From the NCBI GenBank assembly GCA_902615145.1, contig CACMNK010000001.1, positions 62,001 to 126,000 on the forward strand: 64,000 bases of DNA. The letters run 5' to 3'. The translations under genes were made by a program, and so were the position numbers. A model generated the notes under the pieces. The model saw only the letters and a program-made list of their open reading frames with translations, was not told the DNA's origin and searched no databases. The stretch comes from an uncultured Pelagibacteraceae bacterium (lineage in GTDB: Bacteria; Pseudomonadota; Alphaproteobacteria; Pelagibacterales; Pelagibacteraceae). How positions within the stretch are numbered: the first letter of the stretch is position 1; the number at the start of each line of letters is the position of its first letter. Positions 1 to 64,000 of the stretch are shown one piece after another.

Positions 1-1944
<1,944 letters not shown>

Positions 1945-1951
1945 AAATATT

Positions 1952-3487
1952 TTATGAATTAAATCTTTGTTTTAGCTGTTTTATTACTTCTACTAATTTT
2001 TGTTCAGAGTCTTCCTCAAGCTTACCTGAACTTAAAATAGACTCCACTATTTCTGGCTTTTCAGATTTACATTTTTCAATTATTTTATTTTCAAAATTTG
2101 CAATTTCTTTTAGCTCTATGTCATCTAGATAACCTTTAACACCACAAAATACTGAAATTACTTGCTCAGCCACAGTCATCGGAGAATATTGTTTTTGTTT
2201 AAGTAACTCTGTAAGCTTTGATCCTCTATTAAGTAGTTGTTGAGTTGATGCATCTAAGTCAGAGCCAAATTGCGCAAACGCTGCCATTTCTCTATATTGT
2301 GCCAATTCTAATTTCATTGAACCAGAAACTTTTTTCATAGCCTTTGTTTGTGCTGCAGATCCAACTCTTGAAACTGAGAGCCCTACGTTTATAGCTGGTC
2401 TTATACCTTGATTAAAAAGCTCAGTTTCTAAAAATATTTGTCCATCCGTAATTGAAATCACATTTGTGGGTATGTAAGCAGAAACATCTCCACCTTGTGT
2501 TTCAATAATTGGTAATGCTGTTAAAGAACCGCCGCCGTGCTCATCACTTAGTTTTGCTGCTCTTTCAAGTAGTCTGCTATGAAGGTAAAATACATCTCCA
2601 GGATATGCTTCCCTTCCTGGCGGTCTTCTTAAGATCAAAGACATTTGTCTATAAGCAACCGCTTGCTTTGAAAGATCATCATAAATTATTAATGCATGCA
2701 TTCCGTTGTCTCTGAAATACTCACCCATAGCACAACCAGTGTACGGTGCCAAAAATTGCAATGGAGCTGAGTCTGATGCCGTGGCAGCAACAATTGTTGT
2801 GTATTCCATTGCTCCAGCTTCCTCTAAAGTTTTTTGAATTTGCCTTACGGTTGATCTTTTTTGACCAACAGCTACATAAATACAATATAACTTTTGTTTC
2901 TCATCTCCTGACTCATTAATTTTTTTTTGATTTATAATTGCATCAACAGCAACTGCTGTTTTACCTGTTTGTCTATCTCCAATAATTAATTCTCTTTGCC
3001 CTCTTCCAATTGGCACTAAACTATCAATAGATTTTAAACCTGTTTGCATCGGTTCGCTAACAGATTGACGGGGTATGATACCTGGTGCTTTAACTTCTAC
3101 CCTGCTTTTTTTAACACCTTTATCTAAAGCACCTTTTCCATCAATAGGGTTACCTAAACCATCTACTACACGACCCAGCAATTCTTTTCCGACTGGAGTA
3201 TCAACGATGCTTCCTGTTCTCTTTACAATATCTCCTTCTTTAATATTTCTATCATCACCGAAAATAACAACTCCAACATTTTCGCTCTCTAAATTAAGAG
3301 CCATACCTTTTGAACCATCAGTAAACTCAACCATTTCTCCTGCTTGAACATTGTCAAGTCCATAAATTCTAGCTATACCATCTCCGACTGACAAAACTTG
3401 ACCAACTTCAGACACCTCCGCTTTTTCTCCAAAGTTTTTAATTTGTTCTTTTAATATTTTTGTTACTTCTGAGGGGTTTATTTCCAT
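1952..3487 (-). CDS. atpA: F1Fo ATP synthase alpha subunit
   Basis: Non-catalytic nucleotide-binding subunit of the F1 hexamer. It has 511 residues, the normal length. The N-terminal beta-barrel contains [10 protein letters not shown]. The P-loop GDRQTGKT lies near residue 170 and the alpha-subunit signature [17 protein letters not shown] near 365. The start ATG at 3487 lies 1 base after the end of atpH, so the two are probably translationally coupled. The gene order H-A-G-D is the usual bacterial F1 order. The Fo genes (a, b, c) are not in this window, as is common in alphaproteobacteria, where Fo and F1 operons are separate. Confidence 0.98.
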
Positions 3488-3488
3488 A

Positions 3489-4046
3489 TTATACCTTCAT
3501 CATTTTATTTTCTATTTGCTGTAATTTATTTTTAATGGAAGTATCAATCATCATACTGCCCACTTGCACTATCAGTCCTCCAATTAAACTTTCATCATAT
3601 TTATAATTTAGTTTTATTTTTGAAGTGAAATGTTTTGATAATTCATCTTTGATCTTATTAATTTCGTCTTTTGATAGGTTTTTTGCTGATTTTATCTCTG
3701 TCTTTAACTCACCTCTTTTTTCTGAGCAAATCTCAATAAAGTTATTTAATATTTGCTCTACAAAGAAAAATCGCCTTTTTATTACTAAAAAATTTGTGAA
3801 ATTTTTTAGTAAATTTTCAATTTTCAAATAATCAAAAATTTTATCAATTGCGTTACTTAAATCATTCTGACTTACTGTAGGATCTTTAATTAAGTTTTTA
3901 AAATCGTTACTTTTCTCAATTAAATCAATTATTGATAATACATTTATCTCTATTTGAGAAAGCACATTTGCCTCTGCTGCTAATTCGTACAAAGTTAGAG
4001 AATATCTGTTAGCTGAAGTGCTAGAAAAACCTTTATCTTTGCTCAA
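3489..4046 (-). CDS. atpH: F1Fo ATP synthase delta subunit
   Basis: Stator subunit joining the top of F1 to the b subunits. It has 185 residues, normal for delta/OSCP proteins. The N-terminal helical domain begins [15 protein letters not shown], and the C terminus contains the OSCP-like [21 protein letters not shown] segment. The start is TTG, not ATG: the forward bases 4044-4046 read caa. An AAAGGT Shine-Dalgarno-like sequence lies about 7 bases upstream and supports this start; I see no better ATG. It is the first gene of the F1 operon, and a good sigma70-type promoter lies about 60 bases upstream. Confidence 0.95.
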
Positions 4047-4107
4047 TTTATTACCTTTAAATGTACGTGATTAATTTTTAAAAATCAGGATTTAATTAAC
4101 ATATGCC

Positions 4108-4136
4108 ATAATACTCTTCAAGTAACACGTTGACAA
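4108..4136 (-). promoter_or_regulatory. Sigma70-like promoter of the atpHAGD operon
   Basis: On the minus strand a TTGTCA box (4136 to 4131) is followed by exactly 17 bases and a TATTAT box (4113 to 4108). This is a near-consensus -35/-10 pair with ideal spacing. It lies in the 110-base gap between the end of priA (4157) and the TTG start of atpH (4046), giving a leader of about 55 bases. The function is inferred from sequence and position. The promoter lets F1 genes be expressed independently of the lpd-priA genes upstream. Confidence 0.65.
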
Positions 4137-4156
4137 AAAAATGTTTTTTTTAGGCG

Positions 4157-6112
4157 TTAATTGAAGCTTATCGGGTCAACATCAACTGAAAGTTTTATTC
4201 CTGGTAAAAATTTATATTTTGTTATTAAAGTAGATAAAGTTTTCTGTAATTTTAAATTCTTAGGACCTCTAATCAGCAATCTAATTCTGTACTTACCTTT
4301 TAGCCTAAATATTGGTGCATTTACAGGTCCTAAAACTTTACCAATTATTTTATTTTCCAAAAATAATTTGAATTTAATAGCTTCTTTCTCCAATTTACTT
4401 TCATTTTCTCCTAATAAAATTAGAGAGATAAATCTTTGAAATGGAGGTAAATTGTTTTTTTTTCTTATTTCTATTTCTTTTTCTAAAAAAATGTTTGGAT
4501 TTTTATTAGTGATGTCATTAATCATTGTTGAATTATGACTATAAGTTTGAAAATAAACGGTTGAGGGTTGTCCTGTACGTCCAGCTCTTCCAGATAATTG
4601 GTGATATAGTTGTAAGTTTTTTTCTGCACCTCTTAAATCATGACCATAGGATGATAAATTAATATCAACTACAACTATGCAATTGAGATTTGGAAAATGA
4701 AATCCTTTAGAAATTAATTGTGTTCCAATCAGTATTTGAATTTCATTATTTATAATCTTTTCAAGTTTTTCCTTTGAGTTTTTTTTATTCATGGTATCGC
4801 TTGAAAAAATTTCAATTTTTTTATGTGGAAAGTTTTTTTTGACTTCTTCCGAAATTCTTTCCACTCCAGGCCCACTAAATATAAAATCACAACTTCCATC
4901 TTGAGAGCAGTTTCTAATTAAAGAGGTTTTAAAACCACAATAGTGACACAATAAGTTATTTTTGATCTTATGGTAAACTAAGTTTATTGAACATTTTGGA
5001 CATGAAAAACTACTTACACATTTTTTACATAAAACATTTGGTGAAAAACCTCTTCTGTTTAAAAAAAATAAAACTTGATCTTTCTTTTCTAAATGAAAAT
5101 TAACTTTCTGAATTATTTCTTTTGAAAGCCAAGATTGCTTCTGTAATTTAACATGATTTAAATTTATAATTTCAAAATTTGGCAAAGAAGCATTTTGATA
5201 CCTCTGTTCAAGTCTTGAAAAATTGTACTTCTTTTTTTTTATATTTACATATGTTTCCAAAGAAGGAACAGATGTAATTAAATTAATTGGAACTTTTTCA
5301 AATGATGCCCTAGAGATAGCCATGTCTCTAGCATTATATGTTACTCCTTCATCTTGTTTATATGATTGGTCATGTTCTTCATCAACAATAATTAATCCTA
5401 AATTTTTAAATGGTAGGAATAAAGATGATCTTGCTCCAATTACAACACTTATTTTTCCTCTAATGATACCTTCCCATATTATTTTTTTATTTTTTTTTGT
5501 AATACCAGAATGCCAAACTGCAGGTTTAAACTTAAAAAATTCTATAAATTTTTTTTCAAATTGAGTGGTCAAACCAATTTCTGGTAAAAGAATTAAACCT
5601 TGAAAACCCCTTAACAAAACATTTTTTAAAGCCTCAAAATATACAAATGTTTTACCAGATCCTGTTGTGCCCTGCAAAACATGTACATTGAATCTCTTAT
5701 TAGAACTATTTATCTGCTCCAGAGATTTTTTTTGATCATTTGTTAATTCAATAAGATTTTCATGACAATTAAATGTTAAACTATCATAAAATTTTTGGTC
5801 AATACTTTTGAGCTCTTTGCCACCTGTCAATACAAGCTTTAGAGCCATACCTTTTGGAACAATGTTATATTCTGAAAACCAATTTAAAAAATCTAACATA
5901 TTTTTTTTTAAACTTGGAATATCTAATTTATTAATAACTTTTTTTATCTTAAATTTTTTTGAATTATTTTTTTCAAATTCATTCCATACAACACCTGTTA
6001 TTTTAGTTTTACCAAAAGGAACTTCAACAAAATCTCCAACTTTTAATTTAATATCACTTTCATAAGTAAATGGGTGATTAAATACATTCGGCAACAGAAT
6101 CGGAAATTTCAT
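4157..6112 (-). CDS. priA: Primosomal replication restart helicase PriA
   Basis: Superfamily 2 DNA helicase that recognises stalled forks and loads the replicative helicase. With the start at 6112 (MKFPILLPNVFNHPF) it has 651 residues, somewhat shorter than the roughly 730 of E. coli. An in-frame upstream start at 6160 would overlap lpd by 26 bases and add a non-conserved stretch, so I prefer 6112. The Walker A motif GTTGSGKT, the DEEH box, and helicase motifs SKGFHFPNLN and SGRAGRTGQ are visible. Eight zinc-binding cysteines occur as CKKC, CPKC, CHYC and CSQDGSC; the last pair has five residues between the cysteines instead of the usual two. It lies between lpd and the atp promoter. Confidence 0.95.
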   Translation of the reverse strand: MKFPILLPNVFNHPFTYESDIKLKVGDFVEVPFGKTKITGVVWNEFEKNNSKKFKIKKVINKLDIPSLKKNMLDFLNWFSEYNIVPKGMALKLVLTGGKELKSIDQKFYDSLTFNCHENLIELTNDQKKSLEQINSSNKRFNVHVLQGTTGSGKTFVYFEALKNVLLRGFQGLILLPEIGLTTQFEKKFIEFFKFKPAVWHSGITKKNKKIIWEGIIRGKISVVIGARSSLFLPFKNLGLIIVDEEHDQSYKQDEGVTYNARDMAISRASFEKVPINLITSVPSLETYVNIKKKKYNFSRLEQRYQNASLPNFEIINLNHVKLQKQSWLSKEIIQKVNFHLEKKDQVLFFLNRRGFSPNVLCKKCVSSFSCPKCSINLVYHKIKNNLLCHYCGFKTSLIRNCSQDGSCDFIFSGPGVERISEEVKKNFPHKKIEIFSSDTMNKKNSKEKLEKIINNEIQILIGTQLISKGFHFPNLNCIVVVDINLSSYGHDLRGAEKNLQLYHQLSGRAGRTGQPSTVYFQTYSHNSTMINDITNKNPNIFLEKEIEIRKKNNLPPFQRFISLILLGENESKLEKEAIKFKLFLENKIIGKVLGPVNAPIFRLKGKYRIRLLIRGPKNLKLQKTLSTLITKYKFLPGIKLSVDVDPISFN

Positions 6113-6134
6113 TTTTAGATAATATGAATTTTTT

Positions 6135-7535
6135 TTAAGAGTGTATTGCTCTTTTATCAACAGATAAAGCCGCTTCTTTTACTGCTTCCGAAAATGTAGG
6201 GTGAGCATGGCACGTTCTTGCTATATCTTCTGAGCTGGCTCCAAATTCCATTGCGATTCCAATTTCAGCAATTAACTCACCGGCATGAGGCCCTATTAAA
6301 TGAGCTCCCAAAACTTTATCTGTTTTTTCATCTGCTAAAATTTTTACAAAACCCTCAGTATCATCTATTGCTTTTGCCCTTGAATTTGCCATGAATGAAA
6401 ACTTTCCAATCTTATATTTAATATTAGCCTTTTTCAGTTGTTCTTCGGTTTTACCAATTGATGCAACTTCAGGTGTCGTATAAATTACACCTGGAATAGT
6501 GTCATAATTAACATGGCCCGATTGTCCTACAATATTTTCAGCAACTGCAATACCTTCATCCTCAGCTTTATGTGCAAGCATTGGTCCTGCAATAACATCA
6601 CCAATGGCATAAATGTTATCTAAATTTGTTTTAAAATATTTATCAGTTTGAATTCTATTCTTATCATCTAGATTGACACCAATCTTTTCTAAATTGAGTC
6701 CTTCAGTATTAGGTTTTCTCCCCACTGAAACTAGAACAACTTCACAATCAAAATCTTTTTTATTTCCATCTTTATCTATTGTTGAAACAATTGCGCTTGA
6801 ATTTTTTTTTGTAATTTTCTCGACTTTATGCTGCATATTAAACTTAATTCCCTGCTTCTTTAAAATTTTCATAAATTCATTAGAGATTTCTTTATCCATC
6901 CCTGGTGTAATATGATCTAAAAATTCAACAACATGGACCTCAGATCCAAGCCTGGACCAAACAGATCCCATTTCTAAACCAATATAACCACCACCTACTA
7001 CAATCATCTTTTTTGGAACTTTATCTAATTTTAATACACCTGTTGATGATACAATTGTTTTTTCATCAAAACTTATTCCTGGTAAAGTTGTCGGAACTGA
7101 ACCAGTTGCGATTATTGTTTTTTCGGAAAATATTAAAGCCTCATTATTATCTTCACCTTTTATAGAAATTTCATTTTTAGATTTAAAACTTCCAACACCC
7201 TTGTAATAAGTCACTTTGTTTTTTTTTAACAAAAACTCAACACCTTTTGTCAAAACTGTTACCGCCTTATCTTTACTTTTCATCATTTTATCTAAATTGA
7301 GTTTAACCTCACCTACTTCAATACCTTTATTAGATAAATTTTTTACTTTATGAAATTCCTCTGATAAGTTTAACAAGCTTTTTGATGGAATACATCCAAC
7401 ATTCAAACAGGTGCCGCCAAGAGATCCTCTTGACTCTACGCATGCAGTTTTTAGACCTAATTGTGCAAGTCTAATTGCACACACGTAACCTCCAGGGCCT
7501 CCTCCGATTACTACTGCTTGAAATTTGTCTTGCAT
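6135..7535 (-). CDS. lpdA: Dihydrolipoyl dehydrogenase (E3)
   Basis: FAD-dependent E3 component that reoxidises dihydrolipoamide of the 2-oxoglutarate dehydrogenase complex and passes electrons to NAD. It has 466 residues, the usual length. The FAD-binding GGGPGGYVCA lies at the N terminus, the redox disulfide in GGTCLNVGCIPSK (Cys43 and Cys48), the NAD-binding GGGYIGLEMGSVWSRLG near residue 180, and the catalytic His-Glu in HAHPTFSEAVKEAA near the C terminus. The start codon lies directly next to the stop of sucB, so it belongs to the sucAB-lpd unit. It may also serve other 2-oxoacid complexes. Confidence 0.97.
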   Translation of the reverse strand: MQDKFQAVVIGGGPGGYVCAIRLAQLGLKTACVESRGSLGGTCLNVGCIPSKSLLNLSEEFHKVKNLSNKGIEVGEVKLNLDKMMKSKDKAVTVLTKGVEFLLKKNKVTYYKGVGSFKSKNEISIKGEDNNEALIFSEKTIIATGSVPTTLPGISFDEKTIVSSTGVLKLDKVPKKMIVVGGGYIGLEMGSVWSRLGSEVHVVEFLDHITPGMDKEISNEFMKILKKQGIKFNMQHKVEKITKKNSSAIVSTIDKDGNKKDFDCEVVLVSVGRKPNTEGLNLEKIGVNLDDKNRIQTDKYFKTNLDNIYAIGDVIAGPMLAHKAEDEGIAVAENIVGQSGHVNYDTIPGVIYTTPEVASIGKTEEQLKKANIKYKIGKFSFMANSRAKAIDDTEGFVKILADEKTDKVLGAHLIGPHAGELIAEIGIAMEFGASSEDIARTCHAHPTFSEAVKEAALSVDKRAIHS

Positions 7536-8828
7536 TTAAATATCTAAAAATAATCTTCTTGGATCTTCTAAATTTTCTTTTATCATTTTTAAAAAAGAAA
7601 CAGACTCTTTGCCATCAATAATTCTATGATCATAAGATAAAGCTAAATACATAATTGGTCTAATCATAATTTCACCCTCTATTACAACAGGTCTCTCAAC
7701 TATATTGTGCATACCTAAAACACCTGATTGTGGTAAATTTAATATTGGTGTTGACAACATAGAACCATAGACCCCTCCATTACTAATGGTAAAAGTTCCA
7801 CCCTGAAGATCTTCAATAGTAAGTTTTCCACTTTTTGCTTTATCTGATATTTCTTTAATATTTTTTTCAATGTCTGCAAATGACATAACGTCAGCATCTT
7901 TTAAAACAGGAACAACAAGACCTTTATCTGTGCCGACTGCGAAGCTTATGTTGTAATAATTTTTGTAAATAATCTCATCACCCTCAATTTCAGCATTTAC
8001 AGCTGGAAAGTTTTTTAGTGCTACGATAGAAGCCTTTACAAAAAAAGACATCATTCCTAGCTTTATTCCAAATCGATTTTGAAAATCATCTTGATTATTT
8101 TTTCTCATCTCAATTATGTTAGTCATATCTACTTCATTAAAAGTAGTTAATAATGCAGCATTCTCTTGAGCTTGTTTTAATCTTTTAGCAATAGTCTGTC
8201 TCAATCTAGTCATTCTTATTCGTTCTTCATGACCATATTTTATTTTTCTTTCTGATGGTGAGGGATTCTTGCTCATTAAATTAATTAAGTCTCCCTTTAA
8301 TAATCTTCCATCTTTTCCAGACCCTTTTATAGTTTCTAAGTTAATTTTATTCTCAGCAACAATTTTTCTTACTGCAGGAGACAAAACCTGATCATTTGAT
8401 TTTTCTTTTACAATTGGTTTAGTCTTTACTTCTTTCGTTAAAATAAGTGGTTGCTCTTGTTCGTCTAATTTATCAGGTTCAGTTTCTAACAGTTGAGGCT
8501 CATTTTGCTGAGGTTCTAAATTTTCAATATTTTCTCTTTTTACAGTTGGTTTAATTTTCTCAATTTTTTTACTCTTTTTTTCACTTATCCCAATTTCTTC
8601 AATTGATCCTAAATGTGCTCCAACTTCTACAACAGATCCATTTTTTGAGATAATTTCTGTCAATTTACCTGATATGGGTGATGGAACCTCTAAATTTACT
8701 TTATCAGTTTCTAACTCAACAATTGGCTCATCAGTTTTAACTTCATCACCCTCATTTTTTAACCATTTTGAAACTGTTGCCTCAGTTATACTCTCACCTA
8801 ATACTGGAACTATAATTTTTTCACTCAT
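7536..8828 (-). CDS. sucB: 2-oxoglutarate dehydrogenase E2, dihydrolipoamide succinyltransferase
   Basis: Core of the 2-oxoglutarate dehydrogenase complex; transfers succinyl from lipoamide to CoA. It has 430 residues. A single N-terminal lipoyl domain carries the lipoylation lysine in [14 protein letters not shown] (around residue 43). A Lys/Glu/Gln-rich linker follows, then the E3/E1-binding domain [20 protein letters not shown] near residue 155 and the catalytic domain ending in [18 protein letters not shown] with the active-site His and Asp. It lies 6 bases after sucA and directly before lpd. Confidence 0.97.
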
Positions 8829-8834
8829 ATCTTA

Positions 8835-11753
8835 TTAATCAAAAACTTTTTTAATAATTTCTTGTTGTTGCATAATATGTCTTTTAGCATATCCTGTAGC
8901 GGGTGATGCATCAGGACTTCTTCCAATATAAGAAACATAATTATTATTAGCTTTTATATTATCTAATGTCCATTGGATATAGTCTCTAACTGAAAACCAA
9001 GCCCCCATATTTTTTGGTTCCTCTTGACACCAGTAAAAATTAGCATTCTTGGCATAAGGTTTTAGTTCCTTTGCTAGAGCTTTGGCTGGAAAGGGATAAA
9101 GTTGTTCAACTCTATAAAATACAATATCATCTTTTTTAAGTTTTTCTCTAGCCTCAAGTAAATCAAAATAAATTTTTCCAGAACAAATAATCACTTTTTT
9201 GATTTTTTTGGACTTTTTTAATTTTATAAATCCTTTAGTTTTTGGATCTATAGCATGATCCCATAAAACTCTATGAAAAGAATTTTTTTTATTAAAATCA
9301 TCTAAATCAGAAACACAATGTTTGTGTCTTAATAAAGATTTAGGCGTCATAATTATTAAAGGTTTTCTAAAATCTCTATGCATTTGTCTTCTTAAGGCAT
9401 GAAAATAGTTTGCTGGGGTTGTACAATTCATAACTTGTAAATTATCATTTGAACATAATTGTAAAAACCTTTCCAACCTTGCTGATGAATGCTCTGGTCC
9501 CTGTCCTTCATACCCATGAGGTAATAGCATCACTATCCCAGATGCTCTATTCCATTTTCTCTCTCCTGATGCAATAAATTGATCAATTACTACTTGGGCA
9601 CCATTTGCAAAATCACCAAATTGAGCTTCCCAAAGAGTGAGGGTGTTTGGTTCTACAAGACTGTAGCCATATTCAAAACCTAAAACTGCAAGTTCTGATA
9701 AAAAACTATCCACTACTTCAAATTGCTTTTGATTTTTAGAAATATTATTAAGAGGAACATACCTAGAATTATCTATTTGATTTCTTAAAACAGAATGTCT
9801 TTGACTGAATGTCCCCCTACCAGAGTCTTGTCCTACAAGTCTAACTGGATATCCTTCCTCAAGCAAAGATCCAAACGCAAGAGCCTCTGCAGAAGACCAA
9901 TCGATTCCAGTACCTTTTTCAATCCTTTCTTTTCTGACATTAAATATTTTAGATATAGTTTTGTGAATATTCTTTTCCTTCGGAATGACATTTATTTTAT
10001 TTGAAATTATCTTTAGTTTATTTTCGTCATAACCCGTTATACCCCTCTTATCTTTACCTTTTTCAGGCTTATATCTTGACCATGTTCCCTCAAACCATTC
10101 TATTTTAGGTTTATAATCTTTTGCACTTTTATATTGTTCATCAAGCAAATTCTTAAATGATTTGACGTTTTGATCTAACAATTCTTGCGTTATAGAGTTT
10201 TCATTTACAAGTTTACTTCCATAAATTTTATAAACACTGGGATGTGATCTAATTTTTTTATACATTAAAGGTTGGGTAAATGAAGGCTCATCTCCTTCAT
10301 TATGTCCAAACCTTCTATAACAAATTAAGTCTACTACTACGTCTCTGTTAAACTTTAATCGAAACTCTGTAGCTATTCTGGTCGCGTAAACAACCGCTTC
10401 TGGGTCGTCTCCATTAACATGAAGGATGGGTGCTTCTACCATTTTTGCAACATCTGATGGATAAGGTGAGGACCTAGCAAATCTTGGGCTAGTAGTAAAT
10501 CCTATTTGATTATTAACAATAATATGAATTGTTCCACCAGTATTATGTCCTGGTAATCCAGACATTGCAAAACATTCAGCTACAACTCCTTGGCCAGCAA
10601 AAGCTGCATCTCCATGAATAAGAATAGGTATTACTTTATTTCTCTCTTTATCTTTATGGAAATATTGTTTGGCTCTTGTCTGTCCTAAAACCACTGGATT
10701 AACAGCTTCTAAATGAGAAGGGTTGTCTGTCAAACTTACATGAACCGAATTTCCATCAAACTCTCTATCTGATGATGCTCCAAGATGATATTTGACATCT
10801 CCAGCGCTATCTTCAGTATCAGAACTAAACTCACCAGCAAATTCATTAAAAATTCTTTTATAAGATTTTTGTAGAACATTTGCTAAAACATTCAGTCTGC
10901 CTCTGTGAGACATACCTATCTTAACTTCTTTAATATTGTTTTGTCCTCCAATTTTTATTATTTGTTCAAGTGCAGGTATTAAACTTTCTCCACCATCTAA
11001 ACCAAACCTTTTTGTTCCCACATACTTGGTGGCTAAAAATTTTTCAAAACCTTCTGCCTGTACTAGTTTATTTAGAATTGCCTCCTTACCATTTTTTGTA
11101 AACTGAAGTGCATTTTTATCTTGCTCTATTCTGTCTCTAAACCACTTTCTTTCTTCCGGATTTGAAATATGCATAAACTCATAACCTATTTTTCCACAAT
11201 AGGTCCTCTTCATAAATTTAAGTATCTCTCTTATATTTGCATATTTACGATTGATCACTCCATTTAGAAAAATTTTCTTTTCATAGTTTTCTTTTTTAAA
11301 ACCATAGAATTCAGGATGTAGTTCGTCTAAATATTCTGACTCTCTCATTTCTAGAGGATCAAGATCTGCTAATAAATGGCCCCTTAATCTATATGCTCTA
11401 ATTAATGCTACAGCACTTATAGAATCTTTGTTAGAGTCAGCAAGTAATTGAAAATTAAATTTTTCTGATGAATCTGATTTAATATTGTCTACATAACCTT
11501 TATCTTGCTCTTCTATTTTCTTTTGTAGTTCATCGATATTTATCTTTTTTTTAGTTGGTCCCCAAGATGGACCATTAATTTCTTTTGCAATTACATTTAA
11601 TTCTTCACCAATCCCCTCAAAATAATTTGCCCAACTTTCAGGAAGATCTGTATCTTTATTAATAAATTTTAAATACATCTCTTCTATGAACGCACTATTA
11701 GACTTGTTTAAAAATGAAGTTTTTTCGAAATCAAGATTTTTTGATGAAGACAT
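8835..11753 (-). CDS. sucA: 2-oxoglutarate dehydrogenase E1 component
   Basis: Thiamine-diphosphate-dependent decarboxylase that converts 2-oxoglutarate to succinyl-lipoamide with E2. It has 972 residues, normal for the family. Typical segments are the N-terminal FLNKSNSAFIEEMYLKF, LRAYRLRGHLLADLDPL (read here as ALIRAYRLRGHLLADLDPLE), GMSHRGRLNVLANVL, the cofactor region GDAAFAGQGVVAECF with NNQIGFTT, and the C-terminal YPFPAKAL. The start at 11753 is preceded by a purine-rich AAAAAG. It follows sucD with a 35-base gap, within a continuous TCA gene cluster. Confidence 0.97.
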   Translation of the reverse strand: MSSSKNLDFEKTSFLNKSNSAFIEEMYLKFINKDTDLPESWANYFEGIGEELNVIAKEINGPSWGPTKKKINIDELQKKIEEQDKGYVDNIKSDSSEKFNFQLLADSNKDSISAVALIRAYRLRGHLLADLDPLEMRESEYLDELHPEFYGFKKENYEKKIFLNGVINRKYANIREILKFMKRTYCGKIGYEFMHISNPEERKWFRDRIEQDKNALQFTKNGKEAILNKLVQAEGFEKFLATKYVGTKRFGLDGGESLIPALEQIIKIGGQNNIKEVKIGMSHRGRLNVLANVLQKSYKRIFNEFAGEFSSDTEDSAGDVKYHLGASSDREFDGNSVHVSLTDNPSHLEAVNPVVLGQTRAKQYFHKDKERNKVIPILIHGDAAFAGQGVVAECFAMSGLPGHNTGGTIHIIVNNQIGFTTSPRFARSSPYPSDVAKMVEAPILHVNGDDPEAVVYATRIATEFRLKFNRDVVVDLICYRRFGHNEGDEPSFTQPLMYKKIRSHPSVYKIYGSKLVNENSITQELLDQNVKSFKNLLDEQYKSAKDYKPKIEWFEGTWSRYKPEKGKDKRGITGYDENKLKIISNKINVIPKEKNIHKTISKIFNVRKERIEKGTGIDWSSAEALAFGSLLEEGYPVRLVGQDSGRGTFSQRHSVLRNQIDNSRYVPLNNISKNQKQFEVVDSFLSELAVLGFEYGYSLVEPNTLTLWEAQFGDFANGAQVVIDQFIASGERKWNRASGIVMLLPHGYEGQGPEHSSARLERFLQLCSNDNLQVMNCTTPANYFHALRRQMHRDFRKPLIIMTPKSLLRHKHCVSDLDDFNKKNSFHRVLWDHAIDPKTKGFIKLKKSKKIKKVIICSGKIYFDLLEAREKLKKDDIVFYRVEQLYPFPAKALAKELKPYAKNANFYWCQEEPKNMGAWFSVRDYIQWTLDNIKANNNYVSYIGRSPDASPATGYAKRHIMQQQEIIKKVFD

Positions 11754-11788
11754 CTTTTTAATTTAATATATCTCTCTAATATTTTTTT

Positions 11789-12664
11789 TCAATTAGACAG
11801 TTTATTAAATAAAGTTTTTCCAATAATTGATGGTGATTTAGCAACAGTAATACCACTTTCTTCCATCTTTTTAATTTTATCTTCGGCTCCACCTTTGCCA
11901 CCTGAAATTATAGCACCAGCATGCCCCATTCTTCTGCCTGGAGGGGCAGTAATTCCTGCAATAAAGCCAACTATAGGCTTTTTGATCTTATGATTTTTTA
12001 TAAATTCAGCAGCTTCTTCTTCAGCAGTTCCTCCAATTTCACCAATCATTAAAATAGACTCTGTTTCATCATCATTTAAAAATAAATCTAGACAATCTAT
12101 AAAATTTGTACCGTTTATAGGATCTCCACCAATTCCTATACAAGTTGATTGACCGAGTCCATTTTCAGTTGTTTGAGCCACTGCCTCATATGTTAATGTG
12201 CCTGACCTTGATACAATTCCAACACTTCCTCTTTTATGGATATTGCCTGGCATAATTCCTATTTTACATTCGTCTGGTGTAATTATTCCTGGACAATTGG
12301 GTCCAATCAATCTGCAACTAGATCCGCTTAATTTTTGTCTGACCTTAAGCATATCCTGAATTGGAATTCCTTCAGTTATACAAACAATAAGTTCAATTGA
12401 TGCATCAATTGCTTCAATAATTGCTGCTGCTGCAAATTTAGCAGGTACATAAATCATAGTTGCATCTGCTCCTAGTTCATTTTTTGCCTCTAAAACACTA
12501 TTAAAAACTGGTCTGTCTAAATGTTTTTGTCCACCTTTCTTTGGTGTAACTCCACCAACAAGATTTGTTCCATATTTTATAGCTTGCTCTGAATGGAAAG
12601 TACCATGCGCGCCAGTAAATCCTTGACAAATTACTTTAGTATTCTTGTTTACTAAAACTGACAT
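11789..12664 (-). CDS. sucD: Succinyl-CoA synthetase alpha subunit
   Basis: With SucC it converts succinyl-CoA to succinate and makes a nucleoside triphosphate. The 291-residue length is normal. The CoA-binding N-terminal part contains [20 protein letters not shown]. The phosphohistidine lies in [16 protein letters not shown] near residue 250. It starts 1 base after the stop of sucC, so coupled translation gives matched subunits. No unusual features. Confidence 0.98.
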
Positions 12665-12665
12665 A

Positions 12666-13826
12666 TTATTTTATTGCCTCAACAATTTTTTTAGCCGCAT
12701 CATCTAAATTTTCTGCAGAAATTAATTTTAATCCAGAATTATCAAGGATCTCTTTGCCTTCTTTAAAATTTGTACCTGCTAATCTTACAACTAAAGGAAC
12801 ACTAATATTTATTTCTTTAGCTGCATCAACTACTCCTTGAGCAAGGACATCGCATCGCATAATTCCCCCAAAAATATTTATTAAAATACCTTTAACATTT
12901 TTATCTGATAGAATTATCTTTAATGCAGCAGATACTTTTTCTTTAGATGCTCCACCACCTACATCTAAAAAATTTGCTGGCTCTTGACCATATAATTTAA
13001 TTATATCCATTGTCGCCATCGCTAATCCTGCTCCATTCACCATACAGCCGATACTTCCATCTAGCTTGATATATGCGAGATCATGCTTACTGGCTTTTAT
13101 CTCGGTAGGATCTTCCTCATTTAAATCTCTTAATTCAACAATTTCTGGATGTCTGAATAAAGCATTTGAATCGAAATTAACTTTTGCATCTAAACAAACA
13201 ATTTTTTCTTCTTTTGTCAAAATCAATGGATTCACCTCAACCATGTTTGCATCTGTGCTTATAAACATTTTATATATTGATTTTATTAATAATACTGCTT
13301 GTTTTTTTAAGTCCTCTTTTAAATTAAAAATTTTAATTATTTTTTCACAATCTGAATTTGAAATTTCGTTACCCATATCTACTTTTGTGGTTATAATTTT
13401 TTCAGGTGAGCTGCTTGCAACTTCTTCAATATCCATTCCTCCTTGATCGCTTGATATGAACGCAATTTTAGAACTTGCTCTATCAACTAGACACGATAAA
13501 TAAAACTCTTTATCTATGTTTGAAGACTCCTCTACGTATAATCTTTTTACCTCTCTACCCTCAGGACCGGTTTGATGAGTTATTAGTCTTTTTCCAAGTA
13601 ATTCTTTGGCCGCTACTGTAAGTTCCTCTATTGAGTTTAAAATTTTTACACCACCTGCTTTTCCTCTACCACCAGCATGAATTTGGGCTTTAAGAACATA
13701 TTTATCAGTTTTTAATACTTTTGCTTTTTCAATAAGTTCATCAACACTGAGTGCAAATACCCCTTTAGGAACTACAGCTCCATATTTTTTTAATATTTGT
13801 TTTGCTTGATGCTCGTGAATATTCAT
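12666..13826 (-). CDS. sucC: Succinyl-CoA synthetase beta subunit
   Basis: ATP-grasp subunit of succinyl-CoA synthetase. The 386-residue length fits the family. The N terminus [16 protein letters not shown] is characteristic, followed by the nucleotide-binding [15 protein letters not shown] near residue 45, and the C-terminal [16 protein letters not shown]. It lies 2 bases after mdh and 1 base before sucD. The mdh-sucC-sucD-sucA-sucB order is common in alphaproteobacteria. Confidence 0.98.
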
Positions 13827-13828
13827 TA

Positions 13829-14791
13829 TTATTTAGATAAATCAGGATCTATTTTAGATGCAGCTTCCCATAAAGCTTTTACAGCATCTATTGAATGCAT
13901 AAATTCTTTTTTTTCTTTTTCATCTAAATCAATCTCTTGAATTTTTTCTACTCCATCTTTTCCAATTACAACAGGAACACCTGCATAAACATTTTTCACA
14001 CCGTATTCTCCATTTAATTGTACAGCACAAGGTAATAATTTTTTCTGATCGTTCAAATATGCTTCTGCCATTTGAACACCTGAAGCTGCTGGTGCATAAA
14101 AAGCTGATCCTTTTTCTAAAAATTTAACTATCTCTGCACCACCATCTCGTGTTCTTTGATTAATTTCCTCAATTCTCTCTAAAGAGATCTTTCCATCCTT
14201 TACAAACTCTAACAATGGTTTACCCGAAATTTTTGTAAATCTTGGCATAGGAACCATGGTGTCACCATGACCACCCATAACCATTGCCTCAATTTCTCTT
14301 ACCGGCACATTTAATTCTAGTGATAAAAATAATTTAAATCTTGAACTATCTAAAATACCTGCCATACCAACAACTTTATTTGATGGCAAACCTGAAAATT
14401 TTTGGAATGCCATAACCATAACATCTAAAGGATTAGTGATACAAATCACAAAGGCGTTCGGAGCATTTTTCTTTACTCCTTCAGCAACTTGTTTAATAAT
14501 TTTTAAATTAATTCCAAGAAGATCATCTCGGCTCATTCCAGGTTTTCTTGGGACACCTGCTGTAATTATAATTACATCTGAATTTTTTATATTCTCATAA
14601 TTATCAGTTCCAGAAAACCTGACATTAAATCCATCTACAGATGAAGATTGTGCAATATCTAATGCCTTTCCTTTTGCAATACCACTAGCCACATCAAATA
14701 AAACCACTTCATTAACTAGTTCTTTTGTTCCTATTAAATGTGCAAGAGTTCCACCAATTTGTCCTGCTCCAATTAAAGATATTTTGCTCAT
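13829..14791 (-). CDS. mdh: Malate dehydrogenase, NAD-dependent
   Basis: Oxidises malate to oxaloacetate in the TCA cycle. The 320-residue protein belongs to the LDH-like MDH group. The N-terminal dinucleotide fold starts [17 protein letters not shown]. The substrate-specificity arginine in the mobile loop ([13 protein letters not shown]) marks malate rather than lactate use. The catalytic His is in [13 protein letters not shown]. It lies 3 bases after mmsA and 2 before sucC. Confidence 0.97.
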
Positions 14792-14794
14792 TTT

Positions 14795-16288
14795 TTATTT
14801 CATTGTTGGCATCACAAATTCGGCATTAGACCGAATACCTGAAGGCCATCTAGATGTTATTGTTTTTAATTTTGTATAAAATTTAATCCCTTCCATGCCA
14901 TGCATTGCACTATCGCCAAATAAAGATCTTTTCCATCCACCAAAACTATGAAAAGCCATCGGCACAGGAATAGGCACATTAATACCAACCATACCTACTT
15001 GAATTTTACTTGCAAAAGTTCTTCCGGCATCACCATCCCTTGTGTAAATACTTACTCCATTTCCATATTCATGATCATTGATTAATTTTGCTGCTTCTTC
15101 GAAAGTTTTAACTCTCACAACAGATAAAACAGGCCCAAAAATTTCTTCCTTATAAATTCTCATATCTTTTTTAACATGATCAAATAAACAGCCACCAATA
15201 TAGAAACCATTCTCATATCCTTGTAATTTTAAATTTCTTCCATCAACTATTAATTTTGCACCTTCTTTTTCACCCAGGTCTACATAACTTTTTACTTTTT
15301 CAAGATGTTCTTTTGTAACTAATGGGCCCATCTCAGAGTCCTTATCCATCCCTGGACCAACCTTTAAAGCTTCAGCTTTTTTTGATAATCTTGACACTAA
15401 TTCATCTCCTATATCACCCACTGCAACTGCCACCGATTGAGCCATACATCGTTCTCCAGCAGACCCATAAGCAGCCCCCATTAAGCCGTTTACTGCACCA
15501 TCCAAGTCACAATCAGGCATAACAACTAAATGATTTTTTGCACCACCAAGCGCTTGAACTCTTTTTTCATTTTTAGCTGAGTTTTCATAAATGTATTTAG
15601 CAATAGGAGTGGAACCAACAAAACTCACTGCTTTAATATCTTTGTTTGTTAAAATTGCATCAACCGCTTCTTTATCACCATTTAAAACATTAAAAACTCC
15701 ATCAGGAAGTCCAGCCTCTTTTAATAATTCAGCTAACTTAATCGAGCATGATGGATCTTTTTCGGATGGCTTTAAAATAAAAGTATTTCCACAAGCAATT
15801 GCTATTGGAAACATCCACATAGGGACCATTGCGGGAAAATTAAATGGAGTGATACCAGCAACAACTCCTAAAGGCTGTCTCATAGACCAACTATCAACGT
15901 TGGTTCCAACATTTTCTGAAAATTCCCCTTTAAGCAAATGAGGAATACCACACGCAAATTCTACAACTTCTAAACCTCTAGTAAGAGAACCTCTTGCATC
16001 CTCATAAACCTTTCCATGTTCTGAAACTATTAGTTTTGTTAACTCATCTGAATTTTTTTCTATAAGTTCCTTAAATTTGAACATTATTCTAGCTCTTTGG
16101 AGTGGAGGTTTTAAAGACCATTCTTTAAAGGCTTCTCTAGCAATTAAAACTGCTTTATCCAGGTCATCTTTAGAGCCTAACCTCACTTCTTTTTCTTGTT
16201 CACCTGTAGCCGGATTAAAAACTTTACCTTTTTTATTAGAAGTGCCAGGAATTATTTTTCCACCAACAAAATGTTCAATTAATTTCAT
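14795..16288 (-). CDS. mmsA: CoA-acylating methylmalonate/malonate semialdehyde dehydrogenase
   Basis: Aldehyde dehydrogenase superfamily enzyme that converts methylmalonate semialdehyde to propionyl-CoA, or malonate semialdehyde to acetyl-CoA. It has 497 residues, as usual. The MmsA-type N terminus reads HFVGGKIIPGTSNKKGKVFN. NAD-binding FNFPAMVPMWMFPIAIACGN, the GSTPIAKYIY turn and the catalytic cysteine in AGERCMAQSVAV (near residue 280) are visible. Its position inside the TCA cluster, between sdhB and mdh, is noteworthy because valine or beta-alanine genes are not adjacent. In DMSP-using bacteria the same family (DddC) takes malonate semialdehyde to acetyl-CoA; which substrate is used here cannot be read from sequence alone. 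Confidence 0.92.
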   Translation of the reverse strand: MKLIEHFVGGKIIPGTSNKKGKVFNPATGEQEKEVRLGSKDDLDKAVLIAREAFKEWSLKPPLQRARIMFKFKELIEKNSDELTKLIVSEHGKVYEDARGSLTRGLEVVEFACGIPHLLKGEFSENVGTNVDSWSMRQPLGVVAGITPFNFPAMVPMWMFPIAIACGNTFILKPSEKDPSCSIKLAELLKEAGLPDGVFNVLNGDKEAVDAILTNKDIKAVSFVGSTPIAKYIYENSAKNEKRVQALGGAKNHLVVMPDCDLDGAVNGLMGAAYGSAGERCMAQSVAVAVGDIGDELVSRLSKKAEALKVGPGMDKDSEMGPLVTKEHLEKVKSYVDLGEKEGAKLIVDGRNLKLQGYENGFYIGGCLFDHVKKDMRIYKEEIFGPVLSVVRVKTFEEAAKLINDHEYGNGVSIYTRDGDAGRTFASKIQVGMVGINVPIPVPMAFHSFGGWKRSLFGDSAMHGMEGIKFYTKLKTITSRWPSGIRSNAEFVMPTMK

Positions 16289-16330
16289 GAATAGGGTGTT
16301 TTAGATTAAAAATTCTTATTAGTCTATTGT

Positions 16331-17110
16331 TTAAATATTGGCAGTTGCTAACATTTTTTTTATTTCAGCAATAGCTTTTGCGGGATTTAAACCTTTAGGA
16401 CAAGCACTTGTACAGTTCATAATTGTATGACACCTATAAAGTTTAAGTTCATCTGCCACTTTTTTTAGTCTGGCATTTCTTTCCTCATCTCTGCTATCAA
16501 CTATCCATCTATATGCCTGTAAAAGAACTGCAGGACCTAAATATTTATCACCGTTCCACCAATAGCTTGGGCATGATGTTGAACAACAGGCACACATAAT
16601 ACACTCATATGCACCATCTAGTTTAGCCCTATCTTCTTTAGATTGAATAATTTCGCTTGTCTTGGATTTGGAATTATTTTTTAGCCAAGGCTCGATTGAC
16701 TGATATTGTTTATACAATCCATCTAAATCTCCGATTAAATCTTTTTTAACTTTTAGGTGTGGCAATGGATAAATATCTATATCACCATCTATTTCTTCAT
16801 GTGGTTTTGTGCATGCTAAACCATTTTTGCCACCCATATTCATTGCACATGACCCACAAACTCCATGGGCACAAGATCTCCTATAAGCTAATGTTGGATC
16901 TATCTCATTTTTAATTTTATTTAAAATATCTAAAACTTTGGATGGACAATTATCCATATCAACCTCGTAGCTATCTATACGAGGATTTTCGCCAGTTGAA
17001 GGGTCCCATCTATAAATATTTACTTTTCTTAAATTTTTTGAGCCAGTTTTATCTTTAAAATATTTACCTTTTTTTATCTCTGAGTCTTTAGGTAAATTAA
17101 TTTGTACCAT
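16331..17110 (-). CDS. sdhB: Succinate dehydrogenase iron-sulfur subunit
   Basis: Electron-transfer subunit of complex II. The 259-residue protein carries the three cluster motifs: 2Fe-2[16 protein letters not shown], 4Fe-4[17 protein letters not shown] and 3Fe-4S with [17 protein letters not shown]. The ATG at 17110 overlaps the last base of the sdhA stop (TGATG), so it is probably translationally coupled; an in-frame TTG lies one codon upstream and is less likely. It is the last sdh gene, followed by a 42-base gap and mmsA. Confidence 0.98.
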
Positions 17111-18885
17111 CAATATACTCTTTCCTGAGGTGGAAAATATTGAACATCGTTGGTTAAAGTAGACTTATGAACTTCTCTATAACTTATTTTAGTATCTTTT
17201 CCATTGCACCAAGCAAGAGTATGTTGCATGAATTTTTCGTCATCTCTTTTTGGGTAATCCTCCCTCGCATGAGCCCCTCGGCTCTCTTTTCTGTTATACG
17301 CTGAATCTACTGTTACAACTGCCTGTCTTATTAAATTATCAAATTCAAGTGTCTCTACTAAATCTGTGTTAAATATTAAAGATTTATCTTTTACTGATAC
17401 AGAGTCTAATCCATCATAGGTTTTTCTAATTTCATTAACACCTTCTTTTAAAGTTTTTTCTGTTCTAAAAACTGCACATTTTGATTGCATTGTTTTTTGC
17501 ATTGATTGTCTCAATTCTGCTGTACCGATATCTCCCTCTGCATTCCTTAATTTGTCAAAACGATCCAAACATTTTTGTGTTTCTGTCTCACTAATTTGTT
17601 CATGAGGCGTCCCTGGTTTAATTAATTCTGCTGCTCTTTTTGCTGCTGCTCTTCCAAAAACAACTAAGTCAATTAACGAATTGGAACCTAATCTGTTAGC
17701 TCCGTGCACTGACACGCATGCAGCTTCTCCTATTGCCATTAATCCAGGCACAGTTTTTTCTGAACCGTTAACAGTCAGTACTTCTGCTTTATAATTCGTT
17801 GGAATACCACCCATATTGTAATGAACAGTTGGTACTACAGGAATTGGATCTTTTGTAACATCAACATTTGCAAATAATCGCGCAGCATCAGTAATACCTG
17901 GTAATCTACTTTCAATTATATCTTTATCTAAGTGGCTTAAATTCAAATGAACATGATCTTGATCTTTTCCAACACCTCTTCCTTCATTTATTTCAATTGA
18001 CATTGATCTACTTACAACATCTCTTGATGCCAAATCTTTTGCTTTAGGTGCATATCTCTCCATAAACCTTTCACCTTTAGAATTTGTTAGGTAGCCTCCT
18101 TCACCTCTAGCACCTTCAGTTATTAATGTACCATGTCCATAAATTCCTGTAGGATGAAATTGAACAAATTCCATATCCTGAAGCGGCAAACCTGCTCTTA
18201 AAACCATAGCATTTCCATCTCCAGTACATGTGTGTGCCGAGGTTGCTGAATAATAAACTTTTCCATAACCACCTGTTGCAATAATTACTGTATGGGCTCT
18301 GAATCTATGGATCGTTCCGTCATTCAAATTCCAAGCAATTAAGCCTTTGCATGCTCCATCTTTCATCAACAAATCTAATGCAAAATATTCAATAAAAAAT
18401 TCTGTTTTGTGTTTTAAAGCTTGTCCATACAAAGTATGCAAAATTGCATGTCCAGTTCTATCAGCAGCCGCACAAGTTCTTTGGACGATTCCATTTCCAT
18501 AATCTTTGGTCATACCACCAAATGGTCTCTGATAAATCTTTCCATCCTCCGTCCTACTAAACGGTACACCATATTTTTCTAATTCAATTACTGCCTTTGG
18601 AGCCTCTTTACATAGGTACTCGATACTGTCTTGATCGCCTAACCAATCCGCACCTTTGACTGTGTCATACATATGCCAACGCCAATCATCTTCTCCCATG
18701 TTACCAAGCGCAGCTGATATTCCTCCTTGCGCAGCAGAAGTATGACTTCTGGTAGGAAACACTTTTGAGATACATGCAGTTTTTAATCCTGCTTCACTTA
18801 AACCTACTGCAGCTCTTAGTCCGGACCCACCCGCTCCTAAAACGACAACGTCATACTCATGATCAACTATTTTATAAGAACTCAT
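17110..18885 (-). CDS. sdhA: Succinate dehydrogenase flavoprotein subunit
   Basis: Oxidises succinate to fumarate with covalent FAD. The 591-residue length is normal. The FAD fold [19 protein letters not shown] is followed by [20 protein letters not shown], which contains the FAD-attachment histidine. The active-site region [25 protein letters not shown] is seen in pieces near residue 240, and [20 protein letters not shown] near 400. The C terminus keeps [16 protein letters not shown]. It lies 2 bases after sdhD. Confidence 0.98.
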
Positions 18886-18887
18886 AT

Positions 18888-19205
18888 TTAATTAATTAAT
18901 ATAATTGTAATTAGAGGAATTACCACTGCCGAAATATATAAAAGTCTATTTGCGACATTTTTGATTTTGTCTTCCTTAATATAATCCTCAAAAACCTCGC
19001 TTATACTTAATGCAGAAAAAAAATAAGCATTAACAATAAATATACTAAACAAAAACTTAGTTAAAGGGTTTGAAAAAAAGCTTACAAAATTTAAGTAATC
19101 TTGGTCATAGATTTTTATAAAGTTTAAAATGAACCACAACATCAGTGGAACTAGTAATGCACCACTTATTTTTAAAAAAATCCACTTCTTCGTTGCATTT
19201 ATCAT
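18888..19205 (-). CDS. sdhD: Succinate dehydrogenase membrane anchor subunit
   Basis: Small hydrophobic subunit that anchors complex II and helps form the ubiquinone and heme b site. The 105-residue protein has three predicted membrane segments, near residues 10-30, 45-68 and 82-104, separated by charged loops. Sequence conservation in SdhD is low, so the call rests mainly on size, topology and position between sdhC and sdhA, one base apart from sdhC. No function other than SdhD fits this context. Confidence 0.9.
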
Positions 19206-19206
19206 G

Positions 19207-19590
19207 TTAAATTAAATTTTTCCCAATTATATAAAATATCACTGTTAAAATTAAAGAACCAAACATAACTAACAGACCTGTAATTTTAGAAGTCTTTAAC
19301 TCAAATCCATAGCCCAAATCCATTATTAAGTGTCTTATTTCACTTAATATTTGAAATGAAAAAGACCATGTTAGACCTAAAATAATAAATTTACCAATTT
19401 TAGATCTTAAGAATATATTAATCATCTCGTGATTATTTTCACTAATAAAAATTAATGATACCCACAAACAAATTAGAGTGATAGCAATGATATTTATAAT
19501 TCCTGTAATTCTATGCGATATAGATACTAAAGATGAAACATGCCATCTATAAATTTGAATATGTGGGGATAATGGTCTTTTATTTTCCAT
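19207..19590 (-). CDS. sdhC: Succinate dehydrogenase cytochrome b556 subunit
   Basis: Membrane subunit of complex II. The 127-residue protein begins with the SdhC signature RPLSPHIQIYRWHVSSLVSI and SHRITGI, which contribute to quinone binding, and has three membrane segments. A histidine in SEIRHLIMDLGYGFE is the expected heme b ligand. The start lies within the last 11 bases of asd, so the sdh operon is read through from asd. Confidence 0.95.
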   Translation of the reverse strand: MENKRPLSPHIQIYRWHVSSLVSISHRITGIINIIAITLICLWVSLIFISENNHEMINIFLRSKIGKFIILGLTWSFSFQILSEIRHLIMDLGYGFELKTSKITGLLVMFGSLILTVIFYIIGKNLI

Positions 19591-20587
19591 AATAATTATT
19601 TTTTATCAACGTTTCAGCTATTTCTACGGCATTCAAAGCCGCACCTCTCAATAAGTTGTCAGAAACAATCCAAAGATTTAATCCATTTTTTATAGATTTA
19701 TCCACTCTTATTCTTGAAATAAAAGTTTCTTCTTTTCCCTCTGCTTCTAAAGGTGTTGAATATCCACCATCCTTTCTTTCATCAACAACTTCACAACCTT
19801 CAAAGTTATTTAATGCTCCTCTTACCTCTTCAAGCGAAAAATGTTTTTCAAATTCTAAATTTACAGACTCTGAATGTGAAACAGTAATTGGTAACCTTAC
19901 ACAGGTTGCTGTTAGATCAATTTTATTATCTAAAATTTTTTTTGTTTCATTGATCATTTTAAGTTCTTCCTTCGTGTAACCATCATCAGAAAAAACATCG
20001 ATGTGAGGAATTGCATTAAATGCTATCTGTTTAGTAAAATTTTTTGATACAACGTTTTTACCTTGTAAGATTGACTTTGTTTGTTCAATCAATTCATCCA
20101 TAGGAGCTTTCCCACCCCCAGAAACTGATTGATATGTAGATACAACTACTCTTTTAATTTTAAATAAGTCATGCAAAGGTTTTAAAACAATTACCAATTG
20201 AGCTGTTGAACAGTTTGGATTTGCAACGATATTTTTTTTTATATTATTTAAATGATTAGGATTTACCTGAGGAACTATTAAAGGTACGTCAGGATCCATT
20301 CTAAAAAAACTTGAGTTATCAATTACAAGACAGTCTTTAGCAGCTTTTAACGCAAATTTTTCTGAAATTTTTCCTCCCGCTGCAAAAAAAGCTATTTTAA
20401 CTTTTGAAAAATCAAAGCTCTCTAAATCAGAGACCTCTAATTCTTTACCTTTAAAATTCATTTTTTTTCCTGCACTTTTTGATGAAGCCACTAAATATAA
20501 ATTATCGATAGACAGTTCTTTTTTTTCAAGAACTTCGAGAGTTTTTCTACCTACATTTCCTGTAGCTCCGACTATTACGATATTCAT
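19580..20587 (-). CDS. asd: Aspartate-semialdehyde dehydrogenase
   Basis: Reduces aspartyl phosphate to aspartate semialdehyde for lysine, threonine, methionine and diaminopimelate synthesis. The 335-residue length is usual. The N-terminal NADP fold reads MNIVIVGATGNVGRKTLEVL. The catalytic cysteine lies in NPNCSTAQLVIVLKPL and the QSVSGGGK segment follows. The gene lies between dmdA (15 bases upstream) and sdhC (11-base overlap), an odd place for a biosynthetic gene that shares no pathway with either neighbour. Confidence 0.96.
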   Translation of the reverse strand: MNIVIVGATGNVGRKTLEVLEKKELSIDNLYLVASSKSAGKKMNFKGKELEVSDLESFDFSKVKIAFFAAGGKISEKFALKAAKDCLVIDNSSFFRMDPDVPLIVPQVNPNHLNNIKKNIVANPNCSTAQLVIVLKPLHDLFKIKRVVVSTYQSVSGGGKAPMDELIEQTKSILQGKNVVSKNFTKQIAFNAIPHIDVFSDDGYTKEELKMINETKKILDNKIDLTATCVRLPITVSHSESVNLEFEKHFSLEEVRGALNNFEGCEVVDERKDGGYSTPLEAEGKEETFISRIRVDKSIKNGLNLWIVSDNLLRGAALNAVEIAETLIKNNYYGK

Positions 20588-20602
20588 GATGTAAGTTTTA
20601 TA

Positions 20603-21712
20603 CTAGATGAAAGGTAAATCGCAAACTCTTACAGTAAATGAATTTCCCTCAATTTCCAGCTTTCCAGCCATAGAAGCTTTACAATATGGCTCATTTATCA
20701 TTGCTATACCTATAACTTTTTTAAAATGAGGTGAATAACAGGCTGACCTAAGTTCACCGATAAAACTTCCATTTTCATCTTTAATATCTAAAGATTTAGT
20801 TAAATTAATTTTATTAGTATCTAATTGAATACCCATTAATTTTTTTTTGATACCATCTTTTTTTATTTTGATTAATTTTTCTTTTCCTAAAAAATTGACA
20901 TCAGAATCTAGATGAACGTATTTTTCAAATCCACATTCAAATGGATTATCTTGATTATCAAAATCATTACCATAAGAAAGTAAGCCACTTTCAATTCTCT
21001 CAATCAAATTTGGACATCCTGGTTTAACATCAAATTCTTTTCCCTCTTTAAACAATTCATCATAAAGATCTAAACCAGATTTAGTATTTTCTACATAAAC
21101 TTCAAAACCGCCTTGTTTTGACCATCCCGACCTAGCAATTAAATGTTTTACCCCTTTAAAATCAAAATAATCAAAACCAAAAAATTTCAATTCTTTTATT
21201 TTTTTGCCAAAAATTTTTTCCATTAAGTCAAAAGATTTTGGGCCTTGAATTGCCAAAATATCTACATTGGGCTCAAATATTTCTACATCAAAATTATTTC
21301 CAGAAGCTAGTCCTTTTGCAAAAAAAATTACATCCGAATCTGCAATTGAAATCCACCATCTATCTTCTGCCAATTTTAAAATTACTGGATCATTTACTAA
21401 GTTGCCGTCACCATCAATTAAAGGACAATAATAACATCTTCCTATTTTTGATTTAGATAAGTCTCTACAAGTCATTAATTGAACAAGTTTTGAGGCATCT
21501 TTTCCTGAAATTTCAACTTGTCTTTCTGCAGCAACATCCCAAACTTGAACGTTTTTTTTTAAATGATTACAAGAATCTTCTAAAGATCCAAATGCTGCAG
21601 GTAGAAGCATATGGTTATATACTGTGTAAGCTGTTACCCCTTGCTTTTCAATCCTTGAAGTATAAGGCGAACTTCTTATTCTTCTAGATTTTACTATAGG
21701 AAAACCTTTCAT
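20603..21712 (-). CDS. dmdA: Dimethylsulfoniopropionate demethylase DmdA
   Basis: Transfers a methyl group of DMSP to tetrahydrofolate, giving methylmercaptopropionate, the first step of the demethylation path. It is a GcvT-fold protein of 369 residues, which matches the Pelagibacter enzyme as I recall it. Segments recalled from that enzyme are present: [58 protein letters not shown] and [10 protein letters not shown] glycine-cleavage T protein would normally lie beside gcvH and gcvP, which are absent here; instead the neighbours are an acyl-CoA ligase and an acyl-CoA dehydrogenase that match DmdB and DmdC. It is last in the dmdC-dmdB-dmdA series, 8 bases after dmdB. Confidence 0.95.
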
Positions 21713-21720
21713 TTATTTTT

Positions 21721-23337
21721 CTAAAACTTTTTTCTCAATTCAAATTTTTGAATTTTACCTGTTGATGTTTTGGGTAAATCACAAAAAACTACTTGTTTTG
21801 GAACCTTAAACCCTGCTAAAGTTTCTTTACAAAAACTAATTAGTTCTTTTTCAGTCACTGGTTTGTCCTTAACCATTTCAATAAATGCGCAAGGTACCTC
21901 TCCCCACTTATCATCTGGTTTAGCAACTACAGCTGCAATGGACACTGAAGGATGTTTAGCTAAAGTATTTTCTATCTCGATTGAAGAAATATTTTCACCG
22001 CCTGAAATAATAATATCTTTGGACCTATCTTGGATTTTTACATAGCCATCTGAATACATTACCGCTAAGTCACCTGAATGAAACCATCCTCCATCCATTG
22101 CTTTGTTGGTGGCTTCTTTATCTTTAAAATACCCTTTCATCACAACATTCCCTTTAATCATAATCTCACCAATAGTTTTTCCATCTTTTGGTACTTCTTT
22201 CATGGTCTTAGGATCCATAACAGCTATTCCCTCGGTGTTTGGATATCTAACTCCCTGCCTTGCTTTAATTTCATTTTGTTTTTCTTCATCAAATTTACTC
22301 CAAGACTCATTCCATGCGCATTGAGTGACATGACCATAAGTTTCTGTTAATCCATAAACATGCATAACTTCAAATCCGAGTTCTTTCATTTTTTTAAATA
22401 TTATACTAGGCGGGGGGGCTCCAGCAGTCAAAACAAAGACTTTTTGTTTTAATTTTTTTCTATCAGACTCAGGTGCGCCAGTGATCATGTTTAATACGAT
22501 CGGTGCTCCGCCAAAATGGGTTATATTGTGTTTGTCTATTAATTCAAATATCTTCTTCACATCAATATTTCTTAAACAAATAGTTCTTCCATTTAACATA
22601 GGCACGGTCCACGGGTAACCCCATCCATTGCAATGAAACATTGGGACGATAGTTAAGAAATTTAACCTATTTGGCATATTCCAAGCAACTGCACTTCCGG
22701 TAGACATCAAATAAGATCCTCTGTGATGATAAACAACACCTTTTGGATTTCCAGTGGTTCCAGATGTGTAACTTAATGAAATTGCCTGCCACTCATCCTC
22801 GGGCATTTTCCAATCAAAATTTTCATCTCCAGTATTTAGAAAACTTTCATATTCTAACTCTCCAATTTTTTCACACTTTGATTGATCGGCAAATTTATCT
22901 ACAATATCAATAATGATTATTTTCTTATTTAGTGTGTTCAATGCTTTCTTAACTTCACCATGAAGCTGTCTATCAACGACTAATACTTTTGCGTCGCTAT
23001 GATTTAAAATATATGCAATAGTCTTAGCATCCAATCTAATATTGATTGTGTTTAAAACTGCACCGGTCATTGGTACAGAGTAATGACCTTCAAAAATTTC
23101 TGGAGTGTTAAAAGCTAAAAATGAGACAGTGTCACCTTTTTTGACACCAATTTTAGTGAGAGCACTTGCAAATTTTACAGCACGCTTATAGACTTCAGTC
23201 CAAGAGTATTTACGATCCTCATAAATAACCGCCTCATAGTCTGGATATATATCTTTGGCTCTTTTTAAGAAAGTTAGGGGTGTTAAGGGTATATAATTAG
23301 CATCGTTTTTATCTAAATTTGTGTCGTAATGACTCAT
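21721..23337 (-). CDS. dmdB: Acyl-CoA ligase, probable methylmercaptopropionate-CoA ligase DmdB
   Basis: Member of the acyl-adenylate-forming family; in the demethylation path it activates methylmercaptopropionate with CoA at the cost of ATP. It has 538 residues. The AMP-binding signature SLSYTSGTTGNPKGVVYHH lies near residue 180, MHVYGLTETYG near 325, and GGWFHSGDLAVMYSDGYVKI with the catalytic lysine in PKTSTGKIQKFELRKKF toward the C terminus. The chemistry is secure; the substrate is inferred from the position 8 bases upstream of dmdA and 1 base after dmdC. Related medium-chain acyl-CoA ligases look alike. Confidence 0.85.
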   Translation of the reverse strand: MSHYDTNLDKNDANYIPLTPLTFLKRAKDIYPDYEAVIYEDRKYSWTEVYKRAVKFASALTKIGVKKGDTVSFLAFNTPEIFEGHYSVPMTGAVLNTINIRLDAKTIAYILNHSDAKVLVVDRQLHGEVKKALNTLNKKIIIIDIVDKFADQSKCEKIGELEYESFLNTGDENFDWKMPEDEWQAISLSYTSGTTGNPKGVVYHHRGSYLMSTGSAVAWNMPNRLNFLTIVPMFHCNGWGYPWTVPMLNGRTICLRNIDVKKIFELIDKHNITHFGGAPIVLNMITGAPESDRKKLKQKVFVLTAGAPPPSIIFKKMKELGFEVMHVYGLTETYGHVTQCAWNESWSKFDEEKQNEIKARQGVRYPNTEGIAVMDPKTMKEVPKDGKTIGEIMIKGNVVMKGYFKDKEATNKAMDGGWFHSGDLAVMYSDGYVKIQDRSKDIIISGGENISSIEIENTLAKHPSVSIAAVVAKPDDKWGEVPCAFIEMVKDKPVTEKELISFCKETLAGFKVPKQVVFCDLPKTSTGKIQKFELRKKF

Positions 23338-23338
23338 T

Positions 23339-25105
23339 TTAATTAAATTTAAAATTCATGATATTTGAACTTCCCGAGATGGCAGATTTATAATGTTGTT
23401 CAGCTCTCGGCAGAACTTTTTCAAAATAAAATTTTGCAGTATTTATTTTATCTTCATGAAACTTTTTATTTTCCTCAAAATCTTTAAAACTTACAGTTAA
23501 AACTTTTACCCAAGAAAAAGCTAGAGATATATAACCAAGTGTCTTCAAATAATCATTGGCGGCTGCACTGACATCATCTTTGTTGGTCTTTATTTTATCA
23601 ATAGTCCAATCACTAAATTTTTTTAAAATCCCTAAATTATAATTTAATGTATCAACAAATGGCTTCATTTTTTCATCATTTGAATTAGTTTCAGATTTAA
23701 TTAAATTCATAAATTTATCGACTATGTTTCCATTCTTATTTGACAGTTTTCTAAAAACTAAATCAGCTGCTTGTACTGAATTGGTTCCTTCATAAATCGG
23801 CGTAATCCTGTTATCTCTATACAACTGCTCTATACCTTGATCTTTTGTATAACCGTATCCACCAAATATTTGCATTGCATCACTTGTTATTTCCATTCCT
23901 AAATCAGAAAATAACGATTTTACAACTGGTGTCATTAACGAGACCATATCCAAGGCCTCCTGTTTGATCTTTTGATCATCATGATTTAAACTAACTTCAG
24001 TTTGTTGAGACAACCAGAAACATAACGCTCTTTCTCCCTCAATTATAGACTTCATGTTCAACAAAGTTTTTCTTATATCAGCATGCTCAATAATTGAATC
24101 TGCTTTTCCATTTTCAGACTTATTATTATTACTTTTTCCTTGTTTTCGCTCTTTTGCATAATTAAGAGAATTTTGATAAGCAATTTCTGAAATTCCTAAA
24201 CCTTGAATACCTACAACGATTCTCTCTAGATTCATCATTGTGAACATTTGACTCAATCCCTTGTTTTTAGGGCCAATCATTATTCCTGTGGCCTCATCAA
24301 AATTTAATACACATGTAGCTGAACCCTTAATGCCCATTTTTGTTTCTATTGATCCAGTAGATATCCCATTTCTTGAGCCAACAGTTCCATCTTCTTTTAC
24401 AATAAATTTTGGAACTAAGAATAAGCTTATTCCCTTGGTCCCTTTAGGCGAATCTGTTGCTCTTGCTATTACCAAATGTATAATATTTTCTGTTAAATCA
24501 TGATCACCAGAGGTAATAAATATTTTTTGCCCCGTGATTTTATATGTTCCGTCTGGTTGTTCTACTGCCTTTGTTTTTAATAAACCTAAGTCTGTTCCAC
24601 AGACTGGTTCGGTTAAACACATTGTGCCACTCCATTTACCTTCAACCATTTTAGGAAGGTATTTTTCTTTTATTTCATCTGTAGCATGGTGATGAATACA
24701 ATTATAAGCTCCTAAAGTTAATTCACTGTAAAGTTTAAATGCTAGACTTGCAGATGATATCATTTCATCAAAAAATGCACTAACAGTTCGAGGCATGCCT
24801 TGTCCTCCATATTTTGGATCACAGGATAATGAAGTCCAACCGTCCTCTATATATTTTTGGTAAGCCTCTTTGTATCCCGGTGGAGTTCTTACAACTCCAT
24901 TTTCTAAAATTGCAGGATTTTCATCTCCAGCTTTTGCGAGTGGCAAAATCAAATTTTGATTGATTTTTGCAGCTTCCTCTAAAATATCTTTTACTAGTTC
25001 TGGACTTACCTCTTTATATTTTTCCAGTTCATTATAGTTTTTATTGTCCCTTAATTTCTCAAAAAGAAACATCATATCATCAACTGGTGCTATATAGCTT
25101 GGCAT
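23339..25105 (-). CDS. dmdC: Acyl-CoA dehydrogenase, probable methylmercaptopropionyl-CoA dehydrogenase DmdC
   Basis: FAD enzyme expected to oxidise methylmercaptopropionyl-CoA to the enoyl (methylthioacryloyl) form. It has 588 residues, matching the long acyl-CoA dehydrogenase subgroup with a C-terminal extension. Motifs are GTMCLTEPVCGTDLG near residue 160, the ITSGDHDLTENIIHLVIAR segment, and QIFGGYGYTKDQGIEQLYRD with YEGTNSVQAADLVFRKL, which contain FAD contacts and the region of the catalytic base. Substrate assignment is from context next to dmdB and dmdA. No dmdD hydratase gene is present in this window. It lies 26 bases downstream of leuB. Confidence 0.85.
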   Translation of the reverse strand: MPSYIAPVDDMMFLFEKLRDNKNYNELEKYKEVSPELVKDILEEAAKINQNLILPLAKAGDENPAILENGVVRTPPGYKEAYQKYIEDGWTSLSCDPKYGGQGMPRTVSAFFDEMISSASLAFKLYSELTLGAYNCIHHHATDEIKEKYLPKMVEGKWSGTMCLTEPVCGTDLGLLKTKAVEQPDGTYKITGQKIFITSGDHDLTENIIHLVIARATDSPKGTKGISLFLVPKFIVKEDGTVGSRNGISTGSIETKMGIKGSATCVLNFDEATGIMIGPKNKGLSQMFTMMNLERIVVGIQGLGISEIAYQNSLNYAKERKQGKSNNNKSENGKADSIIEHADIRKTLLNMKSIIEGERALCFWLSQQTEVSLNHDDQKIKQEALDMVSLMTPVVKSLFSDLGMEITSDAMQIFGGYGYTKDQGIEQLYRDNRITPIYEGTNSVQAADLVFRKLSNKNGNIVDKFMNLIKSETNSNDEKMKPFVDTLNYNLGILKKFSDWTIDKIKTNKDDVSAAANDYLKTLGYISLAFSWVKVLTVSFKDFEENKKFHEDKINTAKFYFEKVLPRAEQHYKSAISGSSNIMNFKFN

Positions 25106-25131
25106 TTTTAAAGTTTAAAATAATTAATTAA

Positions 25132-26238
25132 TTATTGCAATTTTGAAATGATCGCATCACCCATTTTAGATGTTGATATTTCTTTCATTCCCTTGGATAG
25201 AATATCTTTGGTTCTTAAACCATCATTTAAGACATCCTGAACAGCTTTTTCTAAGCCCTCTGCCTCTTTATCAAGGTCCAAGGAGTATCTTAAAGCCATT
25301 GCAAAGCTTAAAATTGTTGCTATTGGATTTGCTAGACCTTTTCCTGCTATATCAGGTGCAGACCCATGAATAGGCTCATACATCGCTCTCATTTCTCCAT
25401 CTTTATTTTTTGCACCTAATGAGGCTGAGGGTAATAATCCTAATGAACCTGTTAACATTGAAGCTTGATCTGAAAGCATATCCCCAAAAAGATTATCTGT
25501 GACAATGACATCAAATTGTTTCGGATTTCTTAATAACTGCATTGCACAATTGTCGGCAAGCATATGACTTAATTCTACATCTTTATACTCCTTTTCATGA
25601 AGTGCTTGAACCTCCTCTTTCCATAATTGTCCAGCCTCCATTACATTAGATTTTTCACAAGATGTAACTTTATTTGATCTTTTTTTCGCTAAATCAAAAG
25701 CTACTCTTGCTACTCTTGTAATTTCACTACTTGTGTAAGTGTGAGTATTTATTCCTTTTCTTTCACCATTTTCAATTGGTTTAATACCTCTGGGTTCACC
25801 AAAATAAATTCCACCAGTCAACTCTCTCACGATCATAATATCTAATCCTGAGACGATCTCAGGTTTTAATGTAGATGCTTCAACTAATTGTTTGAAACAT
25901 ATAGCGGGTCTTAAGTTTGCAAATAATTTTAATTCTTTTCTCAATTTTAAAAGTGCTCTCTCAGGTTTTTTTGAAAATTCAACATCATCCCATTTAGGTC
26001 CTCCAACTGCACCAAGCATAACAGCTTCACTTTCCAAAGCTTTATAAAAAACTTCATCAGTAATCGGTGTCCCATGTTTGTCATAAGAACAACCTCCTGC
26101 TAAATCTTCATCGATTTCAAAATCTAAAGATTTTTTATCATTGAACCAGTTTATTATTTTTTTAACTTCACCAATAACTTCTGGTCCAATACCATCTCCT
26201 GGCAATAAAAGGATTTTTCTTTTTTTGACTTTAATCAT
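25132..26238 (-). CDS. leuB: 3-isopropylmalate dehydrogenase
   Basis: Third enzyme of leucine synthesis; oxidatively decarboxylates 3-isopropylmalate with NAD. It has 368 residues, the usual length. Key segments are [30 protein letters not shown], and the metal-binding [20 protein letters not shown]. The C-terminal [19 protein letters not shown] is diagnostic. The start overlaps the end of leuD by 8 bases. Genes run leuC-leuD-leuB; leuA is not in this window. Confidence 0.98.
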
Positions 26239-26836
26239 TAAAGATCCAAGGCTTTTTATTTTTTAGATCTTTTTCGAAGTTTTCAATTTTGTCAGATTTT
26301 TTTAAAGATAAAGCTATGTCATCTAATCCCTCTAAAAGACATTTTTTCTTAAATGGGTCAATTTTAAATTTAACCTCGTTGTTTCCGTAAACAATTTTCT
26401 CCTCGTTGAGATCCACAAAAATTTCCTCTTTTCTGTTGGTATACTCTGATAACTCCTTTATTTTTTCATCATCTAATGTGATTGGTAAAATTCCATTCTT
26501 AAAACAATTATTATGAAAAATATCAGCAAAACTTGAGCTTATAACACAAGTAATACCAAAATCTAATAATGCCCATGGTGCGTGCTCTCTTGATGAACCA
26601 CAGCCAAAATTTTTTCCTGCAATTAGAATTTTTGAATTATTGAATGGATGTTTATTTAAAATGAAATCATTTATTTCTTTACCATTATCATCATATCTCA
26701 TCTCAAAAAATAAATTTTTACCCAATCCAGTTCTCTTAATTGTTTTAAGAAATTGTTTTGGAATAATCATATCTGTATCAATATTTACTATCGGTAAATA
26801 AGCTGGGATACTTTTTAATGTGCTAAATTTTTGCAT
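26231..26836 (-). CDS. leuD: 3-isopropylmalate dehydratase small subunit
   Basis: Small subunit of isopropylmalate isomerase. The 201-residue length is normal. The N-terminal region [18 protein letters not shown] and the substrate-binding [19 protein letters not shown] are diagnostic, followed by [13 protein letters not shown]. It begins directly after the stop of leuC and overlaps leuB, giving a tightly coupled leuCDB unit. Confidence 0.98.
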
Positions 26837-28240
26837 TTAATTTTGATACTTTCTCACATCATCAAGGCTGCCTGATATTGCAGCAGCTGCAGCCATTCCA
26901 GGACTAACTAAATGAGTTCTTCCACCTCTTCCTTGTCTTCCTTCAAAATTCCTATTTGAGGTAGAGGCACATCTTTCTTCAGGTTTCAACTTGTCTGCAT
27001 TCATGGCTAAACACATTGAGCAACCTGGTTCTCTCCATTCAAACCCTGAATTAACAAAGATTTTATCTAATCCTTCTTGTTCTGCTTGTTGTTTTACCAA
27101 TCCAGATCCTGGAACTACCATTGCATGAACATGGGAAGCTATTTTTTTATCTTTTAAAATCTTTGCTGCTTCTCTTAGATCCTCAATTCTACCATTTGTG
27201 CAACTACCTATAAAAACTTTATCTATTTTGATATCTCTGGCTGACATATCAGGTTTAAGACCCATATATTTTAAGGATCTCTCTATGGAATTTTTACGGT
27301 CCTCGTCTTTTTCTTCACTTGGATTTGGAACTTTGCCGTCAATCGTAATTACATCTTGAGGCGAAGTTCCCCAAGTTATCATTGGCAAAATTTCGTTGGC
27401 CTGCAAACTTACTTCTTTATCAAAGCTTGCATTATCATCAGTTTTTAAACTTTGCCAATGTTCTAAAGCTTTATTCCATTTTTCACCTTTTGGTGACATT
27501 GGTTTTCCTTTTAAATATTTAAATATTTTTTCATCTGGTGCTATTAATCCAGCTCTTGCGCCACCTTCTATTGTCATATTGCATATCGTCATTCTTTGTT
27601 CAACGCTTAGCGACCTTATTAAATCGCCTGCATATTCAACAACACAACCTGTGCCACCTGCGGTTCCAATTTTTCCAATTATTTGTAAGATAACATCTTT
27701 TGAAGTGACACCTACCGGAAGTTTACCATTAACATTTATTCTAAAATTTTTTGCTTTTTTTTGAACAAGTGTTTGAGTTGCTAAAACATGTTCTACCTCT
27801 GAAGTTCCAATTCCGAAGGCTAAAGCACCAAATGCTCCATGGGTTGCAGTATGGCTATCCCCACAAACAATAACTGTTCCGGGTTGTGTAAAACCCTGCT
27901 CTGGACCAGTTACATGAACAATACCTTGTCGCTTATCATTCATGCTAAAAAGTTTAATTTCAAATTCTTTGCAATTTTCCTCTAAGGTCTCTACCTGAAT
28001 TTTAGACTCATGATCTGAAATACCCTTTGATCTATCGGTTGTTGGCACATTATGGTCTGCCACAGCTAAAGTTAATTTTGGGTGCCTGACTTTTCTTTGA
28101 GTATTTCTAAGTCCCTCAAAAGCTTGTGGGCTGGTAACCTCATGGACCAAATGTCTATCAACAAATAATAATGCTGTTCCATCATCTTGTTGATGTACTA
28201 AATGGTCATTCCAAATTTTATCGTAAAGAGTATTAGGCAT
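26837..28240 (-). CDS. leuC: 3-isopropylmalate dehydratase large subunit
   Basis: Aconitase-family enzyme with a 4Fe-4S cluster that isomerises isopropylmalate. It has 467 residues. The N terminus [20 protein letters not shown] and [20 protein letters not shown] are typical. [19 protein letters not shown] lies near residue 130, and the cluster cysteines are in [17 protein letters not shown] and [12 protein letters not shown]. It lies 11 bases after rplS, so leucine genes appear to follow ribosomal genes on one strand; whether they share a transcript is not shown. Confidence 0.98.
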
Positions 28241-28251
28241 TGAGAAAAAAA

Positions 28252-28827
28252 TTATTTTTTTTCTTGTAAGTTTTCAAGCTTTTTTTCTGTACTAGTTTCG
28301 GCCTTAGGGGCATCTTTTTTAACTTCATTTTTTGAAGTTTCGTCTATTTTTGGCTCAACCGCTGGCGCAGCCTCATTTTTAATTTCTGAAGTATTTTCTT
28401 TAGTGATTGGAGCTAAATTTTCCTCAGTTACTGTTTCTGGTTTAACATCAATATCGATACCAATTTTTTTTCTAATTTTTTCGGCAATCCTTGCTGACTT
28501 CCCAGTTCTATCTCTTAAATAGTAAAGTTTTGCTCTTCTTACTTTTCCAGATCGAATTACTTTAATTGAGTCAATCACAGTTCCAAACAATGGAAATGTT
28601 CTCTCAACTCCCTCACCAAATGATATTTTTCTGACAGTAAATGAGGAGTTTAAGTCTCTACTTTTTTTAGCAATACATACTCCTTCAAAATACTGAATTC
28701 TTTCTTTTTTACCTTCTGTAATTCTTACCCCAACCTTTACAACATCTCCTGGAAAAAATTCAGGTATCTTTTTTTCAGAGAGAATCTTTTTAACGTTGTT
28801 TTGGTTAATTTCTTCTATTGTTTTCAT
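28252..28827 (-). CDS. rplS: 50S ribosomal protein L19 with long acidic/Lys-Ala-Pro tail
   Basis: Protein of the large subunit near the 30S interface. The core (about residues 1-125) contains [34 protein letters not shown] and [18 protein letters not shown]. The ATG at 28827 (MKTIEEINQ) fits L19 starts; an in-frame TTG at 28842 is less likely. The 191-residue protein is much longer than the usual 115-130 residues: after about residue 135 it has a low-complexity tail rich in Glu, Lys, Thr and Pro. It follows trmD by 16 bases in the order rpsP-trmD-rplS, a familiar bacterial arrangement that here lacks rimM. Confidence 0.96.
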
Positions 28828-28843
28828 TTCAGTATTTATCAAT

Positions 28844-29530
28844 TTAATCTTTCTTATATTTTTGCCACAAATCTGGTCTTCGGTCGCGTGTTATAGCCTC
28901 AGATTGAGATAAACGCCAGTCTTTAATTTTACTGTGATCTCCAGATAATAACACTTCTGGCACTGCTTTTTCTTCCCATATTTGAGGTTTTGTGAACTGC
29001 GGATACTCTAAAAGGCCATTTTCAAAAGTTTCATCAGCCGAGGATTTATCATTTCCTAAAACTCCTGGTAAAAGTCTTAATACGCTATCTAGAATAACCA
29101 AAGCTGCCGTTTCTCCTCCAGACAATACATAATCTCCAATGCTCACCTCTTCAATATTTCTTGTACCCAAAACTCTTTCATCAACACCCTCAAACTGTCC
29201 GCAAATCAAAGAAAATGATTTTTCTTTAGATAAATCTTGTGCAAATTTTTGATCAAATCTTTTACCTTTTGGTGAAAGATAAAAAATTTTATCTCCCTTA
29301 TTAACATTTTGATCAATAGAATTCGCCAAGACATCTGGTTTAATTAACATACCTGTCCCACCGCCGTAAGGAGTATCATCAACTGTTTTATGTTTATCTT
29401 GAGCAGAGTCTCTAATATTAATTACTTTTAAGCTCCATAACTTTTTAACCATTGCTTTACTGTAAATACCTTTATTTAAAGGCCCAGGGAAAACTTCTGG
29501 ATAAAGTGTAAATACTTGAGCTTGCATCAT
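28844..29530 (-). CDS. trmD: tRNA (guanine-N1)-methyltransferase
   Basis: Methylates G37 of tRNAs, using S-adenosylmethionine bound in a knotted SPOUT fold. It has 228 residues. Diagnostic segments are [13 protein letters not shown] at the N terminus, [18 protein letters not shown], the knot region [12 protein letters not shown] with [11 protein letters not shown], and the catalytic-domain sequence near the C terminus. Two ATG codons stand in a row at the start. It lies 14 bases after rpsP. The rimM gene, often between rpsP and trmD, is missing at this site. Confidence 0.97.
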
Positions 29531-29544
29531 AAATAATCTTTGTA

Positions 29545-29994
29545 TTATTTCTTATCCTCTTTTTTAGCTTCTGCTTTTGGAGCTTCCTCTTTTTTAGCTT
29601 CTGCTTTTGGAGCTTCTGCTTTTGGAGCTTCCTCTTTTTTAGCTTCTGCTTTTGGAGCTTCTTCTTTTTTAGCTTCCTCACTGCCTTCTTTTTTTCGATC
29701 TTTTTTTGGAATAGCTTTCTGAGGATTATTTCCATTCGCCGGCATAGGCATTAATTCATTTTCACCTAAAATTCTTGCTACTCTAGTTGTTGGTTGTGCG
29801 CCTTGACCCAACCAATACTTTATTCGTTCTGCTTCTAATCCAATTCTTTCTTTTTTTTCCTTTGGTAATAGTGGATTAAAAAATCCCACTTTCTCTATAA
29901 ATCTACCATCTCTTGCAAAACGACTGTCTGCAACAACTACTTTATAAACGGGTCTTTTCTTAGTTCCGCCTCTTGATAATCTTAACTTTAACAT
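29545..29994 (-). CDS. rpsP: 30S ribosomal protein S16 with repetitive Lys-Glu-Ala-Pro tail
   Basis: Small-subunit assembly protein. The core begins MLKLRLSRGGTKKRPVYKVV and ADSRFARDGRFIEKVGFFNP, followed by WLGQGAQPTTRVARIL, all typical of S16. The protein has 149 residues compared with about 80-120 in most bacteria. From about residue 105 the tail repeats the unit KKEEAPKAEA, encoded by a near-perfect 30-base repeat. Alphaproteobacterial S16 often has a charged C-terminal extension; the tandem form here could vary in length between strains. It lies 14 bases after ffh. Confidence 0.96.
   Translation of the reverse strand: MLKLRLSRGGTKKRPVYKVVVADSRFARDGRFIEKVGFFNPLLPKEKKERIGLEAERIKYWLGQGAQPTTRVARILGENELMPMPANGNNPQKAIPKKDRKKEGSEEAKKEEAPKAEAKKEEAPKAEAPKAEAKKEEAPKAEAKKEDKK
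29560..29676 (-). repeat. 30-base tandem repeats inside the 3' end of rpsP
   Basis: Forward strand blocks starting at 29561 and 29591 are almost identical over 30 bases (tttttagcttctgcttttgg, then agcttcct or agcttctg). A 15-base half unit and a third copy follow to about 29676. Each full unit encodes ten residues of the S16 tail. Because the unit length is a multiple of three, gain or loss of copies would keep the frame. The repeat is seen directly; copy-number variation is inference. Confidence 0.85.
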
Positions 29995-30008
29995 TCACTC
30001 TCCTTCTT

Positions 30009-31367
30009 TTACTTTAATTGATTAAATAATTCTGGAGGTATTCCTTTGTCAGTCATACCTTTCAGATTACCCTTTGACATCTTTTTCATCATTTCAGACA
30101 TCATTTTAAATTGTTTTAACAACTTATTGATAGTGGCTGGATCTGTGCCAGAACCATTAGCAATTCTTTTTTTTCTAGAACCATCAATTATCTTTGGATT
30201 CTCTCTCTCTTTTTTTGTCATAGACAATATTATAGCTTCATTCTTTGTAATAATACTCTCATCAATTCCAGCCGCATCCATTTGTGATTTAACTTTTGAA
30301 ACACCAGGCATAAAAGACATGATACCTTCTATTCCACCCATTTTTTTCATTTGTCTTAGTTGTGCTAAATAATCTTCCATAGAGAATTGTCCCTTTTTTA
30401 AATTCTCTTCTGCCTTTTTAATATTTTCTTCACCAAGATCTTGAGCCGCTTTCTCTACTAGAGAAACAATATCTCCCATCCCTAAAATTCTATTAGCAAT
30501 TCTATCTGGATGAAAAACCTCAAGATTATTAATTTTTTCGCCTATACCCAAAAATTTAATTGGTACTTGTGAGATAAATTTCATACTCACTGCGGCTCCA
30601 CCTCTTGCATCACCATCAGCTCTTGTTAAAATAATACCAGAGAGATTTACAGTATCTTTAAATTCTTTTGCTACGGATGCTGCTACTTGACCAGTCAAAG
30701 AGTCAGCAACTAAAAAGGTTTCAGCAGGTTTAATTATATTCTCGATTTGTTTTATTTCACTCATCATTTGCAAGTCTATTTGTGTTCTACCTGCTGTATC
30801 AAATAAAATGACATCAGCACCATTTAGATTTGCAGCACTAATTGCTCTTTGACAAATATCAGCTGGTTGTTGCCCTTCAATTATCGGCAAAGTTAAAATA
30901 TTATTTTGTTCACCTAAAGATTTTAATTGCTCTTGGGCTGCTGGCCTATAAATATCTAAACTCACCATCATAACTCTCTTTTTTTTGTTATTTTCCAAAT
31001 ATTTTGCAAGTTTAGCGGTAGTTGTAGTTTTACCAGAACCTTGTAGACCAACTAACATCATAGGCACTGGTGGTACGGCATTAAGATTTACATCATTATT
31101 TTTTTCACCTAATAAAGATACTAATTCATCGTAAACAATCTTAACAACCATATCGCCAGGAGATGTAGATCTGATGATTTCTTGTCCTAAAGCTTTAGGT
31201 TTAACTTTCTCAATAAACTCTTTTGCAACATCAAGTGATACGTCAGCTTCTAATAAAGCTTGCCTAATGGATCTCAGACCTTCATCAACTTGACGCTCAT
31301 CAAGCGAAGGTGCTTTTTTTAAAGAGGAAAAGACTTCCTCGAATTTATTTGTCAAATTTTCAAACAT
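30009..31367 (-). CDS. ffh: Signal recognition particle protein Ffh (SRP54)
   Basis: GTPase that binds signal sequences and 4.5S RNA and delivers ribosomes to FtsY. With the ATG at 31367 (MFENLTNKFEEVFSSL) it has 452 residues; an upstream in-frame start adds nine non-conserved residues that run into the folded leader. The N domain is followed by the G domain with GLQGSGKTTTTAKLAKYL, DIYRPAAQEQL, DTAGRTQ and TRADGDARGG. The Met-rich M domain near the C terminus contains the RNA-binding SGTDPATINKLLKQFKMM. It is divergent from dapF-ftsY, so both halves of the SRP targeting system flank a shared 160-base spacer, though ftsY comes second. Confidence 0.97.
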   Translation of the reverse strand: MFENLTNKFEEVFSSLKKAPSLDERQVDEGLRSIRQALLEADVSLDVAKEFIEKVKPKALGQEIIRSTSPGDMVVKIVYDELVSLLGEKNNDVNLNAVPPVPMMLVGLQGSGKTTTTAKLAKYLENNKKKRVMMVSLDIYRPAAQEQLKSLGEQNNILTLPIIEGQQPADICQRAISAANLNGADVILFDTAGRTQIDLQMMSEIKQIENIIKPAETFLVADSLTGQVAASVAKEFKDTVNLSGIILTRADGDARGGAAVSMKFISQVPIKFLGIGEKINNLEVFHPDRIANRILGMGDIVSLVEKAAQDLGEENIKKAEENLKKGQFSMEDYLAQLRQMKKMGGIEGIMSFMPGVSKVKSQMDAAGIDESIITKNEAIILSMTKKERENPKIIDGSRKKRIANGSGTDPATINKLLKQFKMMSEMMKKMSKGNLKGMTDKGIPPELFNQLK

Positions 31368-31381
31368 ATTTATTTTACACA

Positions 31382-31472
31382 GCAGTAACTGCACTAGTGG
31401 GCGAACCCTCGCTGACTAGTGTCGATCTCTTTGTTTCCAAAGACACCGCAAATTTAACGTTTTTGCGGAAAC
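31382..31472 (-). promoter_or_regulatory. Structured 5' leader of ffh mRNA (candidate cis-regulatory RNA)
   Basis: Two strong stem-loops lie just upstream of the ffh start. The proximal one pairs CACTAGT (31392-31398) with ACTAGTG (31415-31421) and encloses a nested GGG-CGAA-CCC hairpin (31399-31408). The distal one pairs CCGCAAA (31446-31452) with TTTGCGG (31462-31468) and can be extended by GTTT (31433-31436) with AAAC (31469-31472). A short GCAG-TAA-CTGC hairpin (31382-31392) is next to the start and shares one base with the proximal stem. These GC-containing stems stand out in such AT-rich DNA. The pairing is seen; function is inferred from position. Comparison with Rfam leader families would decide whether it is known. 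Confidence 0.6.
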
Positions 31473-31482
31473 TGCCACAAAC

Positions 31483-31488
31483 TATAAT
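31483..31488 (+). promoter_or_regulatory. -10 element of a promoter for dapF-ftsY
   Basis: A perfect TATAAT lies 41 bases upstream of the dapF ATG on the plus strand. A weak TTTTTG box lies 17 bases further upstream (31460-31465). The nearly palindromic CTATAATAG would also give a TATTAT-like -10 on the minus strand toward ffh, so this may be a compact divergent promoter. I could not find a well-spaced -35 for the ffh direction (the best, TTGACT, is only 11-14 bases away). Confidence 0.45.
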
Positions 31489-31528
31489 AGAGGTTCAAAA
31501 AGTCAATAAATAAGTTAAATAACTATAT

Positions 31529-32353
31529 ATGGAGATAAGAGCTTTTAAAATGGATGGATTAGGTAATGATTTTGTCATCATTGATAATAGACAAAAAATT
31601 ACCGATTTAACTAAAGATCAGATTATAAAGATTTGTGATAGAAATTTTATTGGTTGTGATCAATTAATATTTATTGAGACCAGCAAATCAAGTGATGCGA
31701 ATTTAAAATTTTTTAATTCTGATGGAGGGGAGTCTGGTGCATGTGGAAATGGCACTAGATGTGTTGCAAAATTAATCTCTGAGGAGACAAAAGCTGAAAA
31801 GATCATCTTATCTACTTTAAATGGAAACTTAGAGTCAAAAATTTTAGATAAAAATGTTGTTACAACTGAAATTGGTAAAGCTAAATTACAATGGAACGAA
31901 ATTCCCTTATCGGAAAAATTAGATACTAAAAATTTGAATATTGGGATCACTGATTTGAATAATAAAGAACATTTTGGTGGTACTGCTGTTAATGTTGGAA
32001 ATCCACATATTGTTTTTTTTGTAAACGAAATTGAAAATTTTAGTATTGAAAAAATCGGACCCAAAATCGAAAATCATAAAATTTTTCCAGAAAAATGTAA
32101 TGTTACAATTGCTAAAATAATTAATAAAAATTTGATTAAAGTGAAAGTATGGGAGAGAGGGGCTGGCCTAACCAAAGCATGTGGAACAGCTGCATGCGCA
32201 ACTGCATTTGCCGGTAAATTAAACAATCTTAATGAAAATAAAACAGACATAGAATTTCAAACAGGTAAGTTATCAATTCTTATAGATGATAGAAATTCAA
32301 TCCACATGAAAGGACCTGTTTCAAAAATAAAAGAAATTGAGATCAAACTATAA
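31529..32353 (+). CDS. dapF: Diaminopimelate epimerase
   Basis: Converts LL- to meso-diaminopimelate for lysine and peptidoglycan. It has 274 residues. The start MEIRAFKMDGLGNDFVIID is characteristic. The two catalytic cysteines lie in GESGACGNGTRCVAKL (near residue 75) and GLTKACGTAACATAFAG (near residue 215). It shares its final base with the ftsY start codon (TAATG), indicating coupled translation. Confidence 0.97.
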   Translation: MEIRAFKMDGLGNDFVIIDNRQKITDLTKDQIIKICDRNFIGCDQLIFIETSKSSDANLKFFNSDGGESGACGNGTRCVAKLISEETKAEKIILSTLNGNLESKILDKNVVTTEIGKAKLQWNEIPLSEKLDTKNLNIGITDLNNKEHFGGTAVNVGNPHIVFFVNEIENFSIEKIGPKIENHKIFPEKCNVTIAKIINKNLIKVKVWERGAGLTKACGTAACATAFAGKLNNLNENKTDIEFQTGKLSILIDDRNSIHMKGPVSKIKEIEIKL

Positions 32354-33270
32354 TGGGAATTTTTGACAAATTTAAGATAGGTTTTAAAAAAAGTGCTTCT
32401 GCACTGACATCTGGATTAAAAGAAATAATAATAAAAAAAGAGATAGACGATAAAAATTTAGATAAAATCGAAGAGTTTTTAATTGAGTCTGATGTTGGTG
32501 TAGAGGCTGCATCTGAAATTAAAGAAATCATTTCGAATAAAAAGATTGATCCCAACAAAGATCTATCTACCGAGATAAATCTTATTTTAAAAGAGTACAT
32601 TGTTAATTTAATGAAGCCTTTAGAAAATAATTCTTTTTTTGAAAAAAAAAATAAACTCAATGCAACTTTAATCTCAGGAGTAAATGGTGTTGGTAAAACA
32701 ACAACAATTGGTAAAATAGGTAAAATATTAAAAACTAATGGCAACAAAGTTATGTTTGCTGCTTCTGATACTTTTCGAGCAGCTGCTATTGAACAATTAG
32801 AAAATTGGGCAAATAAAATTGATGTTAAATTAACTAAATCATCTCAAGGTTCTGATCCAGCATCGGTGGCATACAAAGCAGTTGAGGAAGCGATCAAAAA
32901 TAATTTTCACCAAGTTTTAATCGATACTGCTGGAAGACTACAAAATAAAAAAAATTTAATGGAAGAATATAAAAAGATAGCTAATGTAACAAAAAAAATT
33001 GACCAAGATGCTCCTCACAATATTATTTTAGTTTTAGATGCAACATCAGGACAGAATGTGATTAATCAAGTGGAAGAATTTAACAAAATTATTCCTTTAA
33101 CTGGTTTAATCATGACTAAATTAGATGGAACTGCCAAAGGTGGTATTCTGCTGGCAATAGCAAAAAAATATCAACTACCTATTATTGCTTTAGGTTTAGG
33201 TGAAAAAGAAGATGATTTAGAATTATTCAATGCAGAAAAATTTGCTGAGGCTTTTACGCAAGTTAGTTAA
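32353..33270 (+). CDS. ftsY: Signal recognition particle receptor FtsY
   Basis: SRP receptor GTPase at the inner membrane. It has 305 residues: only the N and G domains, without the acidic A domain found in E. coli. The P-loop GVNGVGKTTTIGKIGKIL, DTFRAAAIEQLENW, DTAGRLQNKKNLM and TKLDGTAKGG are all present. It is translationally coupled to dapF. Its end overlaps the end of the convergent hypothetical gene at 33263 by 8 bases. Confidence 0.97.
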   Translation: MGIFDKFKIGFKKSASALTSGLKEIIIKKEIDDKNLDKIEEFLIESDVGVEAASEIKEIISNKKIDPNKDLSTEINLILKEYIVNLMKPLENNSFFEKKNKLNATLISGVNGVGKTTTIGKIGKILKTNGNKVMFAASDTFRAAAIEQLENWANKIDVKLTKSSQGSDPASVAYKAVEEAIKNNFHQVLIDTAGRLQNKKNLMEEYKKIANVTKKIDQDAPHNIILVLDATSGQNVINQVEEFNKIIPLTGLIMTKLDGTAKGGILLAIAKKYQLPIIALGLGEKEDDLELFNAEKFAEAFTQVS

Positions 33271-33826
33271 TTAAATTACTCGAAATTAAAGGTTTATAAA
33301 TACTACACTTATAATTATCCTTAAATTTATAATGCCCACAATCTTTAGAGAAAGAGGAAATAATAAAATCAAATTTTCCTGTAGTAGAGTAAAGTTCAAG
33401 TTTCTTATTAAAAATATCATATTTAAAATTAGCATTTAAACTTTTAACTGCACTAATCATTACTAGCGTTTTATCGTCTTTTAAAAGGTAATAAGCGAAA
33501 TCATCTGGAAATATAGGAAAGTCATAATCCGCTAAATGAAACTTGGCTTGAGAGGGAAACCAATCATAAGAGATCAATGGTGAAGAGGACTTTGTTGAAT
33601 AATTATAGATATAAAGATCTTTTGGGTAATCATTTATATAATTACTTTCTTCACCTCTGGCTAAAATAGATTTATTTCTTGTCTTAAAATATAGTGCAAA
33701 TTTTTTATTGTGTGAGTCCATATGATCTATATGAAATAAATCATCAGGATAAAATGAATTATCTTTTGAGAATGCAAAACTTTTTAAAGTTAACAATAAA
33801 ATTGTGATTAAATAAAAAATTTTCAC
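33263..33826 (-). CDS. Hypothetical exported protein
   Basis: I do not recognise the family. The 187-residue protein starts with a likely signal peptide (MKIFYLITILLLTLKSFAF) and then is rich in Tyr, Asp, Phe and Lys, suggesting a soluble periplasmic domain with beta structure. Two cysteines near the C terminus (DCGHYKF and KCSIYK) could form a disulfide. It is convergent with ftsY and overlaps it by 8 bases; no operon partner gives a hint of its role. Confidence 0.7.
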   Translation of the reverse strand: MKIFYLITILLLTLKSFAFSKDNSFYPDDLFHIDHMDSHNKKFALYFKTRNKSILARGEESNYINDYPKDLYIYNYSTKSSSPLISYDWFPSQAKFHLADYDFPIFPDDFAYYLLKDDKTLVMISAVKSLNANFKYDIFNKKLELYSTTGKFDFIISSFSKDCGHYKFKDNYKCSIYKPLISSNLIN

Positions 33827-33875
33827 TTTTTAAGCGTAAAATTAAATCTTGAGCACTATTTGTTTAGAATATGGC

Positions 33876-34694
33876 CTAATTTAAATTAATTAAAAATGAA
33901 TTTAATGTTTTTATAAGATTCTCATCATACTCCATCATATGATTGTCATATTTGGTAAAATAAGAATATTTAGGTTCATTAGCTATTTCGAACATCTTTT
34001 GACCCATCTCAAAAGGGACTATTTGATCTTTTTCACCGTGCATTATCAAAATTGGAGACTTAACATTTTTAATTTTATTTTTATTTTCAAATTTATCTTT
34101 TAGTAAAAGACCAACGGGTATATATGGATAAAATTTTTTAGCAGCGTCAATCATTGATGTAAATGGGGTTTCTAAAATTATACCTGCAAAATTTCTATTT
34201 TGGGATAAATGTGTTGCAACTCCTGTTCCTAATGACTCTCCATAAATTACTATATTTTTTTCATCTACACCTTTTTTCATCAACCATCTAATTGCACTTT
34301 CACCATCCTCATATAATCCAACTTCTGATGGTTTGCCCTCATTTCCACTAAAACCTCTCCAGGCGACTATTAAAAAATTAACACTCATGTCTCTAAAATG
34401 ATTCAATTTATGAATTCTATTTTCTAAAGATCCAGCATTCCCATGAAAAAATAAAATTGTTTTATTTTTTCTTATATCTTTTTCATGATACCAGCCTATC
34501 AAGCCTAATCCGTCTTGTGTTGATATTTCAACCTCTTCAATATTAACTGAAAGTTTATCGTTAAAATAATTGTTTTCATCAGGATGGTACATTAAATTTC
34601 TTTGATAAAAATAAAGAAATGCCAAAAGAAAAAGGTAAACTAAAATTATTAGTTGTAAAAATGATAACAAATTATTCCTAAACTTTTTTAACAT
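33876..34694 (-). CDS. Membrane-anchored alpha/beta hydrolase
   Basis: Serine hydrolase of the BEM46/YqkD-like type, probably acting in the periplasm from an N-terminal membrane anchor (about residues 7-32). It has 272 residues with the ATG at 34694; a start at 34721 is possible but overlaps the neighbouring permease further. The oxyanion region FFHGNAGSLENR, the nucleophile elbow YGESLGTG, the acid in MHGEKDQIVP and a C-terminal His (KYDNHMMEYD) make a full catalytic set. It overlaps the end of the EamA gene by 17 bases. The substrate is unknown. Confidence 0.85.
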   Translation of the reverse strand: MLKKFRNNLLSFLQLIILVYLFLLAFLYFYQRNLMYHPDENNYFNDKLSVNIEEVEISTQDGLGLIGWYHEKDIRKNKTILFFHGNAGSLENRIHKLNHFRDMSVNFLIVAWRGFSGNEGKPSEVGLYEDGESAIRWLMKKGVDEKNIVIYGESLGTGVATHLSQNRNFAGIILETPFTSMIDAAKKFYPYIPVGLLLKDKFENKNKIKNVKSPILIMHGEKDQIVPFEMGQKMFEIANEPKYSYFTKYDNHMMEYDENLIKTLNSFLINLN

Positions 34695-35583
34695 TATTTT
34701 TCTTAGCCAAATATACGCCAAAGAAAACTAAAATGGTTCCAATAATATGAAAATTTTCAAATTTTTCGTCAAATAAAAAGTATCCATAAATTGCTCCATA
34801 AACTGTAAAAACATAAAGTGTAAAGCCAGTCAATGATGCACCTAATTTTTTCTGAGCTATAGTATAAAGAGTAAAAGCAATAATCCCTGGTGATATAGCT
34901 GCAAAAATTACCCATAAATAGAATTCTGTCTCAAAAATAGTCTCTTTATAAAATAATTCCTCAGCAACGTAAAAAGGTAACAAACTCAACGCACCAAAAA
35001 AAGAAATCATAGTAAATCTATCAAAAATTTTTAATTTAGATTTCCAATAGAATAAATAGATTGAATATAAAGCCCATCCAATTGCAGCAGCCAACATCCA
35101 CAAATCACCAATTGTAAATTTTAGATTAATCAGTAAGTCGAAATCACCTTTGATAATGATGATAAGTACTCCGATCAAGCAAGTAATTAAGCCAATTATC
35201 TTTGTTGTATTTATTTTCTCATGAAAAAAAAAATATGAGATTAAAATAATAAAAACTGGAGAGGATGTGTAAATTATTCCCATATTGATAACAGTTGTTG
35301 TCTCACCAGCTAAAAAAGGGAAGGCGCCACATACACCACATCCCATTGATCCTAAAAAAAATAATTTTTTATATTCCTTTTTAATTATATGAAAATTATT
35401 TTTTAAAGTTAGATAAGTGAATGGTAACAAAATTAAAAAAACAACTGTCCAACGCCAAAATGCAAGTGAAATAGGTGGAACAAATTCAACACCACCCCTA
35501 GCTACAACTAGGTTACTAGCCATAAAGATTGGTTGTATAAATAATAATGAGTATGAGAATATATCTGTCTTAATATTTTTCAA
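34678..35583 (-). CDS. EamA/DMT-family permease
   Basis: Ten-helix drug/metabolite transporter family protein of 301 residues, made of two EamA repeats. Features are the N-terminal FMASNLVVARGGVEFVPPIS, SLAFWRWTVVFLILLPF and GVLIIIIKGDF at the end of the first repeat. The start is TTG at 35583 (forward caa), 12 bases after the small membrane gene. The substrate cannot be read from sequence; the position after the TRAP-amidase genes suggests a small organic metabolite or its export. It is followed by the hydrolase gene with an overlap. Confidence 0.88.
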   Translation of the reverse strand: MKNIKTDIFSYSLLFIQPIFMASNLVVARGGVEFVPPISLAFWRWTVVFLILLPFTYLTLKNNFHIIKKEYKKLFFLGSMGCGVCGAFPFLAGETTTVINMGIIYTSSPVFIILISYFFFHEKINTTKIIGLITCLIGVLIIIIKGDFDLLINLKFTIGDLWMLAAAIGWALYSIYLFYWKSKLKIFDRFTMISFFGALSLLPFYVAEELFYKETIFETEFYLWVIFAAISPGIIAFTLYTIAQKKLGASLTGFTLYVFTVYGAIYGYFLFDEKFENFHIIGTILVFFGVYLAKKNNVKKV

Positions 35584-35594
35584 TTTAATTGATA

Positions 35595-35771
35595 CTAATC
35601 TTTATCAAAGAAGGCTTCGTATATCATCATGATGATTGCTGCACCCATTAAAAGATAAACTGGGATAACATCCAAAAAGCCTATCATCATTGATCTCGTT
35701 AGAGTTGTTGCTAAACCAATTAAAAAGAAAACTGCAAAAGATAATCCTATGATTGTAGTAATTTTATTCAT
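35595..35771 (-). CDS. 58-residue membrane protein between amidase and permease genes
   Basis: Small open frame beginning MNKITTIIGLSFAVFFLIGL and ending EAFFDKD. It has two hydrophobic segments, about residues 5-24 and 31-51, with an Arg in the turn (TLTRSMM), so it probably forms a helical hairpin in the inner membrane. The ATG lies 1 base after the stop of the amidase gene, and the stop is 11 bases before the permease TTG, a spacing that argues for real, coupled translation. I know no family for it. It could be an accessory subunit of one of the adjacent transporters. Confidence 0.7.
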   Translation of the reverse strand: MNKITTIIGLSFAVFFLIGLATTLTRSMMIGFLDVIPVYLLMGAAIIMMIYEAFFDKD

Positions 35772-35772
35772 T

Positions 35773-37101
35773 TTATTCCTGACATTCTTTCTCTAACCAA
35801 TTAGCAACTCCTAAAAATCTATGATCATCATATTTATTGCCAATTAATTGAACACCTAATGGTAAATTATTTTCTCCCTCAAGTAAAGGTAACGAAATAC
35901 ATGGCGTCCCAAGATAAGACCAAACTTTATTAAATTCCGCTGTTCCTGTACTTTTTAAACCTGTGGGCGCAACACCTGGACTAGCTGGCGACAATACTCC
36001 ATGATAATCCTCAAAAACTTCTTGGTATGACTCATAACTTCTTTTCATAAAATCAATTGCCTCTGCATATTCTTTGGCCGAATATTTATTTCCTCTTGTG
36101 ATTGCATCTTGCATATACTTAGACAATTTTTTTTTAAATTTTTTAAAATAAACTGAAAAATTATTAGCTAAATCAGTCTCATGAATAATTTGATGGTATT
36201 TATGTATATCTTTAAAATAAGAAGGAGTGTCAAAAATCTCAATATTTTTTTTAAATGATTTAATGAAGTATTCAAACGACTCTCTAGACTTTTTATCTAT
36301 TAATTTCCAATGTTCAGTTTTGTAAAAAATAAATTTTGGATCGAATAGAGGTCCTTTTTTTGTCTCAGATAAAATATTTTCTGTTGAGTAATGTATGGTT
36401 GCTGGATCAAATTTATCTTTTTTTATGAGAACTTTTGCCAACATAGCTACATCTTCAACTTTTCGTCCAAAAATTCCTATATGATCTAGACTATAAGATG
36501 TTCTCAAAACACCATTTCTAGATATTAATCCGTAACTAGGCTTATATCCCACTACTCCACAATAAGATGCCGGTCTAATAATAGATCCACCAGTTTGAGA
36601 TCCGATTGATGCAGGTGCCATAAAAGAAGCCACAGATGCGGCAGATCCGCTTGAGGAACCACCTGGTGTTCTTGTTTTATCGTGCGGATTTGTGGTTGCC
36701 GGAGGTCCTAAATAAGCAAGTTCTGAGGTTGCTGTTTTACCCATTACAATTGCTCCGGATGCATGAAGCAAATCTATTATTTCTGCATTTTGTGAATATG
36801 ATTTACCTTTTCTTATAACTGTTCCACATTCTGTTGGCATATCAACTGTGCCAATGATGTCTTTAACCGCAATGGGTACACCGTGAAGTGGACCAGTTGG
36901 TTTTCCAGATCTTCTATGATCATCAGCCTCAGAAGCTTTTTCCAACAAAACTTTTTTATCGAAATGGGCCCATGCCTTTATATCTTTGTCAAATTTATTT
37001 ATTCTTTCAATATACTTTTCACAAATATCAACTGAAGTGAGTTGGGCGTCTTTAATCTTGTCTGCAAGTTCTTCAAGACTTAAAGAAAATATATCTGTCA
37101 T
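35773..37101 (-). CDS. Amidase-signature family hydrolase
   Basis: Member of the GatA/amidase family with a Ser-cisSer-Lys centre: the lysine in GVPIAVKDIIGT near residue 75, TPGGSSSGSAASVASFMAP near 145 and SIGSQTGGSIIRPASYCGV near 165. It has 442 residues. A GatA role is unlikely because no gatB or gatC is adjacent. It lies 7 bases after the TRAP large permease gene, so it may act on an amide brought in by that transporter or on an unrelated amide; the substrate is unknown. Confidence 0.88.
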   Translation of the reverse strand: MTDIFSLSLEELADKIKDAQLTSVDICEKYIERINKFDKDIKAWAHFDKKVLLEKASEADDHRRSGKPTGPLHGVPIAVKDIIGTVDMPTECGTVIRKGKSYSQNAEIIDLLHASGAIVMGKTATSELAYLGPPATTNPHDKTRTPGGSSSGSAASVASFMAPASIGSQTGGSIIRPASYCGVVGYKPSYGLISRNGVLRTSYSLDHIGIFGRKVEDVAMLAKVLIKKDKFDPATIHYSTENILSETKKGPLFDPKFIFYKTEHWKLIDKKSRESFEYFIKSFKKNIEIFDTPSYFKDIHKYHQIIHETDLANNFSVYFKKFKKKLSKYMQDAITRGNKYSAKEYAEAIDFMKRSYESYQEVFEDYHGVLSPASPGVAPTGLKSTGTAEFNKVWSYLGTPCISLPLLEGENNLPLGVQLIGNKYDDHRFLGVANWLEKECQE

Positions 37102-37108
37102 TTAAAAA

Positions 37109-38470
37109 TTAATTTGCAAATAATGTCTCTGGTAACCAAAGTGCTATACCTGGGAATAAATACATTAAAACCATAGCTAAAATCACAATACCTAAAAATG
37201 GCATGATTCCTCCAAAGATCTGCATTAATTCTACATTCTTTGATTGAACTCCCTTTAAGTAGTAGGCGGACATTGCCATGGGGGGTGTTAAAAATGAGGT
37301 TTGCAAATTTAAAGCAATTAACATTGCAAAGAAATATGGGTTAACTCCAAAAAATTCAACTAATGGTAAAAATATCGGCACAAAAATAATTAATATTTCT
37401 GTCCACTCTAATGGCCAACCTAATAAAAATATAATCAATTGTGTAATTACTAAAAATTGCCAAGGCTGTAAATTTAGAGATTTAAAAAAATGTTCAAAAA
37501 CTTCGTGACCACCAAGATAAGAAAATACAGAGGCAAATGTCCACGATCCTATGAATAACCACATAATCATTGCAGTTGTTTTAGCTGTTAGAAAGACAGA
37601 CTCTTTGAAATTTTTCCATTTAAGAGTTTTGTAGAAATATGAGAGCACTAATGAACCAAATGCCCCGACTGCTGCAGCTTCAGCAGGTGTTGCGATTCCA
37701 GCTAAAATTGTACCTAGAACTAAAATTATTAGAGAAAATAAAGGTAAAAAAGAGACAAGAACCTCTTTCATGATTACTGCTGTAGGAGGTATTTCCTCTG
37801 CGGCAGGTTTTGGTGCTATCGATGGATTTAACCAAGCTCTAAACACTGCATAGGCAATGTAAAGTCCCGCTAACATAAGTCCTGGAAAAATAGCAGCGGC
37901 GAATAATCTTAAGGGCGATAGTTGAGCAATTACGGAGTAAACAATCAACATAATGCTAGGTGGAATTAAAATTCCTAAACACCCGCCTGAGCAAATTATT
38001 CCAGATGCAAATTTTTTGTCATAACCCGCTTTAATCATAGCAGGCCATGCTAGTAATCCCATTAAAGTAACAACTGCACCGATAATACCTGTAGCTGTTG
38101 AAAACAATGCACAAGTAATCAATGCTGCAACTGCCATTGATGCAGGAAGCTTATGAGATGCTAATCTAATTGCAAAAAATAATTTTGCTACGATACCTGC
38201 TCTTTCAACCAAATATCCCATAAATAAAAAGAGCGGAACCGCGGTAAGCACATTATTATCCATGACAGTGTATGTATTTTGAACAAAAAGTTGAAATATC
38301 CTATTATCAAAGAGATGTTCCATCTTAGTTGGGTCAAAGTAAGCATAATAACCAAAACCTAGTCCCATCGCCATTAAAGTGAATGCAATCGGAAAACCTA
38401 ATAGCACGGCAAATAAAAATATACCCATCATCATAATTGCCACTTCAGGATTTGTTAGACTAAATAACAT
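37109..38470 (-). CDS. dctM: TRAP transporter large permease (DctM)
   Basis: Sodium-driven membrane subunit of a tripartite periplasmic transporter. The 453-residue protein has a dozen or so membrane segments; features include AVLLGFPIAFTLMAMGLGFG, GILIPPSIMLIVYSVIAQLS, TPAEAAAVGAFGSLVLS and LNLQTSFLTPPMAMSAYYLK. It belongs to the mannitol/chloroaromatic-type branch by resemblance. The start overlaps the dctQ end by 11 bases. Amidase follows after 7 bases. Confidence 0.95.
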   Translation of the reverse strand: MLFSLTNPEVAIMMMGIFLFAVLLGFPIAFTLMAMGLGFGYYAYFDPTKMEHLFDNRIFQLFVQNTYTVMDNNVLTAVPLFLFMGYLVERAGIVAKLFFAIRLASHKLPASMAVAALITCALFSTATGIIGAVVTLMGLLAWPAMIKAGYDKKFASGIICSGGCLGILIPPSIMLIVYSVIAQLSPLRLFAAAIFPGLMLAGLYIAYAVFRAWLNPSIAPKPAAEEIPPTAVIMKEVLVSFLPLFSLIILVLGTILAGIATPAEAAAVGAFGSLVLSYFYKTLKWKNFKESVFLTAKTTAMIMWLFIGSWTFASVFSYLGGHEVFEHFFKSLNLQPWQFLVITQLIIFLLGWPLEWTEILIIFVPIFLPLVEFFGVNPYFFAMLIALNLQTSFLTPPMAMSAYYLKGVQSKNVELMQIFGGIMPFLGIVILAMVLMYLFPGIALWLPETLFAN

Positions 38471-39053
38471 CTTCTTTATTTCCTTCTTGTGAAGTTCTCA
38501 TTAATACTTTTTCGGTTTCTTCTGCGTCACGTTCAGTTCCTCTCTCTGGCCAACTACCGGTTTTTATACATATGATACATCTGAACACCTCACTTATTCC
38601 CTGGAGAGTTAATAAAGTTCCAGACAAGGGTATCAAAGATTTCGCCATGTAAATTTGAATTTGAGCTGGGCTGTTCCAACTTGTTTCTTTAATTTTCCAT
38701 GCAAGCGCTGCGTATTCGTAACCATAAAAAGCTAATGCAACAACACCAGGGAAAAAGAAAATAAAATACAAAACTAAATCTATCCAAGCTTGTGTTTTTT
38801 GAGGAAATAATCTGTAAATAACGTCTCCTCTAACATGCGCTTCAGTACATAAAGTGTATGCACCTGCCATCATAAAAATTGCGCCATACATTTGAAGGCT
38901 AAAATCAAAATTCCATAAAGTTGGTGCATTTAAAGCGTATGCCATGAAAACTTCATAGCAAGTTCCTCCCATTAATATTACGATGCACCATGAGAAAGCT
39001 TTACCCATTGAGACGCTTAATCTATCTGCAAATTTTATATAAGATCTCATCAT
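38460..39053 (-). CDS. dctQ: TRAP transporter small permease (DctQ)
   Basis: Four-helix membrane subunit that pairs with DctM. The 197-residue protein contains MGGTCYEVFMAYALNAPTLW, the typical ADVRGDV-like segment TEAHVRGDVIYRLF, and four hydrophobic segments. The C terminus (GTERDAEETEKVLMRTSQ) is a charged cytoplasmic tail. Two Met codons begin the frame. It is separated from the binding-protein gene by a strong terminator and overlaps dctM, so the two permease subunits are co-translated. Confidence 0.93.
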   Translation of the reverse strand: MMRSYIKFADRLSVSMGKAFSWCIVILMGGTCYEVFMAYALNAPTLWNFDFSLQMYGAIFMMAGAYTLCTEAHVRGDVIYRLFPQKTQAWIDLVLYFIFFFPGVVALAFYGYEYAALAWKIKETSWNSPAQIQIYMAKSLIPLSGTLLTLQGISEVFRCIICIKTGSWPERGTERDAEETEKVLMRTSQEGNKEDVI

Positions 39054-39093
39054 AGATATAAACTTTTATTGAATTGTATTGAATTAATCAAAT

Positions 39094-39119
39094 AAAAAAG
39101 GGGGCCTAAGCCCCCCTTT
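39094..39119 (-). terminator. GC-rich intrinsic terminator between TRAP binding protein and permeases
   Basis: On the minus strand AAAGGGGG, a 7-base loop and CCCCCTTT are followed by further T residues (TTTTTTATT). An all-G/C core of five pairs is very conspicuous in this AT-rich region. It sits 19 bases after the binding-protein stop and about 40 bases before dctQ, so it would end most transcripts after the binding-protein gene and let a fraction continue. The A-rich left side means it could also work on the plus strand, but no plus gene ends here. Confidence 0.88.
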
Positions 39120-39137
39120 AAATTTATTTAAAGTTAA

Positions 39138-40292
39138 TTACAGTTTAACTTTTCCTATTGGACCAAACTCATTTTCGTATGCGAGTTTGTAATTTGGCTG
39201 ATTCATCAGCAAGTATTTCATTACTCTCTTCGCATATGATTTTTGAGAATCTACGACTTTCTTAAAGAAAGGATCTTTCTTATTGAAGTCACCGATAACT
39301 TTATCCCAACCTTTTAATTGTTGAGCTAAAATCTCATCTGAAGTTTGATACACATTTACTTTATGCTCATTCATTAACTTAGCTAAGTCAGCTGAGTATC
39401 TTACTAAAGCTTTAAAGTAGTTATCACTGTTTGCAGCATAAGCAGCATTTTTCAATATTGCTTGATGTGCAGGTGATAAACTGTTGTATGTTTTTTTGTT
39501 AACTGGGATTTCAAACATCTCTTGAGATTGGTGGAAGCTTCCTAAGTGATAATGCTTAGAAACATCTTGCATACCAAATTGAGAGTCTGAAGTCGGGTTG
39601 TTAAACTCAGCAGCTTCAATCAAACCAGTTTTCATTGCTGGCTGGATTTCACCACCTGGTAACTGTCTAACTACCATTCCCATTGCAGTCAAAACGTTAG
39701 TCGCTAAACCAACAGTTCTGTACTTCATACCTTTAACATCAGATACTTTAGTTACGTTCTTTTTGAACCAACCAAAAGGCTGTGCTGGCATAGGCATATG
39801 GAAAAAACCAATGTAATCGAAACCAACTTTTGCAAGTGTTTCGTCATATAGTTTTCTTCCTCCACCATACTCCATCCATCCCATTACTTCTTGAGATGAC
39901 ATTCCGTATGAAGGACCAGTTCCAAATAATGATGCAGCAGGATTTTTACCATACCAATATGCAGTCACCCAGTGACCCATATCTACTACACCGGAACTAA
40001 CCGCTTGTCCGATTTCTGAAGTCTTTACAACTGCTCCAACTGGTTGAAGATCAATCTGAAGAGATCCTCCAGACATTTCTTTTACCATGTTACAATAGTC
40101 TCCAGCCATTTCAAAAAAGATGTTTGCTCCACTAGGCCATGCAGCTTGCATCTTTAATGTAGTTGCTGCATTTGCCTTTACATATGGCATTGCAACAGCG
40201 GCTGCAGCTAAAGCACCTGTCTTCGCAGCAGTCTTAAAGAACTTACGTCTTGAAGATGTTTTCACCTTCAATGATTTATTTTCTTTAGTCAT
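39138..40292 (-). CDS. TRAP transporter solute-binding protein, Tat-exported
   Basis: Periplasmic DctP-family receptor of 384 residues. The N terminus carries a twin-arginine signal (SSRRKFFKTAAKTGALAAAA, cleavage probably after VKANA). The fold resembles the mannitol/chloroaromatic and 2-oxoacid (TakP-like) branch: MQAAWPSGANIFFEMAG, KGMKYRTVGLATNVLTAMG and GGEIQPAMKTGLIEAAEFNN. A good Shine-Dalgarno AGGAG stands 7 bases before the ATG. Neighbouring 2-hydroxyacid oxidising enzymes suggest 2-oxo or 2-hydroxy acids as ligands; this is inference. Confidence 0.93.
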   Translation of the reverse strand: MTKENKSLKVKTSSRRKFFKTAAKTGALAAAAVAMPYVKANAATTLKMQAAWPSGANIFFEMAGDYCNMVKEMSGGSLQIDLQPVGAVVKTSEIGQAVSSGVVDMGHWVTAYWYGKNPAASLFGTGPSYGMSSQEVMGWMEYGGGRKLYDETLAKVGFDYIGFFHMPMPAQPFGWFKKNVTKVSDVKGMKYRTVGLATNVLTAMGMVVRQLPGGEIQPAMKTGLIEAAEFNNPTSDSQFGMQDVSKHYHLGSFHQSQEMFEIPVNKKTYNSLSPAHQAILKNAAYAANSDNYFKALVRYSADLAKLMNEHKVNVYQTSDEILAQQLKGWDKVIGDFNKKDPFFKKVVDSQKSYAKRVMKYLLMNQPNYKLAYENEFGPIGKVKL

Positions 40293-40306
40293 TATTTCTC
40301 CTATTA

Positions 40307-40320
40307 CAGTTAATTAACTG
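40307..40320. promoter_or_regulatory. 14-base perfect palindrome before the TRAP binding-protein gene
   Basis: The sequence CAGTTAATTAACTG is an exact inverted repeat with no spacer. It begins 15 bases upstream of the binding-protein ATG, just before the Shine-Dalgarno. Such a site could be an operator for a dimeric regulator or a small hairpin in the leader. A weak TTTAGA-18-TATGCT promoter-like pair lies further upstream within the 117-base spacer, which has no other gene. The palindrome is seen; its role is inferred. Confidence 0.4.
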
Positions 40321-40409
40321 ATGAAGTTAAGCATAGTTTGAGATTGGAGTCTTTCTAAAAAGTAGCGTAGATGTCGCAGAAGTTGAATTTTATTCAATCC
40401 AAGGTAGAA

Positions 40410-41363
40410 TTAATTGACTTTATTTTTACAATTTCCAGTTTTAAAAAACTCATCAATATTATCTATAGCTAAATTAGCCATTGCAATTCTTGTGTCCTTT
40501 GTTGCACTACCAAGGTGAGGTAAAATAAATGCTGATTTAATTTTACTATACCCTGGATTTAAGTTTGGCTCATTTTTATAAACATCAAGACCAACTGCGT
40601 AAATTTTTCTTCTATTTAAAGCATCTATTAAAGCCTCATCATCAACAATGTCTCCTCTAGCTACATTGGTTATGACTGCACCTTTTGGAAAATACTCTAC
40701 TGTTTCCTTGTTAATCATGTTCTCTGTTTCTTTTGTTGCAGGACAACAAATAGATAAAACATCAGAGACAGAAAAAAGACTTTTTATATCTTTATGATAA
40801 ACAGCGCCTTGTTCTTTTTCCTCACTAAGTTTGGATCTGTTGTGATAATGAATAATCATTCCTAATGATCTAGCAATTTTTGCAATTTTTTGACCTATTC
40901 TTCCCATTCCTAAAACTCCTAATCTTGTTCCCGTTAATTGCTTACCAATTAAATAATCTGCTGACCATTTCCATCCACCTTCTTGTGCTGACTGTATGCC
41001 CTCTGCAGCTCTTCTGCATGCACCAAGAATTAAAAGTATTCCTATCTCTGCAGTTGCATCAGATAATACCTCAGGAGTATTTGTAACAGCAATACCTCTG
41101 CTCTTTGCAGCCTCTAAATCAATGTTTCCAAATCCAACAGCAAAATTTGATATTATCTTGATAGTATCAGGTAGTTTATCAATAGTCTGTTTATCCATTT
41201 TGTCAGTGAGTGATGATAAAATTCCATCACACCCATTACTCATTTCAATAACTTTTTTTTGTGAGTACAGCTCATCATTAGTGTTAAAAATTGGACTAAA
41301 AGTTTTAACAGCTTTGTCCTCGCTTTCTTTAATCAACTTTCTTGTAATTAGAATTTTTTTCAT
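40410..41363 (-). CDS. NAD(P)-dependent D-2-hydroxyacid dehydrogenase (glyoxylate/hydroxypyruvate reductase type)
   Basis: Interconverts a 2-oxo acid and the D-2-hydroxy acid. The 317-residue protein has the family layout: GVLGMGRIGQKIAKIARSLG nucleotide fold near residue 148, and the catalytic Arg in NVARGDIVDDEAL, Glu in DVYKNEPNLNP and His in ILPHLGSATKDTR. The best match in memory is the GhrB/GyaR group, but substrate choice is uncertain. It follows the FAD oxidase by 17 bases and precedes the TRAP binding-protein gene. Confidence 0.9.
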   Translation of the reverse strand: MKKILITRKLIKESEDKAVKTFSPIFNTNDELYSQKKVIEMSNGCDGILSSLTDKMDKQTIDKLPDTIKIISNFAVGFGNIDLEAAKSRGIAVTNTPEVLSDATAEIGILLILGACRRAAEGIQSAQEGGWKWSADYLIGKQLTGTRLGVLGMGRIGQKIAKIARSLGMIIHYHNRSKLSEEKEQGAVYHKDIKSLFSVSDVLSICCPATKETENMINKETVEYFPKGAVITNVARGDIVDDEALIDALNRRKIYAVGLDVYKNEPNLNPGYSKIKSAFILPHLGSATKDTRIAMANLAIDNIDEFFKTGNCKNKVN

Positions 41364-41380
41364 AAAATACCTAAATTTAA

Positions 41381-42754
41381 CTAGTTAAGATCAAATATCT
41401 TACCAGGATTCATAATGTTATTTTGATCAATACTTCTTTTTATAGATTTCATTAATGGAATGCAGTCACCATGTTCTTTCAATAGATAAGCTTTTTTGTG
41501 TAATCCAACTCCGTGTTCACCTGTTATTGTACCATTAAGTTCCAAAGTTTTTTCAATTAAAAGATCACTAAAGTCTCTTATTTTGTTATAGGTTCCCTCT
41601 TCTTTTGGATCATAAGGTAAAATTACATGAAAATTTCCATCACCTAAATGACCTACCATTGGAGCTCTCAAACCAAGCTTTTTTGTTTGCGCCTCAGCAA
41701 AATTTACACACTCAGTGATTTTGGAAATAGGTAAACAAACATCTGTAGAATAAACTCTCCCATTGTTGATTAATGCTTTAACAGAGTAATAAACATCCCA
41801 CCTAGCTTTCCAAAGTTTATTTCTTTCCTCTAAATCTTTTGCCCATTTAAAAGAACTTCCATTATTATCCTTTGAAATTTCCTTAACAATTTTTATATTC
41901 TCCTTATTTGATCCCTCTGTTCCGTGAAACTCAAAAAATAAAGTTGGGACTGCTTCAATATCTTTTAATTTTGAGTAATTAATACTAATTTCCATTTGAT
42001 CTTTATTAAGCATTTCAATCCTAGCAATAGGCACACCATATTGAATAACCTGTTGAGCAGTCTGAACTGCGCTTTCTAAAGTAGGAAAGTGACATACAGC
42101 TGACATAATACTCTCTGGTATTGGGGATAATCTCAATTGAATTTCTGTTATAATCCCCAAAGTTCCCTCTGAACCAATAAATAAATTTGTCAAATTGTAA
42201 CCTGCTGAGGTTTTTTTAGTTCTGCTACCTGTATTAATAATATCTCCATTAGGCAAAATTACAGTTAAACCAGTTATTACAGTTTTCATCGTGCCATATT
42301 TTACTGCCATGGTTCCCGAAGCTGAAGTCGACGCCATACCACCTATAGCTGCATTAGCTCCTGGATCGATTGGAAAGAAAACTCCGTCCTCCCTTAAATA
42401 ATCATTTAGCTGCTCTTTAGTTACACAAGCTTGAACTCTACAATCAAAATCCTCAACGTTGACACTCAAAATTTTATTCATTTTTTCAAGACTAATTGTG
42501 ATTCCCTTGTCATGACCCACAACGTTTCCTTCTAAAGAGGTTCCTGTCCCAAAAGGAACAACTGGGATTTTATGTTTGTTGCAAAGGCTTAATATCTTAG
42601 AAACTTCCTCATTAGTTTCAGGGAACACAACTGCCTTTGATAGAATAGGATCATACGTATCTTCACCCCTTGCATAGTTTGCTCTAGTCGATACTGATGT
42701 TGAAAACCTACCATTAAAAATCTTTTTTAACTCAGCTTGTACTTGATCGTTCAT
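41381..42754 (-). CDS. FAD-linked D-2-hydroxyacid (lactate/glycolate) oxidase, GlcD-like
   Basis: Flavoprotein of the VAO family, 457 residues. The FAD-binding domain contains VVPFGTGTSLEGNVVGHDKG near residue 70 and IGGMASTSASGTMAVKYGTM near 140; the C-terminal domain contains MVGHLGDGNFHVILPYDP and TGEHGVGLHKKAYLL, as in GlcD and D-lactate dehydrogenases. No glcE or glcF gene lies beside it, so a single-subunit D-lactate dehydrogenase-type enzyme is more likely than glycolate oxidase. It lies 37 bases after the aminotransferase gene. Confidence 0.88.
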   Translation of the reverse strand: MNDQVQAELKKIFNGRFSTSVSTRANYARGEDTYDPILSKAVVFPETNEEVSKILSLCNKHKIPVVPFGTGTSLEGNVVGHDKGITISLEKMNKILSVNVEDFDCRVQACVTKEQLNDYLREDGVFFPIDPGANAAIGGMASTSASGTMAVKYGTMKTVITGLTVILPNGDIINTGSRTKKTSAGYNLTNLFIGSEGTLGIITEIQLRLSPIPESIMSAVCHFPTLESAVQTAQQVIQYGVPIARIEMLNKDQMEISINYSKLKDIEAVPTLFFEFHGTEGSNKENIKIVKEISKDNNGSSFKWAKDLEERNKLWKARWDVYYSVKALINNGRVYSTDVCLPISKITECVNFAEAQTKKLGLRAPMVGHLGDGNFHVILPYDPKEEGTYNKIRDFSDLLIEKTLELNGTITGEHGVGLHKKAYLLKEHGDCIPLMKSIKRSIDQNNIMNPGKIFDLN

Positions 42755-42791
42755 TGATAAATATTAATAAAAATTTTAGCAAAAATACAGC

Positions 42792-43958
42792 TTATTTAGT
42801 CAGCATTTTCTTTATATTTTCAAGAGCTTGAGAAATATTATCCCTTGATGCTGCAAAACTAAATCTAACGTAATTTTGGCAAGTTTCACCAAAAGCCGAT
42901 CCAGGAACTATTGCAACTCCTGCTTCATGCATAGCCTTCCTTGCAAACTCTGCACCATTCATACCAGTACCGATTACCTTAGGAAATGCATAGAAAGCCC
43001 CACCAGGTAAACTACATTCTACACCTGGTAAATCATTTAAACCTTTATAAATTAAATCTCTTCTTTGAGTAAATTTTTCCATCATTGCATCAATTGAGTC
43101 GTCTGGTCCATCTAAAGCAGCAATACCAGCAAATTGAGCAGCAGCATTAACACATGAAACACTATTAATTAATAATTTATTAACATGTTCGACTAAATGT
43201 TCTGGCCAAAAGCTCCAACCAAGTCTCCATCCAGTCATGGAATAAGCTTTACTCCATCCTTCTAATACAATTAATCTTTCTCTTAACTCTGGATAATTAA
43301 AAAATGTTGGCATTTCTTTTCCATCAAAAATTTGTCTACTATAAATTTCATCGCTAAGTATTGTAACATGAGGGTGCTTCTTCAGACCGTCAGCTAAAAC
43401 ATCTACGTCTTTTTTTTCAACAAAGCTTCCTGTCGGATTATTTGGATTTATTAGAATTAACAGTCGAGTTTTGTCTGTTATCATAGATAATATTTTATCT
43501 GGATCAAATTTTAAATCTTTATTTTCTGTTAAGTCATATGGAACAGAAGTTGAACCAGTATAGTTTATCATTGACTCATAAATTGGAAAAGCAGGTGTAG
43601 GATGTATAATCTCTGCTCCTGGTTCACCAAAACATTGGATGGCATAACTCATAGTAGGTTTTCCACCAGGCATAATTAGAATTCTTTCAAAATTAATATC
43701 TACATTGTAACGTTTTTTAATCCACCTTGTAACAGCTTGACGACATTCTGGGATACCATTTGACATAACATATCCATGATGTCCATCATCTAGTGCTTTT
43801 TTAGCAGCCTCAACAACATGTTTAGGAGTTTTAAAATCTGGCTGTCCTAATCCCAAATGAATCATTGACTTTCCTTGTGCCTCTAATTTTTTTGCTTCTG
43901 CAAGAACAGTAAATGCAGACTCTGTGCCTAATCTATCTAAACTTTTTGCTAACTTCAT
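42792..43958 (-). CDS. Class I/II PLP-dependent aminotransferase
   Basis: Fold-type I aminotransferase with 388 residues. Motifs: HLGLGQPDFKTPKHVVEAA near residue 35, NPNNPTGSFVEKKDVDVLA near 175, the cofactor Asp/Tyr in ILSDEIYSRQIF, the PLP lysine in EGWSKAYSMTGWRLGW near 235, and the carboxylate-binding Arg in YVRFSFAAS. The amino donor and acceptor are unknown. It lies 10 bases after the first hydroxyacid dehydrogenase gene, so it may aminate the 2-oxo acid those enzymes produce. Confidence 0.9.
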   Translation of the reverse strand: MKLAKSLDRLGTESAFTVLAEAKKLEAQGKSMIHLGLGQPDFKTPKHVVEAAKKALDDGHHGYVMSNGIPECRQAVTRWIKKRYNVDINFERILIMPGGKPTMSYAIQCFGEPGAEIIHPTPAFPIYESMINYTGSTSVPYDLTENKDLKFDPDKILSMITDKTRLLILINPNNPTGSFVEKKDVDVLADGLKKHPHVTILSDEIYSRQIFDGKEMPTFFNYPELRERLIVLEGWSKAYSMTGWRLGWSFWPEHLVEHVNKLLINSVSCVNAAAQFAGIAALDGPDDSIDAMMEKFTQRRDLIYKGLNDLPGVECSLPGGAFYAFPKVIGTGMNGAEFARKAMHEAGVAIVPGSAFGETCQNYVRFSFAASRDNISQALENIKKMLTK

Positions 43959-43968
43959 AATTACCCCT

Positions 43969-45120
43969 CTATTTTCTATAGATTAATTTTGAACTATTCA
44001 ACTCTTTTAAACTTTTGCAACCCATTAAAACCATATTTCTATAAATCTCATCGTGCATATTTTTAAGTAAATGTTCAACACCTTGCTGACCCCCTGCGGC
44101 CAAAGAGAACAAAAACATTTTACCAAAACTGCATGCTTTTGCGCCAGCTGCTAATGCTTTTAAAACATGCGTGCCTCTTCTAATACCTCCATCTAGAATA
44201 ATCTCAAGTTTATCGCCAACTGCATCTGAAATTGCTTTCACTTGATCAAAAGGTGATCTAGAGCCATCTAGCTGTCGACCTCCATGATTTGAGATCATAA
44301 TAGCAGTACAACCAATATCAACAGCCTTTTTTGCGTCCTCAACTGACATAACTCCTTTTAGAGCAAATGGTCCATTCCATTTTTTTGCACAATATTCTGC
44401 ATCTTTCCATCCCATCAGTGGATCATACTGCTCATTAATATACTCAATAACTGATTTTGCAATGTTCGTTCCTTTGTCTGTTTTTTTTTTAACATTTGAG
44501 AGTTCAAATTTTTTTCCAGTTAAATAATTAAAAACCCAATTAGGTCTCATTGCAAAACTCATTAAGCTTTTTAATGTAAGTTTTGGAGGTGTTGTAAATC
44601 CTGTTCTATGATCTTTTTCTCTGTTTCCAGCTACCAATGTATCTACAGTCAAACACATTGCATCAAATCCTGATCTTCTTGACCTATCAATCAAATCATC
44701 TGTGATTGATTTATCTTTATGAACATAAAGTTGAAATAATTTTGGACCACCAGAAATATTGGCTATCTCCTCAATAGAATTATTACTCATCGAAGACATA
44801 CTATAAAAAGTTCCAAATTTTTCTGCTGCTCTTGCTGATGCTTTGTCACCATCAACGTGATAAAGTCTTTGCATTGCGGCTGGAGAAAGAAAAATTGGCA
44901 TATCTATTTTTCTTCCAAATAAAGTTGTTGTTAAGTCAGGTTTACCAACATTTGCTAACACATTCGGAACTAAATCACATTCATTAAATGATTCTGTGTT
45001 TCTTCTTAAAGTAGCTTCATCATCTGAGCCACCGTCTATGTAATGAAAAATTGGTGATGGTAATTTTTTTTTTGCTAAATTTCTAAAATCTTTAAAATTA
45101 TAGCAATTTTTTAAACTCAC
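43969..45120 (-). CDS. FMN-dependent L-2-hydroxyacid dehydrogenase (LldD-like), copy A
   Basis: TIM-barrel flavoenzyme, 383 residues, oxidising an L-2-hydroxy acid such as L-lactate to the 2-oxo acid. Signatures: SPIFHYIDGGSDDE with the conserved Tyr, LSPAAMQRLYHVDG, FQLYVHKDKS, LTVDTLVAGNREKDHRTGF, and the catalytic-His loop ISNHGGRQLDGSRSPFDQ. The start is GTG (forward cac at 45118-45120), overlapping the TAG stop of copy B by one base. It is a clear tandem paralogue of the gene directly upstream. Substrate range is not resolvable. Confidence 0.92.
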   Translation of the reverse strand: MSLKNCYNFKDFRNLAKKKLPSPIFHYIDGGSDDEATLRRNTESFNECDLVPNVLANVGKPDLTTTLFGRKIDMPIFLSPAAMQRLYHVDGDKASARAAEKFGTFYSMSSMSNNSIEEIANISGGPKLFQLYVHKDKSITDDLIDRSRRSGFDAMCLTVDTLVAGNREKDHRTGFTTPPKLTLKSLMSFAMRPNWVFNYLTGKKFELSNVKKKTDKGTNIAKSVIEYINEQYDPLMGWKDAEYCAKKWNGPFALKGVMSVEDAKKAVDIGCTAIMISNHGGRQLDGSRSPFDQVKAISDAVGDKLEIILDGGIRRGTHVLKALAAGAKACSFGKMFLFSLAAGGQQGVEHLLKNMHDEIYRNMVLMGCKSLKELNSSKLIYRK

Positions 45121-46277
45121 TATGTTCTGAATCTTAAATTATTTCGACTTAAATCACTTATTTTTGTACAGCCCATAAGTTTCATATCACGCACTAGTTC
45201 AGCTTTATATTTTTCTAAAGCTCTTTCTACACCTGCTTGACCTCCAGCTGCTAAAGCATAGAGATATAATCTTCCTCCTGAACAAGCCTTGGCACCTAAT
45301 GATAATGCTTTAAGCATATGTGTACCTCTATGAATCCCACCTTCACAAATTACGTCTAATTTATCACCAACTGCATCAACAATTTCTGCAAGTTGATCAA
45401 AAGGCGCTCTAGATCCATCTAACTGTCTTCCACCATGGTTTGATACCATTATACCTGTACATCCTATGTCTGCTGCTCTTTTTGCATCTTCTACACTCAT
45501 AACTCCTTTAAGAGCGAAATGACCTCCCCATTTAGAACAAAGATTTTCAGCGTCTTTCCAATTCATAGATTGATCCAACATAGTTGAAAAATAATTTCCA
45601 ATAGATGAGTTAACATCAGTACCTTCTTTAACGAAATCTTGTAAATGAGGTAATTCAAACTTACCTTTTGTAAGATAATTAATTCCCCACATCGGTTTAG
45701 TAGCAAAACTAAATAAACTTGCTAAAGTTAACTTTGGTGGAGAGGTAAATCCTGTTCTTAAGTCTCTCTCTCTATTTCCTCCAGTAATAGTATCAACTGT
45801 TAAAGCCATAACATCAAATTTTGCAGCTTTTGCTCTTTCCAAGCAAGAGTCGTTTAAACCTCTGTCTTTATGAAAATAAAATTGAAACATTTTAGGTGTA
45901 TCAATCATTGAGGAAATTTCCTCAACACTGACAGTAGCTAAAGCAGAGACACCAAACATTGTATTGAATTTTTTGGCAGCTTTCCCAACTGCTCTTTCAC
46001 CGTCATAATGAAAAAGTCTTTGTAGTGCTGTTGGTGACAGATAAAATGGTAAATCTAATTTTTTACCAAAAATAGTCGTAGATAAATCAACATCCTCAAC
46101 ACCTCTTAAAACATTGGGTACCAAGTCAACATCATCAAAAGCACTAGTATTTCTGGCGTATGTAATCTCATCATCGGCTGCTCCGTCAATGTAATGAAAA
46201 ATAGGTGATGGTAGCTTAAGCTTAGCAAGTTTTCTAAAATCAGCAAAATTGTGGCAGTCTTTTAATCTTAATATCAT
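45120..46277 (-). CDS. FMN-dependent L-2-hydroxyacid dehydrogenase (LldD-like), copy B
   Basis: Same family as copy A, 385 residues from the ATG at 46277 (MILRLKDCHNFADF). A longer frame starting at 46343 would run through the end of the upstream outer-membrane protein gene and adds a non-conserved stretch, so I reject that start. Matching signatures are SPIFHYIDGAADDE, LSPTALQRLFHYDGE, LTVDTITGGNRERDLRTGF and VSNHGGRQLDGSRAPFDQ. Both copies keep the catalytic histidine, so both are likely active; differences around the ligand pocket (QLYVHKDK in A, QFYFHKDR in B) may mean different substrates. Confidence 0.92.
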   Translation of the reverse strand: MILRLKDCHNFADFRKLAKLKLPSPIFHYIDGAADDEITYARNTSAFDDVDLVPNVLRGVEDVDLSTTIFGKKLDLPFYLSPTALQRLFHYDGERAVGKAAKKFNTMFGVSALATVSVEEISSMIDTPKMFQFYFHKDRGLNDSCLERAKAAKFDVMALTVDTITGGNRERDLRTGFTSPPKLTLASLFSFATKPMWGINYLTKGKFELPHLQDFVKEGTDVNSSIGNYFSTMLDQSMNWKDAENLCSKWGGHFALKGVMSVEDAKRAADIGCTGIMVSNHGGRQLDGSRAPFDQLAEIVDAVGDKLDVICEGGIHRGTHMLKALSLGAKACSGGRLYLYALAAGGQAGVERALEKYKAELVRDMKLMGCTKISDLSRNNLRFRT

Positions 46278-46287
46278 AAATGTTTTT

Positions 46288-46803
46288 TTAAAAGGTTTTA
46301 AAAAAATTAAACATATAACTATTTGCCCCAGGATTCTTATCACCTAAGCTAGCATTGGATAAATGGTTGTATGAAAAGCCTAATTGGCTATTTTTTAAAA
46401 AATTTAATGAAATTTGAACCTCACTTTTGAATTCCAGTAAGTGTCCAAGATCTTTCCCATCTCCCTGATTATAAAGACCTGGAGTAAAACTAGGTGTAAT
46501 ATTTAATGCTCCCAAAGAATATTGTGCTTGTATGCCGGTATATAAATAAGCCGCACTATCAGCGGTAAACATAAAACCTGTTATAGGAGAAAGATTACCA
46601 AGAAAAGTATCTCTATTTAAATCAGTATTTTGGTGTTGGAAACCAATTAAAGTTGATCTCTTTCCATTATCACTAAAATCAAACATACCCGAATAAATAT
46701 TAAACTTTGTATTATCGTCATTAACTTTAATATCTTCAGCAAAAATTGAGGAAGAAATTAAAAAAGACAATATAACCAAGTAACAAATTCTTAGATGTTT
46801 CAT
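46288..46803 (-). CDS. PagL-like outer-membrane lipid A deacylase family protein
   Basis: The 171-residue protein has a signal peptide (CYLVILSFLISSSIFA) and alternating hydrophobic beta-strands ending in the aromatic MFNFFKTF, typical of a small outer-membrane barrel. The C-terminal YNHLSNASLGDKNPGANSY matches the acyloxyacyl hydrolase/PagL signature with the His-x-Ser pair. The position of the catalytic Glu (14 residues after the His in Pseudomonas PagL, by recall) is Asn here. So it may be inactive, or use another acid. It overlaps the end of ccmH by 4 bases. Confidence 0.75.
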   Translation of the reverse strand: MKHLRICYLVILSFLISSSIFAEDIKVNDDNTKFNIYSGMFDFSDNGKRSTLIGFQHQNTDLNRDTFLGNLSPITGFMFTADSAAYLYTGIQAQYSLGALNITPSFTPGLYNQGDGKDLGHLLEFKSEVQISLNFLKNSQLGFSYNHLSNASLGDKNPGANSYMFNFFKTF

Positions 46804-47171
46804 AATTTTTTTTTTTTTAATATAACTTTTCTAAGTATTATTGCACCACCAAATACAAACATCAATATCGGCAATAACCAAAGAAAATAGGTGTTTTTAT
46901 TGAATCCTGGATCATACAAAATCCAATCTCCATATTTATTTTTCAAATAATCGTATATCTGTTTTTCATTTAAACCATCATCTAATTTTTTTTCTACCAA
47001 AATTTTTAAGCTATTAGCAAATTCAGAATCTGAGTCATATACTGATTGTCCTTGACAAATTAAACATCTTAAATTTTTTGTAATTTCGGTTCCTAAATTT
47101 TTAGCTTTTAAATCAGAGGAATAAAAATTAATCAAAAAAATAACTGTAATTAAAAGCTTTAAAATATTCAT
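46800..47171 (-). CDS. ccmH: Cytochrome c maturation protein CcmH (CcmL-like)
   Basis: Thioredoxin-like reductant of apocytochrome c in system I. The 123-residue protein has a signal peptide, the conserved NLRCLICQGQSVYDSDSEFA motif with the redox pair of cysteines, KYGDWILYDPGFN, and a C-terminal membrane helix (TYFLWLLPILMFVFGGAII). It is the short form without the TPR domain (CcmI). ATG and the stop of ccmG overlap (ATGA). Confidence 0.95.
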   Translation of the reverse strand: MNILKLLITVIFLINFYSSDLKAKNLGTEITKNLRCLICQGQSVYDSDSEFANSLKILVEKKLDDGLNEKQIYDYLKNKYGDWILYDPGFNKNTYFLWLLPILMFVFGGAIILRKVILKKKKL

Positions 47172-47686
47172 TGGGTCAATTCTTTTATCTCAGAAAATAA
47201 TTTTTCATTCAAAGGACCAATTATTTTTTTTATTATTTGATTATTTTTGATTAAAAAGCTCTCAGGTACTCCGTATGCACCCCATTCAATTGCTATCGTA
47301 CCATCATTATCAGAAAAAATTAAATCGTATGGATTATCTAACTTTATCAAAAAATTTTTAGCATTAACAAAATTATCTTTGTAATTTTGTCCAATAATTT
47401 TAATATTTTCTTTTTTACTTAAATCCATTAAATACTTATGTTCCTCTTTACAAGGAATACACCACGAAGCCCAAATATTTAATAAATAGAATTCACTCCC
47501 TATAAAAATTTGATCTGAATTTATCATGTCTTTTGAAAAAAATTCTTTTGCTTCAAACCTTGGAATTTTAATTTCTGATTTAATTTCAGGAGTATAAATA
47601 TTAGAATTTTGTAAACCCTTATAAAAAACATAAAAAGTTATTGAGAATGTAATGATTAAAAATATTGGAAAAATTTTAGTTCTCAT
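47168..47686 (-). CDS. ccmG: Cytochrome c maturation thiol-disulfide protein CcmG/DsbE
   Basis: Membrane-anchored periplasmic thioredoxin that keeps the apocytochrome CXXCH cysteines reduced. It has 172 residues: an N-terminal anchor (about residues 5-23), the active site NIWASWCIPCKEEHKYLM and the family's GAYGVPESFLI with cis-Pro. The C-terminal part carries the thioredoxin fold. It overlaps the end of ccmF by 11 bases and the start of ccmH by 4. Confidence 0.95.
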   Translation of the reverse strand: MRTKIFPIFLIITFSITFYVFYKGLQNSNIYTPEIKSEIKIPRFEAKEFFSKDMINSDQIFIGSEFYLLNIWASWCIPCKEEHKYLMDLSKKENIKIIGQNYKDNFVNAKNFLIKLDNPYDLIFSDNDGTIAIEWGAYGVPESFLIKNNQIIKKIIGPLNEKLFSEIKELTQ

Positions 47687-49553
47687 ACTTTTTTCTGATA
47701 AAACTTAAACTACCACTGAAACACAATAGAATTGTAGAAATCCAAATCCAAATCATAAATGGTTTTACTTGATAACGAATATTAAAATAATCTTGATTTT
47801 GAACATAATTCATTGTCATAAATTTATCAGTGAACATGTTTGTTTTGATATCTGCTTCACTAGTAACAATATTTGGTTGATTATATATTCTTAATTCAGG
47901 TTGCATCACTTCAATTGATCCATTTTGATCCTCTACAGTAAACTTTCCCCGAATGGCTTTAAAATTTTGTTTATTTTCTTGCTCAATGCTTTCAAAATTA
48001 ATCTTCAAATTTTGATCTTGGTAAGTTTCATTAATTTTTAAATTTGTAATAATTTCAGACGAGAAAATATTATTAAATAAAATACTTAGTATTAAAATGC
48101 TAAAACTAAAATGCGCTATTATTTGTGATAGGTTTCTATATTTTGCATGAAAAAAATCTCTAAGAGTAATAAAAAATAAATAAAAAGCTGCTGTGATTAA
48201 AACTGTATTATAAAGGAAATCAATATCTAAATTTCTTATTATCAACATGGATAAAATTAAAGAAACAATAAAAAATAAAATTAAATAAATTTTGTCTTCG
48301 ACATCTGATTTAATCCACTTTAGTTTAGGCCCTATTGCCATCGCCAACATAAAAGGAATTAAAAAAGGTAATATTAATTTGTTAAAAAATGGTGGACCTA
48401 CAGATATTTTTTGAGATGAAATTACTTCTAAAAATATCGGATAAATTGTACCGATTAAAACAACAGATAAAAAATACATCATGAACCAATTATTTACTAA
48501 TATTGATGTTTCCTTGCTTAATAAATAGAAAGTTTTAGTGTTATTGTTTTCGCTTTTATGAAAAATTAAAAAAATAAAAAAAGATAAGAATATCAAAATA
48601 AATAAAAATATTAGAATATACAAACCTCTTTCTGGATCATTGGCAAATGTGTGGACAGAATTTAAAATACCCGACCGAACCAGAAAAGTACCACACATAC
48701 TTAAGGTAAAAGTTGCAATTGATAAAACAACAACCCACGAGGTAAGAATTAGTTTCTTTTCTAAAACTAGTACGCAATGTAATAAAGTTGTTAGTGCAAA
48801 CCACGGCATTAAAGATACATTTTCAACCGGATCCCAAAACCAAAAACCTCCCCAACCTAACTCATAATAAGCCCAAATAGATCCAAGTAAAATTCCTAAA
48901 GTTAAGAAAATCCAAGAGACTAAAACCCATTTTTTTATATGTGACGCCCACATTTTTGTAATATTATTTGAACAAACTGCTGCAAGTGCCGAGGAAAAAA
49001 TTATAGAGGTTCCAACGTACCCTAAATATAAAATTGGTGGGTGAATTGCTAATGCAGGGTCTTGCAATATAGGATTTAAACCTAATCCCTCTTTTGGGAC
49101 CGGAAAAATATGATTAAAAGGATTAGAGGTCTGTATCAGAAAAATAAAAAAACCTACTATAATTATTTGCTGAAATAATAAAGTTAAAATTCTATATTGG
49201 TTTGGTTGATTTTTGGATTTCAACAAAAAAACAAATATAAATAATGTTAAAACTAACAACCATAGTAATAGACTTCCTTCATGATTGCCCCAAGTACCAG
49301 AGATTTTATAAAAAAGAGGCTTAGTCGTGTGGGAGTGATTAAAAACTGTCTCATTACTAAAATCAGAGTTTACAAAAGATAAAATTAAACCTGAGAAACT
49401 TATTATCACGAATAAAAGTTGTAAGAAGACTAATGATATTACTTTAATATCAAGATTTCGAGTGTCATTAAAATTTTTAATTGAAAAGAATATAACTAGA
49501 ATTGAAATACCAACACCAAAAATTAAAGAATAATATCCAATTAAGCTTGACAT
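47676..49553 (-). CDS. ccmF: Cytochrome c heme lyase subunit CcmF
   Basis: Large membrane protein that attaches heme from CcmE to apocytochrome c. It has 625 residues with about a dozen or more hydrophobic segments. The WWD domain appears as GWGGFWFWDPVENVSLMPWF; flanking conserved histidine regions are HPPILYLGYVGTS and TTLLHCVLVLEKK. Shorter than many CcmF (about 650) but complete. It lies 1 base after ccmE. Confidence 0.96.
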   Translation of the reverse strand: MSSLIGYYSLIFGVGISILVIFFSIKNFNDTRNLDIKVISLVFLQLLFVIISFSGLILSFVNSDFSNETVFNHSHTTKPLFYKISGTWGNHEGSLLLWLLVLTLFIFVFLLKSKNQPNQYRILTLLFQQIIIVGFFIFLIQTSNPFNHIFPVPKEGLGLNPILQDPALAIHPPILYLGYVGTSIIFSSALAAVCSNNITKMWASHIKKWVLVSWIFLTLGILLGSIWAYYELGWGGFWFWDPVENVSLMPWFALTTLLHCVLVLEKKLILTSWVVVLSIATFTLSMCGTFLVRSGILNSVHTFANDPERGLYILIFLFILIFLSFFIFLIFHKSENNNTKTFYLLSKETSILVNNWFMMYFLSVVLIGTIYPIFLEVISSQKISVGPPFFNKLILPFLIPFMLAMAIGPKLKWIKSDVEDKIYLILFFIVSLILSMLIIRNLDIDFLYNTVLITAAFYLFFITLRDFFHAKYRNLSQIIAHFSFSILILSILFNNIFSSEIITNLKINETYQDQNLKINFESIEQENKQNFKAIRGKFTVEDQNGSIEVMQPELRIYNQPNIVTSEADIKTNMFTDKFMTMNYVQNQDYFNIRYQVKPFMIWIWISTILLCFSGSLSFIRKKYEN

Positions 49554-49554
49554 T

Positions 49555-49974
49555 TTATTTCTCCTCTAAAGCAGCCTTAACTTCGGGGGGCATATAATTT
49601 TCGTCATGTTTAGCTAAAATTTTAGTTGCCGAAAAAAAATTTTCATCTTTTAAAAATCCTTCTGCAACAACACCTTTACCTTCTTCAAAAAGATTAGGTA
49701 TTAGTCCTGAATAAACAACATTAATTTCACTTTTAAAGTCTGTGATAACAAAACTTAATTCTTTATTTACAATAGAAATCGAGTCAGTTTTTACCATTCC
49801 TCCAATTCTAATCTTTTTCTGCTGCTTTTCAGATAAAACTTTTACCTCAGACGGAGATTTAAAATAAATAACATTTTCTTCCAAAGATTTTAGAATAAGA
49901 AATACTGTCAAACTTAATGTAACAATAATTAAGAAAACGAAAAAAAATCTTAGTTTAACTTTACGACCATACAT
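49555..49974 (-). CDS. ccmE: Heme chaperone CcmE
   Basis: Periplasmic carrier that binds heme covalently through a histidine. The 139-residue protein has an N-terminal membrane anchor ([19 protein letters not shown]) and an OB-fold domain with [11 protein letters not shown] and [19 protein letters not shown]. The heme-binding His and following Tyr lie in [12 protein letters not shown]. It is followed by ccmF after 1 base and preceded by ccmD. Confidence 0.96.
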
Positions 49975-49985
49975 GGCTTAAAAAG

Positions 49986-50213
49986 TTAAATTGTTGAAGT
50001 GTTGGACAAAATCTCTCTATTAATTCTTTGTAGTTTAGCAGAGGCAGCTCTCTCAGCGTTTAGGTTCCCAAATTTAGCTATAAACTTATTTTTTTCTTTT
50101 ACATACTGATTCTTAGTAACGACATATAAAGAAATAAAACTTAAAAAAGTAAAAGCAAATGAACTCCAAACATAAATTCCATATCCACTCATATAAAATA
50201 ATTCAGTAATCAT
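49986..50213 (-). CDS. ccmD: Heme exporter accessory protein CcmD
   Basis: Small subunit that helps release holo-CcmE from the CcmABC complex. The 75-residue frame has the expected N-terminal MSGYGIYVWSSFAFTFLSF membrane segment and a charged C-terminal helix (KEKNKFIAKFGNLNAERA). Similarity is weak in this family, so the call leans on the G-x-Y-V-W-S/A pattern and on its place between ccmC (ATGA overlap) and ccmE. Confidence 0.88.
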   Translation of the reverse strand: MITELFYMSGYGIYVWSSFAFTFLSFISLYVVTKNQYVKEKNKFIAKFGNLNAERAASAKLQRINREILSNTSTI

Positions 50214-50917
50214 AATCTGTCTAAACCCTTGTTTTTTATTTTTATCAGTTCTGTATTATATTGCATTAAAAAAATTAACAACGAGAATAGGGCAAATGCC
50301 GCAGTCATAATCATCAAAGGTACCAACATTGAAGAATGAATTGTAGATTTTGACAAAATATTTATTGATGCTGGCTGATGAAGCGTATTCCACCAATCTA
50401 CAGAGTACTTAATAATTGGAACATTTATTATTCCTAAAACTGTTATGATTGAGGTAATTTTTAAAACTTGTTCTTTTTTATCATAAATTCTCCAAGCCAT
50501 TAAAAACATTAAATAAAAAAGTGCAAGAATTAACATAGAAGTAATTCTAGCATCCCAAGCCCACCATGTTCCCCATGTTGGTTTACCCCAAATAGATCCT
50601 GTGACTAAAGCAATAATATTAAAGATGAAACCTGATGGAGCTAAACTTTTAGCGATCAAAAAAAAGTTTTTTAATTTAAAAATATAACCAGTTACTGATA
50701 AAAATGTAATTGAAGAAAAAATTCCAAGTGCTAACCATGCTGCGGGTACATGAACATACATAATTCTAACAGTATGACTTTGCAAATAGTCCTCGGGGGA
50801 CAATAATAAAGACTCAATAAGACCGATAGTCAAAACGATTACAAGTAGATAAAGGACATATCTCGGGGCTTTGGAAGTGATTGAAAATATTTTGTTTGGT
50901 TCAAAATGTTTAAACAT
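50210..50917 (-). CDS. ccmC: Heme exporter/transfer protein CcmC
   Basis: Six-helix membrane protein that loads heme on CcmE. The 235-residue protein has the WWD motif GKPTWGTWWAWDARITSM and the flanking histidines in YVHVPAAWLALG and LHQPASI. It is the first gene of the local ccmCDEFGH series. The ABC parts ccmA and ccmB are not in the window and must lie elsewhere if the system is complete. Confidence 0.96.
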   Translation of the reverse strand: MFKHFEPNKIFSITSKAPRYVLYLLVIVLTIGLIESLLLSPEDYLQSHTVRIMYVHVPAAWLALGIFSSITFLSVTGYIFKLKNFFLIAKSLAPSGFIFNIIALVTGSIWGKPTWGTWWAWDARITSMLILALFYLMFLMAWRIYDKKEQVLKITSIITVLGIINVPIIKYSVDWWNTLHQPASINILSKSTIHSSMLVPLMIMTAAFALFSLLIFLMQYNTELIKIKNKGLDRL

Positions 50918-50949
50918 AAAAGATATATACTAATTAATACGCTGAATAT

Positions 50950-51023
50950 AATGTGAAAAATTATCCGATCAAGAATGCAGAGGGAGATAATAACGAAGGG
51001 TAAAATTTTAGCATCCTTGATCG
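50950..51023 (-). ncRNA. Candidate small RNA in the hspQ-ccmC spacer
   Basis: The 172-base spacer holds a 13-bp stem (50966-50978 with 51011-51023) with one G-U pair and a 32-base loop, unusually strong for such AT-rich DNA. In the minus direction a TTAGAC-16-GATAAT promoter-like pair (51057 to 51030) would start RNA at about the first base of the stem, and a run of five T follows soon after the stem. The loop would carry TCTCCCTCT and ACCCTTC, pyrimidine stretches able to pair with Shine-Dalgarno sequences. A plus-strand TATAAT (50947-50952) makes the opposite strand possible too. No coding frame fits. The spacer otherwise holds nothing. Confidence 0.5.
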
Positions 51024-51089
51024 AATTATATTATCTTTAGAAGGATCGTGTGTCTAAGTTTTGAGCTAATTGTGTTTAAAAAATGAATT

Positions 51090-51410
51090 TTAGTTAGATT
51101 GCTTGAAATAACTTGAGCCTTTTTTACCAGAAAAAATTTCCTCTATAAGCGGGTGTTTTATGGGCTCATTAGAATCGTCTACTAATAAATTCTGCTCTGA
51201 GACATACGCCTCATATGTAATTTCATCATTTTCAGCCAATAAATGATAAAATGGTTGATCTTTTCTTGGTCTAACATTTTTCGGAATAGACTGATACCAC
51301 TCCTCAGAATTATTAAATTCAAAATCAACATCATAAATTACACCTCTAAATTCAAAGTGTTTATGTTTTACAATGTCACCAATTGAAAATTTCGCTTTTT
51401 GAATTGCCAT
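51090..51410 (-). CDS. hspQ: Heat shock protein HspQ (YccV family)
   Basis: Small hemimethylated-DNA-binding/YccV-like protein; in enterobacteria HspQ acts as a Lon specificity factor and is heat-induced. The 106-residue protein shows KFSIGDIVKHKHFEFRGVIYD, the PFYHLLAENDEITYEAYVSE core and LIEEIFSGKKGSSYF. It is monocistronic, divergent from yciB, and possibly followed by the candidate small RNA on the same strand. Confidence 0.92.
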   Translation of the reverse strand: MAIQKAKFSIGDIVKHKHFEFRGVIYDVDFEFNNSEEWYQSIPKNVRPRKDQPFYHLLAENDEITYEAYVSEQNLLVDDSNEPIKHPLIEEIFSGKKGSSYFKQSN

Positions 51411-51419
51411 TGAAGAGAG

Positions 51420-51445
51420 TATGGGTATTTAAAAATAAAAATCAA
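51420..51445 (-). promoter_or_regulatory. Possible heat-shock (RpoH-type) promoter of hspQ
   Basis: On the minus strand TTGATT (51445 to 51440), 14 bases and CCCATA (51425 to 51420) resemble the RpoH pattern of a TTGAA box followed by a CCCAT box. The -10-like box ends 9 bases before the ATG, so the transcript would be almost leaderless, and no Shine-Dalgarno is visible. The match is short and the region AT-rich, so this is tentative. Confidence 0.3.
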
Positions 51446-51498
51446 TAGGAAAAAATATAAAGTTTTTGTTAAATTTTATTTATGTTAATATCTTTTTT

Positions 51499-52050
51499 GT
51501 GAATAAATCCTTAATTAAATTTCTTACAGATTTTGGACCGCTTATAATTTTTTTTTACTACTATTACGATAGTGACAAAGATTTAAAGATTGCAATACCA
51601 CCTTTCATAATTGCAACTATTATCGCACTAATAATTATGTGGATGCTAGAGAAAAAAATTCCTAAAGTTCCTTTAATTAGTGGAATACTAATTACATTAT
51701 TTGGTGGACTGACTATCTATTTTGATAATCCAGTTTTCATTTATATTAAACCAACTATTATAAATATCTTATTCGGATTATCTCTAATATTTGGTAGATA
51801 TTTTACAAAAGAGCCTGTGCTTAAAAAAATTATGGGTGGTTCAATTTCATTATCAGATACAGGCTGGGAAATATTGAATAAAAGATGGATATATTTTTTC
51901 TTTGGATTAGCAGTTTTGAATGAGTTAGTATGGAGAACTCAAACTGAGGAGTTTTGGGTTAACTTTAAAGTATGGGGCTTATTACCTATCACATTTATTT
52001 TCACTGCTTTTCAGATCAGTTTAATTAATAAATATAAAATTAATGAATAA
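51499..52050 (+). CDS. yciB: YciB/IspZ family inner-membrane protein
   Basis: Intracellular septation protein A family, a five- to six-helix membrane protein linked to envelope and division functions. From the GTG at 51499 it has 183 residues (FLTDFGPLIIFFYYYYDSDK matches family N termini). A TTG at 51466 would add eleven residues; neither has a clear Shine-Dalgarno. Other signatures are GGLTIYFDNPVFIYIKPTII, KRWIYFFFGLAVLNELVWR and FWVNFKVWGLLPITFIF. It overlaps the DUF2794 gene by 8 bases. Confidence 0.9.
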   Translation: MNKSLIKFLTDFGPLIIFFYYYYDSDKDLKIAIPPFIIATIIALIIMWMLEKKIPKVPLISGILITLFGGLTIYFDNPVFIYIKPTIINILFGLSLIFGRYFTKEPVLKKIMGGSISLSDTGWEILNKRWIYFFFGLAVLNELVWRTQTEEFWVNFKVWGLLPITFIFTAFQISLINKYKINE

Positions 52051-52390
52051 CAATTTACGATTAATCATAAATAATACACACAATAAAAGTATCGATGAAA
52101 AATATTTTTTTGAAAAAAACGAACTTAAAATAATTCTGGATTTATATGCTAAAATGGTTTCTGAAGGATCTTGGAAAGATTATGGATTAAATATTTCCAG
52201 TAGACAGGTTGGGTTTAGTGTTTTTAAGAATGCTGCTGAAAATGCTCTATATAAAATCTGTAAAAATTTTAAACCAAAAAACAAAAATTTAAGATATTTG
52301 ATTACTGATACAAATGGCAAGATTTTAAAAAATTCTGACAATCTAAGTAATTTGCTGAAAAATACTAATTGGAAAAAACTTTCAGATTAA
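52043..52390 (+). CDS. DUF2794 family protein
   Basis: Small soluble protein of 115 residues that fits the alphaproteobacterial DUF2794 pattern: FFEKNELKIILDLYAKMVSE, SEGSWKDYGLNISSRQVGFS and LRYLITDTNGKILKN. The function is unknown. It overlaps yciB and ends 2 bases before the end of the convergent BI-1 gene. The family call is from memory of the W-[KR]-D-Y and I-L-K patterns. Confidence 0.75.
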   Translation: MNNNLRLIINNTHNKSIDEKYFFEKNELKIILDLYAKMVSEGSWKDYGLNISSRQVGFSVFKNAAENALYKICKNFKPKNKNLRYLITDTNGKILKNSDNLSNLLKNTNWKKLSD

Positions 52391-52392
52391 CG

Positions 52393-53157
52393 TTATCTTC
52401 TTTGACCAAAAAGTCTAAGAAGCATTATAAATAGATTTATGAAATCAAGATACAAGGTTAAAGCACCCATTACAGCCTTTTTACCCATTAATTCACCAGT
52501 ATCACTTGCTACATACATATTTTTTATTTTTTGTGTATCATAAGCGGTTAATCCAACAAATATAAGCACACCTAAAATTGAAATAACAAAATACATCATA
52601 GATGACTTCATGAAAATATTTACCAACGAAGCAATGATAATTCCAATCAATCCCATCATCAAGAAAGAACCTAATTTCGTTAAGTCTCTTTTTGTTGTAT
52701 ATCCATAAATGCTCATCGCACCAAAAGTTGCTGAAGATATGAAGAAAACTCTAGTTACACTCAAACCAGTATACACTAATAATATTGATGAAAGAGATAA
52801 TCCCATTAATGCAGCAAAAACCCAAAAAGTAGTTTGTGCTTTTCCAGCACTCATTTTATTTATTCCAAAACTCATGTAAAACACAATTGCTAATGGAGCT
52901 AACATTACAACCCATTTCAATCCGGACATATAAATTGCTGAACCAAAACTCGTTAATGCAACAATAGAACCACCTGCATCAGTTACTACCGACATCTTAA
53001 AGGATAATAAAGCTACAATCCCAGTTAAAAGAACACCGGTTGCCATATAATTGTAAACTTTTAGCATATAGGCTCTTAAGCCTTCATCCATAACCGCAGT
53101 TGTCTCTTGCGCTGCAGCTTTTGCTCTTGCTAAAATTCCTTTTTTATCAAATTCCAT
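52393..53157 (-). CDS. Bax inhibitor-1/YccA family membrane protein
   Basis: Seven-helix membrane protein of the BI-1 family (YbhL, YccA), 254 residues; some members conduct calcium or modulate FtsH. Signatures are AYMLKVYNYMATGVLLTG at the N terminus, TTFWVFAALMGLSLSSILL and LTAYDTQKIKNMY, with the conserved Asp pair near the C terminus (LTLYLDFINLFIMLLRLFG). It is divergent from the aldo/keto reductase and convergent with DUF2794. Confidence 0.92.
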   Translation of the reverse strand: MEFDKKGILARAKAAAQETTAVMDEGLRAYMLKVYNYMATGVLLTGIVALLSFKMSVVTDAGGSIVALTSFGSAIYMSGLKWVVMLAPLAIVFYMSFGINKMSAGKAQTTFWVFAALMGLSLSSILLVYTGLSVTRVFFISSATFGAMSIYGYTTKRDLTKLGSFLMMGLIGIIIASLVNIFMKSSMMYFVISILGVLIFVGLTAYDTQKIKNMYVASDTGELMGKKAVMGALTLYLDFINLFIMLLRLFGQRR

Positions 53158-53238
53158 AATTGATATAGATATATAGTCTTTTACTAATTATTCAAGATAC
53201 CTTAAAAGATTAATAAATATTAACACTTTAAAACCACA

Positions 53239-54279
53239 ATGAATTACAAAAAATTAGGTAATACTGATCTTGACGTTAGTACAATTTGTCTCGGTACAAT
53301 GACCTGGGGAGAACAAAATACGGAAGAAGAAGGTTTCGAGCAAATGGACTGGGCATTAGATCATGGAGTAAACTTTTGGGATACAGCAGAAATTTATTCA
53401 ATTCCCATGAGAAAAGAAACTTATGGTGAAACAGAGAGAATAATTGGAAACTGGTTTAAAAAAACAAATAAAAGGGACAAAGTTGTAATTGCTACAAAAG
53501 TCTGTGGAAATACCTCAAATAAATATATTCGGGGTGGTGGAAATAATTTTGGAAAAAAGAAAATTTCAGATGCTTTAGAAGAAAGCCTTAAAAGGTTAAA
53601 AACAGACTACATAGATTTATATCAACTTCATTGGCCTGAGAGAAATACTAATTTTTTTGGAAAACACGGTTACGAGCACGATGAAAACGATAATGACTGG
53701 ACACCATTTGAGGAAATACTTAAAAGTCTAGAAAATTTTATTAAGCAGGGAAAAATTAGATATGTAGGTTTGTCTAACGAGACAGCATGGGGTTTGTCAA
53801 AATTTCTTGAAATCTCTAAGTTAAAAAATCTTCCTAAAATGATGTCTGTTCAAAACCCTTATAATTTACTCAATAGATCTTATGAAGTTGGATTAGCAGA
53901 AATTTCAGTAAGAGAGAAAAGTGGATTGTTAGCCTATTCACCACTAGCATTTGGTTACTTAACGGGAAAATATAGGAATAATAATTTGCCTGAAAAATCA
54001 AGAATGAAACTATTTAAAGATTTTACAAGATATAAAAACGAAAATGGTCAAAACGCAATTGAGGAATATTATAAAATATCAAAAAAATTTAACGTTGATT
54101 TTACCCAAATGTCTTTAAAATTTTGTGAGATTCAGCCTTTCGTAACAAGTGTAATTATTGGAGCAACGACAATGGAACAGTTGAAAACAAATATAGAAAG
54201 TGTAAATGTAACTCTATCAAGTGAAATACTAAATGAAATTAATAATATTCAAAAAAAATACCCAAACCCATGCCCATAA
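53239..54279 (+). CDS. Aldo/keto reductase (Tas/YajO-like)
   Basis: NADPH-dependent (beta/alpha)8 reductase, 346 residues. The catalytic tetrad is visible: Asp and Tyr in NFWDTAEIYSIP, Lys in VIATKVCGN, and His in LYQLHWPERN. The N terminus NYKKLGNTDLDVSTICLGTM and the SVQNPYNLLNRSYEVGLAE segment resemble E. coli Tas. The substrate is unknown. Its last 10 bases overlap the next gene. Confidence 0.92.
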   Translation: MNYKKLGNTDLDVSTICLGTMTWGEQNTEEEGFEQMDWALDHGVNFWDTAEIYSIPMRKETYGETERIIGNWFKKTNKRDKVVIATKVCGNTSNKYIRGGGNNFGKKKISDALEESLKRLKTDYIDLYQLHWPERNTNFFGKHGYEHDENDNDWTPFEEILKSLENFIKQGKIRYVGLSNETAWGLSKFLEISKLKNLPKMMSVQNPYNLLNRSYEVGLAEISVREKSGLLAYSPLAFGYLTGKYRNNNLPEKSRMKLFKDFTRYKNENGQNAIEEYYKISKKFNVDFTQMSLKFCEIQPFVTSVIIGATTMEQLKTNIESVNVTLSSEILNEINNIQKKYPNPCP

Positions 54280-54782
54280 TTAAAAAAACTTTATTATTGT
54301 CTTTATTTTTTATTTTTTTTTCAATTACAAAAACCCTAGCTGAAGATCTCAAAAAAATTGGAAAATATAAAGATTGGGAAACCATAGTGCTAGCAGAAAC
54401 ATCGGGTAAAGTTTGTTTTGCTCAATCCTCACCAATTTTACAATCTCCAAAAACAAGTAAAAGAGATGCAAGGCTGTTTGTGACATTCAGACCAGGTGAA
54501 AAAATTACTAATGAAATAAGCACTACCGCTGGATATGAATTTAATAAAAATAATACTGTTCTTGCAACATCTGGAAATAACAAATTTAAATTTGATATCA
54601 AACAACAAGGTTTTGCTTGGATGACCAGTAATAAAAAAGAAAAAATAATGGTTAGGGTTATGAAAAAAGGTTCTAGAATTATGGTTACTGGTTATAACGA
54701 AAAAGGTTCTCAAACAATTGATCATTATTCATTATTAGGTTTCACTAAAGCTTATAACACAGCGAAAAAAGCTTGTAGTTAG
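54270..54782 (+). CDS. Invasion-associated locus B (IalB)-like exported protein
   Basis: Periplasmic protein of 170 residues with a signal peptide (LLLSLFFIFFSITKTLAED). The mature part fits the IalB pattern: KDWETIVLAETSGKVCFAQS, a basic DARLFVTFRPGEKITNEIS stretch and a GYEFNKNNT segment. Two cysteines, near residue 49 and at the C terminus (KKACS), may form a disulfide. In pathogens the family is named for invasion, but it is common in free-living alphaproteobacteria and its role is unknown. It ends 3 bases before argG. Confidence 0.8.
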   Translation: MPIIKKTLLLSLFFIFFSITKTLAEDLKKIGKYKDWETIVLAETSGKVCFAQSSPILQSPKTSKRDARLFVTFRPGEKITNEISTTAGYEFNKNNTVLATSGNNKFKFDIKQQGFAWMTSNKKEKIMVRVMKKGSRIMVTGYNEKGSQTIDHYSLLGFTKAYNTAKKACS

Positions 54783-54785
54783 TTA

Positions 54786-55970
54786 ATGACACAAAACAGA
54801 AGAATTGTATTAGCTTATTCTGGAGGACTAGATACCTCCATAATACTTAAATGGCTTCAAGAAAATTATAATGCCGAAGTAATCTGTTACACGGCTGATA
54901 TTGGTCAAGTGATAGATAAAAAAAAGATAATCAAAAATGCTAAAAAATTTGGGGTAAAAAATATTATAATAAAAGACTTAAAAAATATTTTTGTTAAAGA
55001 TTATGTTTTTCCGATGATCAGAGGTCACGCGATTTATGAGGGCGTATATTTATTGGGTACCTCAATTGCAAGACCTTTAATAGCAAAAGATCAAATAAGA
55101 ATTGCAAAAAAATATAAAGCTTATGCAGTATCTCATGGAGCCACCGGTAAAGGAAATGATCAAGTAAGATTTGAGCTTGGCTATCATTTTTTTGGTCCAA
55201 AGATTAAGATAATAGCACCCTGGCGAATTTGGAATTTAAGATCTAGAACAGATCTTATTAAATATGCAAAAAAATACAAAATACCGATACCTAAAGATAA
55301 AGCAGGTTCCACACCTTTTTCTGTTGATGATAACTTGTTTCATACCTCTACCGAGGGAAAAGTTTTAGAAAATCCTAAAAATTCTGCTCCAGAAATTATT
55401 TTTCAAAGAACGGTTTCTGCAGAGAAAGCTCCTAATAAGCCTACATTTATATCCATAAATTTTAAAAATGGAGACCCAGTTGGTATTAATGGAAAAAAAT
55501 ATAATCCTGAGAAAATTTTAACAAAACTTAATTTAATAGCTGGTAAAAACGGTATTGGAAGAGTTGATTTAGTTGAAAATAGATTTCTTGGTATAAAATC
55601 TAGAGGAGTTTATGAAACACCTGGTGGTACACTTCTTATTCATGCACATAGAGCTATAGAGTCCGTAACATTAGACAAAAACACAATGCATAAAAAAGAC
55701 TCCATCATGTCTAGATATGCAGAATTAATTTACAATGGTTATTGGTTTTCAAAAGAAAGGTTTAAACTTCAAAAAATCGTCGACCTCAAAAGAAATAAAG
55801 TAAATGGAACTGTAAAACTTAAGCTTTATAAAGGAAATATTATTATTCAATCAAGAATTACAAAAAGTAAAGCATATTCAATGAAAAAGGTTTCATTTGA
55901 GGAAAATAAATCCTTCAATAAATCTAACGTTGAAAAATTTATAAATTTTCATAAAAAAAAATTAAGATAA
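54786..55970 (+). CDS. argG: Argininosuccinate synthase
   Basis: ATP-dependent enzyme joining citrulline and aspartate in arginine synthesis. The 394-residue length is normal. The PP-loop [19 protein letters not shown] lies at the N terminus, [15 protein letters not shown] and [18 protein letters not shown] near residues 90-130, and [20 protein letters not shown] toward the C terminus. It starts 3 bases after the IalB-like gene and is followed by a hairpin that may end the transcript. Confidence 0.97.
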
Positions 55971-55979
55971 CTCAAGAAA

Positions 55980-56006
55980 AATTGACAATTTTTTACATTG
56001 TCAATT
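55980..56006 (+). terminator. Hairpin after argG
   Basis: AATTGACAAT and ATTGTCAATT form a perfect 10-bp stem with a TTTTTAC loop, 9 bases after the argG stop. There is no T run after it on the plus strand (CTGAAAAAAA follows), so it is either a weak terminator or an mRNA 3' end stabiliser. The following gene starts 26 bases later. Confidence 0.5.
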
Positions 56007-56031
56007 CTGAAAAAAAACATAACTTAGTTTT

Positions 56032-56484
56032 ATGGACAATTTAAAAAAATGGATGCAAGACTCAGCCAATATATTGTTTGATGATAGTAAAAATGATTTA
56101 AGATCACTACCTAAGGCTGTTAGATTACAAATATTACTAGTCCTAAGTTTTATATGGACAACAGTATTTAGTTTGTATGTATTTTCATATACGACTTTTG
56201 CTTTTGGCTGGGCTGGAACATACTTAGCACATATCGGCCTTATATTTGCAGTCTATATGACATTCAAACAATTCCATAAAGCTGAGGAAAAATCGACCAG
56301 CGTCTTTCAAACAAAAAATTTTGATCCATTTAAAATTATGGTTATTGTATTTGTTATAGTGTTTATTTTTGTTTTTTCTAAGGGTATCGAAGTTTTAACA
56401 AATACTAACTCGTATACTATTCCATATGATGGTCCATCAAAATCAGTGTTTGAAAAATGGTTGCCATTTAGTAAGGACAAATAA
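56032..56484 (+). CDS. Hypothetical membrane protein
   Basis: I do not recognise a family. The 150-residue protein has a polar N terminus (about 35 residues) and three hydrophobic segments, around residues 35-57, 60-80 and 100-122, then a short polar tail with PYDGPSKSVFEKWLPF. Its stop shares a base with the start of the PsiE-like gene (TAATG), so the two are probably made together and may interact in the inner membrane. Confidence 0.75.
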   Translation: MDNLKKWMQDSANILFDDSKNDLRSLPKAVRLQILLVLSFIWTTVFSLYVFSYTTFAFGWAGTYLAHIGLIFAVYMTFKQFHKAEEKSTSVFQTKNFDPFKIMVIVFVIVFIFVFSKGIEVLTNTNSYTIPYDGPSKSVFEKWLPFSKDK

Positions 56485-56864
56485 TGGAAAAAATAGCTAA
56501 GAATCTACAACTTATACTAATGTGCATTATTTTAATAAGCACAGTAATTGCTGTAGGTATTGAAATTTATAAAATGTATCAAAACATGTCTGTAACGTTA
56601 GCTGACTTGTTATTAATGTTTCTTTATTTAGAAGTTCTTGCAATGGTTAGAGTTTTTTGGAACCAGCAATCAATCAGTATTACGTTACCACTACTAATAG
56701 CAATTACTGCACTTGCTCGATTTATTATTCTTCAAGGTAAAGAGATGGACCCTACTGCATTGGTTTATGAGGCAGTTGCAATAGTTTTAATTGCTGGTGC
56801 TATTGTAATCTTGAGATTAAGACATAGTGATAAATTAGGTCTTAAGAAAAAAAAATCTAAATAG
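56484..56864 (+). CDS. PsiE-like (phosphate-starvation-inducible) membrane protein
   Basis: Four-helix membrane protein of 126 residues. The pattern LLMFLYLEVLAMVRVFW followed by ITLPLLIAITALARFIILQG fits the PsiE family, named for induction under phosphate limitation in E. coli; the biochemical role is unknown. I see no Pho box in the short upstream region. The C terminus is basic (GLKKKKSK). It is coupled to the preceding membrane gene and lies 6 bases before the photolyase-like gene. Confidence 0.78.
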   Translation: MEKIAKNLQLILMCIILISTVIAVGIEIYKMYQNMSVTLADLLLMFLYLEVLAMVRVFWNQQSISITLPLLIAITALARFIILQGKEMDPTALVYEAVAIVLIAGAIVILRLRHSDKLGLKKKKSK

Positions 56865-56870
56865 TTTTAA

Positions 56871-58010
56871 ATGAATTTTGAACCCTCAAGGGCTAAGGCC
56901 TTAGATCGATTAGAAAGTTTTGTTGAAAACAATCTTACAGAATACTCAAAGCTTAGAAATTTTGATTTTGGTCCAGATAAAAGATCAAATGTTTCTTGTT
57001 TGTCACCATATATAACTCATGGAATTGTTAATGAACAAGAGATCATTAAAAAATCTCTAGGTAAATTTTCTTTTTCAAAAAATGAAAAATTTATACAAGA
57101 AGTATTATGGCGCACATATTGGAAGGGCTGGCTAGAATTAAGACCAAATGTTTGGTCAGATTATTTAACAGAATTAATTAAAATTAAGGAAAATTTAAAA
57201 AATAATCAAAATTATAAAAATGCAATTGAAGGAAAAACAAAGATAGATTGCTTTAATCAATGGGTAATCGAACTAAAAGAAAATAATTATTTACACAATC
57301 ATACAAGGATGTGGTTCGCCAGTATTTGGATTTTTACTCTAGAATTACCTTGGCAATTAGGTGCAGAATTTTTTATGCAACATCTATATGACGGCGATGC
57401 TGCGTCCAATACTCTTGGATGGAGATGGGTTGCTGGAGTTCAAACACAAGGAAAACATTATTTGGCGAGCGAATGGAACATTAAAAAATTCACTGCTAAC
57501 AGATTCAATAATATTAATTTAAATGAAAATGCTCCTCCAAAAGTATCTGAAAAAACTTACTCAATAATAAAACAAGATTTTAGTAATCCTCAAAATATTG
57601 AAGATAAAAGTCTATTAATTTTTGATAATAATCTTGCTTTTGAAATTACTGATTTTCAAAATTACAAATTTAAAAAAATTTATTTAATTTCAAATGAAAA
57701 TAATAATAGATCTATTAAGCTGAGTGAAAAAGTTGTAAAATTTAAATCCCTTTTAATTGAAGACCAAGAAGAAAGGTTAAAAGCCAAGTCTATTGATTAT
57801 GAGGTGGTCAATATAAGTAAAATAAAAGATATTCAAAACTGTTATGGTTTATATCCCTCAGTTGGTGAAAATTTAGATTATTTAAATTTAAATAGCTCAA
57901 AAATAACTTTTTTATATAGAAAACTTGATCAGTATTCTTGGCAATATTGCAAAAAAGGTTTTTTTAATTTTAAAAATTATATTCCAAAAATAATTTCAAC
58001 TTTCAATTAA
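56871..58010 (+). CDS. Photolyase/cryptochrome-like protein with N-terminal FAD domain
   Basis: The first 215 or so of 379 residues match the helical FAD-binding domain of photolyases: SNVSCLSPYITHGIVNEQE, FIQEVLWRTYWKGWLELRP, NYLHNHTRMWFASIWIFTLE and DGDAASNTLGWRWVAG followed by KHYLASEWNIKKFT. The usual N-terminal antenna-binding alpha/beta domain is absent. The C-terminal 150 residues (KSLLIFDNNLAFE, KKIYLISNE, YEVVNISKI, YPSVGENLDYL) look like an alpha/beta fold, so the domain order may be reversed. Whether it repairs DNA or acts as a light sensor is not known. It overlaps the convergent small gene by 4 bases. Confidence 0.82.
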   Translation: MNFEPSRAKALDRLESFVENNLTEYSKLRNFDFGPDKRSNVSCLSPYITHGIVNEQEIIKKSLGKFSFSKNEKFIQEVLWRTYWKGWLELRPNVWSDYLTELIKIKENLKNNQNYKNAIEGKTKIDCFNQWVIELKENNYLHNHTRMWFASIWIFTLELPWQLGAEFFMQHLYDGDAASNTLGWRWVAGVQTQGKHYLASEWNIKKFTANRFNNINLNENAPPKVSEKTYSIIKQDFSNPQNIEDKSLLIFDNNLAFEITDFQNYKFKKIYLISNENNNRSIKLSEKVVKFKSLLIEDQEERLKAKSIDYEVVNISKIKDIQNCYGLYPSVGENLDYLNLNSSKITFLYRKLDQYSWQYCKKGFFNFKNYIPKIISTFN

Positions 58011-58228
58011 AACCACCTAAACATTCCGATAATTCCTGCCGTTGCGTAAAAAAATTGTAAAAATAATATTCCTCTATGACCACCTCTATACGCCCAAATT
58101 CCAATTAAAATTGCAGATAAAAGTAATAAGCAAAAACCAAAAAATTCAATACCAATATTCATAGCTACGAATAATGAATATAATATTGCTGTTATAACTC
58201 CTGCCCATTCAAAAATCTTATTATCCAT
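58007..58228 (-). CDS. Small hypothetical membrane protein
   Basis: The 73-residue protein has three hydrophobic stretches (about residues 8-27, 28-48 and 53-70) and short polar loops (AYRGGHRG). It slightly resembles one unit of small transporter-like families, but I cannot assign it. It lies 5 bases after the Cys-rich exported protein gene on the same strand and ends against the photolyase-like gene. Confidence 0.65.
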   Translation of the reverse strand: MDNKIFEWAGVITAILYSLFVAMNIGIEFFGFCLLLLSAILIGIWAYRGGHRGILFLQFFYATAGIIGMFRWF

Positions 58229-58233
58229 AATTT

Positions 58234-58935
58234 TTATCTCGCAAGTTTAATAAAAATATCACCCATGCCTGCCTCTAAATTCTCTATGGGTGTATTATTT
58301 CTAAATTCACAAAATCTACCAGTTATCTGATGACTTTTCACAAAATCTATCTCATCTTTTCTGCAGCTTTTACCGTTATGCAATAAACCAATTACTATTC
58401 GGCCATTTAAATCATAAACTTGTTTGTTATTTATTTTCTCTCCAACACAAAAATAATCTTTATTAACCCTATTTGGAAAATCTTCTTTGTTGCAGGGATT
58501 TTTAATTGTAAAAACAAAAAACTCCTTGATGCCGTCTTTAAATTTATATTTCATCCTTTCGACTTCAGAATATTTCATAATATCACAAGAACACGGAATA
58601 CAACATTTATAGTAATTACCACAAATTTTATTTTTAGTTCCTCTCTCACTGATAAATAAAAAATCAGGGTCACTATTGGGATCGATCAAAGAACCAGAAA
58701 CAGCACAATAAAGTTTGTTATATTCAATGAAATCTTCATAATTTATGTCTTTATCAATTATATGTTTGAAGAATTTTGGACCAGCAGCATTTCTGTTGCT
58801 GTCGGGAAAGATTCTAGACCAATCTGTTATTAAATCTTTATAATAATTTTTTTCCACTGAATTTGAAATATTGGAAAAAGATAAAGTAAAGATAGAAATA
58901 ATTACAAATCTAAAGATAGCTTTTGAAAAATTCAT
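58234..58935 (-). CDS. Cys-rich exported protein of unknown function
   Basis: The 233-residue protein has a signal peptide (FRFVIISIFTLSFSNISNS) and ten cysteines in the mature part, including the cluster CGNYYKCCIPCSCDIMKYS around residues 108-124, then NPCNKEDF, YFCVGEK, KSCRKDE and RFCEFRN. So many periplasmic cysteines are unusual in a SAR11-like proteome and suggest disulfides or metal binding. No family is recognised. It is divergent from the fasciclin gene across 84 bases. Confidence 0.75.
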   Translation of the reverse strand: MNFSKAIFRFVIISIFTLSFSNISNSVEKNYYKDLITDWSRIFPDSNRNAAGPKFFKHIIDKDINYEDFIEYNKLYCAVSGSLIDPNSDPDFLFISERGTKNKICGNYYKCCIPCSCDIMKYSEVERMKYKFKDGIKEFFVFTIKNPCNKEDFPNRVNKDYFCVGEKINNKQVYDLNGRIVIGLLHNGKSCRKDEIDFVKSHQITGRFCEFRNNTPIENLEAGMGDIFIKLAR

Positions 58936-59019
58936 AGATTTAATTAATTTAAAAAAATTTTTATTATTTGTCGCACTTAATTTACTTTCAAATTATAAAT
59001 TTAAAGTTATTAAAGTCCA

Positions 59020-59493
59020 ATGAAAAAATTCCACATAATATTTTTAACACTTGCCATGATGATTATCCCATCGATAACATTTGGAAATGTAATTGATAAA
59101 TTAAACGAAACCGGTAAATTTACAAAATTAAACGAAACCTTAATGAAATCAGGATTAAGTGAGAATTTAAAAGGTGAAGGACCATTTACTGTTTTTGCAC
59201 CTTTAGACGACGCATTTGCAGCAATTAGTGCACAAACATATTATGGTCTGTTGAGAGAGGAAAACAAAGATAAACTTGTAAAAATTTTGGGACGACACGT
59301 TTTTTCAAAAAAAATTCCTTCTTCAGAAGTTGCAGGTGAAATTAAACTCAAAGCAATTAATGGTGAGGAAATAACTATAAAAAAAGTTAATGGTATAGTT
59401 TATATAAATGAAGCTGAAGTTGTAACTGCTGATGTTGAAACTTCTAATGGTATAATCCATTTTATAAATAGAGTTCTTCAGCCCTTAAACTAG
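59020..59493 (+). CDS. Exported fasciclin (FAS1) domain protein
   Basis: Single FAS1 domain of 157 residues behind a signal peptide (FHIIFLTLAMMIIPSITFG). The two family boxes are present: H1-like PFTVFAPLDDAFAAIS near residue 53 and H2-like VETSNGIIHFINRVLQPLN at the C terminus. FAS1 domains are linked to adhesion or to periplasmic stress in bacteria; the role here is unknown. It ends one base before the end of the convergent FG-GAP gene. Confidence 0.92.
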   Translation: MKKFHIIFLTLAMMIIPSITFGNVIDKLNETGKFTKLNETLMKSGLSENLKGEGPFTVFAPLDDAFAAISAQTYYGLLREENKDKLVKILGRHVFSKKIPSSEVAGEIKLKAINGEEITIKKVNGIVYINEAEVVTADVETSNGIIHFINRVLQPLN

Positions 59494-60936
59494 TTATTTT
59501 TGTTTTAAAGTAATTGTTTGGTTTAGATTTTTTACCGAGATTATTTTAGTTTTTCCATTTGTCCATCTAACCTCTATTTTTATACTCTTTTCATTTTTTC
59601 TAATACCATAATGAGCTACTGGTTCCATTTGGCATAGATACCCTGAACCAGAGTCAATTGTTTTTGAATGTTTTCTTAAATTTGAAATCAATGTTACTGT
59701 TGCTCCTCTTGCGGGTGCCCCATATTTATTTAGCGGTCTAATCCTTAAATATTTGTGTTCAGGATTTACCTTTGCTTTATACAAAGACAATGGCTGATCT
59801 CTGCTTTCTCCGTGGGAAACTAACAATTCTAATATGCCATCGTTATCTATGTCAGCAACTGCTGCTCCAGTTCCATATCCATCTGGTTCTAAACCAATAT
59901 CGAGAGGTATTTGTTTTACCAAACCATTCTCTAAAATTCTAAAAAGTTTGTTGGGTTCACCAATATTATTCAAGAATATTTCATCATAACCATCATTATC
60001 TAAATCAGCTGAAATAACAGTTCTTATTCTTGACGGCTCATCAAAAGGTGGCTTTGATATATCCTCAAAAATATCATTTTTAAGTACATATGCTCTGTGA
60101 AATCCTCCCCAATTTCCATTTAAAATATCAAGTCTTCCTCGGTAATAAATATCTGACAAAGCTGTACCTCTCCCATTTTGAAGAACGTCTTGAACTCTAT
60201 ATTCGTATGCGACATCTAAAAATTTACCCTCTTCATTTTTGTATAAAAAATTTGCTCCTCTCTCATTGGCTGCAAATATATCAATTTTATCAGAAATGAT
60301 GTGTCCAGCCACGACAGCACGTCCACCTGTAACTTTCGCCAGATTCAATTGAACAGATTTATCGACTATTATGTCGTCATTATATTCGTAATATCTTGTG
60401 GGTCCTCCGTAGTTAGCAACATATACACCATAATTGCCATCTCCTTTTCTATCAACACAAACAACTGACCTCCCAGCAGTTAAATTGAGATCTTTTTGAT
60501 TTTTCTCAATTTCAAATAAATCAATAAAATTACCCTTCTCTAAATCTATCAATCTATCTGAATATTTTTTTGTTCCACTATATGTGTCGGTATTGAGAAA
60601 ATATATTTCCTCATAACCGTCTCTATCTATATCGCATGCAGCAACACCAATTGTTCTTCTAAATTCATCAGAAAATTTTTTTTGATTTACAATATTAATC
60701 AGTTTTCCATTCTCGTATGATAAAGCTAAATTCAGATAACCAAATCCAGTAACTATAAAATCAAATTTTCCATCTTGATTTACATCGGTGACAGAAACTC
60801 CATAACTAAGTCTTTTAGGATTCTCAACTATTTGGCTTGTTATATCTTCAAAAAAATCAGCATTCAGATTATTTGGGATTAATAGAAAAAACAAAACTAC
60901 TAATTTCTTTAAATAATTAATTATTCTAATTTTCAT
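59494..60936 (-). CDS. Exported FG-GAP/VCBS beta-propeller protein with ASPIC/UnbV C terminus
   Basis: The 480-residue protein has a signal peptide (KKLVVLFFLLIPNNLNA) and several FG-GAP/VCBS repeats with calcium-binding D-x-[DN]-x-D-G loops: VTDVNQDGKFDFIVTG, CDIDRDGYEEIYFLN, SADLDNDGYDEIFLNN and VADIDNDGILELLVSHG. The last 100 residues fit the ASPIC/UnbV domain (LRIRPLNKYGAPARGATVTL; IEVRWTNGKTKIISV). It is probably a secreted or surface protein related to CRTAC proteins. It overlaps the upstream gene at 60926 by 11 bases. Confidence 0.9.
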   Translation of the reverse strand: MKIRIINYLKKLVVLFFLLIPNNLNADFFEDITSQIVENPKRLSYGVSVTDVNQDGKFDFIVTGFGYLNLALSYENGKLINIVNQKKFSDEFRRTIGVAACDIDRDGYEEIYFLNTDTYSGTKKYSDRLIDLEKGNFIDLFEIEKNQKDLNLTAGRSVVCVDRKGDGNYGVYVANYGGPTRYYEYNDDIIVDKSVQLNLAKVTGGRAVVAGHIISDKIDIFAANERGANFLYKNEEGKFLDVAYEYRVQDVLQNGRGTALSDIYYRGRLDILNGNWGGFHRAYVLKNDIFEDISKPPFDEPSRIRTVISADLDNDGYDEIFLNNIGEPNKLFRILENGLVKQIPLDIGLEPDGYGTGAAVADIDNDGILELLVSHGESRDQPLSLYKAKVNPEHKYLRIRPLNKYGAPARGATVTLISNLRKHSKTIDSGSGYLCQMEPVAHYGIRKNEKSIKIEVRWTNGKTKIISVKNLNQTITLKQK

Positions 60937-61459
60937 TTTTTTTACTTTTATACTTTTTCATCCAATCACCAAATATTTTTATAGCATCCTCCATATCCCT
61001 AGTTTTGTTAGGATGGTTCTTTGCTCTACCGAGCATGGTTGCAATAACATTTACCTGATACTTAATTGAACGATTTTTAATAGTTCTAATTGTGTAAAGA
61101 GCTTTTTCTTTGTTTTTGAACCCTAGCCCCTGAGTAGTAGTTTTAGGATTATAATCTGAATATAGCGATAAATTTATAGGTTTAGATTTTTTACTTAATG
61201 GCATTTTGTCTATAATTTTAAAAATTGTTTTATGATTAAGTTTATTCATCTTTTTTTTAGATTTGCCATCAAAACCAATTAAATCTATTGATGATTTTTC
61301 CTGCTTATTAATTTTACAAATTAATTTTACAAATCTTTTATGAAAATCTTTTATTTTATCTTGATATATTTTTTTTGCCTCTAGATAAATTCTATCCTTG
61401 TAACTTGTTGTAGAAACAAGTAAAATTCTACTTTTCCATTTGTATTTTTCTAAGTTCAT
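60926..61459 (-). CDS. Two-part basic protein: DUF4174-like start and DUF3175-like end
   Basis: The 177-residue Lys-rich protein begins YKWKSRILLVSTTSYKDRIY, resembling the thioredoxin-like DUF4174 start (W-K-x-R-x-L-L-V). The C-terminal half (NPKTTTQGLGFKNKEKALYT then VNVIATMLGRAKN and MEDAIKIFGDWMKKYK) resembles the small DUF3175 type. Both matches are by pattern memory and weak. No signal peptide is seen. Its ATG overlaps the stop of the DUF2256 gene (ATGA), placing it in an operon with the photolyase, and it overlaps the FG-GAP gene downstream. Confidence 0.6.
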   Translation of the reverse strand: MNLEKYKWKSRILLVSTTSYKDRIYLEAKKIYQDKIKDFHKRFVKLICKINKQEKSSIDLIGFDGKSKKKMNKLNHKTIFKIIDKMPLSKKSKPINLSLYSDYNPKTTTQGLGFKNKEKALYTIRTIKNRSIKYQVNVIATMLGRAKNHPNKTRDMEDAIKIFGDWMKKYKSKKNEN

Positions 61460-61587
61460 ATTTTTTTGCTAGAACATCTTTTTGAGCAATACTTAACTCT
61501 TTCCCAATTTAGCTTCCATTTTCTGCGCCAATTGAAAGGTCTCTTACAAACAATACAGATTTTAGATGGAAGATTTTCTTTTTTCAC
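61456..61587 (-). CDS. DUF2256 zinc-ribbon-like protein, 43 residues
   Basis: Very short gene found by reading the gap between two longer ones. The protein reads KKENLPSKICIVCKRPF, then NWRRKWKLNWERVKYCSKRC and SSKKI. The C-x2-C, W-R-x-K-W, W-x-x-V-x-Y-C-S-x-R-C pattern is that of DUF2256, with four Cys probably binding zinc. The start is GTG, overlapping the TAG stop of the photolyase gene by one base (TAGTG); its TGA stop overlaps the ATG of the next gene. Such double coupling supports a real gene. From memory, DUF2256 genes often lie beside photolyase-related genes. Confidence 0.88.
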   Translation of the reverse strand: MKKENLPSKICIVCKRPFNWRRKWKLNWERVKYCSKRCSSKKI

Positions 61588-63077
61588 TAAAGTGTGTTTT
61601 GTTTAATAAATTTTTCTGCAGCAGGAAGGATTAATTTTTTTCTGTCACTTTTCATTTTGTCGAAAATTCTAACCATCATAGATAACCTTGGATTTTTCAA
61701 AAAAAATTTTCTATTTCTATCAATGAATCTCCAATACAACCCATCCATTATGTTGCACCAATCGCCTTTTTTAAAATCCATCATTTTCATAAAGTAACTC
61801 GAGCCACATATATATGGTTTTGTAGCAAATATTCCTCCATCACTAAATAATCCCATACCATAAACATTAGGCACCATTACCCAATCTGAGGAATCTACAA
61901 ACATTTCCATAAACCATTTATAAACAATGGTAGGCTTTATTTCACAAAGATTCATGATGTTAGATAAAATCATTAATCTTTCAATGTGATGAGACCATCC
62001 ATGATTTAAAGCATTTTTGATTGCATAATCTAGTGGTGGTAAACCAGTTGTACCTTCATACCATGATTTTTTCATTTTGCGATTTTGTTTGAAAAAATTT
62101 CTAGTTTCCATTTCGTTTGAATAACTTTGATAAATTCCTCTCATAAATTCTCTCCATCCTATGACCTGACGCACATAACCTTCTAAAGAATTTAATTTGA
62201 TTTTTTTACTCTTATGGAAATCTAAAACTTTTTTTATAATAAATTCAGGCGTTATTAATCCTAGGTTAATGTAAGGACTTAAAGCACTGTGAAATAAAAT
62301 ATTATCTTTTTGATCAACAGCGTCCTCATAATCACCAAATAAATTAGATTTCTCTTTAATAAAAAAATTTAATAATTTGACCACATCATTAAATTCTGTA
62401 GCAAGCCAAAAGTTTTTGGTTGTTCCTGGATGATCTTTGAATAGTTTTTCAATAATTGGTTTTAATTTTTTAGTATGTTTAGTCTCATTAATTTTTGGGA
62501 ATTTTGGAATAGAGATATTTTTTGGTAACTTATTTCTATTATCTTCATCAAAACTCCACTTACCTCCTATAGGATTCCCATCTAAACCCATTAATATGCC
62601 GGATTTTTTTCTAACTTCTTTATAAAAAGTTGCCATAAAAGGTTTTTTTGATTTTGATAAATATTGTTTAAATTCATCTCTCGAATTTAAAAACATAGGA
62701 GTTTGCACAATATTCCATTTAATTTTTTCTTTTTTTGTGAATTGATCAATTTTTTTCTCAAAAAATTTATCCTCAATTTCAAAACTCGAAATTTCTTTTA
62801 TTTTTTTTGAATTAATTAATTTCTTTAATTTTTTTAAATAGTCATCTTTAAATTCTTTATCTTCAATTCTCAAATATTCTAATTTGAACTTATCCTTTTT
62901 AAGAGACTCCGCATGTGAACGCATTGATGATAAGAAAAGAAGGATTTTATTTTTATGATGTTTTTCATAAGTGCATAATTGGTAATCTTCTGCCATAAAA
63001 AATAGGTGGTCTTTTTTGAAGCGGTCCAAGTATTTTGGTGGAAATAATTGATTGCCAAGTATAAAAAATAACTTCAT
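61587..63077 (-). CDS. Photolyase-related protein of the FeS-BCP/(6-4) family, without the usual cluster cysteines
   Basis: The 496-residue protein matches the prokaryotic (6-4) photolyase/cryptochrome family (deoxyribodipyrimidine photolyase-related). The N-terminal Rossmann domain starts KLFFILGNQLFPPKYLDRF with FFMAEDYQLCTYEKHHKNKI; the FAD domain contains GYVRQVIGWREFMRGIY, LNHGWSHHIERLMILSNIMN and DSSDWVMVPNVYGMGLFSDG. In cluster-containing members YCxxC and a later Cys-Pro are found before LYW; here the stretch YICGSSYFMKMMDFKKGDWC leads directly to DGLYWRF, and the CxxC pair is missing. The gene is divergent from the SDR gene with only 27 bases between. Confidence 0.88.
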   Translation of the reverse strand: MKLFFILGNQLFPPKYLDRFKKDHLFFMAEDYQLCTYEKHHKNKILLFLSSMRSHAESLKKDKFKLEYLRIEDKEFKDDYLKKLKKLINSKKIKEISSFEIEDKFFEKKIDQFTKKEKIKWNIVQTPMFLNSRDEFKQYLSKSKKPFMATFYKEVRKKSGILMGLDGNPIGGKWSFDEDNRNKLPKNISIPKFPKINETKHTKKLKPIIEKLFKDHPGTTKNFWLATEFNDVVKLLNFFIKEKSNLFGDYEDAVDQKDNILFHSALSPYINLGLITPEFIIKKVLDFHKSKKIKLNSLEGYVRQVIGWREFMRGIYQSYSNEMETRNFFKQNRKMKKSWYEGTTGLPPLDYAIKNALNHGWSHHIERLMILSNIMNLCEIKPTIVYKWFMEMFVDSSDWVMVPNVYGMGLFSDGGIFATKPYICGSSYFMKMMDFKKGDWCNIMDGLYWRFIDRNRKFFLKNPRLSMMVRIFDKMKSDRKKLILPAAEKFIKQNTL

Positions 63078-63104
63078 ATTTAAATATAACTAATAAAAAT
63101 TTTT

Positions 63105-63815
63105 ATGTCAGAAAAATATCTTATTTTTGGTGCGACAGGATCCATCGGTTCTAGTTTGGCTGAACAATTAGTAAATTCAGGGAATTCAGTTCATTTAGTT
63201 GGTAGAAATGAAAATGAAACTAAAAATATTTCTGAAAAATTAGGTTGTGCATTTACAATAGCTGATGTTTTGCAAGATGGATTTGTGGATAAAGTTAAAA
63301 GTGATATTTCTGATGTAAAAGGTATTGCTTATTGTGTGGGTTCAATTGATCTGAAACCTTTAAGAATGGTGAATGAGCAAGATTTTAATAAGTGTATGAA
63401 ATTAAATTTATACTCTGCAGTCGAGGTTATAAAGGGATATCAGGATATTTTGAAAAAAAATAAAGGTTCGGTCGTTTTATTTTCTACAGTTGCTGCACAA
63501 AGAGGTTTTACAAATCATGCAATAATTGCCTCTACAAAAGCTGCTGTTGAGGGTTTAACAGTTTCTTTGGCTGCAGAATTTGCTCCAAACATAAGAGTAA
63601 ACTGTATTGCACCAAGTTTAACCAATTCTAAAATCGCTGAGCCAATGTTAAAAAATAAGGCCTTAGCAGATGGAATTGCAAAAGCTCATCCATTAAAGAG
63701 ATTGGGTGAGGGAAAAGACTCAGCCTCTTTAGCTAAATTTCTTATTACAGATGATAGCTCATGGGTGACAGGTCAAATTATAGCAGTTGATGGTGGAAGA
63801 TCAAAGCTCTCGTAA
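63105..63815 (+). CDS. Short-chain dehydrogenase/reductase
   Basis: NAD(P)-dependent SDR of 236 residues. The cofactor motif is YLIFGATGSIGSSLAEQLVN; the catalytic Ser lies in VVLFSTVAAQRG and the usual Tyr-x3-Lys is partly altered: the segment reads NHAIIASTKAAVEGLTVSLA, with Ile or Ala where Tyr is expected and Lys retained. The C terminus VTGQIIAVDGGRSKL is typical. The substrate is unknown. In several SAR11-type genomes an SDR lies next to the photolyase gene; here the two are divergent. Confidence 0.88.
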   Translation: MSEKYLIFGATGSIGSSLAEQLVNSGNSVHLVGRNENETKNISEKLGCAFTIADVLQDGFVDKVKSDISDVKGIAYCVGSIDLKPLRMVNEQDFNKCMKLNLYSAVEVIKGYQDILKKNKGSVVLFSTVAAQRGFTNHAIIASTKAAVEGLTVSLAAEFAPNIRVNCIAPSLTNSKIAEPMLKNKALADGIAKAHPLKRLGEGKDSASLAKFLITDDSSWVTGQIIAVDGGRSKLS

Positions 63816-63816
63816 A

Positions 63817-64000
63817 GTGAAAAAGTTTATTTTCTCAGTATCTTTATTCTTACTCTTAACAAACCTCACATTTGCAAAAAATTTTAATTTAGAAAAAATT
63901 GTGGATTTAAACGGTCCTTGGGGCTCATCATTTATTAATAATGAAGAGCTAATAATAACTGAAAAAAGTGGAAAAATAAAAGTTGTAAACATTATTTCAA
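63817..64000 (+). CDS. PQQ-type sugar dehydrogenase (GSDH/YliI-like), N-terminal part, cut by window edge
   Basis: Open frame starting with GTG at 63817, one base after the SDR stop, and running off the window end after 61 codons. It begins with a signal peptide (KKFIFSVSLFLLLTNLTFA) followed by NFNLEKIVDLNGPWGSSFIN and EELIITEKSGKIKVVN, the first blade pattern of soluble glucose/sorbosone dehydrogenase beta-propellers (P-W-G/x-x-F, T-E-x-x-G-x-I). It is probably an exported quinoprotein. Too little is present to be sure of cofactor or substrate. Confidence 0.72.
   Translation, partial: MKKFIFSVSLFLLLTNLTFAKNFNLEKIVDLNGPWGSSFINNEELIITEKSGKIKVVNIIS

Follow-up and report, generated by a model that had tools for sequence, protein, structure and literature searches.

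The minus strand of the window (that is, the whole 64-kb stretch of DNA that was analysed) carries ffh, encoding Ffh (30009..31367; TIGR00959, 558 bits, cut-off 473), followed by rpsP, encoding S16 and here the proposed ligand gene (29545..29994; TIGR00002, 99.5 bits, cut-off 45), trmD (28844..29530; NF000648, 296 bits, cut-off 220) and rplS, encoding L19, an open reading frame with an uncertain start codon (28252..28842; TIGR01024, 141 bits, scanned as 28255-28830). No rimM lies between rpsP and trmD (29530-29545). The ffh start codon (ATG) occupies 31367-31365, and the overall gene order is ftsY beyond the divergent dapF, then an RNA motif, ffh, rpsP, trmD and rplS. At the gathering threshold, Rfam returned a sole match for the whole window, RF01793 ('ffh'), at 31436-31383 on the minus strand (53 bits, gathering 35), and a covariance scan of 31250-31620 with E up to 1 yielded only RF01793, with no likeness to the SRP RNA (RF00169). 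The folded stretch upstream of ffh is the published 'ffh motif', an element already known: it scores above the gathering threshold, has the same hairpin and precedes ffh in SAR11 as in other Alphaproteobacteria. A sequence-only reading of this DNA had suspected such a link to a reported pre-ffh motif and had proposed the Rfam search, and both suggestions were borne out. In the original description (Meyer et al. 2009, PMC2704228), the motif is one bulged hairpin before ffh with no ligand assigned, present in 'Cand. P. ubique', Rhodobacterales, Sphingomonadales and Rhizobiales.

Folding together with the covariance match (31383..31436) predicts an ffh leader running from about 31474 to 31368 on the minus strand, with three hairpins (P1, P2 and P3). 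None of 200 shuffles was as stable as the native sequence in any of three folds: the z score was -5.4 for 31370-31490 on the plus strand, -3.6 for 31366-31490 on the minus strand and -3.3 for the predicted leader itself (31474-31368), in agreement with the strong folding noted in the sequence-only reading. The leader RNA is assigned to the minus (ffh) strand because U.G replaces a pair at one P3 position in 19 of 89 distinct rows, a substitution that would be A.C if read on the opposite strand. The two 7-bp stems described earlier are present as given (CACTAGT 31392-31398 with ACTAGTG 31415-31421, and CCGCAAA 31446-31452 with TTTGCGG 31462-31468), and a third hairpin, P2, sits between them.

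The core hairpin of RF01793, P3 (31392..31421, minus strand), consists of a 7-bp outer stem, a C.C mismatch (31414 x 31399), an adjoining A.C (31413 x 31400) and an inner stem GCGA/UCGC. It is this inner stem that is conserved, rather than the nested GGG-CGAA-CCC hairpin proposed from the sequence alone, in which the GGG is missing, for example, from all 34 leaders of the SAR11 family f2. Comparison drew on 166 leaders, from which 36 duplicates were dropped to leave 130 distinct ones; the P3 alignment comprised 90 rows, with SAR11 leaders thinned and seven divergent rows (L137, L158-L161, L163 and L168) excluded. Across these rows, 99.8% of cells were paired and nine of 11 pairs had changed on both sides, with a covariation score over the 13 pairs counted of 0.44, compared with 0.16 for shuffled and 0.04-0.08 for slid alignments; the compensatory change for which the sequence-only reading had proposed to look is therefore found in the core stem. 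The C.C mismatch, which lies inside the published 'bulge', occurs in 90/90 aligned rows (the divergent leader L163, outside that alignment, has T instead of the first conserved C), and the position adjoining it is more variable in form, with A.C in 54 of the 90 rows, A.A in 12, C-G in 10, G.U in seven and U-A in three. Such an invariant mismatch suggests a specific binding site and not a plain terminator.

A -35-like box of the ffh promoter, TTGACT (31501..31506, minus strand), is followed after a 16-nt spacer by a putative -10 box, TAGTTT (31479..31484), picked out by eye from the alignments. TTGAC is found upstream in 130/130 distinct leaders. Its median distance from P3 in the separate groups is 78-87 nt, and in 121 of the 130 it falls 66-105 nt before P3, compared with a mean of four and a maximum of nine in 200 shuffles. 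Transcription is predicted to start at about 31472-31475, that is, at or just before P1, and all stems would therefore lie inside the RNA; a start downstream of the stems, which the sequence-only reading had named as counting against a leader, is at odds with a conserved promoter box that lies upstream of them. For the divergent dapF, a TATAAT at 31483-31488 and a -35-like TTTTTG at 31460-31465 can be recognized by eye, and these overlap the DNA of P1 as well as the -10 region of ffh.

The 5' hairpin P1 (31446..31468, minus strand; CCGCAAA/UUUGCGG) corresponds to the distal stem of the sequence-only reading, and a hairpin occupies this position in all 85 SAR11 leaders examined, with a sequence that varies between genera. 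P2 (about 31426..31445, minus strand), which appears in the folds as UCUUUG-GAAA-CAAAGA, is the weaker of the two additions: its family-mean stem score is 9.8, where 200 shuffles average 7.6 (sd 0.34) and peak at 8.5, yet it is significant alone in only nine of 37 families and its end position is blurred (neighbours score 9.4-9.5 against 9.8), so that we rejected it as a universal helix. In the SAR11 family f1, P2 reached p 0.01 (0.08 under a stricter null), and the ungapped-stem test used throughout overlooks bulged forms. The sequence-only reading had also envisioned a switch in which GTTTCC (31433-31438) pairs with GGAAAC (31467-31472); both hexamers lie at these positions, but all six pairs can form in only 25 of 51 f1 leaders and one-sided changes go uncompensated, and we discarded the switch. 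An outer GGU/AUC extension of P2 would compete with the 3' strand of P1, and inspection by eye shows competition for this shared GG(U) in SAR11 and in a number of further families; it was rejected as a general switch because P1 and P2, again judged by eye, do not overlap in the PS1 clade described below.

RF01793 was found in 81 of 101 genomes among the relatives of the window's genome (its own included), among them 19 of the 22 that are at least 90% complete, and, class-wide, in 106 of 385 genomes, of which 81 score above the cut-off. Leaders were fetched from all 81 relatives and from 76 of the 106 class genomes, including the window's own, the 30 left out being weaker matches (E 6e-6 or worse); the first alignments held 51 f1 leaders, 34 f2 leaders and 55 from other Alphaproteobacteria, including three from PS1.

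What lies downstream of the motif is highly constant. Outside PS1, ffh is the nearest of the searched genes in 152/152 judgeable entries (151 distinct loci; L157, whose sequence extends only 56 nt downstream, stands outside these judged entries). Of 34 loci outside SAR11 that were selected by the motif and extend for at least 3.9 kb downstream, 33 have rpsP after the motif in the same orientation, 31 have trmD and 27 have rplS, where a missing trmD or rplS may lie past the fetched stretch. The sole locus among the 34 without rpsP, L295, is a chimeric contig; as a case of ffh without rpsP, L137/L295 (G330:C222) was rejected, ffh breaking off inside an antisense recF-like stretch. Genes resembling dnaN and dnaA adjoin that stretch (all three were named by eye). 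Selection from the opposite end, by similarity to S16, gave 80 loci, of which 68 bear the motif (E up to 0.01): ffh follows within 400 nt in 62 and at 439 nt in one, and rpsP comes next in the other five. In 11 of the 12 S16-selected loci without the motif, ffh lies upstream of rpsP, and in two of the 12, L213 and L254, the contig stops short of the leader. As in the window, rimM was not detected between rpsP and trmD in the PS1 loci L185-L188 and L203; it is present there in most other loci with enough sequence.

The loci that depart from this arrangement belong largely to a marine clade that we putatively assign to PS1/OCS116 (family f51, the family of G149; loci L153-L156 and L185-L203; 18 genomes, six of them at least 90% complete). 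With TIGR00959, a model that FtsY also matches (about 195-210 bits), the 18 genomes gave one sub-cut-off match of 17.2 bits and no credible Ffh or FtsY, and with the SRP54 GTPase domain (PF00448) one sub-cut-off match of 20.5 bits in the same genome, while all 14 control genomes match both protein models. As a positive control, SecY was recovered from 14 of the 18 genomes and from all six with a completeness of at least 90%. The 4.5S RNA (RF00169) was found in none of the 18, which is weaker evidence because the model also misses control and relative genomes, matching 11 of the 14 controls and 49 of 61 genomes among the window's relatives. For the window's own genome, which is among the 12 of these 61 relatives without a 4.5S match and whose assembly is 73.6% complete, the missing match is probably a gap or a divergence. 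In PS1, these searches point to an apparent natural loss of the SRP (that is, Ffh, FtsY and 4.5S RNA). A 2021 paper describes the SRP as conserved in all living organisms and its loss as non-lethal in yeast or Streptococcus mutans (PMC7844537), and laboratory loss with suppressors is described for E. coli in two papers (PMC7844537, PMC8299109); a natural loss in a marine clade would surprise specialists.

The motif itself is retained in this clade, in 14 of the 18 genomes and in five of the six good ones. In 14/14 loci the distance from the motif to the downstream rpsP is 27-34 nt and no ffh intervenes, and in the 13 loci whose contig reaches so far the divergent dapF is found upstream. The order in L153 is dapF, motif, rpsP, rimM, trmD, rplS and leuC (the last named by eye); the window has the same order, except that ffh is inserted, rimM is lacking and ftsY follows dapF, whereas in L154 and L156 an mtaB-like gene and not ftsY comes after dapF. 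Both SRP genes are therefore missing beside the leader at the places where the window has them. The five S16-selected loci with rpsP next are labelled PS1 clade (three), OCS116 cluster (one) and Hyphomicrobiales AH-657-K06 (one), and at least two of them are genomes already among the 18. All 132 cells of P3 in PS1 are paired and two pairs have changed on both sides; the number of double-change cells (nine) and the covariation score were each reached by 0/500 shuffles, and the numbers of double-changed pairs and of pair types were not above those of shuffles (205 and 499 of 500). P2 varies in step as well when judged by eye (CGGUUC/GAAUCG, CAGUCC/GGAUUG and CAAUCC/GGAUUG). We read these patterns as selection on the leader RNA that went on after the SRP was lost.

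With the motif widespread in Alphaproteobacteria and published in 2009 without a ligand, its retention before rpsP turns a vague question into one of whether S16 or Ffh binds it. One view is that Ffh or the SRP, bound to the leader, controls the gene of Ffh itself; Meyer et al. 2009 (PMC2704228) suggested regulation of ffh, and the sequence-only reading suggested autoregulation. This view draws on the proximity of ffh in all 152 judgeable entries outside PS1 and in 63 of the 68 S16-selected loci that have the motif. Autoregulation by Ffh cannot be the general function, however, because 14 of the 18 genomes of a clade with no credible Ffh or FtsY still carry the motif ahead of rpsP; of the earlier proposal, the leader RNA ahead of ffh stands and Ffh autoregulation as its general function does not. 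SRP RNA is the RNA that Ffh binds, and the leader lacks likeness to it even at E = 1; an SRP RNA mimic would moreover be expected only where Ffh exists, whereas the motif is kept in PS1. We regard an Ffh-binding leader as improbable. Equally little credit is due, in our judgement, to the view that the leader works in trans after release as a small RNA. Rfam types RF01793 as an sRNA, Meyer et al. 2009 (PMC2704228) report its transcript from small-RNA metatranscriptomes, the sRNAs listed for Bartonella include an 'ffH leader RNA' (PMC7717549) and RF01793 appears as an sRNA in a table for Mesorhizobium (PMC5596092), but attenuated or processed leaders likewise yield short RNAs, and the place of the element beside the operon start is kept in the judged loci even when the first gene changes.

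More weight, though still well short of an even chance, goes to a leader that senses L19, TrmD or a non-protein signal, or that serves the operon as a constitutive attenuator or as an element of mRNA stability. The frequent company of trmD and rplS (31 and 27 of the 34 loci) would fit it, as would the U-rich window that comes after the GC-rich P3 in 43 of the 66 leaders that belong to neither SAR11 nor PS1; against it, rplS was not found in six loci and trmD in two where rpsP is present (although either may lie past the fetched stretch), and the C.C mismatch in 90/90 rows suggests a specific binding site in place of a plain terminator. Given the persistence of the motif without Ffh and the constant company of rpsP, we instead propose an S16-type leader. 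That the element is a ribosomal-protein leader of the ffh-rpsP-(rimM)-trmD-rplS operon, most likely sensing S16, is in our estimation about evenly balanced between true and false; the fuller claim, namely that the 'ffh motif' is misnamed and is an S16 autoregulatory leader in which the C.C-mismatched hairpin is the S16 site and which outlived the SRP in PS1, is put forward more tentatively, at slightly under an even chance. The case for S16 rests on one clade, as ffh is nearest in every judgeable entry outside PS1. A predicted S16 leader of Flavobacteria offers a parallel: its description (PMC7247131) places it directly before rpsP, usually with rimM, and predicts S16 binding; it belongs to another phylum, and we liken the two by position and predicted ligand with no claim of homology. 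The position before the ligand gene or operon that marks such leaders is found here (33 of 34 loci have rpsP after the motif in the same orientation, and it is the nearest gene in 14/14 PS1 loci). Of the features that characterize the ffh motif, the bulged covarying hairpin and the two conserved cytosines are present, and the position before ffh is kept in the window but not in PS1.

As to ligand, binding site and regulatory outcome, we infer that an operon product, most likely S16, when in excess over 16S rRNA would bind P3 around the invariant C.C mismatch, and that the protein-bound P3 would shut the operon down, with ffh as a passenger. The interval from the 3' end of P3 to the start codon is 24 nt in the window, 21-29 nt in 50 of 51 f1 leaders (L074 was unmatched by the start-codon pattern used for P3 distances and U-rich tracts); in f2, with 34 leaders, it is 26-42 nt. 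Judged by the size of the ribosome footprint, P3 in f1 lies at the edge of the initiating ribosome's site, and a protein on it could hinder initiation; against such direct hindrance, P3 lies 221-439 nt upstream of ffh in some loci, which is too far. In many other Alphaproteobacteria, P3 and a U-rich tract could work as a transcription attenuator: a U-rich window follows P3 in 43/66 leaders outside SAR11 and PS1 (8/66 in a downstream control) and in 9/12 PS1 leaders (2/12 in the control). For SAR11, the lineage of the analysed DNA itself, attenuation lacks support: a U-rich window follows P3 in 6/34 f1 and 1/18 f2 leaders and the control is higher (30/34 and 11/18); attenuation by P3 may thus operate outside SAR11 only. 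Mimicry of an rRNA site holds for some, but not all, ribosomal-protein leaders; here, the best sense-strand match of model R1 in the E. coli 16S, the only 16S compared, scored 2.9 bits (E 1.5), and no excess complementarity to the E. coli 16S was seen across 44 leaders. If the proposal is true, the SRP protein would be co-regulated with ribosome supply.

The published ffh motif is a single bulged hairpin and a possible regulator of ffh; to this we add P1, the weaker P2, the conserved promoter box, the reading of the 'bulge' as a C.C mismatch and the retention before rpsP without detectable SRP, together with the proposed reassignment to S16. Among the matches listed in a literature search that lay mostly outside subscription journals, none linked the motif to S16 and none dealt with SRP loss in PS1. 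SAR11, PS1 and other leaders share a conserved tail after P3 (31391-31380 in the window), with U at +4 and, from about +9 to +13, a stretch resembling GYUG/GUUUGG; by eye this tail can pair with the CAGC/CAAC of P3 in SAR11 and PS1, and the pairing is inconsistent elsewhere. Six Paracoccus or Pseudorhodobacter plasmid replicons match RF01793, none of them with an annotated feature at the matching site, and a table in PMC5596092 lists a copy, IGR_Pb-19, on a Mesorhizobium huakuii plasmid.
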